This document shows positions 1 through 39,354 of a stretch of 39,354 bases of DNA, piece after piece (the first letter of the stretch is position 1; the number at the start of each line of letters is the position of its first letter). The stretch lies in the NCBI GenBank assembly GCA_947652735.1, contig CANTEG010000020.1:1-39354 (forward strand), read 5' to 3'. A program made the translations under genes and the position numbers. The stretch comes from an uncultured Lachnospiraceae bacterium. Its GTDB lineage: Bacteria > Bacillota > Clostridia > Lachnospirales > Lachnospiraceae. The notes beneath the pieces are model-generated. The model saw nothing but the letters and a program-made list of their open reading frames with translations. It was not told where the DNA came from and ran no database searches.

Positions 1-54
1 ATGGAAGTTAAGGAATGGCAGGTAATCTTTGTGTGAAGTTCTGAAGGTGTATGA

Positions 55-128
55 GGCCCGATGGCTCAGCTGGTTAGAGCGCCGCCCTGTCACGGCGGAG
101 GTCGAGGGTTCGAATCCCTTTCGGGTCG
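55..128 (+). tRNA. tRNA-Asp (GTC)
   Basis: A full cloverleaf can be folded. The acceptor arms GGCCCGA (55-61) and TCGGGTC (121-127) pair with one G-U, with discriminator G128. The anticodon loop CTGTCAC between ccgcc and ggcgg gives anticodon GTC, and the T loop is TTCGAAT. No CCA is encoded. It is the first gene of a six-tRNA array. The 54 bases before it show nothing I can name. Confidence 0.96.
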
Positions 129-147
129 TTTATATATTATATTTTCT

Positions 148-220
148 GGGATCTTAGCTCAGCTGGGAGAGCATCTGCCTTACAAGCAGAGGGTCACAGG
201 TTCGAGCCCTGTAGGTCCCA
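148..220 (+). tRNA. tRNA-Val (TAC)
   Basis: The acceptor GGGATCT (148-154) pairs with AGGTCCC (213-219), discriminator A220. The anticodon loop TTACAAG carries TAC, and the T loop is TTCGAGC. CCA is not encoded. It is the second gene of the array, 19 bases after tRNA-Asp. Confidence 0.96.
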
Positions 221-228
221 TTCAAAAA

Positions 229-249
229 AGATATACATTTTGTATATCT
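229..249 (+). other. Perfect hairpin in the tRNA-Val/tRNA-Thr spacer
   Basis: A 9-bp perfect stem, AGATATACA (229-237) with TGTATATCT (241-249), closes a TTT loop. It lacks a following T-run, so it is more likely a processing or stability element of the polycistronic tRNA precursor than a terminator. The role is inferred. Confidence 0.4.
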
Positions 250-279
250 GTCATCAAAGTAAATCTTTGTTGACAATAT

Positions 280-352
280 GCCGACGTGGCTCAATTGGCA
301 GAGCAGCTGACTTGTAATCAGCAGGTTATCAGTTCGATTCTGATCGTCGGCT
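280..352 (+). tRNA. tRNA-Thr (TGT)
   Basis: The acceptor GCCGACG (280-286) pairs fully with CGTCGGC (345-351), discriminator T352. The anticodon loop CTTGTAA gives TGT. A second threonine tRNA, with anticodon CGT, is encoded at 6291-6363. CCA is not encoded. Confidence 0.96.
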
Positions 353-380
353 CTTGCAGGTACTTTAGTATCTGTTAAAT

Positions 381-462
381 GGGTGGATTCCCGAGTGGCC
401 AAAGGGGACAGACTGTAAATCTGCTGCGTAATGCTTCGGTGGTTCGAATCCACCTCCGCCCA
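381..462 (+). tRNA. tRNA-Tyr (GTA)
   Basis: This is an 82-base class II tRNA with a long variable arm. The acceptor GGGTGGA (381-387) pairs with TCCGCCC (455-461), discriminator A462. The anticodon loop CTGTAAA gives GTA. CCA is not encoded. Confidence 0.95.
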
Positions 463-505
463 TTTTACTTAATAAGAAATTTATTTCTTATATTTAATAT
501 TATAT

Positions 506-579
506 CGCGGGGTGGAGCAGTCTGGAAGCTCGCCGGGCTCATAACCCGAAGGTCACAGGTTCAAATCCTGTCCCCGCTA
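506..579 (+). tRNA. Initiator tRNA-fMet (CAT)
   Basis: The anticodon loop CTCATAA gives CAT. Three consecutive G-C pairs (GGG/CCC) flank the loop, the hallmark of initiator tRNA. The first acceptor position is unpaired, also diagnostic: CGCGGGG (506-512) faces CCCCGCT (572-578), so C1 opposes T72. Discriminator A579. CCA is not encoded. Confidence 0.95.
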
Positions 580-632
580 CTATTTTTAATTGATAACATG
601 TCATCGTATAGGATGACTTACATAAAGTACAT

Positions 633-705
<73 letters not shown>

Positions 706-720
706 TTTTTTATTGTGTTT

Positions 721-2136
721 CTAATCAACCACTTCACAAAGCTTCGAAATTATCAAGTCTATATTTTCTTCACGTATACTGGAATAATTGACTATAATGG
801 TATGTTCTTCACTGTGTTTCGGATTCATGTAGTAGTCCGACAGGCAGGAAATGTGCAAGCCGTTTTTGACTGCATCCTCTTTTAGCTGTTTATCGGATTT
901 CTCTGTGGAAATGCGAAGCAGGAAATGCAAGCCTGAATTTTCTTCCAGAATGGTGCAGCGTGAGCTTAATTCACTTTTCTTTATTGCATCAAGGAGCATG
1001 TCACGAAGCTTTCTGTAATAGTTCCGCATTCTGTTAATATGCTTTTCGAAATATCCCTGACTGATAAATTTTGCAAGGGTTGACTGCTCAAAGGATGATA
1101 CTGTGCATGCGTAAAATGACAGCAGTTCATTATATTTGTCCATAAGGTGTTTAGGCAAAATCATGTAGCTGATTCTTATGGTTGAGGAAAGGCTTTTGCT
1201 GAAGCTGTTCATGTATATTACCTTTTCGTTGTTATCAATACTAAGAAGTGCGGGTATCGGTTTACCAACAAGGCGAAATTCACTATCATAGTCATCTTCA
1301 ATAATATAGTGGTCTGCTGAATTGTTTGCCCATGCAAGGAGTTCATAGCGTGTTCCTGCGGAGGTGACAATACCTGTAGGAAAATGGTGTGACGGTGATA
1401 TATGAATAACATCTGCATGCCCTTTATTTAATATATCTGTATCAACACCGCAGGATGTAAGGGGAATGTATTCGCATAATATGCTGTTGCTGTTATATAT
1501 TTTAGAAATTTTTCTGTACCCCGGGTCTTCTACTCCGTAAATAAAATTCCTGCCAATGAGCTGTATGATGATACTGTACAAGTATTCTGTACCTGCACCG
1601 ATTATAATTTGTTCGGGATTGACATCAAGCCCCCTGTAATCCCACAGATGTTTTGCAATTGCGTTTCTAAGTTCAAATGACCCTGCACTTGGAAGCGGCT
1701 TCATAAGTTCGTCTTTTTCATTTGAAATCACATCTCTGATAAGCTTTGACCATATAGAAAAAGGGAAATTGTCCGCACTTATATGGTTACTGGCAAGATT
1801 AATCACATCAGGCGAAGTACGGTTTTTATCCGTGCTGATATATTTTTCACTGTTATCAAAATTAAATTTATGATTTGGGACATTTTTGATGTTGGAAATA
1901 TTTGAAACGTAGTATCCCTTTTTGGGGATGGAATAAATATACCCCTCAGCGATAAGCTGGGAGTAGGCATTTTCAACTGTAATGGTGCTTATACTGAGAT
2001 TTTTTGCGAAACTTCGCTTGGATGGAAGTTTTTGGTCGGGAGACAGGACACCATCATTGATATCCTGTTTCAGTGATTTGTAAAGGTATTCATACAACGT
2101 GTCTGAACCGATATTTTCAAAGGAATATGTAAGCAT
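721..2136 (-). CDS. MocR-family (GntR HTH plus aminotransferase-fold) transcriptional regulator
   Basis: A 471-residue cytoplasmic regulator of the MocR/PdxR group. Residues 1-75 form a GntR winged helix (LPSKRSFAKNL, then AYSQLIAEGYIY). Residues 110-471 have the class I aminotransferase fold, with DDYDSEF at 281-287 and the PLP-lysine motif SFSKSL, Lys314. MocR proteins use PLP or an aldimine as effector to control vitamin B6, GABA, taurine or amino-acid genes; the target here cannot be read from the sequence. The start follows GGGAGG with 5 bases of spacing. It lies 21 bases after the prepilin stop, so the two are probably co-transcribed. No pdxST genes are adjacent, so PdxR is not claimed. 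Confidence 0.92.
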   Translation of the reverse strand: MLTYSFENIGSDTLYEYLYKSLKQDINDGVLSPDQKLPSKRSFAKNLSISTITVENAYSQLIAEGYIYSIPKKGYYVSNISNIKNVPNHKFNFDNSEKYISTDKNRTSPDVINLASNHISADNFPFSIWSKLIRDVISNEKDELMKPLPSAGSFELRNAIAKHLWDYRGLDVNPEQIIIGAGTEYLYSIIIQLIGRNFIYGVEDPGYRKISKIYNSNSILCEYIPLTSCGVDTDILNKGHADVIHISPSHHFPTGIVTSAGTRYELLAWANNSADHYIIEDDYDSEFRLVGKPIPALLSIDNNEKVIYMNSFSKSLSSTIRISYMILPKHLMDKYNELLSFYACTVSSFEQSTLAKFISQGYFEKHINRMRNYYRKLRDMLLDAIKKSELSSRCTILEENSGLHFLLRISTEKSDKQLKEDAVKNGLHISCLSDYYMNPKHSEEHTIIVNYSSIREENIDLIISKLCEVVD

Positions 2137-2157
2137 TTCTGCCTCCCGCTAATTCGT

Positions 2158-2775
2158 CTAAAAACGTAATTTGGTTGAATCAATAAATGTATCGTTTTCG
2201 CTCACGGTGAACTCTCCATTTTCATAGTGTATCAGTACATCATTGCTATAGTATTCAAGCATAACTACGCTACCTTCATAATCGTATACAACTATAACGC
2301 CCGGACATCCATAGGTTGCCGAAAAGCTTGCACAGTTTTGTCCTATTGGATTGTTTGCAGCACCATTAAAATTTAAAAATTTATAGCCGGATGTGCTGTC
2401 ACTGTTAAGTTCCGTTAAAACCTCTTTTGCAATTCTGTAGTCGCAGTAATCAACGGCAGCTTCATTTGCAACCGTTCCGCTTTGGGCAGAAGCAAGCCAG
2501 TAGTTTGTCATGGCACCACAGCTTATTGTTGTGCCGTCAGTTTTTGTGAAGGTTTTATCCAAATTCAATCCGAAGTCTTCCGTAGCAAGTGATACTGTAG
2601 CATTTTGTGTTGCATTTACGATGGCACGGGCTTCCTCAAGTACATTAGATATTCTCGCTTTCCGTATGTAATGTATAACAGCGAGTGTAACAGATGAAGC
2701 CAAAATAGCAATGATTGCAATTACAATAATAAGCTCCACAAGAGTGAACCCTTTATTTTTTTGTTTTTTCCCCAT
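2158..2775 (-). CDS. Type IV pilin-like (prepilin) protein
   Basis: A 205-residue protein with a class III signal. A short basic leader ends in Gly9, followed by FTLVELIIVIAIIAILAS, so prepilin peptidase should cut between Gly9 and Phe10. Glu at mature position 5 and the hydrophobic helix are present. The remaining C-terminal domain is polar and contains several cysteines (in SCGAM, DYCDYR, NCASF and YGCPG) that could form disulfides. Start chosen after GAGGA. No pilin ATPase, platform protein or prepilin peptidase is nearby, so it must use machinery encoded elsewhere. It could equally be a pseudopilin or a minor pilin. Confidence 0.85.
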   Translation of the reverse strand: MGKKQKNKGFTLVELIIVIAIIAILASSVTLAVIHYIRKARISNVLEEARAIVNATQNATVSLATEDFGLNLDKTFTKTDGTTISCGAMTNYWLASAQSGTVANEAAVDYCDYRIAKEVLTELNSDSTSGYKFLNFNGAANNPIGQNCASFSATYGCPGVIVVYDYEGSVVMLEYYSNDVLIHYENGEFTVSENDTFIDSTKLRF

Positions 2776-2805
2776 AATTAAATCCTCACCAATCCATATT
2801 GTATA

Positions 2806-2829
2806 AATATTCTAAATCAGAATATTATA
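2806..2829 (-). promoter_or_regulatory. Putative prepilin promoter -10 box with overlapping inverted repeat
   Basis: On the minus strand a TATAAT lies at 2829-2824. Overlapping and just downstream is a perfect 8-bp inverted repeat, AATATTCT (2806-2813) and AGAATATT (2819-2826), with a 5-base spacer. No good -35 box is visible. The repeat is a candidate operator for the prepilin-MocR unit, possibly for MocR itself; that is inference. Confidence 0.35.
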
Positions 2830-2942
2830 TCATTTATACACTGCTTATAGACCATAATAAACTATTTCTATAATAAATTCAATTTAATTATTAAACTAAT
2901 TAACAATTTACTGTAAAATATTTAAATGTTTAGATATCAAAC

Positions 2943-3006
2943 TTGTATTTTTTGGCAGTGTATTGTAGAATTAGTGCTGAATATCTGGTACAGTTTACCA
3001 TGTACC
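2943..3006 (+). promoter_or_regulatory. Putative promoter and inverted repeat upstream of the murT-like operon
   Basis: TTGTAT (2943-2948), a 17-base spacer and TAGAAT (2966-2971) make a modest sigma-A-type promoter. Downstream lies a perfect inverted repeat GGTACA (2987-2992), 8 bases, TGTACC (3001-3006), which could be an operator in the untranslated leader. Both are suggestive only. Confidence 0.35.
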
Positions 3007-3044
3007 TGCATGAAATGAAAAAATAAGATAGGATAGGAAAAATT

Positions 3045-4445
3045 ATGTTGCGTTTTATGATAAGCTTATGGGCGTCAAAATTATGTTTATTCTTTTTTAA
3101 ACTTACGGGAAGGGAAAAGGATGACAGACCGGGTATACTGGCTTTGCGGCTTTGCGATGACTTTATAGACAGGGTGAAAAAGCCGCGTCTTGTTGTGGCG
3201 GTTACCGGAACAAACGGAAAAACAACAATATCGAATCTTGTAAGTGATATTTTAAAGCTTGAGGGCAAAAAGGTTGCCTATAACACATGGGGAGCCAATT
3301 ATAAGGCTGGTCAGGCAAGGTGTCTTCTGGATGCGGTAAATATATTTAACAAGCCGACAAAGGATGCTGCGATTGTTGAGGTAGATGAGCTTTTATCATA
3401 CAAAACCCTGCCGTGGATTCAACCAAATTATATTATAGTGACAAATATATGCCGTGACTCTATAAGGAGAAATGCGCATCAGGAATATATTTTTAACAGC
3501 ATAAACAGAGGGTTGTCAAAGGTGCCTAAGGCAAAGCTGATACTAAATGCAGATGACCCTGTAAGCAGCTTTTTGGGAGAACAGTATGGTGGAGCAGGCG
3601 AGGAGAGCAGCAAGCTTCCAAACAAGCGTATTTACTTTTCCATAGCTGACCAGAAGCAGGAGGTTTTGCCGATAAATGTTTCAGACTTCCCGGTATGTCC
3701 GAAATGTGGAACGAAGCCTGAATTTATTTATAAGCATTATAGGGATATCGGAAGTTTCAGGTGTCCGAAGTGCGGACTGGCTTCCAAGAAATCAAAGTAT
3801 ATAGGAACTACGATAGATTATGATGCAAAGAAAATCTATGTTAGCGAGGACGGTGGTAACGGAACTGATTATCCGCTTGTGTCGGACACTATTTTCAATG
3901 CATTTAATGTTGTGGCAATTATAACGCTGTTCAGGGAATTAGGATTAAGTCAAAAGAAGATTGCCGCTGATTTGGGTAAGGTGAAAATTCCAGAGTCGAG
4001 AATGACGGTTGAGGAGTGTGGTGGAATTAAGATATCCACATTTACCGCAAAGGGGCAAAATGTATCTGCCGCATCTACCGTCTTTGAGTACCTTGCCAAG
4101 GAACCGTCAAACAAGGAACTGATTTTGCTGCTGGATGAGCATTACGGTGATGATAAATCAATAGAGACCATAACATGGCTTTATGAGAGTGATTTTGAAA
4201 ACTTAAACAAGGATAACATAAAGAAAATAATCGTTGCAGGACACCGCTATTTGGACTACAGACTGAGACTGAAGCTTGCAGGTATCCCCGAAGAAAAGGT
4301 TGTCTGTGTCAGGGATGAGAATACCATACCTGATTATGTCGTATTTGACGATATTGAATCAATATATGTTCTGCATGACGTGTACACGGTTTCAAAGGCA
4401 AAAAATATAAAAGAAAAAATAAAGGAAAAAATGCAAAAGCAGTAA
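3045..4445 (+). CDS. Divergent MurT-like Mur ligase (DUF1727 family)
   Basis: A 466-residue Mur-ligase-fold protein. The ATP-binding loop TGTNGKTT is at 54-61, EVDE at 112-115, and LNADDP near 167-172. A four-cysteine zinc ribbon (Cys218, 221, 240, 243) marks it as MurT rather than MurE or FolC. MurT with GatD normally amidates the glutamate of lipid II. In the C-terminal domain the MurT signatures I know (NPAG, NDN, then a W-I/L-W-D stretch) are replaced: the equivalent segments read TAKGQN, LLDEHYGDDKS and TWLYESDFE. The Mur core is therefore kept while the glutamate-activating site has drifted. It is followed directly by a GatD-like protein that lacks catalytic residues. The RBS is weak (GGATAGG). 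Fold assignment is firm; the lipid II amidation role is doubtful. Confidence 0.85.
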   Translation: MLRFMISLWASKLCLFFFKLTGREKDDRPGILALRLCDDFIDRVKKPRLVVAVTGTNGKTTISNLVSDILKLEGKKVAYNTWGANYKAGQARCLLDAVNIFNKPTKDAAIVEVDELLSYKTLPWIQPNYIIVTNICRDSIRRNAHQEYIFNSINRGLSKVPKAKLILNADDPVSSFLGEQYGGAGEESSKLPNKRIYFSIADQKQEVLPINVSDFPVCPKCGTKPEFIYKHYRDIGSFRCPKCGLASKKSKYIGTTIDYDAKKIYVSEDGGNGTDYPLVSDTIFNAFNVVAIITLFRELGLSQKKIAADLGKVKIPESRMTVEECGGIKISTFTAKGQNVSAASTVFEYLAKEPSNKELILLLDEHYGDDKSIETITWLYESDFENLNKDNIKKIIVAGHRYLDYRLRLKLAGIPEEKVVCVRDENTIPDYVVFDDIESIYVLHDVYTVSKAKNIKEKIKEKMQKQ

Positions 4446-4472
4446 ATGCTTCGTATTTGGATTGGAGATATC

Positions 4473-5204
4473 ATGGGTGCTGAGACAATAAAAATAGAAG
4501 TGTTGTATCCGGAGCTAAGCAATTTATATGGCGATTACTATAATGCAAAATATTTAGCAGGATGTATTGATAACGCAGAACTTATTTATACATCAAATGA
4601 TGAGGAACCTGCATTTGTGTCACAGAAGATTGACATGATTTATATGGGTTCCATGTCGGAGCGGAATCAGGAATTTGCACTTGGACATTTAATGAAGTAC
4701 AAGGATAAGCTGAAGGAGCTTATTGAGCAGGATGTTGTTTTTCTTGCTACGGGAAATGCACTTGAGCTTTTTGGAAATTATATTCAGGATGAGGATAGAA
4801 AAATTCCGTGTCTTGGGGCATTGGATTTTCATGCGGTAAGACAGATGAATGACAGAAGAAATTGCTTTTTTCTTGGGAAGTACAAGGATATGAAGATTGT
4901 AGGTCACAAAGGACAATTTTCATTTTGTCATGGAACGCTTGCCAAGCAGAAGAACATTAAGGTTCTCGGTGGATTTGGAATTAATTTAAATTCAAAATCT
5001 GAGGGAATATTTTATAAAAACTTTTACGGAACCTATATTTTAGGACCGTTTCTTTTGCTAAATCCATATTTTGTAAAGCTGATATTAAATAAGCTTGGCG
5101 TTGATGAGACACTTAAATTTGAAAAGGAAATTATAGATGCATATAACGACAGACTTGAAAGATTAGAGCAGCCGGGAACAGAGTTTTTAATGGGAGCAGA
5201 GTAA
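4473..5204 (+). CDS. GatD-like class I glutamine amidotransferase, predicted catalytically inactive
   Basis: A 243-residue homologue of GatD, the glutaminase subunit of MurT/GatD. An in-frame ATG exists at 4446, touching the murT stop, but the ATG at 4473 has GGAG at the right distance and gives the usual GatD start (VLYPELSNLYGD). The nucleophile elbow, normally CGGYQ.LG, reads GNALELFG, so Gly94 replaces the catalytic Cys. The His in the usual GTYLHGP is Leu190 (GTYILGP). The glutamine-binding GFENHGGRT region reads GHKGQFSF with no Arg. The scaffold is otherwise intact, including the C-terminal EGIFYKN and the following hydrophobic helix. It probably keeps a structural or partner role to the MurT-like protein and does not release ammonia. 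The residue comparison is from memory of the family. Confidence 0.82.
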   Translation: MGAETIKIEVLYPELSNLYGDYYNAKYLAGCIDNAELIYTSNDEEPAFVSQKIDMIYMGSMSERNQEFALGHLMKYKDKLKELIEQDVVFLATGNALELFGNYIQDEDRKIPCLGALDFHAVRQMNDRRNCFFLGKYKDMKIVGHKGQFSFCHGTLAKQKNIKVLGGFGINLNSKSEGIFYKNFYGTYILGPFLLLNPYFVKLILNKLGVDETLKFEKEIIDAYNDRLERLEQPGTEFLMGAE

Positions 5205-5205
5205 T

Positions 5206-6204
5206 ATGGGAAAGCTTAAATATTTGATTAACCGCATAGTAAAAATGGATTATAAGGGCATGTTTGCTACTGTCAAAAGAGTTCATAAGTCAAGTGGAAA
5301 AAACAGCATATACCTTTTTTTTGACATGATAAATTCGGGCTTTAAATATCAGGCTGGTTATATGGATTATGAAATGTTCGGCATGTACAATTTAAATAAA
5401 GCCGAGCGGAGTAAAATACTCACAAGAGGAAAAAACGATGCGTATGTTGCAAGACTGAATGACAGGGAAGCACGCCAGATGTTTAAGGACAAGCCGAGCT
5501 TCAATAAAAGATTTCAGGATTATATTGGTCGTGACTGGTTTTTAATTGACGGTAAAAATGAGAAGGAATTTGAGGAATTTTTAAAGGGCAGGGATAAGGT
5601 AATCATTAAGCCCGTGGGACTTTGCTGTGGGCAGGGTATTGAGATTGTTTCCCTTGCGGACAAAAATCCCAAGGAATTTTATGAGCACCTCATAAAGACA
5701 GACAGACCACTTGTGGAGCAGGTGCTTGAACAAAATGAGGAAATGTCAAAGCTTTATCCAAATGCAGTGAACACCCTTAGAATCGTTACCGTTGTAAGTG
5801 ATAAGGGAACCGTGTCAGTTGTCGGAACTTACATCCGTATTGGTGCGGGCGGAAATGATGTAGATAACTTTAATCATGGCGGGGTAAGTGCACCAGTAAA
5901 CCGAAAGACTGGCATTATAGAACATAAGGCAAGAAATAAAGAAACGAAATATTTTGACAAGCATCCTGATACGGGAACACCGATTGTCGGCTTTCAGGTT
6001 CCACACTGGCAGGAAGTTCTCGCCTTTGCAAAAAAAATGGCAAAAGAAGTGGACAATGTCAGATATGTGGGTTGGGACATCTGCATAACCAAAACGGGAC
6101 TTGCCGTTGTTGAGGCAAATGAATATCCTGGAAATGATTTGTATCAGATTCCTAAGGAAAACATAGGAACCTGCAACATCATTGATGCAGCGCTTGCAAG
6201 ATAA
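5206..6204 (+). CDS. ATP-grasp ligase of the sugar-transfer-associated type
   Basis: A 332-residue protein resembling the sugar-transfer-associated ATP-grasp family. The N-terminal third is helical and basic. The central nucleotide-binding part has VIIKPVGLCCGQGIEIV with the glycine loop, then the clamp VEQVLEQ. The C-terminal metal-binding strand reads AVVEANEYPGNDLYQ, with the Glu and Asn that hold Mg-ATP in this fold. ATP-grasp enzymes join a carboxylate to an amine through an acyl phosphate. The start overlaps the end of the GatD-like gene closely (1-base gap) and uses GGGAG inside it, so translation of the three genes is probably coupled. The substrate is unknown; the context suggests a cell-envelope or peptide product. 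Confidence 0.85.
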   Translation: MGKLKYLINRIVKMDYKGMFATVKRVHKSSGKNSIYLFFDMINSGFKYQAGYMDYEMFGMYNLNKAERSKILTRGKNDAYVARLNDREARQMFKDKPSFNKRFQDYIGRDWFLIDGKNEKEFEEFLKGRDKVIIKPVGLCCGQGIEIVSLADKNPKEFYEHLIKTDRPLVEQVLEQNEEMSKLYPNAVNTLRIVTVVSDKGTVSVVGTYIRIGAGGNDVDNFNHGGVSAPVNRKTGIIEHKARNKETKYFDKHPDTGTPIVGFQVPHWQEVLAFAKKMAKEVDNVRYVGWDICITKTGLAVVEANEYPGNDLYQIPKENIGTCNIIDAALAR

Positions 6205-6247
6205 TAACTATTTATTTAAAGATAATATATTCTTATTTGAAAGCTTC

Positions 6248-6276
6248 TTTACAATCTTAAAAAAACAATATATAAT
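6248..6276 (+). promoter_or_regulatory. Promoter of tRNA-Thr(CGT)
   Basis: TTTACA (6248-6253), exactly 17 bases, then TATAAT (6271-6276). The tRNA begins 14 bases after the -10 box. No clear terminator stands between this tRNA and the next gene, so transcripts may continue into it. Confidence 0.75.
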
Positions 6277-6290
6277 AGTCTAGGTATTAA

Positions 6291-6363
6291 GCTACTGTGG
6301 CTCAGTTGGTAGAGCAGCTGATTCGTAATCAGCAGGTCGTCGGTTCGAGTCCGATCAGTAGCT
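6291..6363 (+). tRNA. tRNA-Thr (CGT)
   Basis: The acceptor GCTACTG (6291-6297) pairs with CAGTAGC (6356-6362), discriminator T6363. The anticodon loop TTCGTAA gives CGT, which reads ACG. The T loop is TTCGAGT. CCA is not encoded. It stands alone between the ATP-grasp gene and the acyltransferase gene. Confidence 0.96.
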
Positions 6364-6407
6364 TTATTTTTTGTTTGGCGTAAAATTATTTTTTTATGGG
6401 AGTTTGT

Positions 6408-7697
6408 ATGGCAGATAAGAAGAGACCTTATAAGAATTCAAGATGGGACAAGCTTGATAATACGGCAAATTTATTTCCTGTCATTGTCAGCGAGGATGTA
6501 AGCAACGTTTACAGAGTTTCAGTGACATTGAAGGAAGAAATAGACGGTGATATTTTACAGCAGGCATTAGATAAAGTCCTGCCTTATTTTGATGTGTTCC
6601 AGACTAAGCTTAAAAAGGGTGTTTTCTGGTATTATTTTGAGACAAACAATAAGGAGGCACCGAGGGTTCACCAAGAGGACCGATACCCTTGTGCATATAT
6701 CAATCCATATATTAACAATGAGTATCAGTTTCGTGTAACACACTACAAAAAAAGGATAAACCTTGAAGTGTTCCACGTTGTTACGGATGGAAACGGTGCA
6801 CTTATGTTTTTAAAGGAACTGACTTATCAATATTTAAGGTATAAATATCCTGCATTAGAGGAAGCTGAGGGAGATAGTCTTAAGCCTGAGACATCACTTG
6901 ACAGGGAGGACAGCTACCTGAAAAATTATACCCACAGTGCAAAAAAAGGCTACAAGACAGAAAAGGCATACATTGTAAACGGGGAGCGTTTTGCATCGGG
7001 ATGCTTTGGAATCATGCATGGGTATGTAAATCTTGCACAGCTTAAGGCAGTATGCAAGTCCTATGGCGTTACAATAAATCAATATCTTATTTCGCTATTT
7101 ATATATTCCGTTTATAAGGAGTATTTAAAATCACAGCCATGTGAAAATCCTATCAGCGTGTGTGTTCCCGTAAATTTAAGACCGTATTTTGATTCCAATA
7201 CGACCAAAAATTTCTTTGCCGTGGTTTCTGCGATTTTCAAGGCAACAAAGGAAAACTATACGTTTGAGGATGTTTTGAAGGAGGTTTCAGAGGGACTGAA
7301 GGAGCAGATAAATAAGGAAAGCTTAGAGAAGCTGTTTTCTTACAATGTATCCAATGAAAAGAGTACAATGATAAGGGCGGTTCCGCTGTTTATAAAAAAC
7401 ATTGCAATGAAGACAATTTACAAAACCTCTGCAAGAGCAAATACGGCAACAATAACAAACTTAGGAATGATAGAGGTCAGCGATGCATACAGGGAATATA
7501 TAGATAAGTTTCATGTTGTGCTTTCCATGTCAAAGGGTCAGAACATAAAGGGCGGTGTTTGCACATACGGGGATACGCTTGTATTTACCTTTAGTTCTGC
7601 AGTGAGAGAGACGTATGTTCAAAAATGTTTTTTCAGGCATATGGTCAAGGAAGGCATAGAGGTTTCAATAGAGACAAATGGGGTGTATTATGAGTAA
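6408..7697 (+). CDS. Condensation-domain-like acyltransferase (CoA-dependent acyltransferase superfamily)
   Basis: A 429-residue protein of the chloramphenicol-acetyltransferase / NRPS-condensation / alcohol-acyltransferase superfamily. The catalytic motif HxxxDG is visible as HVVTDGNG, with His123 and Asp127. Later segments such as ISVCVPVNLRPYF and TNLGMIEV match the structural motifs of the second half of this fold. These enzymes move an acyl group from a thioester to an alcohol or amine. The ATG at 6408 was preferred to the one at 6396 because GGGAG sits 5 bases before it. It overlaps the next gene by 8 bases. The acceptor is unknown; an alcohol or sugar-lipid acetyltransferase is plausible given the esterase two genes on. 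Confidence 0.78.
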   Translation: MADKKRPYKNSRWDKLDNTANLFPVIVSEDVSNVYRVSVTLKEEIDGDILQQALDKVLPYFDVFQTKLKKGVFWYYFETNNKEAPRVHQEDRYPCAYINPYINNEYQFRVTHYKKRINLEVFHVVTDGNGALMFLKELTYQYLRYKYPALEEAEGDSLKPETSLDREDSYLKNYTHSAKKGYKTEKAYIVNGERFASGCFGIMHGYVNLAQLKAVCKSYGVTINQYLISLFIYSVYKEYLKSQPCENPISVCVPVNLRPYFDSNTTKNFFAVVSAIFKATKENYTFEDVLKEVSEGLKEQINKESLEKLFSYNVSNEKSTMIRAVPLFIKNIAMKTIYKTSARANTATITNLGMIEVSDAYREYIDKFHVVLSMSKGQNIKGGVCTYGDTLVFTFSSAVRETYVQKCFFRHMVKEGIEVSIETNGVYYE

Positions 7698-8367
7698 ATG
7701 TAACAGATGCAGTATCGATGTCTTTGACAATTCCCATGTATGTCCGTTGTGCAATGGAGTTTTAGATAAGGCTACGACTACCGATTATCATTCAAAATCG
7801 AATATGTATCCGGATGTTATGCCGAAGATAAAGAAGCTGAAGCTGTTTATTAAGATATTTGTTTTTGTCTCGCTTGTGATTGAGGGTATACTTATTTTGG
7901 TAAATAGCCTGACAGACAGTCATTTCAAATGGTCGCTTATCTGCGGTGTCGTGCTTACGTATGCATGCTTTACCGTGATATTTACATTTCAGCGTGACAG
8001 GGGGCACAGGACAAAGCTTTTTATGCAGGCTGTTGCTGCCATGCTGCTTGTGTACCTGATAGATGTTGTCATAGGCTATAATGGATGGTCTTTGAATTAT
8101 GCAATACCATGTATCATTATGTCTATGGATGGAATTATAATTATTCTTATGCTTGCCAACATAAGACATTGGCAGAATTATCTGCTATTGCAGATTATGA
8201 TGCTTTTTGTCAGTATCATTTTTGTTGTGCTTGCTGCATGTAACTTGGTAAAGCACCCGGTTCTGACTATTATAGCTGCTGCTATAAGCGGGCTTTGTCT
8301 GTTGGGAAGCTTTATCTTTGGTGATAAAAAAGCGGTCGGTGAACTGACCAGAAGGTTTAGGATATAA
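7690..8367 (+). CDS. Zinc-ribbon integral membrane protein (DUF6320-like)
   Basis: A 225-residue protein. An N-terminal zinc ribbon (Cys4, Cys7, then CPLC) is followed by about six hydrophobic segments between residues 50 and 215, such as LFIKIFVFVSLVIEGILILV and YLLLQIMMLFVSIIFVVLAA. The start ATG lies inside the end of the acyltransferase gene, so the two are translationally coupled. I associate this architecture with acyltransferase/esterase clusters in Firmicutes, from memory. Its molecular role is unknown; a membrane anchor for the acyltransferase is one possibility. Confidence 0.72.
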   Translation: MSKCNRCSIDVFDNSHVCPLCNGVLDKATTTDYHSKSNMYPDVMPKIKKLKLFIKIFVFVSLVIEGILILVNSLTDSHFKWSLICGVVLTYACFTVIFTFQRDRGHRTKLFMQAVAAMLLVYLIDVVIGYNGWSLNYAIPCIIMSMDGIIIILMLANIRHWQNYLLLQIMMLFVSIIFVVLAACNLVKHPVLTIIAAAISGLCLLGSFIFGDKKAVGELTRRFRI

Positions 8368-8371
8368 AATT

Positions 8372-9349
8372 ATGGAAAATGAAATCAGTAAGCGTGGAAA
8401 AATAATCAGGGAAGTAGTGTATGAGTTTAACCATAACCGTAAGCTTGTTGATTATTTTGTGGAGGAGACAAGAGGGGTCAGTGAAATGGATAAGGCGTTT
8501 AACTATCCCTCCTATATAAAAACAAGACGGATATCTCTTGATAACTTTGAAATGGAACTTATATCAAGGGAAGTGGCAGAAGCCAAACAGGAAAGCGAAG
8601 AACAGTCAGCAAAAACAGTTATTTTACAGCTTCATGGCGGCGGTTATGTCAATGCATTTAAAAATAACTATAGAACGATGGCGGGACTTTATAGTGAAGC
8701 AGGTGACGGTGCAGATGTTTTATCTATCGATTACAGAGTGGCACCTGACAATCCGTATCCTGCTGCATTTGAAGATTCCGTTGCTGCATATGAATGGCTG
8801 CTTGAAAACGGATATAGTGAGAATGAAATTATTCTTGCAGGAGACTCAGCGGGAGGCGGTCTTGCAATGTCACTGTGCCATTTCCTAAGGGATGAGGGAA
8901 GACCGCTTCCAGCAGGTATTGTGGCAATGTCACCGTGGACGGACCTTTTGGCGACAGGTGCATCCTATAAGGAAAACTATGATATTGACCCTGTATTCGG
9001 GCAAAATGAAAGCAGTCTGATATATAACAATCCCTATGTTGGGGAACATGACCCGAAAAACCCATATATTTCACCTTTGTATGGTGATTTTACGGACTTT
9101 CCGCCTATGTTGATACAGGTGGGAACATATGAAATGCTGTTAAGTGATTCTGAGGAGGTTGCCCAAAAAGCAAAGCAGGCGGGGGTAAAGGTAAGGCTTT
9201 CAGTGTACGAGGGAATGTTTCATGTATTCCAGATGGCAGCAAAGCTCATGCCGGAGTCAAAGCAGGCGTGGACAGAGGTTCATGGATTTATCAAAGCCAT
9301 AATGCAACAACAAAATGGGGAGGATTTCAGGAAAACAGGTTGTGATTGA
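8372..9349 (+). CDS. Alpha/beta hydrolase, HSL-type esterase (acetyl esterase-like)
   Basis: A 325-residue cytoplasmic esterase of the hormone-sensitive-lipase family. The oxyanion-hole motif HGGG is at 88-91. The nucleophile elbow GDSAGG carries Ser159, and the other triad members fit Asp259 (in LLSDSEE) and His284 (in GMFHVFQ). Family members cleave short acyl esters, such as acetyl groups. It starts 4 bases after the zinc-ribbon membrane protein, so acyltransferase, membrane protein and esterase form one operon that could add and remove the same acyl group. The substrate is unknown. Confidence 0.88.
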   Translation: MENEISKRGKIIREVVYEFNHNRKLVDYFVEETRGVSEMDKAFNYPSYIKTRRISLDNFEMELISREVAEAKQESEEQSAKTVILQLHGGGYVNAFKNNYRTMAGLYSEAGDGADVLSIDYRVAPDNPYPAAFEDSVAAYEWLLENGYSENEIILAGDSAGGGLAMSLCHFLRDEGRPLPAGIVAMSPWTDLLATGASYKENYDIDPVFGQNESSLIYNNPYVGEHDPKNPYISPLYGDFTDFPPMLIQVGTYEMLLSDSEEVAQKAKQAGVKVRLSVYEGMFHVFQMAAKLMPESKQAWTEVHGFIKAIMQQQNGEDFRKTGCD

Positions 9350-9418
9350 GGGTACACAACAATTTTATTGGAATCAAATCAGGAATGGTTGACGTTCAAC
9401 GAAAAGGGAGTATTGCAC

Positions 9419-10228
9419 ATGAGGATAGCACTTGCAGAAATGCATATGGTGTGGGAGGACAAGCAAAAAAATACTGACAAGCTGTTGCACATTTTAGAGG
9501 GAATCAAGGACAAAAATGTGCAGCTTTTGTTATGTCCTGAAATGACATTTACGGGGTTTTCCATGCATACAAAGCAGACAGCAGAAGCTGATTTTGAAAC
9601 CGTTAATAAAATTAAGGAGTTTTCAAAGTGTTATAATATTGCAATCGGCTTTGGATGGGTAAAAAAAGGAGAAGATGAGAAAGGACTTTGCGAAAATCAT
9701 TACACGGTAGTCTCCAATCAGGGAGACGTTCTGCTTGACTACACAAAGCTGCATCCGTTCAGTTACAGTGGAGAGGACAAATATTTTAAGGGTGGTGACA
9801 GTCTGTCTGTATGCTCTTTGGGAGAGTTTTGTCTGGGAGTATCCATATGCTACGATTTGAGATTTCCTGAAATTTATCAGATAATGTCAAATGTGGCAGA
9901 TTTTATAGTGGTGCCTGCAAATTGGCCTGAAAGACGAAGCGATGCGTGGCTTACGCTGCTTTGTGCAAGGGCAATCGAAAATCAGTGCTATATTGCAGGA
10001 ATCAACTGTAGGGGTACGATAAATGAAATCGCTTACAGCGGGAATTCAACCGTTATATCACCAGAGGGCAGTGTGATTTTGCCTGTTTTTGACCTGTCAT
10101 TTTCAGACGGGGATAAGGTTTTTATTTATGATATAAAAAATGATGTTAAAAATATAAGGGAAGCGTTCCCGACAAAAAAAGACAGGAGGCCTGAGTTTTA
10201 CAAAAAGGCTTTCTTAAGCAAATCTTAA
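9419..10228 (+). CDS. Nitrilase-superfamily amidohydrolase (omega-amidase / YafV-like)
   Basis: A 269-residue carbon-nitrogen hydrolase. The catalytic triad is Glu41 (CPEMTFTGF), Lys110 (DYTKLHPF) and Cys144 (VSICYDLRFPE). The segments GEDKYFKGG, VVPANWPERRSDAW and CARAIENQCYIAG resemble the omega-amidase/YafV branch, which hydrolyses alpha-ketoglutaramate and alpha-ketosuccinamate, the by-products of glutamine and asparagine transaminases. The ATG at 9419, with AGGGAG before it, was chosen over a TTG at 9368. It follows the esterase by 69 bases and may be the last gene of that operon. The substrate within the nitrilase family is inferred. Confidence 0.85.
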   Translation: MRIALAEMHMVWEDKQKNTDKLLHILEGIKDKNVQLLLCPEMTFTGFSMHTKQTAEADFETVNKIKEFSKCYNIAIGFGWVKKGEDEKGLCENHYTVVSNQGDVLLDYTKLHPFSYSGEDKYFKGGDSLSVCSLGEFCLGVSICYDLRFPEIYQIMSNVADFIVVPANWPERRSDAWLTLLCARAIENQCYIAGINCRGTINEIAYSGNSTVISPEGSVILPVFDLSFSDGDKVFIYDIKNDVKNIREAFPTKKDRRPEFYKKAFLSKS

Positions 10229-10294
10229 ATATTCACGTTGTTTTATCTTAAAAATATTTCTGTCATAATAAGTCCCATGGGAGGTAAAGGGAAC

Positions 10295-10999
10295 ATGTAT
10301 AATATACTCGTTTGTGATGATGAAAAGGACATAGTAGAGGCTCTTACCATTTACTTGTCTGGTGAAGGATACGGAATTGTTAAGGCTTATAGTGGAACTG
10401 AAGCAGTTGACATAATGTTGAATGAGACAAAAAGGGACGACATTCATCTTGTGCTGATGGACATTATGATGCCGGTTATGGATGGCATAGCTGCAATGGC
10501 AAAGATAAGAAGTATTTCAAATATTCCCGTTATTCTTCTTACGGCAAAGAGTGAAGATACTGACAAGGTGTTAGGACTTAATATCGGTGCGGATGATTAT
10601 GTAACAAAGCCATTTAACCCTGTTGAGCTGATTGCAAGAGTCAGGGCACAGCTTAGAAGGTACATGCAGCTTGGCGGTGGAGGAAAACAGGATGCCAGTG
10701 ACAAGCTTGTAATCGGAACCATTGAGCTTGATGACAGAAAGAAAATTGTTACGGTTGACGGCGAGGAGGTTTCACTTACGCCTACGGAATTCCAGATTTT
10801 GAAGCTTTTGATGAATAATCCGGGCAAGGTATTTTCTCCGAGAGACATATACAAGCTTGTGTGGGAGGATGCACCCATAGGAAATGAAAATACGGTTGCC
10901 GTACATATCAGACATCTTCGGGAAAAAATTGAAATTAACCCGTCGGAACCGAGGTATTTGAAAGTAGTCTGGGGACAAGGCTACAAATTAGAGGAGTGA
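10295..10999 (+). CDS. OmpR-family response regulator
   Basis: A 234-residue DNA-binding response regulator. The receiver has CDDE at 7-10, phosphoacceptor Asp56 in LVLMDIMMP and Lys105 in YVTKPF. The C-terminal winged helix has TPTEFQILKLLMNNPG and HIRHLREKIE. The start at 10295 follows GGAGG about 10 bases upstream. It lies 5 bases before the histidine kinase gene, so they form a cognate pair. The target genes are not known. VanR/WalR-like domain order alone does not tell which stimulus is sensed. Confidence 0.95.
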   Translation: MYNILVCDDEKDIVEALTIYLSGEGYGIVKAYSGTEAVDIMLNETKRDDIHLVLMDIMMPVMDGIAAMAKIRSISNIPVILLTAKSEDTDKVLGLNIGADDYVTKPFNPVELIARVRAQLRRYMQLGGGGKQDASDKLVIGTIELDDRKKIVTVDGEEVSLTPTEFQILKLLMNNPGKVFSPRDIYKLVWEDAPIGNENTVAVHIRHLREKIEINPSEPRYLKVVWGQGYKLEE

Positions 11000-11004
11000 T
11001 TTGA

Positions 11005-13515
11005 ATGAAAAAATTAAAGAAAAGTGGGTTGGCAAAGTTTGTGGCATGCCTGGTTATGTCGGTTGCAATCATTAGTGCAGTGGCATTTGCCCTTCTTGAA
11101 ATATATATGTATAGTTATCGTCTTCAGGGAGAGGGTGCTTCGGAAAATATCAAGGAAAACGTAATAGAAAAAATTGCCGATGAGTACATGGCAGAAGTTA
11201 TTTGGGGCTATTATAATGCTGTGGTTTCTGATAGTGTGCAGGAGATTGCATATTATGAAAAAAAGTTTAGTGAGGAAAACTCGAATATTGCTTTTTCAGT
11301 GGAACCTGTGCTGCCAAATAAGCGTCATTTACCATCATTGTCAAACTTTTTATGCAGCAATTACCAGTACAGCAAATATGATATTGTGTCTGTGCCAACG
11401 GCAAATGTTACAAAGAGCTTCGTATATTACGTGGGACGAAATGATACAGATTCTCTTTTAAGGGGTGATATTAGTGATGCTTCATTTTCCACTACTATAA
11501 ATAATGTTAATGGGGAAGAAAATTATAATGTAAATGTATATGAGCCGGATATGGCAACGACCACGGTACAGACCACGGAGGAAAATAGCGGGAATGTGGC
11601 GACCACGGCTACAGAGGAAGCACGTTCGGATACGGGGATGGAGGATTTGACAGGAGCAAATCTGACAACGGAAGAGGTAAGTTATGAAGATGGTGAGTTT
11701 TCAAACAGAAATTTAGATGAATATTTATACACGGACGCATATACGTATTATAAATATTTTCATGGTTATGATGTCACGGGAAATCAGTATGAAATAGGGA
11801 ATGATGGCTTTGTAACCGGCAATAATTCATATGTTGAGGATAGGAATTATGTTGCAAATAACGGCATTCATGCATTTCGGAGAGATGATGGAAAATGGTG
11901 CTATCTGGATATGGCTCCTGATTTTTGCACAGACTATAATAATTTCTTCTTAGAGGTTGATTCAAAATACGAGCAGTGGAGTTATACCGAGTATTTTGAT
12001 AATGAAACTATGGCATACCATGTTGATGTGGAGGGAACAAATTATGCGGATGTTGAGGTGAATTATTATGTAAAATCCAATATTACCGCGAGTGACAGGT
12101 TTTATTATTCACCTGTAATAAGATATATAGATGTGGCAGTTGATAACGGGGTCACGATACTTGTAATTTCAATTTTGCTTATATTTGTACTTGGGGCATA
12201 TCTTGTATCTGCCGCAGGGCACGGGAATGCATCTGATGAACTTTACTTATCATTTATTGATAAGATACCGTACGATATCATGCTTGCATTAATACCATGT
12301 GCGTTTATACCGGTCAGTATGGTGTGGGCAGGCCAGAGGTTTTATGGGGTACTTGGATGTGGGGCAGTAGCTTTTATTGTTCCGATTCTGCTTTATACGA
12401 CAGCGGCAAGGATTAAGGTTGGCGGGTTGTTTAAAAATACAGTATGCTACAGACTGATGAAGCTTTTGTTTAAGGGTGTAAAAAAGCTTGTAAAAGCAAT
12501 GGGACGCTGTATCAGGGTACTTTGGAATAATTTAAATTTATACGGCAAATATTTAGGCGTGTTTATTTTGGTAGCAGCATTGGAAGCATTTTCAATTTTG
12601 TGCGGAGCATTTGGTGCCTTTGCCGTGGTCTGGGTGCTGGAGAAGCTTGCATTTGGTGCCATACTGATTATCGTATGTATCAATTTGAGCAAGCTTAAGG
12701 ATGCAGGAAAACGGATTGCAGGCGGAGAGATTGACTATGAAGTGAATACGGAAAAGATGCTTGGTGAATTTAAGCAGCACGGCGACAACCTAAACAGTAT
12801 ACAAAGTGGAATTTCAAATGCAGTTTCTGAGTCGTTAAAGAGCGAGCACATGAAGACGGAGCTTATCACAAACGTCTCCCATGATTTGAAAACACCGCTC
12901 ACGTCAATTATTAATTATGTGGATTTGTTAAAGAAAGAAAAGCTTGATAACGAGACTGCAACGGAATATATTGAGGTTCTTGACAGACAGTCGGCACGAT
13001 TGAAAAAGCTGATACAGGATTTGATAGATGCGTCAAAGGCATCTACAGGGAATGTTGATGTCACCCTTGAAAAAATGGGGGTGCAGGTCATCATAAATCA
13101 GGTGCTTGCGGAATTCGAGGATAAGCTTGCAAAAAGAGGAATCAGGGCAATTGTAAAATGTGAGGAAGAATATTATGTTATGGCGGACGGCAGGCTGCTG
13201 TGGAGGGTTATGGAGAACCTGATTAATAACATAGAAAAGTATGCACTGGATAATTCCAGAGTGTATGTGGATGTTGAAAACTGCAAAAACGGCTATGTCA
13301 GCGTAACATTTAAGAACATATCCCAAGATGAGTTAAACATCACAGGTGAGGAGCTTATGGAGCGGTTTGTGCGCGGTGACCGTTCAAGAAATACAGAGGG
13401 AAGTGGTCTTGGTTTATCCATAGCACGAAGTCTTATGGAATTACAAAAGGGACAAATTGAAATAATTGTTGACGGAGACTTATTTAAGGTTGTATTATTG
13501 TTAATAGTTGGCTAA
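11005..13515 (+). CDS. Multi-pass membrane sensor histidine kinase
   Basis: An 836-residue kinase. One membrane segment lies at about 13-36, followed by a large extracellular domain of about 340 residues. That domain includes a Thr/Glu-rich linker (near 190-230) and a tyrosine-rich stretch (YLYTDAYTYYKYF). Several more membrane segments follow between about 380 and 560. The kinase core has the H box NVSHDLKTPL with phosphoacceptor His626, an N box in MENLINNIEKYA, and the G box GSGLGLSIA. The large external domain is unlike the usual VanS or WalK sensor and I do not recognise it. It starts after GAGGAG and is followed by nptA with a 41-base gap. Confidence 0.92.
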   Translation: MKKLKKSGLAKFVACLVMSVAIISAVAFALLEIYMYSYRLQGEGASENIKENVIEKIADEYMAEVIWGYYNAVVSDSVQEIAYYEKKFSEENSNIAFSVEPVLPNKRHLPSLSNFLCSNYQYSKYDIVSVPTANVTKSFVYYVGRNDTDSLLRGDISDASFSTTINNVNGEENYNVNVYEPDMATTTVQTTEENSGNVATTATEEARSDTGMEDLTGANLTTEEVSYEDGEFSNRNLDEYLYTDAYTYYKYFHGYDVTGNQYEIGNDGFVTGNNSYVEDRNYVANNGIHAFRRDDGKWCYLDMAPDFCTDYNNFFLEVDSKYEQWSYTEYFDNETMAYHVDVEGTNYADVEVNYYVKSNITASDRFYYSPVIRYIDVAVDNGVTILVISILLIFVLGAYLVSAAGHGNASDELYLSFIDKIPYDIMLALIPCAFIPVSMVWAGQRFYGVLGCGAVAFIVPILLYTTAARIKVGGLFKNTVCYRLMKLLFKGVKKLVKAMGRCIRVLWNNLNLYGKYLGVFILVAALEAFSILCGAFGAFAVVWVLEKLAFGAILIIVCINLSKLKDAGKRIAGGEIDYEVNTEKMLGEFKQHGDNLNSIQSGISNAVSESLKSEHMKTELITNVSHDLKTPLTSIINYVDLLKKEKLDNETATEYIEVLDRQSARLKKLIQDLIDASKASTGNVDVTLEKMGVQVIINQVLAEFEDKLAKRGIRAIVKCEEEYYVMADGRLLWRVMENLINNIEKYALDNSRVYVDVENCKNGYVSVTFKNISQDELNITGEELMERFVRGDRSRNTEGSGLGLSIARSLMELQKGQIEIIVDGDLFKVVLLLIVG

Positions 13516-13556
13516 TGTGCCATTTACTACATAACTTTAACAATAAGGAGAACTTT

Positions 13557-15326
13557 ATGGATATCTTTAATATTTTGTCCATGATAGGCGGACTTGCATT
13601 ATTCCTTTATGGTATGCATGTCATGGGAGATGCACTTGCAAAGATGTCTGGAGGAAAGCTTGAGAAAATACTGGAGAAGCTTACGTCCAACAGACTGTCT
13701 GCCGTACTGCTGGGCGCTGGAGTTACTGCTGTTATACAGTCATCAGGAGCAACTACCGTTATGGTTGTAGGTTTCGTAAACTCAGGTATTATGAAGCTTA
13801 ACCAGGCAGTGGGAATTATCATGGGTGCCAATATTGGTACGACTGTAACGTCATGGCTGCTTTCACTCACGGGAATTGAGGGCGGAAACCTCTTTGTACA
13901 GATGTTGAAGCCTACCTCTTTTACCCCTATACTTGCAGTTATTGGTGCTGTATTTGTAGTATTTTGTAAGAGTGAGAAAAAGCACAATTTGGGAACAATA
14001 TTTCTTGGCTTTGCAATACTGATGTATGGAATGAATGCCATGAGTACGGCAGTGGAACCGCTTAAGGATGTTCCGGAGTTTACAAACATACTTACTAAGT
14101 TTACCAATCCGATACTTGGACTGCTTGTAGGAATTGTACTTACAACGATTATGCAGTCTTCATCGGTTTCCATCGGTATATTGCAGGCACTTTGCTCCAC
14201 GGGAGCTGTGTCCTATGCACTTGCCATACCGATTATTATGGGACAGAATATAGGAAGCTGTACGACGGCAATCCTCTCAAGCATGGGTTCAAGCAAGGAT
14301 GCCAAGAGGGCGGCAGCAGTGCACTTTTACTTTAACTTAATTGGAACTACTGTATTTATGATAGGCTTTTATGTTTCGAACATATTTGTACAGTATGGTT
14401 TTTTAAATATGGCAGCTAATCCGGCGGGGATAGCAGTTGTACACTCATTGTTTAATGTTGCGGCAACAATTGTGCTTTTGCCATTGTCAGGATTCCTCGA
14501 GTTTCTTGCCGTTAAGACAATCAAGGATAAGGATGATGATGTTGAGGTCAGGGACAATGTGCTTCAGCTTTTGGATCCTGTATTTCTTGACCGGCCTGCA
14601 TTTGCAATTATGCAGTCAAGAAAGGTTGCTATCAAGATGGCTCACATTTCAAGAGAGGGTGTGCTGAAAGCCGTTTCCTTAATTGGAAGCTTTGATGAGC
14701 AAAAAGCACAGGATGTAAGGGATATTGAGGATTTGATTGACAGATATGAGGATGAGCTTGGCACTTATTTGCTTAGGCTCAGTAGCAAGGATTTGTCCAA
14801 GGAGGACAGTCACATATTGTCGGTGCTTCTTCATTCTATTGGAGATATTGAGCGTATCTCTGACCTTGCGGTTAACATTCTTTTGGGTGTGGAACAGATG
14901 CACGAAAAAGAGCAGAGCTTTTCAAAGAAGGCTATGGAAGAGCTTGCTGTATATGGACGTGCCCTGAGCGATATTCTGGATATGACGGTTTCGGCGTTAG
15001 AAAATAATGACAGAGAGATGGCAGCGATGGTTCAGCCGCTTGAAGACCTGATAGACGACCTGAATCAGGAGCTTAAGAGGAGACATGTTAAGAGACTTCG
15101 AAAAGGCAAATGTACCATTGAGCTTGGACTTAGCCTCTCAGACATTACTGATACCTATGAGCGTATTTCTGACCACTGTTCTAATATAGCAGTCTGCATC
15201 ATTCAGGTTGAGGAGGATGAGATGGACGCCCACGGATACCGCAAAGAGCTTAAGACGGATGCATTGTGGTTTGAAAATCAGTACATTGCATTTGAGCAGA
15301 AGTATATTCTGCCAAGCAGCAAATAA
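13557..15326 (+). CDS. Na/Pi cotransporter family protein with C-terminal PhoU-like domain
   Basis: A 589-residue NptA/YjbB-type transporter. Two inverted Na/Pi repeats carry the QSS signatures: VIQSSGATTVMVV near residues 59-71 and TIMQSSSVSIGIL further on, with GANIGTT and GQNIGSC after each. Membrane segments end near residue 330. The remainder is a helical PhoU-like domain with several acidic helices. The usual role is sodium-coupled phosphate transport across the cytoplasmic membrane; some members act as efflux or regulatory proteins. The start at 13557 has AAGGAG; an in-frame ATG at 13515 touching the kinase stop lacks one. Cotranscription with the two-component genes is likely. Confidence 0.92.
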   Translation: MDIFNILSMIGGLALFLYGMHVMGDALAKMSGGKLEKILEKLTSNRLSAVLLGAGVTAVIQSSGATTVMVVGFVNSGIMKLNQAVGIIMGANIGTTVTSWLLSLTGIEGGNLFVQMLKPTSFTPILAVIGAVFVVFCKSEKKHNLGTIFLGFAILMYGMNAMSTAVEPLKDVPEFTNILTKFTNPILGLLVGIVLTTIMQSSSVSIGILQALCSTGAVSYALAIPIIMGQNIGSCTTAILSSMGSSKDAKRAAAVHFYFNLIGTTVFMIGFYVSNIFVQYGFLNMAANPAGIAVVHSLFNVAATIVLLPLSGFLEFLAVKTIKDKDDDVEVRDNVLQLLDPVFLDRPAFAIMQSRKVAIKMAHISREGVLKAVSLIGSFDEQKAQDVRDIEDLIDRYEDELGTYLLRLSSKDLSKEDSHILSVLLHSIGDIERISDLAVNILLGVEQMHEKEQSFSKKAMEELAVYGRALSDILDMTVSALENNDREMAAMVQPLEDLIDDLNQELKRRHVKRLRKGKCTIELGLSLSDITDTYERISDHCSNIAVCIIQVEEDEMDAHGYRKELKTDALWFENQYIAFEQKYILPSSK

Positions 15327-15342
15327 ATACGTTAAAATTTTA

Positions 15343-15384
15343 CAGCCCATGAAACAGTTTTTACTGAAATTCATGGGCTGTTTT
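15343..15384. terminator. Bidirectional rho-independent terminator between nptA-like gene and ABC exporter
   Basis: An 11-bp stem, CAGCCCATGAA (15343-15353) with TTCATGGGCTG (15370-15380), contains a nested CAGT-TTTT-ACTG stem and is followed by TTTT and a T-rich tail. The other side has an A-rich stretch, so it may also end the convergent exporter transcript. Confidence 0.85.
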
Positions 15385-15408
15385 CATTTGTTTTTATTTA
15401 TTTTGTGG

Positions 15409-17148
15409 TCATGCAAACTGGCTGTTATAAAGGGCTGCATATTTGCCATTTTTCAGCATCAGTTCATTGTGATTTCCCACTTCCTTAATATCCCCATCTT
15501 CCATATACAAAATCATGTCAGCATCACGTATAGTGGAAAGGCGGTGTGCAATAACAAAACTGGTGCGGCCTTTCATCAGTCGGGCCATTGCCTGTTGAAT
15601 CAAAACTTCCGTGTGGGTATCTACGTTGCTGGTTGCCTCATCTAAAATCATAATTTCCGGGTCGGAGGCAATTGCGCGGGCAATGGTAAGAAGCTGTCGT
15701 TCGCCTTGGGAAATGTTTTCAGCCCCCTTTGCCAGTTCCATGTCATATCCGCCTGGGAGCGTTTTTATGAACGAATGGGCACAGGCGGATTTTGCCGAAG
15801 TGATAATCTTGTCTCTATCCATATTTTCTTCAGCATAACCAAGATTTTCGGCAATAGTTCCTTCAAAAAGCCATGTGTCCTGCAAAACCATGCCAAAACG
15901 GTTTCTCAGTTCTTCTCTCGACATGTCACAAATATTTACGCCGTCCACGGTAATTGCGCCGCCGTTGATTTCATAAAACCGCATCAGCAGATTAATCAGG
16001 GTCGTTTTGCCTGCACCTGTAGGTCCCACAATAGCCACCTTTTGACCTGGCTTCACTTCCAGATTGACACCATTCATCAGCATACGGTCAGGTGTATATC
16101 CAAATTGGACATTTTGGAAGGTTACACTGCCGGAACAATTTTTTGGAATGATACAATTTTCTTTTTCAGGCGTTTCTTCTTGGGCATCCAGTAAAGCAAA
16201 GATTCGGTCCCCAGCCGCCTTTGCTGCACCAAAGCTGCCTGCCATGCCTGCCAGTGATGAAAAAGGTTCTGCAAAACGACGGGTGTATTCCAGCATGGCC
16301 TGTACATTTCCCACTGTGATGAGCCCACCGATTGCACGGATACAACCTACAGCAGCACAAACAACATATCCCATATCATTCACCAGTGTGGTAATCGGGC
16401 TAACTGCACCAGCGGTTGTTTCTGCCTTGTAAGAACTGCTTTTCAATTCCTCATTCATGGCATGGAATCTTTGTTTTGCCCTGTCCTGATAACTGAAGGC
16501 TTGTACTACCTGTTGACCGTTATACATTTCTTCAATGTAGCCATTTAACTGACCAAGCAGTTCCTGCTGTTTTTCATAATGTCTGCCGCCTGACTTCATA
16601 ACGCCTGCCGCGCTCAATAAGGACAGCGGCACCATTATTACAGGAATCAATGTCAGCTTCGGACTGATTGCAAGCATCATAAGCAGGATTCCCACGGCTG
16701 TAATCACCTGTGTGACAATAGAGGTGAGGTTTTGGCTGACAGTATTGTTAATTGTATCTACATCATTTGTGATGATACTGAGAATATCACCGTGTGTATG
16801 TGTATCATAATAATCCAGCTTTAATCTGTGCATTTTGCTGTCAATATCACTTCGGATTTCCCGCATGACATCTGATGTAATCTTTGCCATATGGAAGCCC
16901 TGTAAAAATGAGAAAAACTGTGATATAAGGTACAGGCATACCAGTGCTGCAAGCAGCAGAAGTATGGTTTCCCAGTAAAATACACCGTCTTTTATGCTGT
17001 CAAACAAGGTTGTTGTGACTTTACCAATAACGAACGGAGCCATTACCGTGAAAATCGTACTAATACAGGCGAATAGTAATACGAAAGACAGACGAAGACG
17101 ATATGCTTTCATATATCCGAACAGTCGTTTAAATGTATTTTTTTTCAT
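15409..17148 (-). CDS. ABC exporter half-transporter, subunit B (membrane plus ATPase)
   Basis: A 579-residue half-transporter. Six membrane helices lie in the first 300 residues, then an ATPase domain with Walker A GPTGAGKTT and Walker B IMILDEATSNVD carrying the catalytic Glu. Its ABC signature is NISQGERQ instead of LSGGQ. Paired with the upstream subunit, which has a degenerate Walker B, it forms one half of a heterodimeric type IV exporter of the BmrCD/LmrCD kind. The start at 17148 comes 1 base after the upstream stop, with GGAGG inside that gene. Likely substrates are drugs or peptides; export is inferred from family and from MerR control. Confidence 0.93.
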   Translation of the reverse strand: MKKNTFKRLFGYMKAYRLRLSFVLLFACISTIFTVMAPFVIGKVTTTLFDSIKDGVFYWETILLLLAALVCLYLISQFFSFLQGFHMAKITSDVMREIRSDIDSKMHRLKLDYYDTHTHGDILSIITNDVDTINNTVSQNLTSIVTQVITAVGILLMMLAISPKLTLIPVIMVPLSLLSAAGVMKSGGRHYEKQQELLGQLNGYIEEMYNGQQVVQAFSYQDRAKQRFHAMNEELKSSSYKAETTAGAVSPITTLVNDMGYVVCAAVGCIRAIGGLITVGNVQAMLEYTRRFAEPFSSLAGMAGSFGAAKAAGDRIFALLDAQEETPEKENCIIPKNCSGSVTFQNVQFGYTPDRMLMNGVNLEVKPGQKVAIVGPTGAGKTTLINLLMRFYEINGGAITVDGVNICDMSREELRNRFGMVLQDTWLFEGTIAENLGYAEENMDRDKIITSAKSACAHSFIKTLPGGYDMELAKGAENISQGERQLLTIARAIASDPEIMILDEATSNVDTHTEVLIQQAMARLMKGRTSFVIAHRLSTIRDADMILYMEDGDIKEVGNHNELMLKNGKYAALYNSQFA

Positions 17149-17149
17149 A

Positions 17150-18874
17150 TCAGAGTGCCTCCTTTCCAAGCTGTATTTCTGCAATTTCCCGATAGAGCGG
17201 ACAGGTTTGTAAAAGTTCATGGTGTGTGCCCCGTCCGACAATCATACCGTCATCTACTACAAGAATACGGTCAGCATCTAAAATGGTACTGACGCGCTGT
17301 GCAACCATGATGACGGCGGCGTCCCCCATAGCGGCTTTCAGATTCTTACGCAGTGTCTGGTCGGTTTTCATATCCAAGGCGGAAAAGCTGTCGTCAAACA
17401 GATAGATTTCCGGCTTTTTCATAACTGCCCTGGCAATTGCCATACGCTGGCGTTGTCCGCCTGACAGATTGGTCCCACCCTGGGCAATTGCGTCGTGATA
17501 TCCATTTTGTTTTTTTATAATAAACTCCTCGGCACAGGCAATTTTTGCTGCCTCCTGCCAGTCCGATTCCAGTCCCGTGGCATTTCCGAAGTTTAGGTTA
17601 GAAGCGATGTCACCTGAAAACAGAACATTTTTCTGCGGCACATAGCCAATCAGGGAACGAAGCTCATCTACGGCATATTCCTTGGCATTGATACCGTCAA
17701 TGAAGACTTCGCCAAATAAAGGGTCATACAGGCGTGGGATGAGCTTCAGTATGCTTGACTTTCCACGGCCTGTACCACCAATGATTGCCGTAACTTCACC
17801 CGGATGTGTTTCAAAGCTGATATCTTTCAAAATAGGTTCTGGTGCACCAGGATACGCAAATGTTACATGACGGAATTCCACTGTGGAACGAAGTGGGCGG
17901 TCTTCTAAGGCAAGCCTGCCATCACGAATATCCGTTTCAGTCTCTAATATTTCCGCAATTCTGTTGGAACAGGCATATGCGGTAGGAAACATCATAATGA
18001 CAAGGGCAAGCATCATAACAGACATTAGTACCATACTGATATACTGGCTGTTTGCCACTAATGAACCGACCTCCATCGCACCTGTTTCAACATAATGTGC
18101 ACCAAGTCCTAGCACCATTGCCGTGGTTACGCCGAAGATTACATTAATTACAGGTAGCAAAAGACTTGTGATTCTGCCTGAAATCATTGCTGTTATGGCA
18201 TAATCCGTATTTGCTTCATTAAACCGTTCGCTCTCAGCCTTTTGTTTGTTAAAAGCACGGATGACACGTACGCCCTCTAAGGATTCAAGGAATAGCTGAT
18301 TGATTTTGTCAATCTTTTTTCGAAGCTTTACGGAATAGCGGGAAGCCAGCAAAATTACGATGCCGCATCCGATTAGCAATACAGGAATTGCAACGTTTAG
18401 CACTGAGCTTACCTGACCGCCAGTGGCCGATGAAAAGATTAGCCCTGCTACCGCCATCATAGGGGCAAGGATACCGATGCGTAGCAGCATGGTGAGGAAA
18501 TTCTGTACATTGGTAATATCTGATGTACTTCGAGTCACTAAACTGGCAGTACCGAACCGGTCAAGCTCAGCAGCAGAAAAGCTTTGCACCTTTTCAAAAA
18601 CCAGCCGCCGAAGTTCAGCTGCAAAATCTGTGGAAATACGGGAAGCAATCCGCACAGATAGAAAATTAACAATACAGGCAAGCACTGTAATGCCTGCCAT
18701 AACAGCAGCGAGCATCAGCACAATTCTGTTGGAGGACTCCGATACGCCGTTGTTAATCATTTGGGCAAGCAGTGAGGGAAGCATCATTTCCCCAACTGCC
18801 GCGGATAAAACAAGAACAGACAATAGTAAAATCTGTTTGCTTTTTAATTTAGCCTTTGAAAAAATTGTTTTCAT
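17150..18874 (-). CDS. ABC exporter half-transporter, subunit A (membrane plus ATPase, degenerate site)
   Basis: A 574-residue half-transporter: membrane domain, then ATPase with Walker [10 protein letters not shown], signature [15 protein letters not shown] and Walker [13 protein letters not shown]. Asp replaces the catalytic Glu after the Walker B Asp, the standard degenerate site of heterodimeric exporters. It is the first gene of the two-gene exporter operon and starts after AAAGGAG. The promoter carries a MerR-type operator and the regulator gene is divergent. Confidence 0.93.
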
Positions 18875-18910
18875 ATAAATTCTCCTTTCGTATTTTTTCA
18901 TGTAAGCAGG

Positions 18911-18965
18911 TTGATATTTTCTTGTATGTGTGTTATTGTAAACCGTACAGTAACTGTAAAGTCAA
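18911..18965. promoter_or_regulatory. Divergent promoter region with MerR-type 19-bp-spacer promoter and operator
   Basis: Minus strand, for the exporter: TTGACT (18965-18960), a 19-base spacer, TACAAT (18940-18935). The over-long spacer contains a perfect dyad TACAGTAACTGTA at 18946-18958. That is the signature of promoters that MerR-family activators untwist. Plus strand, for the regulator: TTGATA (18911-18916), 17 bases, TATTGT (18934-18939), whose -10 box overlaps the exporter -10 box. A bound MerR protein should repress its own gene while switching on the exporter. Confidence 0.85.
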
Positions 18966-18975
18966 GAGGTTGATG

Positions 18976-19797
18976 ATGAAAAATAAAAAATTTATATATA
19001 CTACGGGACAGTTTGCAAAGCTCAACGGAATTAATAAACGCACGTTGCATTATTACGATGAGATAGGTTTGTTTTCTCCTGAATTTAAGGGAGAAAACGG
19101 ATACCGTTATTACACATGCTTTCAGATGGTGCAATTGGAGCTTATCATTGCATTCCGAAAAATGGGATTATCCATTGAAGAAATTCTTCGCTATCAGCAG
19201 AAACCTTCGGATGATTCCTTTTCGGAGTTAATTGTAGAAAAGAAGCAGCTAATCGATAAATCAATACAGGAGCTTTTGAACACAAAATCTTTTTTAGAAC
19301 AAAAGTCAGCTAAGCTCTCCTTAAGTCTTACGGCGGAACACGGAAAGATAGAAGCTATTACACTTCCTGAGCAGCGCATTATGCTCAGCAACCCTATTAC
19401 AGGAGCTTATGATGACAATGATTTTGCAGTTGCAGGAGATTTTTCCCTGCGGTTGAAATCCGCGTTTGGTCTCTATGATAATTTTGGGAGCCGTATTCTT
19501 GCCAAACGTATTATGGACAAAGATTATTATCATTATGAATGTTTTTTTGCCTATAGTATGCAGAATAGGGAGTTATATGATGAAGTAATACCTGCCGGTA
19601 CTTATCTGCGGACGTTTTGTGTCGGAGGATGGGAGAAACTGGGGGAGGTATACCGCATGGTATGCGATTTTGCAGAGAAAAACAATCTGGAGCTGATAGG
19701 GTATGCTTACGAGGAAGGGTTGAATGAAATGTCTCTCCAAAACCGTGATAATTATGTCACAATGATTACTATTGGTTATAGGTTGGCTTCGAATTGA
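18976..19797 (+). CDS. MerR-family regulator (BmrR/BltR-type) of the divergent ABC exporter
   Basis: A 273-residue regulator. The N-terminal MerR winged helix reads [25 protein letters not shown], continuing [10 protein letters not shown] and [13 protein letters not shown] coiled-coil linker spans about 85-120 ([18 protein letters not shown]), then a C-terminal effector-binding domain resembling BmrR/GyrI folds ([14 protein letters not shown]). Two adjacent ATGs exist, 18973 and 18976; the second has the better distance to AGAGG. Ligand binding, probably of a lipophilic compound, should activate the 19-bp-spacer promoter of the exporter. The ligand is unknown. Confidence 0.9.
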
Positions 19798-19842
19798 ATT
19801 TTACATCGTCTTATTGATGAATGGTAGATAATGTTCTTTTAC

Positions 19843-19894
19843 TTGACAACTTTTCTTGTCATCTATATAATAACGATGACAAGAAAAGTTGTCA
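19843..19894 (+). promoter_or_regulatory. Consensus promoter embedded in a 20-bp perfect inverted repeat
   Basis: TTGACA (19843-19848), 17 bases, TATAAT (19866-19871) is a full consensus sigma-A promoter. A perfect 20-bp inverted repeat (19844-19863 with 19875-19894) spans it, with the -10 box in the 11-base spacer. The strongest promoter in the window is therefore covered by a symmetric operator, most simply for the XRE protein encoded just downstream. Confidence 0.85.
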
Positions 19895-19935
19895 TTTTCA
19901 ATTGCTTTATTAGTATGACAAAAGCGGAGGTGCGT

Positions 19936-20145
19936 ATGCCGTTAAATAACAAGTTAAAGGAATATCGGGCGAAGCTTGGGGTAAACCAACAGCAGATGGG
20001 TGCACTGGTTGATACGTCAAGGCAGACAATCAGCCAGATAGAGCGTGGGGATTATTCGCCATCCGTCACACTTGCCTTAAAGATTGCAAAGGTATGTAAC
20101 GCGTCTGTTGAGGATATATTTCAATATGAGGAGGATGAAAAATGA
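19936..20145 (+). CDS. Small XRE-family transcriptional regulator
   Basis: A 69-residue Cro/CI-type helix-turn-helix protein. The helix-turn-helix reads QQQMGALVDTSRQTISQIE, followed by the usual GDYSPSV and the tail of the YozG/YgzD kind (ASVEDIFQY). Start chosen after GCGGAGG. It overlaps the next gene by 4 bases (ATGA), the standard arrangement of XRE plus DUF3169-type membrane-protein pairs. It probably represses its own consensus promoter through the 20-bp inverted repeat. Confidence 0.92.
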   Translation: MPLNNKLKEYRAKLGVNQQQMGALVDTSRQTISQIERGDYSPSVTLALKIAKVCNASVEDIFQYEEDEK

Positions 20146-20969
20146 AACAGGAACAGTCAGATACACAAAAGACAATAAGTGAGTATGAGGAAAAGAACAG
20201 GCAGGAAGATAAAAAGTCATTCAAGCCTTTTATAATTATTATGGTGATATGCTTTGTTGTAGGAATCGGGGCAGGAAAGACGACACATATTATCGAAGAT
20301 AATTTGGAAGCAATCAGGGCAGCCGTAGAGCAGGCTGAGGTTGTGCTGGCATATGTCCTGCCGTCAATCTTTTTATTTATTAATATAGCAGAGTTTGCTC
20401 TCGTGTTAGGAATTGTGAAAAGACAGGAGAAACGGTTGAAGGAGTGGGATGGAGAGGATGAAGAAATTCTTGATGATATTGAAAGAAAGTTGGATTTTCC
20501 ATTAAACGTTACAAATGCAGTACAAATATTGGGATTGTTTCTTTTTGCCGCTTGTATCCATATTGATATATCTGTGGAGTTGCCCAAGCTCCATGAGAAT
20601 ATAATTTTTTGGGTTATCATAATAGATTTGATGGCAAGTCTTATTATATGTACTATGTTTCAGAAGAGAATGGTCAATCTCGTCAAGGTTATGAATCCGG
20701 AAAAGAACGGAAGCATATTTGATGTGGATTTTAATAAAAAATGGGAAGAAAGCTGTGATGAGGCACAAAAGATGGTCATGTACAGGTCATCCTACAAGGC
20801 ATTTCGTGTGTCAAACATGATGTGCTGCCTACTGTGGGTGATAGGAATTGTGACGGACTTTGCATTTCATACAGGGCTGTTTCCGATAGCTATTGTACTG
20901 CTGATATGGCTGGTCCAGCTGCTTGTTTATTCCAAGGAGTCAACAAGGCTTGAACGAGGCGGAAAGTAA
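20142..20969 (+). CDS. DUF3169-like membrane protein
   Basis: A 275-residue integral membrane protein with about six hydrophobic segments: FIIIMVICFVVGIGAG, VVLAYVLPSIFLFINIAEFA, then pairs near 125-180 and 220-262. A charged cytoplasmic stretch (KRQEKRLKEWDGEDEEIL) lies between segments. It resembles DUF3169 proteins, which are regularly encoded after a small XRE regulator in Firmicutes. The function is unknown; immunity to or sensing of membrane-active peptides has been the usual guess for such pairs. Translation is coupled to the regulator. Confidence 0.75.
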   Translation: MKQEQSDTQKTISEYEEKNRQEDKKSFKPFIIIMVICFVVGIGAGKTTHIIEDNLEAIRAAVEQAEVVLAYVLPSIFLFINIAEFALVLGIVKRQEKRLKEWDGEDEEILDDIERKLDFPLNVTNAVQILGLFLFAACIHIDISVELPKLHENIIFWVIIIDLMASLIICTMFQKRMVNLVKVMNPEKNGSIFDVDFNKKWEESCDEAQKMVMYRSSYKAFRVSNMMCCLLWVIGIVTDFAFHTGLFPIAIVLLIWLVQLLVYSKESTRLERGGK

Positions 20970-21087
20970 AAGCCGTAAAGAACACAGGCACGGCAATTGA
21001 TTGGGTTCAGTTTGGTTTGATGTAATTAAACACTTACAAAATGTAAAAAAAAAAACCCATTATGTAAAAAATATTTGACATTTGCTA

Positions 21088-21185
21088 TTGACACACGAGT
21101 AGGATGGTAGTATTATGTTCTCACAGTAAGAGACGCAAAAATATAGAGCTGAGCAATGCAAGTGGAAAAATAGCACTGCTCATAG
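21088..21185 (+). promoter_or_regulatory. Promoter and hairpin leader of the second XRE/membrane module
   Basis: TTGACA (21088-21093), 17 bases, TATTAT (21111-21116). About 30 bases on, TGAGCA and TGCTCA pair around an inner AGTG/CACT, giving a leader hairpin at about 21151-21183 without a T-run. A second TTGACA lies at 21075-21080. The rest of the 249-base gap (20970-21218) shows a poly-A run near 21047 and nothing else I can name. Confidence 0.6.
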
Positions 21186-21218
21186 CTACAAATTTTGCTT
21201 GAAAGAGGTGTGGGACAT

Positions 21219-21752
21219 ATGAGTGACTATTCAACAGGTTTTTTCGTCGGGCTTCTCTTTGCGTGGATTGTCATATTTATCAATGCAGCTTACAGGAGTA
21301 GGAAACACGGGGAAAGAAACGATGATTACGATGAGCGGCAGATGCTTGTCAGGTACAGGGCATATCAGTATTGCTTTTTTTTAATGATAGTATTTCTTGC
21401 ATGTACCTGTCTGGTGGAAAGCGTTCTGGATAAGCATATCATAGATACCGATGCGGTAGCCATCATCGGTATTTGTTTAAGCGTTGGAGTACATGTATGC
21501 TATTGTATATGGAATGAGGGGTATTTCCTCCCCTTAAATAATAACCGCAAGTCATTTTTTATACTGACGGTGGCAACCGCAATACTTTTTATTTCATTTT
21601 CCATACAGTCTGTTCAGCAGGGAACGATAATTGTGGATGGTGTGCTTACGGGAAATTGTATGGAACTTGCGTGTGCAGTTTTGTTTACTACAGTATGTAT
21701 CGTATTTTTAATCAAGCGTATTGTGGATAAGAAAGAGGATGAGCAGCAATGA
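21219..21752 (+). CDS. Hypothetical membrane protein paired with an XRE regulator
   Basis: A 177-residue protein with a membrane segment at the N-terminus (GFFVGLLFAWIVIFINAAY), a short acidic cytoplasmic stretch (DDYDERQMLVRYRAYQY), and about four further hydrophobic segments. The DERQ stretch followed by hydrophobic helices recurs in small membrane proteins linked to XRE regulators. Start chosen at ATG 21219, with AAGAGGTG before it, over a TTG at 21195. It overlaps the next gene by 4 bases. No enzymatic motif is visible. Confidence 0.7.
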   Translation: MSDYSTGFFVGLLFAWIVIFINAAYRSRKHGERNDDYDERQMLVRYRAYQYCFFLMIVFLACTCLVESVLDKHIIDTDAVAIIGICLSVGVHVCYCIWNEGYFLPLNNNRKSFFILTVATAILFISFSIQSVQQGTIIVDGVLTGNCMELACAVLFTTVCIVFLIKRIVDKKEDEQQ

Positions 21753-21940
21753 AGAATTTAAGGTTAAAATCTGCAAGGGCTGCTCTGGATATGTCACAGC
21801 AGGATTTGGCAAACAGGGTAAACGTTTCGAGGCAGACGATTAATGCCATTGAAAAGGGTGATTACAATCCGACGATTAAGCTTTGTATTGCTATTTGCAG
21901 GGAGTTGGATAAAACATTGGATGAGTTGTTTTGGGAGTAA
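21749..21940 (+). CDS. Small XRE-family regulator (YgzD-like)
   Basis: A 63-residue Cro/CI-type helix-turn-helix protein. QQDLANRVNVSRQTINAIE is the DNA-binding unit, followed by GDYNPTIKLC and the typical tail LDKTLDELFWE. It starts inside the stop of the preceding membrane-protein gene (ATGA), so both are translated together. The order (membrane protein first) is reversed relative to the first module at 19936-20969. A 50-base gap separates it from the NatA-type ATPase, so it may control that operon. Confidence 0.92.
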   Translation: MKNLRLKSARAALDMSQQDLANRVNVSRQTINAIEKGDYNPTIKLCIAICRELDKTLDELFWE

Positions 21941-21990
21941 TGTAAAATATATAAATTACATTTTATATAAGCAAGTGAAAGGAGAAAGCG

Positions 21991-22977
21991 ATGGAACTTA
22001 AGCTTACAAACATTAAGAAAAGCTTTGAGGACAAAGAAATTTTGCATGGCATAGGATTTTCCGTACAAAGCGGCAGGGCACTTGGACTGTTGGGAAGAAA
22101 TGGTGCAGGAAAAACAACTACCATAAGAATTATTATGGATGTTTTCAGGGCAAACGAGGGAGAGATAACACTGGATGGAGAAAAATTTGTGCCGAAGAGC
22201 AGCCAGATTGGATATCTCCCGGAGGAGAGAGGTCTTTATCCGAAAAAGACGGTTACGGAGCAGATGGTATACCTTGCCATGCTGAGAGGAAAAAACAAAA
22301 AAGAAGCGTTGGAGAGTACAAAGAAATGGCTGAAGAAGCTTGATGTCATAGAATATGAAACTAGAAAGCTGGATACGCTCTCAAAGGGAAATCAGCAGAA
22401 GGTGCAGCTTGCAGCCACCCTTGTCGGGGAGCCGCAGATTGTTATTCTTGATGAGCCGTTCAGTGGTCTTGACCCTGTCAATGCGCAAATACTTAAGGAT
22501 GTCATCAGGGAGCTGATTGCGGAGGGCAGAATCGTAATTTTCTCAAGCCACCAGATGAGCTATGTTGAGGAATTTTGTGAGGATATTGTGATTATTGACC
22601 ACGGTGATGTTGTACTTTCGGGCAATCTTGATGAGATAAAAACGGAGTACGGAAAGGGCAGAAGAATTGTATGTGCAAACAATCTTACACTGAATGAGCT
22701 GAAAGGCATATGTGAGAACAGGCTGTCAGATAAGGTGACTGTACATGATGTCAATAAGCACTATGTCATATTAAATATTAAAGACGGTGTGAACCAGTGG
22801 CAGATTTTGGATGCATTCAGGGAAAATAACGTGGACATTAAAACCTTTGGCGCTTATGAGCCTGCATTGAACGATATATTTGTTGCAAGAGTAGGCGAGG
22901 AGGAAGCCGAGGACGAAAACGAAAATAAAGACGAGGAACAGCCGAAGAAAAAGGGTCTGTTCGGACGGAAAAACTAG
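21991..22977 (+). CDS. ABC transporter ATP-binding protein, NatA/YhaQ type
   Basis: A 328-residue ATPase. Walker A reads GRNGAGKTT, the signature is the diverged LSKGNQQKVQ, and Walker B is IVILDEPFSGLDP, with the H-loop in SSHQM. The C-terminal third is an extension typical of NatA, ending in an acidic/lysine-rich tail (EEEAEDENENKDEEQPKKKG). Together with the next gene it makes an exporter like NatAB of Bacillus, which extrudes sodium or toxic compounds. The RBS is AAAGGAG. Confidence 0.9.
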   Translation: MELKLTNIKKSFEDKEILHGIGFSVQSGRALGLLGRNGAGKTTTIRIIMDVFRANEGEITLDGEKFVPKSSQIGYLPEERGLYPKKTVTEQMVYLAMLRGKNKKEALESTKKWLKKLDVIEYETRKLDTLSKGNQQKVQLAATLVGEPQIVILDEPFSGLDPVNAQILKDVIRELIAEGRIVIFSSHQMSYVEEFCEDIVIIDHGDVVLSGNLDEIKTEYGKGRRIVCANNLTLNELKGICENRLSDKVTVHDVNKHYVILNIKDGVNQWQILDAFRENNVDIKTFGAYEPALNDIFVARVGEEEAEDENENKDEEQPKKKGLFGRKN

Positions 22978-22995
22978 GAGAGGAGGTATACGGAC

Positions 22996-24258
22996 ATGAA
23001 AAGTTTTGGAACAATATTAAAATTTGAGTTGGCAAATTATTTTAAAAGTAAATCTTATATCATATCAACGCTGCTGATTTGTCTTGTATGTGCGGTCATT
23101 ATGTTTGTACCGAGATTTATCAATACAGATAAATCTTCCAAAAATGACAAGGAAGTTTCAGGTTCGGCAGACAATGAAGAAAACAAAGATGGAAAAGATG
23201 ACGAAGTGACATACATGGCACTTTATGATGCGGGTGGAATTGTTGACATGGAGCTCCTGAAAGGATATTTCGGAGAGACAGAGTTTAAAATCTGCGACAG
23301 CGAGGATGCCGTAAAATCACTGGTTGCAAGTGAGGAAGCAGAGGCAGGATATGTTGTTAAGGCATATGATGACTACGATTATTATGTATTTAACCGCGGC
23401 ATGTTTGACGAAAACACGGAAATATTTACGGAAGTCATGGAAATGTCTGCAAAAAAGAAATACTGTGAGGTAAATAACCTTGATAAGGACGAGTTCCTTG
23501 CACTTGAATATCTGCAGGTAAATGTAAACGAAAATGTACTTGGAAAGGACAGTGTATCAAATTACTTCTACTGCTATATTCTTATCATTTTAGTATTTAT
23601 GATAATCGTAATGTATGGAACAACAATCGCAACGGGGGTAACAAATGAAAAGAGTAACCGTTCCATAGAGATACTTGTTACAAGTACATCATCAACGGCA
23701 CTTTTGTTCGGTAAGGTTTTTGCGGGTGCAATAGCAACCGTATTCCAGGTGGGTCTGATAGGCGGCAGTCTTCTTGGCTCCTACCAGGTAAATAAGTCAT
23801 ACTGGTCATTTGATATCGGACAATTCCTGAATATACCTTCGAATGTTGTTATTGCGTTTGCAATATTCGGAATTGGCGGCTTCCTGTTCTATGCATTTAT
23901 GTACGGAGCACTTGGAGCACTTGTTTCTAAGATTGAGGATTTGAACAAATCCGCAGGAACAGCACAGATGCTTGTTATGATTGTCTATTTTATAACGCTG
24001 ATACAGCTTTCTAACATAGATGGTGTGGCAATGAAAGTATGTTCCTTCCTGCCGTTTTCCTCATACAGTGCAATGTTTGCACGAGTGGCTATGGGAAATG
24101 TTGCAACATGGGAGGTAGTCTTGTCGGCTGTTATACTTTATGCATCCGTGGTTGTCATGGGTATCATCGGAGGAAAAATCTTCAGGGCGTCCACTCTTAG
24201 ATATGGTAATCCGATTAAGCTTACAACAGCTTTAAAGGGTCTGAAAAAGAGCGAGTAA
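22996..24258 (+). CDS. ABC transporter permease, NatB/YhaP type
   Basis: A 420-residue permease of the ABC-2 type. One N-terminal membrane segment (IISTLLICLVCAVIMFV) is followed by an external domain of about 150 residues with a Lys/Asp/Glu-rich start. The remaining five or so membrane segments lie in the C-terminal half (ILIILVFMIIVMYGTTIAT, IVYFITLIQL). NEKSNRSIEILVTS is the conserved ABC-2 stretch. It starts 18 bases after the ATPase with GGAGAGGAGG. The substrate is not deducible beyond the family's sodium/toxin efflux. Confidence 0.9.
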   Translation: MKSFGTILKFELANYFKSKSYIISTLLICLVCAVIMFVPRFINTDKSSKNDKEVSGSADNEENKDGKDDEVTYMALYDAGGIVDMELLKGYFGETEFKICDSEDAVKSLVASEEAEAGYVVKAYDDYDYYVFNRGMFDENTEIFTEVMEMSAKKKYCEVNNLDKDEFLALEYLQVNVNENVLGKDSVSNYFYCYILIILVFMIIVMYGTTIATGVTNEKSNRSIEILVTSTSSTALLFGKVFAGAIATVFQVGLIGGSLLGSYQVNKSYWSFDIGQFLNIPSNVVIAFAIFGIGGFLFYAFMYGALGALVSKIEDLNKSAGTAQMLVMIVYFITLIQLSNIDGVAMKVCSFLPFSSYSAMFARVAMGNVATWEVVLSAVILYASVVVMGIIGGKIFRASTLRYGNPIKLTTALKGLKKSE

Positions 24259-24278
24259 AAATTCTCTTATATAATAAA

Positions 24279-24316
24279 AGGTGCTTTCGTATGTTGCATA
24301 CGGAAGCACCTTTTTT
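24279..24316. terminator. Rho-independent terminator between NatB-like and SDR genes
   Basis: A 15-bp stem, left arm 24279-24293 and right arm 24297-24311, with one G-T pair and a 3-base loop, is followed by six T. The SDR gene converges and its stop codon lies at the end of this T-run, so both transcripts probably share the hairpin. Confidence 0.88.
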
Positions 24317-25109
24317 ATATCCATCCACCGTCAAATTTTACAACCTCGCCAGTAAAGTAAGGTGGCATATCAAGAATACCCTTTATAAATGCAGCAGCTT
24401 CTTCGGGAGCTGCCATTTTTCCGTAAGGGATTTCCTCAGCAAGCTGTGCCTTTTCTTCTGGTGTCAGATGGCTGTTCATTTTTGTGTCGACCGCTCCAAG
24501 GGCAATTGCATTTACGGAAATATTACTTGGTGCAAGCTCCTTGGCAAGTGCTTTGGAAAAGCTGTTGACTGCACCCTTTGCAGCCGAGTACGCAACCTCA
24601 CAGGAGGCACCCGCAAGCCCCCATACGGATGAAATATTTATGATTTTACCGGCTTTTACGTGTACCATATGAGGAACAACGCAGTGGCAGGTGTTATATA
24701 TGGAGGTGAGATTGGTTGACATAATATTAGTCCACAATTCAGGTGTCACATCGGTTAAAAGTCCTATATGAGAGATACCTGCGATATTTACAAGGGCATC
24801 TATGCCGCCTGCCTCTTTAAAAACAGTGTCAACCATATTGGAGACAAAATTGTAATCGCCTACATCACCAATAAATTTACGGCATACACATTTTTTACTT
24901 TGTTGCAGCGTATCTTGTATCTGTTGTTCTTGATAAGGTGTGTTGTTTTCTGTTTTAGTTTTATCTGTCATAATGTCTGCTTCAAGCTCTGACAGCTTTT
25001 CGGAATTTTTATATCCGCATATTGCAATGTAGTCATAGTTTGTGGAGACACATTTTGCAAGGGCACCACCGATTTCGCCAGATGCTCCGGTTATAATAAT
25101 TGATTTCAT
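24315..25109 (-). CDS. SDR-family oxidoreductase (FabG-like) with an insertion
   Basis: A 264-residue short-chain dehydrogenase/reductase. The NAD(P) motif TGASGEIG is at 7-14, NIAG at 108-111, and the catalytic set is Ser161 (NISSVWG), Tyr174 and Lys178 (AYSAAKG). The C-terminus EVVKFDGGWI is classic. An extra polar stretch of about 30 residues (about 45-76) separates the second strand from the DVGD loop, where most FabG proteins have a short turn. Start at 25109 with GAGG before it; an ATG further upstream has no RBS. The likely reaction is a ketone/alcohol interconversion; whether it serves fatty-acid synthesis is unclear without other fab genes. Confidence 0.88.
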   Translation of the reverse strand: MKSIIITGASGEIGGALAKCVSTNYDYIAICGYKNSEKLSELEADIMTDKTKTENNTPYQEQQIQDTLQQSKKCVCRKFIGDVGDYNFVSNMVDTVFKEAGGIDALVNIAGISHIGLLTDVTPELWTNIMSTNLTSIYNTCHCVVPHMVHVKAGKIINISSVWGLAGASCEVAYSAAKGAVNSFSKALAKELAPSNISVNAIALGAVDTKMNSHLTPEEKAQLAEEIPYGKMAAPEEAAAFIKGILDMPPYFTGEVVKFDGGWI

Positions 25110-25122
25110 GTTATACCTCATT

Positions 25123-25138
25123 ATTTTTATATAAAAAT
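25123..25138. promoter_or_regulatory. 16-bp AT-rich palindrome upstream of the SDR gene
   Basis: A perfect palindrome, ATTTTTATATAAAAAT, lies 14 bases upstream of the SDR start. It could be an operator or simply AT-rich promoter DNA. Confidence 0.2.
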
Positions 25139-25168
25139 TCATTATTTATATATACGATTCTTTGGAAA

Positions 25169-25209
25169 CCTGCTAAGATATGAACTGCAGTGCCAAAGGC
25201 ACTTTGTTC
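25169..25209 (-). repeat. Dispersed hairpin repeat, short copy
   Basis: These 41 bases match the reverse complement of 30450-30490 at 37 positions. The core is the hairpin AGTGCC-AAA-GGCACT. This copy lacks the two further hairpins present in the other copy. It lies between an oppositely oriented gene pair, as expected for an intergenic repeat family. Confidence 0.7.
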
Positions 25210-25274
25210 TTCAATATCCCTTACATGATATATATAATCAAAAATACTGTCAAGCATAGGATTCGTAATGCAAT

Positions 25275-25300
25275 AAATATTATAGTATGCTATAATATTT
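25275..25300. repeat. 11-bp perfect inverted repeat
   Basis: Left arm 25275-25285 and right arm 25290-25300 are perfect complements around TATG. No T-run follows, so it is not a standard terminator. It may be an operator or a hairpin upstream of the next gene. The remainder of the gap to 25383 holds no promoter I can support. Confidence 0.35.
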
Positions 25301-25383
25301 CAAGATGTATTATACAAAATTAGTTGTGAGTAAAGCTCTATATTTAGCGTGTGTTTTATCCGGTTGAAAAAAGGAGGCATTAC

Positions 25384-25968
25384 ATGAAGAATATTCAAAT
25401 TTATTATCCAAAAAAATATGATGGTGAGGGCTATACAAAGGTAAAAGACAATATATATAAAACTGTACAGATTTATGAGGAAAATGATACGTCGCTTTCT
25501 CTGAAAGGTATAACTGATGAAGCTTTATTGGAGAAGCTTCGCAGCATGGCTGAATGGAAGCAGGGGGAACGTGAAATTGAGCGTGATGCGGGAACGCTTA
25601 TCATTTGGTATGATGGAAAAAAATATTATAAATATCCGGATGATGAAGAAACCATATATGAAAACCTGCATAATGCGTCGGGAGAAGCCATATATGTGAC
25701 ATCCTTTATGTTTGAGCAGGAACCGGAATTTGGCGAGAACGAGCCGTTCGTCACTGATATATCCCAATATCCGCTGGAAGATATATTAGACGAGTTTTTT
25801 TGCTATGTTACTGATTTTTATGAGGATGAAAACGCAGATGATAAGGTTTATTCTTATGTGGAATTTGCCAGTGAGGACATTTCGGATATAGAAAAGTTGT
25901 TATCCATAGTCGGAAAGCATGTTTATAATAAGGAAGAAGGGGAATACATAAAGCTGGTTATTGAGTAG
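25384..25968 (+). CDS. Acidic hypothetical protein
   Basis: A 194-residue, strongly acidic, soluble protein with no signal peptide or membrane segment. The ATG at 25384 follows a perfect AAGGAGG. Aromatic-acidic patches recur (YYKYPDDEETIYENL, VTDFYEDENADDKVYSYVEF). I do not recognise the family. It stands alone, with its own RBS, between the SDR gene on the other strand and a LytR_C protein. Confidence 0.65.
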   Translation: MKNIQIYYPKKYDGEGYTKVKDNIYKTVQIYEENDTSLSLKGITDEALLEKLRSMAEWKQGEREIERDAGTLIIWYDGKKYYKYPDDEETIYENLHNASGEAIYVTSFMFEQEPEFGENEPFVTDISQYPLEDILDEFFCYVTDFYEDENADDKVYSYVEFASEDISDIEKLLSIVGKHVYNKEEGEYIKLVIE

Positions 25969-26067
25969 AATGTTATTTTTCGTGAAATTGTAAATTTAAA
26001 ATTACGCTTGATTTATGCCTGCAAATTGTGAATGCGTCTTGTGAACAGTAAATGTTAGGGAAAAAGG

Positions 26068-26096
26068 TTGAAAATATAATTTGTATTTGTTATACT
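26068..26096 (+). promoter_or_regulatory. Promoter of the LytR_C-domain gene
   Basis: TTGAAA (26068-26073), 17 bases, TATACT (26091-26096), with the start codon 36 bases beyond. Good match to sigma-A consensus. Confidence 0.65.
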
Positions 26097-26131
26097 GTCA
26101 AAAGTGACAAGGAGATAGTTTGGAGGTTCAT

Positions 26132-26686
26132 ATGAAGAAACAAAGTCCGGTAGGTCTGTTTTTCGCAATTTTGCTGAGAGCGGCCGTTATTATATTAGGA
26201 GTTGCAATAATTGCATTTGGTATATTTTTTCTCACAAAGGTTGCAAAGGATGGAAAAAAGCAAAAGGATGCACCAATTACAACGGCGGGCGACCATTTGA
26301 TTACAGATGCCGAGGGACATGATGACCTTATCATAAACCCTGAGGAAGATACTTCTGAGGATACAGAGGAATCTACGGAGGCAGTATCAGAATCCTTTGA
26401 CAAGAACATATTGGTGTTAAATAGTACAAACACGACAGGTCTTGCAGGAAGATGGTGTGGCAGGCTGAACGAAAAAGGATATGCAAACACGGAGGCGGCA
26501 GACTATTCCGATACACAGGAGCACACAAGAATCGTGGCAAGAGAGGAAGGCGTCGGTAAGGACTTGCTCCAGTATTTTGACAATGCGACCTATGAGGTAG
26601 GTGTGGTAACAGAGGGAACAGCGGCATCCGTTGAAGGCAAGGATATTGTTATTATTATCGGAACCGCGGATGATGACGGACAGTAG
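26132..26686 (+). CDS. Membrane-anchored LytR C-terminal-domain protein
   Basis: A 184-residue protein. A membrane anchor at about 12-36 (AAVIILGVAIIAFGIFFLT) is followed by an acidic linker (EEDTSEDTEESTEAVSES). The extracellular C-terminal domain of about 85 residues starts ILVLNSTNTTGLAGRW, the usual opening of LytR_C domains, and ends DIVIIIG. Full LytR-CpsA-Psr proteins have a catalytic domain first; here it is missing, so this is a stand-alone LytR_C. Its role in the wall is unknown. The ATG at 26132 follows GGAGG closely. Confidence 0.8.
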   Translation: MKKQSPVGLFFAILLRAAVIILGVAIIAFGIFFLTKVAKDGKKQKDAPITTAGDHLITDAEGHDDLIINPEEDTSEDTEESTEAVSESFDKNILVLNSTNTTGLAGRWCGRLNEKGYANTEAADYSDTQEHTRIVAREEGVGKDLLQYFDNATYEVGVVTEGTAASVEGKDIVIIIGTADDDGQ

Positions 26687-26723
26687 AAGCAAAAATTATG
26701 CTGATTTATTCTGAATAAATATT

Positions 26724-26762
26724 AAAAAATTCTTCATAATTAAAGTTATGAAGAATTTTTTT
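26724..26762. terminator. Long A/T-flanked terminator hairpin overlapping the yitT-like start
   Basis: A perfect 16-bp stem, AAAAAATTCTTCATAA (26724-26739) with its complement at 26746-26761, has a 6-base loop and ends in a run of seven T. It should stop transcription of the LytR_C gene. The A-tract on the other side would also permit termination on the minus strand. Confidence 0.85.
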
Positions 26763-27608
26763 ATGGGAAAATTGAGTAAATATAATGAGCCTGTTATGAT
26801 TATCATAGGGACATTTTTGATGGCGATGGCGGTAGTAAGTTTTTTTGACGTTATGGGTGTCGTTGTAGGAGGAGCATCCGGTATTGCAATTATTGTAAAG
26901 GCTATTTTAGATGTTCCCATGTGGATTATAAGTGCACTGCTTAATATTCCGCTGTTTATCGTAGGGTTTAAAAGGCTGGACAGGGAAATGTTTTACAGAA
27001 CCCTGTTTGCTACTATAATGCTTATCATATTTTTGGGTGCGCTGCCTAAGTTTGATATTTTGACAGGCGACATGCTGGCGGACATTATTGCGGGTGGAAC
27101 ATGCATGGGAATTGGGCTTGGCCTTGTGTTTTGCAGCTATGCATCCTCAGGCGGAACCGACCTGCTTGCAACTTTAATCAATCAAAGGGTACGTTATATT
27201 TCCATACCGAAGGTTCTGGCAATTGTGGACGCTGTCATTGTGGTGGCAGGTGCAGGTACATTTGGTGTAAAAAAGGGAATATATTCCCTCATAGGTATTG
27301 CGGTTGTGACAAAAATGTCTGATTATATGATAGAAGGACCAAACAGGGCAAAGCTTCTTTATGTTATCTCTGACAAAGAATCGGAGATTGTAAATTATAT
27401 TGTAAATACATTGAAAAGAGGTGCGTCTTTCATTGATGTAAAGGGAGCCTTTACAAATGAAGAAAAGCAGATGATAATGTGTGTCTTGTCAGGAAAAGAA
27501 ATCGTAAAAGTCAAGCAAATTATTTATAAAATGGATGAAAAGGCACTCTGCTTTGTGGGTGATATCAGGGAAGCATTTGGTGAAGGTTTCACAAAGTTTA
27601 GGGGGTAG
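26748..27608 (+). CDS. YitT-family membrane protein (YitT plus DUF2179)
   Basis: A 286-residue integral membrane protein. About five membrane segments occupy the first 190 residues, with the conserved GGASGIAIIV and SYASSGGTDLLATLIN loops. The soluble C-terminal DUF2179 domain reads KRGASFIDVKGAFTNEEKQMIMCV. YitT proteins are widespread in Firmicutes and have no firm function. The start is uncertain: ATG 26748 lies inside the preceding terminator stem, ATG 26763 just after it, and neither has a good RBS. If 26763 is used the protein has 281 residues. Confidence 0.88.
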   Translation: MKNFFMGKLSKYNEPVMIIIGTFLMAMAVVSFFDVMGVVVGGASGIAIIVKAILDVPMWIISALLNIPLFIVGFKRLDREMFYRTLFATIMLIIFLGALPKFDILTGDMLADIIAGGTCMGIGLGLVFCSYASSGGTDLLATLINQRVRYISIPKVLAIVDAVIVVAGAGTFGVKKGIYSLIGIAVVTKMSDYMIEGPNRAKLLYVISDKESEIVNYIVNTLKRGASFIDVKGAFTNEEKQMIMCVLSGKEIVKVKQIIYKMDEKALCFVGDIREAFGEGFTKFRG

Positions 27609-27791
27609 ACACCTAGTAATTTTTGGTTAAAATAGATAAAAAAAATGTCGAAAAATAATTCATATACAAATTAGACAATAATTTTTAGTCTTCTTTGGTG
27701 AATAGTAATATGGCTTTTGGAAATGGATTGTTGTAAAATTATCACATCATAAGTCAGAAAAACTTTAGCTAATCTAAGGAGGAAAATTATA

Positions 27792-28904
27792 ATGGCTAGT
27801 TTATCACTTAAGAATATTTACAAGATTTACCCAAATGGTTTCAACGCTGTTAAGGATTTCAATCTTGAAATTGATGATAAGGAATTCATTATCTTTGTTG
27901 GACCATCAGGATGTGGTAAGTCTACAACACTTCGTATGATCGCAGGTCTCGAAGACATCAGCTCAGGTGAGTTGTGGATTGGAGATAAGATGGTTAACGA
28001 TGTAGAGCCTAAGGACAGAGATATTGCGATGGTATTCCAGAACTACGCTCTGTACCCACATATGTCAGTTTATGATAACATGGCATTTGGTCTTAAGCTC
28101 AGAAAAGTTCCAAGTGAGAAGATTGACAAGGCAGTACATGAGGCTGCTAAGATTCTCGATATCGAGCATCTTCTTGACAGAAAGCCTAAGGCTTTATCAG
28201 GTGGACAGAGACAGCGTGTCGCTATGGGACGTGCAATTGTTCGTGAGCCAAAGGTATTCCTTATGGATGAGCCACTTTCAAACCTTGATGCAAAGCTTAG
28301 AGTTCAGATGCGTGTTGAGATTTCAAAGCTTCATCAGAGACTTCAGACAACAATTATCTACGTTACACATGACCAGACAGAGGCTATGACACTTGGTACA
28401 AGAATCGTAGTTATGAAGGATGGTATTGTACAGCAGGTAGATACTCCACAGAACCTTTATGACAATCCATGTAACTTATTCGTTGCAGGATTCATGGGTA
28501 TGCCACCTATGAACTTCATCGATTGTAAGGTTGTTAAATCAGGTTCAGATGTGCTTCTTATGTTTGGTTCTCATTCAATCAAGGTTCCTGATGCTAAGGC
28601 TTCTAAGCTTATCGCAGGTGACTTTATTGACAAGGAAGTTGTTCTCGGAATTCGTCCTGAGGATATACATGATGAGCAGCTCTTCATTGAGTCATCACCA
28701 GAGAGCGTAATTGATGCAAGAATTAATATCTACGAAATGTTAGGTGCAGAAGTTTACCTGTACTTCACAATTGACCAGTTTGATATTACTGCAAGAGTTA
28801 ACGCTCGTACTACAGCTAGACCTGGAGATACTGTACAGTTTGCATTTGACCTTAGCAAAGTACATATCTTTGATAAGGATACTGGAGAGGTTGTAGCTAA
28901 CTAG
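27792..28904 (+). CDS. Sugar ABC importer ATPase, MsmK/UgpC type
   Basis: A 370-residue ATPase of carbohydrate importers. Walker A is GPSGCGKSTT, the signature [16 protein letters not shown], Walker B VFLMDEPLSNLDA, and the Q-loop VFQNYALYPHM. A C-terminal regulatory TOBE domain (about 240-370) is present. No permease or binding-protein genes adjoin it, fitting the shared MsmK/MsiK ATPase that energises several sugar transporters in Firmicutes. The RBS AAGGAGG is perfect and codon choice leans to preferred codons, suggesting high expression. The 183-base gap upstream has no promoter I can assign confidently. Confidence 0.93.
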   Translation: MASLSLKNIYKIYPNGFNAVKDFNLEIDDKEFIIFVGPSGCGKSTTLRMIAGLEDISSGELWIGDKMVNDVEPKDRDIAMVFQNYALYPHMSVYDNMAFGLKLRKVPSEKIDKAVHEAAKILDIEHLLDRKPKALSGGQRQRVAMGRAIVREPKVFLMDEPLSNLDAKLRVQMRVEISKLHQRLQTTIIYVTHDQTEAMTLGTRIVVMKDGIVQQVDTPQNLYDNPCNLFVAGFMGMPPMNFIDCKVVKSGSDVLLMFGSHSIKVPDAKASKLIAGDFIDKEVVLGIRPEDIHDEQLFIESSPESVIDARINIYEMLGAEVYLYFTIDQFDITARVNARTTARPGDTVQFAFDLSKVHIFDKDTGEVVAN

Positions 28905-28935
28905 TAGTTAATTTTAATTAAAATGTAAGTTATTT

Positions 28936-28970
28936 GAGGAAATGCATATTTTGTGCATTTCCTCTTTTTT
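28936..28970 (+). terminator. Rho-independent terminator of the msmK-like gene
   Basis: A perfect 11-bp stem, GAGGAAATGCA (28936-28946) with TGCATTTCCTC (28954-28964), has a 7-base loop and six T after it. It closely resembles the terminator at 30342-30383. Confidence 0.92.
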
Positions 28971-29020
28971 GGTTTGATAGGAAACATTGCTTGTTCTTGC
29001 AACATTTTGCTATAAATGGG

Positions 29021-29081
29021 TTGACAATATGAAATTTGTCTATTAAAATAAAATCGTAACAAATCGTAATACAATTGTAAT
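29021..29081 (+). promoter_or_regulatory. Promoter with three WalR-like hexamers, first PcsB-like gene
   Basis: TTGACA (29021-29026), 17 bases, TAAAAT (29044-29049). Five bases later begin three hexamers: CGTAAC (29055-29060), 4 bases, CGTAAT (29065-29070), 5 bases, TGTAAT (29076-29081). The last two fit the WalR box TGTWAH-N5-TGTWAH except for the first base. The same arrangement occurs at 30543-30603. Confidence 0.65.
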
Positions 29082-29146
29082 AAAATTTAAAGAAAATGTA
29101 AGAAAGAGGCTTGGGGCAGAATGGATAATGCTATAGGAGGGAGAAT

Positions 29147-30307
29147 ATGCACAAGGTTATAAAAACAGCCGTGACATTTGCACTTGTTGCTGCAATTGGG
29201 CTGTCAAATGTTACATATGTTAAGGCAACCAGTATATCTGATTTGCAGGAAGAAAAGAAAGAAAATGAGAGTAAAAAAGAGGAGGCTGAGGGAATTTTAA
29301 GCCAGCTTGAGCAGGAGCAGCTTGGTATCAAGGAAGCCATTAAAGAGCTGGATGACAAGGTTTCTGAATATAACACGCAGATTGTAGAACTTGAGGCTCA
29401 AAGGGTTGAGCTTGAGAGTGAGATTGAGACTACGCAGAAAGAGCTTGAGGATGCGCAGGAAGATGAAAAAAAGCAGTACGAGGCAATGAAGCTTAGAATC
29501 CAGTATGCATATGAAAATGGAAACGTTGATTATATGGATACCTTGTTTTCATCCTCAGATGTTGCTGACATGGTAAATAAATCTGAATATGTTGACCAGA
29601 TTTATAAGTATGATGCCAAAATGCTTGCAGACCTTATTTCCATAAGGAAGCTTATCGCAGATGCAGAGGCAAAGCTGGAAAGTGACCTTGATGCTGTCAG
29701 GGAAATAGAGGCAGAGGTAAGCGAAAGTAAGGAAGCACTTGAGATTGTCATAGACGGTAAGGAAAAACAGGTTGCAAACTATGGAGCATCCATTGACCAG
29801 TATGAGGCTATGGTAGCGGAATATCAACAAGCCATTGAGGAAGTAGATGCTGCCATTGCAGAGGCAGAAAGGAAAGCAGCAGAGGAAGCCGCAGCAGGAA
29901 ACGGCAACACAATTTATTATACAGGCGGAGCACTTGGATGGCCTGTAAACGGTTATTACGGTATTTCCTCCTATTTTGGACCAAGAGATTTACTTGGAAT
30001 GTCGTTCCATCATGGCATGGACATTCCGTGCCCGACAGGAACACCAATTATTGCCTGTGAATCAGGTACTGTTATAACGGCAACATGGAATTATTCTCTT
30101 GGAAATTATGTTGTGATTGACCACGGCGGCGGAATGACTACAGTGTACGGACATAACAGTGCATTTGCAGTATCAGCAGGAACAGTTGTCTCCAAGGGGC
30201 AGGTTATCGCATATGCAGGCAGTACGGGGGTGTCAGAAGGACCTCACTGTCATATAGCTGTCAGAATAAACGGGAATTATGTTGATCCACTGCCGTATTT
30301 GCAGTAG
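29147..30307 (+). CDS. PcsB-like secreted peptidoglycan hydrolase, copy 1 (coiled coil plus M23)
   Basis: A 386-residue secreted protein. A signal peptide ends near Ala27 (VTYVKA). A long coiled coil rich in Glu, Lys and Gln follows to about residue 245, then a short Ala/Glu linker and an M23 (LytM) endopeptidase domain. Zinc ligands are visible: His288 and Asp292 in HHGMD, and His369 in HCH (367-369), with a further His in VYGHN. The enzyme should cut peptide cross-links in the wall. EnvC/PcsB-type proteins of this layout are switched on by FtsEX. The first 225 residues are almost identical to the copy at 33356, whereas the catalytic parts differ. It has its own promoter and terminator, and an RBS of AGGAGG. 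Confidence 0.93.
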   Translation: MHKVIKTAVTFALVAAIGLSNVTYVKATSISDLQEEKKENESKKEEAEGILSQLEQEQLGIKEAIKELDDKVSEYNTQIVELEAQRVELESEIETTQKELEDAQEDEKKQYEAMKLRIQYAYENGNVDYMDTLFSSSDVADMVNKSEYVDQIYKYDAKMLADLISIRKLIADAEAKLESDLDAVREIEAEVSESKEALEIVIDGKEKQVANYGASIDQYEAMVAEYQQAIEEVDAAIAEAERKAAEEAAAGNGNTIYYTGGALGWPVNGYYGISSYFGPRDLLGMSFHHGMDIPCPTGTPIIACESGTVITATWNYSLGNYVVIDHGGGMTTVYGHNSAFAVSAGTVVSKGQVIAYAGSTGVSEGPHCHIAVRINGNYVDPLPYLQ

Positions 30308-30341
30308 TTGATGATAAATTTGTTTAAATTGTGAATTATTG

Positions 30342-30383
30342 GAGGAAATGTATATTTTTATGCATTTCCTCTTTTTTTTTTTT
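30342..30383 (+). terminator. Rho-independent terminator of PcsB-like copy 1
   Basis: A 13-bp stem (30342-30354 with 30359-30371, one G-T pair) with a TTTT loop is followed by twelve T. Its sequence nearly repeats the terminator at 28936-28970, so copy 1 is bracketed by two related terminators. Confidence 0.92.
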
Positions 30384-30449
30384 GCATTATAATGTAAAAT
30401 ATACTCTATGTGGTTGGTTTACGATAATTAATTAACATAATAACGAATG

Positions 30450-30531
30450 GAACAAAGTGCCTTTGGCACTGTAGCTCGAATCTTAGCAGGCTTCGTAAGA
30501 AGCGTGCCTATAGGAAACGCAGTTTCCTATA
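30450..30531 (+). repeat. Dispersed three-hairpin repeat element, long copy
   Basis: Three perfect hairpins in a row: AGTGCC-TTT-GGCACT (30456-30470), GCTTC-GTAA-GAAGC (30490-30503) and TATAGGAAAC-GCA-GTTTCCTATA (30509-30531). The first 41 bases recur inverted at 25169-25209. The structure resembles a REP-type or mobile noncoding element. It occupies most of the 318-base gap between copy 1 and the CdaR-like gene; the rest of the gap is the terminator before it and the promoter after it. Confidence 0.7.
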
Positions 30532-30542
30532 ATATAAATAAG

Positions 30543-30604
30543 TTGACAATAGTTGACACGTTTGTTACAATGTGCTTGTAACAAATTGTAACACTTTTGT
30601 AACA
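30543..30604 (+). promoter_or_regulatory. Promoter with three WalR-like hexamers, cdaR-like gene and ftsEX operon
   Basis: TTGACA (30543-30548), 17 bases, TACAAT (30566-30571). Five bases later come TGTAAC (30577-30582), 4 bases, TGTAAC (30587-30592), 5 bases, TGTAAC (30598-30603); the last pair is an exact WalR box. TTTGTTACA at 30561-30569 adds an inverted half site over the -10 box. Geometry is identical to the promoter at 29021. Confidence 0.7.
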
Positions 30605-30625
30605 AAATTCAAAAGGAGTGATACG

Positions 30626-31714
30626 ATGATTTCAAATCAGATACTACAGGATACTATTGATGGGATTAAATCGATTACGCGTACTGATTTGTGTGTTATG
30701 GATACGGAAGGAAAAAGCCTTGCATCGACCATAAGGGATACGGAAGCTTATGAGGATGCTGTTGTTGCTTTTGCTGATTCACCGGCAGAAAGCCAGGTTA
30801 TGATGGGCTTTCAATTTTTCAAGGTGTACGATGAAAATGAGCTGGAGTATGTGATTCTTGCTAAAGGTGAAGCTGAGGATGTTTACATGATTGGCAAGGT
30901 CGCTGCTTTTCAAATTCAAAATCTTCTTGTTGCATATAAAGAGAGATTTGACAAAGACAATTTTATAAAAAATCTTCTTTTGGATAATCTTTTGCTTGTT
31001 GACATTTACAACAGGGCAAAAAAGCTTCATGTTGAGACGGATGCAAGAAGAATCGTATTCATAATTGAAACAAAAAATGAAAAGGACACCAATGCCCTTG
31101 AGACAGTCAGAACATTATTTTCAAGTAAGACAAAGGACTTTATAACTGCTGTTGATGAGAAAAACATTATTCTTGTCAAGGAGGTTAAGCAGAGCGAGAA
31201 CTATGATGACATGCAGAAAACTGCAAAGGTTATTGTTGATATGCTCAATACAGAGGCTATGTCTTCCGTGAATGTAGCGTACGGAACGATTGTAAATGAG
31301 ATTAAGGAGGTTTCGCGTTCATACAAGGAAGCGAAGCTTGCACTTGATGTAGGAAAGATATTTTATAATGGCAGAAAGATTATTGCGTACAGTAATTTGG
31401 GAATAGGAAGACTGATTTATCAGTTGCCGATACCGCTTTGTAAAATGTTTATAAAAGAAATTTTCGACGGTAAATCACCAGACGAATTTGACGAGGAAAC
31501 AATTACAACTATCAATAAATTCTTTGAGAACAGTCTGAATGTATCAGAGACATCAAGACAGCTTTACATTCACAGAAACACGCTTGTTTACAGGCTTGAT
31601 AAGCTGGAGAAAAGTACAGGGCTTGATTTAAGGGTGTTTGAGGATGCCATTACATTTAAGATTGCGCTTATGGTAGTAAAGTACATGAAATATATGGAGT
31701 CGTTGGACTACTAA
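30626..31714 (+). CDS. CdaR/PucR-family transcriptional regulator
   Basis: A 362-residue regulator. The N-terminus (about 1-120) resembles the sugar-diacid-recognition domain (QILQDTIDGIKSITRTD, then LCVMDTEGKSLAST). A central region follows, and the C-terminal HTH_30 domain reads NVSETSRQLYIHRNTLVYRLDKLEK. CdaR proteins normally switch on sugar-acid genes. Here the gene heads the ftsEX operon, 41 bases upstream of ftsE, which is an unusual partner for this family. Start chosen at ATG 30626 with AAAGGAG. It may control its own promoter, but the hexamers there look more like WalR sites. Confidence 0.85.
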   Translation: MISNQILQDTIDGIKSITRTDLCVMDTEGKSLASTIRDTEAYEDAVVAFADSPAESQVMMGFQFFKVYDENELEYVILAKGEAEDVYMIGKVAAFQIQNLLVAYKERFDKDNFIKNLLLDNLLLVDIYNRAKKLHVETDARRIVFIIETKNEKDTNALETVRTLFSSKTKDFITAVDEKNIILVKEVKQSENYDDMQKTAKVIVDMLNTEAMSSVNVAYGTIVNEIKEVSRSYKEAKLALDVGKIFYNGRKIIAYSNLGIGRLIYQLPIPLCKMFIKEIFDGKSPDEFDEETITTINKFFENSLNVSETSRQLYIHRNTLVYRLDKLEKSTGLDLRVFEDAITFKIALMVVKYMKYMESLDY

Positions 31715-31755
31715 GCTTTTTGCTTATGCCAGTGACATACAGGTAGGAGAATATT

Positions 31756-32445
31756 ATGATATCATTAGAAAATGTTAAGATGAGATATCCGGGAGGGAAA
31801 ACATACGCACTCAATGACATCAATTTTAAAATAGAAGATGGAGAGTTTGTGTTTATTGTGGGCTCCAGTGGTTCGGGAAAAACAACCCTTATGAGACTTT
31901 TGCTGAAGGAGCTTGAACCTACATCAGGGAACATAACGGTGGCGGATATTAACTTTAACAGGCTTAAGAGGAGAAATATTCCTAAATTCAGAAGAAGAAT
32001 CGGGGTTGTCTTCCAGAATTTCCGTCTGCTTAAGGACAGAACAGTTTATGAGAATGTGGCATTTGCACAAAGAGTTATCGAGGTTCCCACAAGGTACATA
32101 CGAAGACAGGTTCCGGCAATGCTTACCTTGGTAGGACTTGCAGATAAGTATAAATCATATCCGAAACAGCTTTCCGGTGGTGAGCAGCAGAGAGTTGCAT
32201 TGGCAAGGGCACTTGTGAATAAGCCGGAGATTTTGCTTGCCGATGAGCCGACAGGTAACCTTGACCCGAAAAATTCATGGGAAATTATGAAGCTGTTGGA
32301 GGACGTAAATAAAAAGGGTACCACGGTTGTGGTTGTAACCCATAACAAAGAGATTGTCAATATGATGAAGAAAAGGGTTATTACTCTCAAAAAGGGAGAA
32401 ATAATAAGTGATGAACAAAAGGGTGGATATATAGATGAGGATTAG
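31756..32445 (+). CDS. ftsE: Cell division ATP-binding protein FtsE
   Basis: A 229-residue ATPase. Walker A GSSGSGKTT is at 36-44, the signature is LSGGEQQRVALARAL and Walker B ILLADEPTGNLDP. The N-terminus (MISLENVKMRYPGG) matches FtsE. With FtsX it forms a type VII ABC complex that transmits ATP hydrolysis to an external hydrolase at the division septum. The next gene, ftsX, starts 11 bases before its stop. RBS TAGGAG. Confidence 0.96.
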   Translation: MISLENVKMRYPGGKTYALNDINFKIEDGEFVFIVGSSGSGKTTLMRLLLKELEPTSGNITVADINFNRLKRRNIPKFRRRIGVVFQNFRLLKDRTVYENVAFAQRVIEVPTRYIRRQVPAMLTLVGLADKYKSYPKQLSGGEQQRVALARALVNKPEILLADEPTGNLDPKNSWEIMKLLEDVNKKGTTVVVVTHNKEIVNMMKKRVITLKKGEIISDEQKGGYIDED

Positions 32446-33343
32446 TTCAGTATTATACAGCATCAGGCAGGGCTTTAAAAATATAAGAAGAAATCTTTTG
32501 TTCTCACTGGCATCGGTAGGAACAATTGTGTCGTGTCTGTTCCTGTTTGGAATTTTTTATTGTGTAATCGTTAATTTCAGGTCTGCAATGACGGATTTGC
32601 AGAATACAGTTACTATATCAGTATTTTTTGATGAAGGTATTTCGGATGAAAATATTACTTTGATAGGACAGCAGATTAGGCTTCGTGATGAGATAAATAC
32701 AATGGATTTTGTATCGGCTGATGAGGCGTGGGAGAAGTTTGCAAAGGAAAATTACGAGAATTATGAGGCGGCAATGGAGGCTTTTGCAGGTGACAATCCC
32801 CTTAAGAACAGTGCATCCTACAAGATAACGCTTAAAAATCTTGATAAACAGGCTGAGTTTGTTAATTACCTTAAGGAGTTGAACGGTGTAAGAAGTGTGT
32901 TAAGTTCTGAGGTAACGGCAGATGGTATCGCAGCGCTTAACAGCGTGGTAACATATGCATCAATTGGAATTATTGTGATTCTGCTTTTGGTTTCCGTATT
33001 CCTTATCAGTAATACAATCACAATTGGTATCACGGTCAGAAAGGAAGAAATTGCCATTATGAAGCTGATTGGTGCAACGAACTTCTTTGTAAGAGCACCA
33101 TTCATTGTGGAAGGAATTACCATTGGACTTGTGGGGTCACTTTTGCCTATAATATTAGTATACTTTATGTATGATAATGTTGTTGCATATGTTATAGGCA
33201 GATTTGCAGTAGTAAAGAATTTATTTGCGTTCGTACCTATAAGTGAACTTTTCGCGGTGCTTATTCCGGTTTCCATTATTATAGGTATTGGACTTGGTCT
33301 TGTTGCCAGCGTTCTTACAACGAAAAAGCATCTTAAGGTTTAA
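32435..33343 (+). CDS. ftsX: Cell division protein FtsX
   Basis: A 302-residue membrane protein. One membrane segment is at about 20-45 (ASVGTIVSCLFLFGIFYCVIV) after a basic cytoplasmic head. An extracellular loop of about 120 residues (ECL1) follows, then three membrane segments in the C-terminal half. NTITIGITVRKEEIAIMKLIGAT is the conserved FtsX stretch (residues near 192-214). ECL1 binds the coiled coil of the partner hydrolase, which here is encoded 12 bases downstream. Overlaps ftsE, so translation is coupled. Confidence 0.95.
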   Translation: MRISSVLYSIRQGFKNIRRNLLFSLASVGTIVSCLFLFGIFYCVIVNFRSAMTDLQNTVTISVFFDEGISDENITLIGQQIRLRDEINTMDFVSADEAWEKFAKENYENYEAAMEAFAGDNPLKNSASYKITLKNLDKQAEFVNYLKELNGVRSVLSSEVTADGIAALNSVVTYASIGIIVILLLVSVFLISNTITIGITVRKEEIAIMKLIGATNFFVRAPFIVEGITIGLVGSLLPIILVYFMYDNVVAYVIGRFAVVKNLFAFVPISELFAVLIPVSIIIGIGLGLVASVLTTKKHLKV

Positions 33344-33355
33344 GGAGGTATTCAT

Positions 33356-34528
33356 ATGCGCAAGGTTATAAAAACAGTTGTGACATTTGCACTTGTTGCT
33401 GCAATTGGGCTGTCAAATGTTACATATGTTAAGGCAACCAGTATATCTGATTTGCAGGAAGAAAAGAAAGAAAATGAGAGTAAAAAAGAGGAGGCTGAGG
33501 GAATTTTAAGCCAGCTTGAGCAGGAGCAGCTTGGTATCAAGGAAGCCATTAAAGAGCTGGATGACAAGGTTTCTGAATATAACACGCAGATTGTAGAACT
33601 TGAGGCTCAAAGGGTTGAGCTTGAGAGTGAGATTGAGACTACGCAGAAAGAGCTTGAGGATGCGCAGGAAGATGAAAAAAAGCAGTACGAGGCAATGAAG
33701 CTTAGAATCCAGTATGCATATGAAAATGGAAACGTTGATTATATGGATACCTTGTTTTCATCCTCAGATGTTGCTGACATGGTAAATAAATCTGAATATG
33801 TTGACCAGATTTATAAGTATGATGCCAAAATGCTTGCAGACCTTATTTCCATAAGGAAGCTTATCGCAGATGCAGAGGCAAAGCTGGAAAGTGACCTTGA
33901 TGCTGTCAGGGAAATAGAGGCAGAGGTAAGCGAAAGTAAGGAAGCACTTGAGATTGTCATAGACGGTAAGGAAAAGCAGGTTGCAAACTATGGAGCATCC
34001 ATTGACCAGTATGAGGCTATGGTAGCTGAATACCAGAAGGCCATCGAGGAAACTGATGCAGCCATAGCGGAGGCAGAAAGAAAAGCGGCAGAGGCAGCCG
34101 CAGCCGCTGCGGCAGCAGGAAACGGTAATACGGTTTATTATACGGGTGGAGCAATCGGATGGCCTGTAAATGGCTATTATTACATTTCCTCCTATTTTGG
34201 TCCAAGAGATTTGCTTGGAATGTCATTCCATCATGGTGTTGATATTCCTTGTCCGACAGGAACCCCAATTGTTGCAAGTGAGTCGGGAACGGTCATTACG
34301 GCAGGATGGAGTTACTCTCTCGGAAATTATGTAGTTATAGATCACGGCGGCGGAATGACTACAGTATATGGACATAACAGCTCATTTGCGGTATCAGCAG
34401 GAACGGTAGTTTCAAAGGGGCAGGTTATAGCGTATGCGGGAAGCACGGGACAGTCAACAGGTCCGCACTGTCATATAGCTGTCAGAATAAACGGTAATTA
34501 TGTGGATCCATTACCGTACTTACAATAA
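33356..34528 (+). CDS. PcsB-like secreted peptidoglycan hydrolase, copy 2 (FtsEX partner)
   Basis: A 390-residue protein with the same layout as copy 1: signal peptide, coiled coil to about residue 245, an Ala-rich linker (four residues longer) and an M23 domain with zinc ligands His292, Asp296 and His373. Its position 12 bases after ftsX makes it the FtsEX-activated hydrolase of this bacterium, as PcsB is in streptococci. Bases 33380-34026 match copy 1 at 646 of 647 positions. After 34026 the sequences drift apart at once. RBS AAGGAGG. Confidence 0.94.
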   Translation: MRKVIKTVVTFALVAAIGLSNVTYVKATSISDLQEEKKENESKKEEAEGILSQLEQEQLGIKEAIKELDDKVSEYNTQIVELEAQRVELESEIETTQKELEDAQEDEKKQYEAMKLRIQYAYENGNVDYMDTLFSSSDVADMVNKSEYVDQIYKYDAKMLADLISIRKLIADAEAKLESDLDAVREIEAEVSESKEALEIVIDGKEKQVANYGASIDQYEAMVAEYQKAIEETDAAIAEAERKAAEAAAAAAAAGNGNTVYYTGGAIGWPVNGYYYISSYFGPRDLLGMSFHHGVDIPCPTGTPIVASESGTVITAGWSYSLGNYVVIDHGGGMTTVYGHNSSFAVSAGTVVSKGQVIAYAGSTGQSTGPHCHIAVRINGNYVDPLPYLQ

Positions 34529-34545
34529 TTAGAGGAGCGATTATA

Positions 34546-35796
34546 TTGTTTAAAAAGAAATTATTAGCGGGTGGTTTGGTTTTAGCACTTGCACTTTCGG
34601 CAGTCGGATGTTCATTTACAGGTGACAACGGCGGTGGCGGCAGCATAAATATAGAGACGGATTCAGGTAAAACAAAGGCTGCTGAAGATAAAAAGGAGTA
34701 CCAAAATGTATCTGACATGCTTGATGACAGGGATGTGCAGAAAAAAATAGACGAGATTAACAGATACATAGACGCATATTTTTACTTTGACAGGGATTCA
34801 GACAGGCAGGAGGAGTCCTTGTATGACGGAATTATGAATGGTTTGGATGACCCGTACTCGGTATATTATACGGCAGAAGAATATGCTGATTTACAGGAGG
34901 ACAATTCAGGCGAGTACTTTGGAATCGGTGCGGTGGTAACACAGGATGCCTCCATGAAGGTATCGGTTGTGCGCCCCATAAAGGGAAGTCCTGCTGAGGC
35001 GGCAGGTCTGATGGCAGATGATGTGATAGTCGAGGTTGACGGCACGGAAATTATAGACCAGGAGCTTACCCTTGTTGTGGAAATGATACGGGGCGAAAAA
35101 GGAACAACCGCCCACCTCAAGATATACAGACCGTCTGAGGATGACTATATGGAGTTTGACATTCAAAGGGCGGATGTTGAAAATGTGACGGTTGATTATA
35201 AAATATTGGATGATAATATTGGATATATTTCAGTTACACAGTTTTATGGTAACACGGACGAGGAGTACAAGGAGGCAATTGACGATTTGGTGGCAGCCGG
35301 TGTGGACGGAATTATCGTGGATGTCCGCGACAATCCGGGCGGACTTCTTGACAGTGTGGTAAATATGTGCGAATATACGCTTGACGGCGGAAATATTGTT
35401 ACGACCAAGGATAGGGATGGTAAGGTTATTGCATCCTACGATGATAAGGACGGACACAATGTAGCACTTCCGATGGTAGTTTTGACAAACGGAAACAGTG
35501 CAAGTGCATCCGAAATATTTGCCGGTGCCATGAAGGACACAAATACTGCAAAGCTTGTGGGAACAACAACATTTGGAAAGGGAATTGTACAGTCGGTACT
35601 TCCTCTTTCAGATGGAACCGCCATTAAGATAACGGTGGCGAAGTACTTTACGCCAAGTGGAAATGACATCCACGAGGTTGGTATTGAGCCTGATTATGAG
35701 GTTGAGCTTAAGGATAGGCAAAATGCAGTAAATGTAGAGTATGAGGACGACCTTCAGCTTCAAAAGGCTGAGGAGGTTATAAAGGGTATGATGTAA
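34546..35796 (+). CDS. S41 family C-terminal processing peptidase (CtpA-like) lipoprotein
   Basis: A 416-residue S41 peptidase that begins with TTG (34546), supported by AGAGGAG and the resulting signal MFKKKLLAGGLVLALALS, which ends in a lipobox-like AVGC. It is then likely a lipoprotein on the outer face of the membrane. A PDZ domain lies at about 110-200 (YFGIGAVV, then GSPAEAAGLMADDVI). The catalytic Ser is in NSASASE and the Lys in TTFGKG. It follows the PcsB-like hydrolase by 17 bases. CtpA proteases degrade or trim wall hydrolases in other bacteria, so it may control the hydrolase here; that is inference. Confidence 0.93.
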   Translation: MFKKKLLAGGLVLALALSAVGCSFTGDNGGGGSINIETDSGKTKAAEDKKEYQNVSDMLDDRDVQKKIDEINRYIDAYFYFDRDSDRQEESLYDGIMNGLDDPYSVYYTAEEYADLQEDNSGEYFGIGAVVTQDASMKVSVVRPIKGSPAEAAGLMADDVIVEVDGTEIIDQELTLVVEMIRGEKGTTAHLKIYRPSEDDYMEFDIQRADVENVTVDYKILDDNIGYISVTQFYGNTDEEYKEAIDDLVAAGVDGIIVDVRDNPGGLLDSVVNMCEYTLDGGNIVTTKDRDGKVIASYDDKDGHNVALPMVVLTNGNSASASEIFAGAMKDTNTAKLVGTTTFGKGIVQSVLPLSDGTAIKITVAKYFTPSGNDIHEVGIEPDYEVELKDRQNAVNVEYEDDLQLQKAEEVIKGMM

Positions 35797-35859
35797 CATA
35801 CATGTAGGCGGGCTTTTTTGGCTCGCCTCGTGTGGTTTCACAAGTGAGAGGAGAAACAT

Positions 35860-37401
35860 ATGAAGAAAGAGCTAATCATTGTACTTGACTTTGGGGGACA
35901 GTACAATCAGTTGATTGCACGCAGAGTCAGGGAATGTAATGTATATGCGGAGGTGCACCCATATACGATTTCCATTGAAAAGATTAAGGAAATGAATCCA
36001 AAGGGGATTATTTTCACAGGTGGTCCAAACAATGTTTGTGAGGATGCTTCGCCTAAATACCAAAAGGAAATATATGAGCTTGGTATTCCGATACTGGGAA
36101 TATGCTATGGTTCACAGCTTATGGCATACTCTCTTGGTGGAACAGTGGAAACTGCACCTGTCAGTGAGTATGGTCACACGGAGGTTTCCGTTACAGGGGA
36201 CAGTGTGTTATTTGAGGATGTTTCAAAACAGACCGTATGCTGGATGAGCCATACCGTTTATATTGCAAAGGCACCTGAGGACTTTGTTGTCACAGCAAGC
36301 ACGCCTGTATGTCCTGTTGCTGCGATGGAATGTGCTGAGAAAAAATTATATGCAACACAGTTTCATCCTGAGGTTATGCATACCAAAGAGGGTATGAAAA
36401 TGATTTCCAACTTTGTGACCAAGGTTTGCGGATGCTCCTGTGACTGGCGTATGGACTCATTTGTTGAGACTACTATAAATGAAATACGGGAAAAGGTAGG
36501 AACTGGCAAAGTATTGTGTGCCCTTTCGGGAGGTGTTGATTCCTCAGTCGCGGCTGTTCTTTTGGCAAAGGCAGTAGGAAAACAGCTTACATGTGTATTT
36601 GTAGACCACGGCTTACTCCGCAAGGATGAGGGGGATGAGGTTGAAGCTGTATTCGGTCCTGACGGACCGTATGATTTGAATTTTATACGCGTAAATGCGC
36701 AGGAGCGTTTTTACTCCAAGCTTGCAGGGGTAACGGAGCCTGAAAATAAGAGAAAAATAATTGGTGAGGAATTTATACGTGTATTCGAGGAGGAAGCGAA
36801 GAAAATAGGAGCGGTTGATTTCCTCGTGCAGGGCACGATTTATCCTGATGTAATCGAGTCGGGGCTTGGAGACTCGGCAGTGATAAAGAGCCACCACAAT
36901 GTAGGCGGACTTCCTGATTATGTTGATTTCAAGGAAATTATCGAGCCGCTTCGCCTGCTGTTTAAGGATGAGGTCAGAAAGGCAGGGCTTGAGCTTGGCA
37001 TACCAAAATATCTTGTGTTCCGTCAGCCATTCCCAGGGCCAGGTCTTGGAATTCGTATTATCGGTGAGGTTACAGCCGAGAAGGTGCGAATCGTTCAGGA
37101 AGCAGATGCCATCTACCGAGAGGAAATCGCAAACGCAGGCATAGACCAAACCCTCGGACAATATTTTGCCGCACTTACCAACATGAGAAGTGTCGGTGTC
37201 ATGGGAGATGAGCGTACCTACGACTATGCTGTGGCACTTCGTGCCGTTTGTACAAGCGACTTTATGACTGCCGAGGCAGCCAAGCTTCCATGGGAGGTGC
37301 TCGCCAAGGTGACAAATAGAATTGTAAATGAGGTTAAGGGGGTAAACCGTGTACTGTATGATTGTACGGGGAAACCGCCAGGAACGATAGAGTTCGAGTA
37401 A
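35860..37401 (+). CDS. guaA: GMP synthase (glutamine-hydrolysing)
   Basis: A 513-residue bifunctional enzyme that turns XMP into GMP. The glutaminase half has Cys82 in [11 protein letters not shown] and the His-Glu pair in TQFHPEV. The synthetase half starts with the PP-loop [11 protein letters not shown], and the dimerisation domain ends with KPPGTIEFE. It follows the S41 peptidase gene by 63 bases with GAGAGGAG as RBS. A hairpin (35807-35827) is the only other feature in the gap; no purine riboswitch is seen. The final codons form one end of a 97-bp repeat. Confidence 0.97.
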
Positions 37402-37486
37402 CGGATAAAATCCCGGAAACGCTGATAAAATGGGCGTTTCCGGGATTGTTTTATGCCTGTTGGCTCTAAAATGGCTCTATTTATTT
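37390..37486 (+). repeat. 97-bp direct repeat, left copy (3' end of guaA plus terminator; attL-like)
   Basis: Starts in the guaA codons Glu-Phe-Glu-stop and runs through the terminator and the tandem GGCTCTA boxes. It matches 38949-39045 at 87 of 97 positions without gaps. Such repeats at the 3' end of guaA are the footprint of site-specific integration. Confidence 0.75.
37409..37453 (+). terminator. guaA terminator
   Basis: A perfect 14-bp stem, AATCCCGGAAACGC (37409-37422) with its complement (37434-37447), has an 11-base loop and a TTGTTTTATG tail. Confidence 0.88.
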
Positions 37487-37544
37487 GATGAATACTGGAT
37501 TTTGGGTGGGTATCATGATACCTGCATGAAATCTGAAAAACTAA

Positions 37545-37573
37545 TTGTCATTCATATATCTTCGTGTTACAAT
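37545..37573 (+). promoter_or_regulatory. Promoter of the holin-like toxin
   Basis: TTGTCA (37545-37550), 17 bases, TACAAT (37568-37573). A leader of about 85 bases follows before the toxin ATG. Confidence 0.7.
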
Positions 37574-37664
37574 ACATCTACGGAAAGTACCCGTGACAGG
37601 GTGGTAGCCTCCCGAGTTTATGAAAACCGGCGTGTCGGAATACATAGGAAGGGAGGTGGCGCCG

Positions 37665-37781
37665 ATGACAGCTTTTGAAATCATTTCGATTTTCATTGGA
37701 ATATTAGCATTGCTGATGTCCTTTGGTAGCTTAATTGTTGCGTTGCTTGCCTTTCTCGATAAGAGAAACAAGCGAAAATAA
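37665..37781 (+). CDS. Small holin-like type I toxin
   Basis: A 38-residue peptide: MTAFEIISIF, one hydrophobic helix (IGILALLMSFGSLIVALLAF) and a basic tail LDKRNKRK. This is the size and plan of holin-like toxins of the Fst/TxpA kind, which insert into the cell's own membrane. A strong AGGGAGGTG lies before the ATG. An antisense promoter and a terminator face it from downstream, as in Fst-type modules. The leader base-pairs with its own 3' region, which could hold the mRNA inactive. Confidence 0.85.
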   Translation: MTAFEIISIFIGILALLMSFGSLIVALLAFLDKRNKRK

Positions 37782-37884
37782 AAATGCCTATCCTGTCTGA
37801 CCCACAGGATAGGCGGTGTCCGTAAGGACATTCATTAGCCTAAACTCGGAGCATCCACTTTGGAGCGGGTGCTTTCCCTTTGTA
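37776..37884 (-). ncRNA. Putative antisense antitoxin RNA
   Basis: From the minus-strand promoter at 37918-37890 transcription should start near 37883 and end at the hairpin 37814-37786. That hairpin (GCCTATCCTGT with its complement, 7-base loop) is followed on the minus strand by ATTTTTATTTT. The RNA of about 105 bases is complementary to the 3' part of the toxin transcript. Ends are estimated. Confidence 0.6.
37786..37814 (-). terminator. Terminator of the antisense RNA
   Basis: An 11-bp perfect stem (37786-37796 with 37804-37814) with a T-rich tail only on the minus strand (37785-37775). It begins 5 bases after the toxin stop codon. Confidence 0.75.
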
Positions 37885-37889
37885 TTGTT

Positions 37890-37918
37890 ATAATACCATT
37901 GTATGTGAAATGTTTCAA
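37890..37918 (-). promoter_or_regulatory. Antitoxin RNA promoter
   Basis: On the minus strand TTGAAA (37918-37913), 17 bases, TATTAT (37895-37890), near-consensus. Confidence 0.72.
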
Positions 37919-37951
37919 GAGGTTTAAGCACAAAATTTGTGGATAACTCGT

Positions 37952-38419
37952 TTAATAAAGTTTGATTTCGCCCTCATAATTATCGGCTCTTTCAAGGAGA
38001 GGACCTGTTGCTCCCATTGTAAAAGCAATATCGCTGCTTCGGATAGATAACAGTTCCATTCCAATTTTCAAATTAAGGAAGTCTGATATTTGCTGATTGA
38101 GTTGAATTGTGCCATTCTCCGAAATGTTTACCCAACAGTATGACCGTCCCTTGTATTTGATAAACTCCCTTTCTGTGATCTGGTAATTTTGTAGAGCCGG
38201 ATTGTCAGTAAGAATGTGTCCTAGCTTTGATGGTTCTAACAATCCTTTCCTTGTCACACAAAATCCGCCAGTAACTTTGCTTCCAGTAAAAAGATAGACT
38301 TTTCCCTCTGATGTGGCGTTATATTCTGTCAGTGCCTGTATTGGGAGATGGATTGTCAAATCATCTCGTATCAATGATTTTCCGAAAATAAATTTACCAC
38401 CTTTGTTCATCTGTGGCAT
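37952..38419 (-). CDS. Hypothetical protein of the mobile-element remnant
   Basis: A 155-residue soluble protein with no membrane segment. It is mostly beta and has repeated phrases (KFIFGKSLI, GSKVTGGFCVTRKGLL, YKGRSYCWVNIS, GMELLSIRSSDIAFTMGATGPLLERA). I have a sense of similar conserved hypotheticals in clostridial genomes but cannot name a family; an AbrB-like DNA-binding swapped barrel is one guess. GGGAG lies 11 bases before the start. It has its own promoter at 38483-38455. It sits between the 97-bp repeats with the toxin module. Confidence 0.7.
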   Translation of the reverse strand: MPQMNKGGKFIFGKSLIRDDLTIHLPIQALTEYNATSEGKVYLFTGSKVTGGFCVTRKGLLEPSKLGHILTDNPALQNYQITEREFIKYKGRSYCWVNISENGTIQLNQQISDFLNLKIGMELLSIRSSDIAFTMGATGPLLERADNYEGEIKLY

Positions 38420-38454
38420 ATCTTTATCAACTCCCTTCTTAAAAGTGGAAGTTC

Positions 38455-38483
38455 ACTATACCACATGAAAATTCAAATGTCAC
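38455..38483 (-). promoter_or_regulatory. Promoter of the 37952-38419 gene
   Basis: Minus strand GTGACA (38483-38478), 17 bases, TATAGT (38460-38455). The -35 region overlaps two direct CACTAA boxes (4 bases apart) that could be a repressor site. Confidence 0.65.
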
Positions 38484-38531
38484 TAAGGCTCACTAAAGTG
38501 TGTAAATATTTTTTCGGCATAGTGAAAATGG

Positions 38532-38825
38532 TTAATTTTCGGGATATATTTTAACGGATATACCTCTAACGCCTTTTTTGACAATCTTGCTGTCATCAAG
38601 GATACTTTGTTTAACAGCGTCTAAGTCTTTTGAAAGTGCTTCAACTGCACGTTTGTGTTCTTCCTCTGACGAGAAGCGTTCCGTATCATTGATAAGATTT
38701 TCCTGCAATTCTCTTGCTTTCATATATACGCCCAACTTATGATTGAGTAGAGAGTTTTTAAAGGATATTTTGATTGTGGAGGGAATAAAACTTCCGTCGT
38801 CGTCTTTTTCCGCTTCAAAATCCAT
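38532..38825 (-). pseudogene. Truncated hypothetical protein fragment
   Basis: The reading frame is open from 38945, but the first 40 residues of that frame are an AT-rich hydrophobic stretch unlike the rest. A credible protein begins near MDFEAEKDDDGSF and runs about 97 residues to VKIYPEN, with helical KARELQENLIND and EEEHKRAVEALSKDLDAV. No RBS stands before the ATG at 38825. I read it as the 3' end of a larger gene cut off by a deletion near 38830-38870. I do not recognise the family. Confidence 0.45.
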
Positions 38826-38948
38826 GAAAACATTGATGCTGGAACAGAAAATCAGCAAGCCATAATAAATGATGTAATAGAAGTAAAAAAGGGCGTGTAT
38901 TTGTATAAAACTTAAACAAATAAAGTTAATAACAACAAAGAACACGCC

Positions 38949-39045
38949 GAGTTCGAATAACAGATAGAATCCCAGAAATGCTGATAAAATGAGCCTTTCT
39001 AGGATTGCTTTATGCCTGTTGGCTCTAAAATGGCTCTATTTATTT
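38949..39045 (+). repeat. 97-bp direct repeat, right copy (attR-like, displaced guaA end)
   Basis: It begins with the codons for Glu-Phe-Glu-stop in the guaA manner, then a decayed copy of the guaA terminator and the GGCTCTA boxes. Ten of 97 bases differ from 37390-37486, several of them destroying terminator pairs. Its end overlaps the last 10 bases of the TipAS-like gene. Confidence 0.75.
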
Positions 39046-39354
39046 TCGGGAGCGTTATTCTTGGAGTAATAACGGAAAGTCCTCACAATGTAATCAGAAG
39101 CCCCTTTTCCATATTTGGTGTCGGTTATGCTTTTGATGTAATCGTTTGAATATGTGTCAATAAGCATATTTATATAGGGCTTATCAAGGGATACGTCAGT
39201 GCCGCTTTTTTGTATAAGCTGTAACAATTCATGGACAATTTCCTGTACTTTGGGGGAAGAAACATCTTCTGATAAATCCGCAGTTAAGTTGCCATACAGC
39301 AAATCAGATTGTGCCGCAAGTTCGTTGGCTTCTTCTGATAATTTTGTATCCATG
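39036..39354 (-). CDS. Partial MerR/TipAS-type regulator (C-terminal effector domain)
   Basis: The visible 105 residues are the C-terminal part of a gene whose start lies beyond the window. They resemble the TipAS antibiotic-recognition domain: SSPKVQEIVHELLQLIQK, then YINMLIDTYSND, and YGKGASDYIVRTFRYYSKN at the end. A Met codon at 39353 is probably internal. The gene points toward guaA and its 3' end touches the right copy of the 97-bp repeat. This looks like the original neighbour of guaA before the insertion. The family call rests on short motifs. Confidence 0.55.
   Translation of the reverse strand, partial: MDTKLSEEANELAAQSDLLYGNLTADLSEDVSSPKVQEIVHELLQLIQKSGTDVSLDKPYINMLIDTYSNDYIKSITDTKYGKGASDYIVRTFRYYSKNNAPENK

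Follow-up and report, generated by a model that had tools for sequence, protein, structure and literature searches.

The window, a stretch of 39,354 nucleotides of contig CANTEG010000020.1 from an uncultured Lachnospiraceae bacterium, encodes a MurT/GatD pair from which, by alignment, all three known residues of the glutaminase triad (GatD Cys94 and His189 and MurT Asp349, S. aureus numbering) are gone. Cys94 and His189 are missing throughout a clade of such pairs drawn from about a dozen families of the class, and comparison among relatives indicates that the glutaminase loss is selected and that the MurT/GatD pair is maintained. We tentatively propose, giving it a little less than an even chance, that MurT activates a carboxylate, probably that of D-Glu in a peptidoglycan precursor, and that a diamino acid replaces the ammonia derived from glutamine.

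The window pair and its altered active site

The window opens with tRNA genes and two leftward genes, after which a rightward gene set begins (open reading frames, Pfam). The features that concern us here are the following.

3045..4445, + strand: MurT homologue, 466 aa, ATP-dependent ligase subunit (Pfam MurT_C 75.9 bits, Mur_ligase_M 41.2 bits)
3453..3479, + strand: MurT gate loop R137-DSIRRNA-H145, which reads RDQxDR(Y/F)GE in intact enzymes
4134..4178, + strand: MurT stretch replacing DNAAD...D349, with Thr375 for Asp349 (residue alignment)
4473..5204, + strand: GatD homologue, 243 aa, glutaminase residues absent (Pfam GATase_3 37.2 bits)
4752..4766, + strand: former GatD nucleophile elbow, G94 N95 A L E98 for C G G Y Q (alignment)
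4752-4754, + strand: GatD Gly94, on the Cys94 column (HMMER alignment)
4854..4856, + strand: GatD Arg128, kept, on the column of the S. aureus glutamine-binding Arg128 (alignment)
5040..5042, + strand: GatD Leu190, replacing the general-base His189 (HMMER alignment)
5206..6204, + strand: ATPgrasp_ST protein (PF14397), the next gene (Pfam 171.4 bits)
6291-6363, rightward set: tRNA, after the ATPgrasp_ST gene

Adjacent MurT_C and GATase_3 genes make this pair a MurT/GatD homologue in the superfamily sense. The best PDB match of the MurT homologue is S. aureus MurT (7q8e, 2.4e-40; phmmer), while the GatD homologue matched four distinct PDB sequences, deposited as GatD or cobyric acid synthase, the best being S. 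aureus GatD (5n9m, 6e-14; phmmer). The corresponding NCBIfam scores are 141.5 bits for MurT, against an equivalog cut-off of 800, and 63.6 bits for GatD, against a cut-off of 400. The GatD frame is open from 4446 (4446-5204), and we prefer the start at 4473 given in a preliminary description of this DNA, since the alignment of relatives begins there and GGAG lies just 5' of it by eye. The ATPgrasp_ST protein is presumed to be a partner of the pair.

Further along the window, genes for a Condensation-like acyltransferase, a DUF6320 protein and an Abhydrolase_3 protein form a trio at 6396-9349, which is kept 3' of the ATP-grasp gene in five of the loci compared. Two near-identical gene copies, at 29147-30307 and 33356-34528, lie on either side of an ABC ATPase gene and an FtsX gene (31756-33343); the first copy encodes an M23 peptidase that has a PcsB-like coiled coil.

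For residue alignment with HMMER the references were S. aureus GatD (5n9m and 6gs2) and the 6fqb chain, which we take to be S. pneumoniae GatD. Against all three, Gly94 falls on the Cys94 column and Leu190 on the His189 column, so that both catalytic losses claimed in the preliminary description are upheld. The glutamine-binding Arg region, said there to be gone as well, proved otherwise: Arg128 is present in the window and in all 31 members of its subclade, within a loop that is shorter in this subclade. The oxyanion residues Gly60 and Gly95 are likewise replaced in the window GatD. A further lesion, absent from that description, lies in the partner subunit, where Thr375 occupies the column of MurT Asp349. 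In S. aureus this aspartate completes a composite triad with GatD Cys94 and His189, and the D349N enzyme is severely impaired (PMC6113224). The S. aureus GatD mutant C94G loses glutamine-dependent activity (PMC3266927), and the mutants C94A, H189A and R128A show no glutaminase activity (PMC5871853). Because the matching S. aureus mutants lose glutaminase activity, the window pair would be unable to supply ammonia in the known way, as had been argued from the window alone.

A genome search found two MurT genes in the source genome. The second pair (locus L006, 7263-9361) reads TGNAMEIFG and GTYTIGP and lacks the same residues as the window pair. Throughout the genus, all 34 pairs, from 26 MurT-carrying genomes, are without Cys and His, and since the second pair and all of these share the losses, those in the window are not a matter of chance. 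As far as genome searches reach, the source genome holds no GatD with an active site; the other two GATase_3 matches, considered as a possible intact GatD elsewhere in the genome, look from their sequences like HisH and PdxT.

Extent and maintenance of the loss

MurT was found in 31 of 150 family-sample genomes, 85 of 148 class-sample genomes and 26 of 37 genus genomes. Locus fetching leaned towards low-scoring MurT matches, and part of the 85 class pairs was fetched, so the fractions of dead pairs are not estimates of frequency: in a first set 37 of 100 GatD proteins were without Cys, and in a larger set of 123 there were 58 with Cys and His, 62 without Cys and three with Cys and another residue or a gap on the His column. 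Duplicate loci of one place and the partial loci L026 and L108 were left out of the counts, L009-L014 were left out of the larger set as copies of L168-L173, the 123-row MurT tree omits L080 and L078, and the GatD tree omits these two and L074. We defined the intact group by Cys and His, which made MurT Asp349 an independent test; it is kept in 58 of 58 partners of such GatD proteins, and in S. aureus.

Of the 62 Cys-less proteins, 54 form the clade that holds the window pair. Neither Cys nor His is kept in any of its 54 rows, 46 of which lack all three triad residues, and it divides into subclades of 31 (the window's), 13 (the middle subclade) and 10 (the Orr subclade, after the racemase gene discussed below). 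In the MurT tree of 100 rows a branch with support 97 sets apart 30 of the Cys-less pairs, and in that of 123 rows a branch with support 96 sets apart 55 rows; both trees are unrooted, and we read the state of the clade as a loss because Cys is general in this enzyme class. A GatD tree built without the active-site columns, in which many branches are weak and some long, does not reject a single clade of 54 (p-AU 0.74). The remaining eight Cys-less proteins all have partners that keep Asp349 (8/8), and six keep His too; one of them (L071) sits on a long branch at the edge of the clade in the MurT tree.

Several further loci deserve separate mention. Outside the clade, Cys is lost and MurT Asp349 kept in L073, L080, L099, L100, L101, L105 and L112, and one genome (G164) holds both a Cys-less pair of this kind (L105) and an intact pair (L065). 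GatD of L054 and L106 keeps Cys and has Gln or Asp on the His column. MurT genes at L102 (7830-9197) and L085 (7903-9240) have no GatD match within the fetched stretch.

On the MurT side, the residues needed to form an acyl-phosphate are largely kept. Lys59, Asn85, Glu108, Asp110 and Glu111 are present in 54 of 54 clade members. The four zinc cysteines are each found in 53 or all 54, with X where one is missing, and 45 members retain Thr60 and 47 Asn267. The window's subclade departs from the ATP and Mg site, Asn85 and the Cys4 zinc set in one T60S, three N316S and two X, and the window MurT itself has all of these residues. Asn85 is an acceptor-carboxylate contact in Mur ligases (PMC6085368), and the S. 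aureus mutants T60A, E108A and N267Y lose activity (PMC6113224). Asn267 is Cys, and Asn316 Thr, in seven of the ten members of the Orr subclade, which makes ordinary ATP binding doubtful there.

The face towards the glutaminase is remodelled. MurT Asp349 is found in none of 31 members of the window's subclade and 8 of 13 of the middle one, and in none of the 41 rows outside the latter. Gate-loop Asp137 (S. aureus numbering) is lost in 54 of 54, and Glu141 has become His in 28/31, 13/13 and 0/10 of the three subclades, or 41 of the 44 rows outside the Orr subclade. In S. pneumoniae this loop faces GatD, and alanine at the matching Asp139 and Glu143 has minor effects on activity (PMC6085368), so the gate-loop change says little by itself. 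The DNAAD motif is thought to touch the stem peptide (PMC6113224), and with that motif altered in the window MurT the acceptor as well may have changed.

In GatD, the Cys column of the clade holds Gly in 51 rows, Ser in two and Asn in one. Arg128 is kept in all 44 rows outside the Orr subclade (31/31 and 13/13) and in none of the ten within it. The Gly95 column is Asn in 30/31 and 13/13 of the window's and middle subclades, and the Gln98 column is Glu in 29/31 and 10/13 (39 of 44 outside the Orr subclade). The letters TGN occur in 22/31, 12/13 and 1/10; the full elbow motif TGN(A/S)xE(L/I)FG, considered as a mark of the clade, was set aside, being present in 16/31, 6/13 and 0/10. MurT and a dead GatD share one open frame in L095 (7016-9169, 717 aa) and L144 (3611-5794, 727 aa), and single-frame pairs also occur in L070, which is intact, and L080.

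Five comparisons of relatives, with sequences shared among them, gave dN/dS ranges of 0.057-0.080 (GatD), 0.028-0.056 (MurT) and 0.030-0.080 (the ATP-grasp gene); a sixth, with L015, was saturated. The earlier suggestion of selected loss as opposed to recent decay is thus borne out by the 54-row clade across families, by GatD dN/dS and by the accompanying loss of MurT Asp349. The low GatD values and the largely kept acyl-phosphate residues of MurT argue for inherited remodelling, not decay.

Gene neighbourhood and candidate amine supply

The gene directly 3' of the second pair (L006) encodes an EctB-family diaminobutyrate transaminase (569.9 bits, cut-off 552.2). Among 37 genomes of the genus (thresholds E <= 1e-100 for EctB and 1e-30 for racemases resembling ornithine racemase, Orr), EctB occurs in 16 and an Orr-like racemase in eight, never together, all of the Orr-like matches scoring under the curated cut-off. 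Of the 26 genomes with MurT, 24 have one or the other, as against none of the 11 that lack MurT (Fisher p 9e-8, kinship ignored), counts that are not independent events because relatives share pairs. All three subclades are represented among the pairs of the genus, and the two genomes with a pair and neither supply gene are 84 percent (G302) and 64 percent (G330) complete.

In 19 of those 24 genomes the supply gene lies directly beside the pair. EctB comes immediately after it in 11 of 16 (L006, L144-L150, L155, L157 and L158). In L153 EctB lies one gene off and on the opposite strand; L205, L206 and L208 have it adjoining the ATP-grasp gene, and L207 has it next to neither the pair nor that gene. 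All eight Orr-like genes adjoin the pair: that of L156 shares its strand, those of L161-L167 run the other way, and in the 123-row MurT tree the Orr-like gene goes with the Orr subclade. In the window group, L015, L082, L083 and L154 the pair has a member of the ATP-grasp family next to it. Eleven genus genomes, each of which has MurT and EctB, hold a close match to the window ATP-grasp protein (E <= 1e-60); there are two weaker matches, in G319 and in G328, the latter having no MurT match.

Similar arrangements recur outside the genus. Another family has MurT-GatD-Orr (L094), and Pseudoruminococcus massiliensis has MurT-GatD-ATPgrasp-YigZ-EctB (L015). In another genus (L224) EctB is preceded by the last part of a dead GatD, which matches our GatD profile at 3.5e-30 and has no Pfam match; the contig ends there. 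In the class sample (E <= 1e-120 for EctB, 1e-40 for Orr), 12 of 18 clade genomes, that of L071 included, have neither gene and six carry EctB or Orr, and in the family sample outside the genus EctB was found in none of four clade genomes at 1e-100 (G002, G025, G096 and G129). EctB as a general mark of the clade is therefore rejected, these samples being mostly without it. Orr is present in 21 of 148 class genomes, four with a clade pair and 17 without. No EctB, Orr or ATP-grasp match was found in the fetched flanks of 58 intact-pair loci, an absence that is local, most of these flanks being about 1.5 kb.

EctB also turns up in other settings. In two genomes from different families (L204, 6156-7433; L225, 3505-4758) it lies between a gene that reads as FabD-like and a very large PKS/NRPS-type gene. 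By genome-wide search, one genome with an intact pair (G208) has EctB, in a PKS/NRPS-type cluster. In L226, from a genome without a MurT match, it has no recognised partner nearby.

Other genes recur near the pairs. An Alr-family racemase follows in L153, L157 and L158 (L153 and L158 were searched, L153 falling just under the alr cut-off), and an EctB-like gene 5' of the pair in L155, L157 and L158 was dismissed as a candidate when the one searched (L158) proved to be HemL. An AsnB-type, glutamine-hydrolysing gene (TIGR01536, 521.5 bits, cut-off 267.1) lies directly 3' of the pair in L076 (4554-6404), with a homologue beside the pair in L151, the two loci being near-copies in the MurT tree. 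A Polysacc_synt flippase-like gene is found near the pair in ten genus loci, and ABC transporter genes lie on the opposite strand beyond EctB in several L006-type loci. The MurE motif DNPR, which we take to be specific for meso-diaminopimelate, is present in every one of the 30 loci that the genus search returned, and on that understanding of the motif a classical group B wall without diaminopimelate is not favoured.

Proposed function, alternatives and known systems

The gene neighbourhood favours the view that the window pair probably does something other than supply ammonia. We suggest that MurT would still activate a carboxylate as its acyl-phosphate, the likeliest one being the alpha-carboxyl of D-Glu within a lipid-linked precursor of peptidoglycan, with GatD staying as a non-catalytic subunit. 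The attacking amine would be other than glutamine-derived ammonia: in the genus a diamino acid, 2,4-diaminobutyrate from the EctB-type transaminase, and in species with the Orr-type subclade ornithine, possibly D-ornithine. The ATP-grasp protein next to the window pair might then extend or process the added residue. Family membership points to D-Glu as the acceptor, about which the altered DNAAD stretch leaves some doubt; gene linkage points to the diamino acid in the genus, and the 12 class-sample clade genomes without supply genes leave room for ammonia or other amines. Also counting against a diamino acid are the other settings of EctB, the class genomes that have Orr and no clade pair, the scores of the Orr-like matches in the genus and the two genus genomes with a pair and neither gene. 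A fuller version of the proposal, which is possible and well short of an even chance, is that MurT and dead GatD make up an amino-acid ligase family that puts a diamino acid on the alpha-carboxyl of D-Glu (Dab in the genus, D-ornithine in the Orr subclade), GatD being the donor-binding subunit. Outside the Orr subclade, Arg128 and the Glu on the Gln98 column of GatD could hold a cationic amino acid.

The alternative that survives best, unlikely on balance, is an ammonia-dependent isoglutaminyl synthase in which D-Glu of lipid II would still be amidated, from free ammonia, and GatD would be structural. In vitro, S. aureus MurT with GatD C94G uses ammonia to amidate lipid II at pH 8.5, and neither S. 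aureus subunit is active alone, although at pH 7.5 the C94G pair is inactive with ammonia (PMC3266927). This reading needs no new substrate and accommodates the class-sample clade genomes with neither supply gene (12/18), and the eight scattered Cys losses with Asp349 kept throughout suit simple uncoupling of just this sort. It leaves unexplained, however, the remodelled gate loop with its new His in 41 of 44 rows outside the Orr subclade, and the tight linkage of EctB and Orr in the genus.

We consider it less probable again that the acceptor is something other than peptidoglycan, the joint product of MurT/GatD, EctB and the ATP-grasp protein being a diaminobutyrate peptide, either soluble or linked to lipid. 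The change in DNAAD, a motif associated with stem-peptide binding, would fit such an acceptor, as would the presence of an ATP-grasp ligase in the gene set and the recurrence of export-type genes (Polysacc_synt flippase-like, ABC transporter) near the pairs, and the Mur-fold enzymes CapB, CphA and FPGS use other acceptors (PMC11915815); against it, Asn85, the acceptor-carboxylate contact, is kept in 54 of 54. Very improbable is a separate glutaminase feeding ammonia to MurT in trans, for which the AsnB-type gene beside the pair in G236 and G330 would be an example: AsnB lies directly 3' of the pair in L076 and has a homologue in L151, but among the compared loci it occurs only in these two near-copies and, divergently, in L015. 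That the GatD homologue is a functionless, decaying gene, as its missing catalytic residues might suggest, is barely credible, being contradicted by its low dN/dS, by the sharing of the same losses across families, by the open frames and by the single-frame pairs L095 and L144.

The murT-gatD operon is reported to be widespread in Clostridia (PMC6085368), and even on the minimal reading, in which the glutaminase was lost long ago under selection and the ligase kept, a clostridial murT-gatD operon would not be proof of glutamine-dependent isoglutamine. Should the preferred diamino-acid reading hold, gut bacteria would possess a large sister family of a recognised drug-target complex, building other wall chemistry; the muropeptides that such bacteria show to host receptors would change, and a candidate gene would be named for ligases that decorate D-Glu with diamino acids, the kind of ligase required for D-Glu-branched walls. 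Among the matches listed in a search of the MurT/GatD literature no title concerned an inactive GatD, which does not establish its absence from print, and we found no report of the dead-GatD clade in the available parts of PMC6085368, PMC5871853, PMC3266927, PMC12826042, PMC5007114, PMC11382707, PMC11915815 and PMC6113224.

Compared with the MurT/GatD lipid II isoglutaminyl synthase (6gs2/7q8e; 6fqb), the window pair has the same adjacent genes, the Cys4 zinc and the GATase_3 match, and it keeps the ATP-site residues and Asn85; it differs in lacking Cys94, His189 and MurT Asp349, in its altered gate loop and DNAAD motif, and in scoring far under the NCBIfam equivalog cut-offs. Carbamoyl phosphate synthetase I likewise retains a dead class I glutaminase domain beside a working synthetase, although its synthetase fold is different and it uses ammonia. 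Amines or amino acids on D-Glu occur in the walls of Selenomonas, Veillonella, Eubacterium limosum and Microbacteriaceae. A lipid-dependent diamine ligase activity is known for polyamine-bearing peptidoglycan, and we know of no gene for the diamine ligase of Selenomonas or Veillonella. In the peptidoglycan of these two genera D-Glu bears diamines (PMC12826042), cadaverine or putrescine as opposed to an amino acid, which offers a precedent for the proposed modification.

Archaeal MurT-like proteins occur in species without a GatD homologue (PMC11915815), whereas the pairs described here retain GatD as the neighbour of MurT, two clade members having both in a single frame. The engineered S. aureus C94G mutant shows the same replacement of Cys by Gly, and its dead GatD still serves MurT with free ammonia (PMC3266927); unlike the window pair, it carries a single change and has the other triad residues intact. 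Group B peptidoglycan has a bridge on D-Glu with Dab, Orn or Lys (PMC11382707). The MurE motif leads us to expect ordinary 3-4 cross-links as well in the genus, unlike group B, and a diamino acid on the alpha-carboxyl of D-Glu would be common to both.
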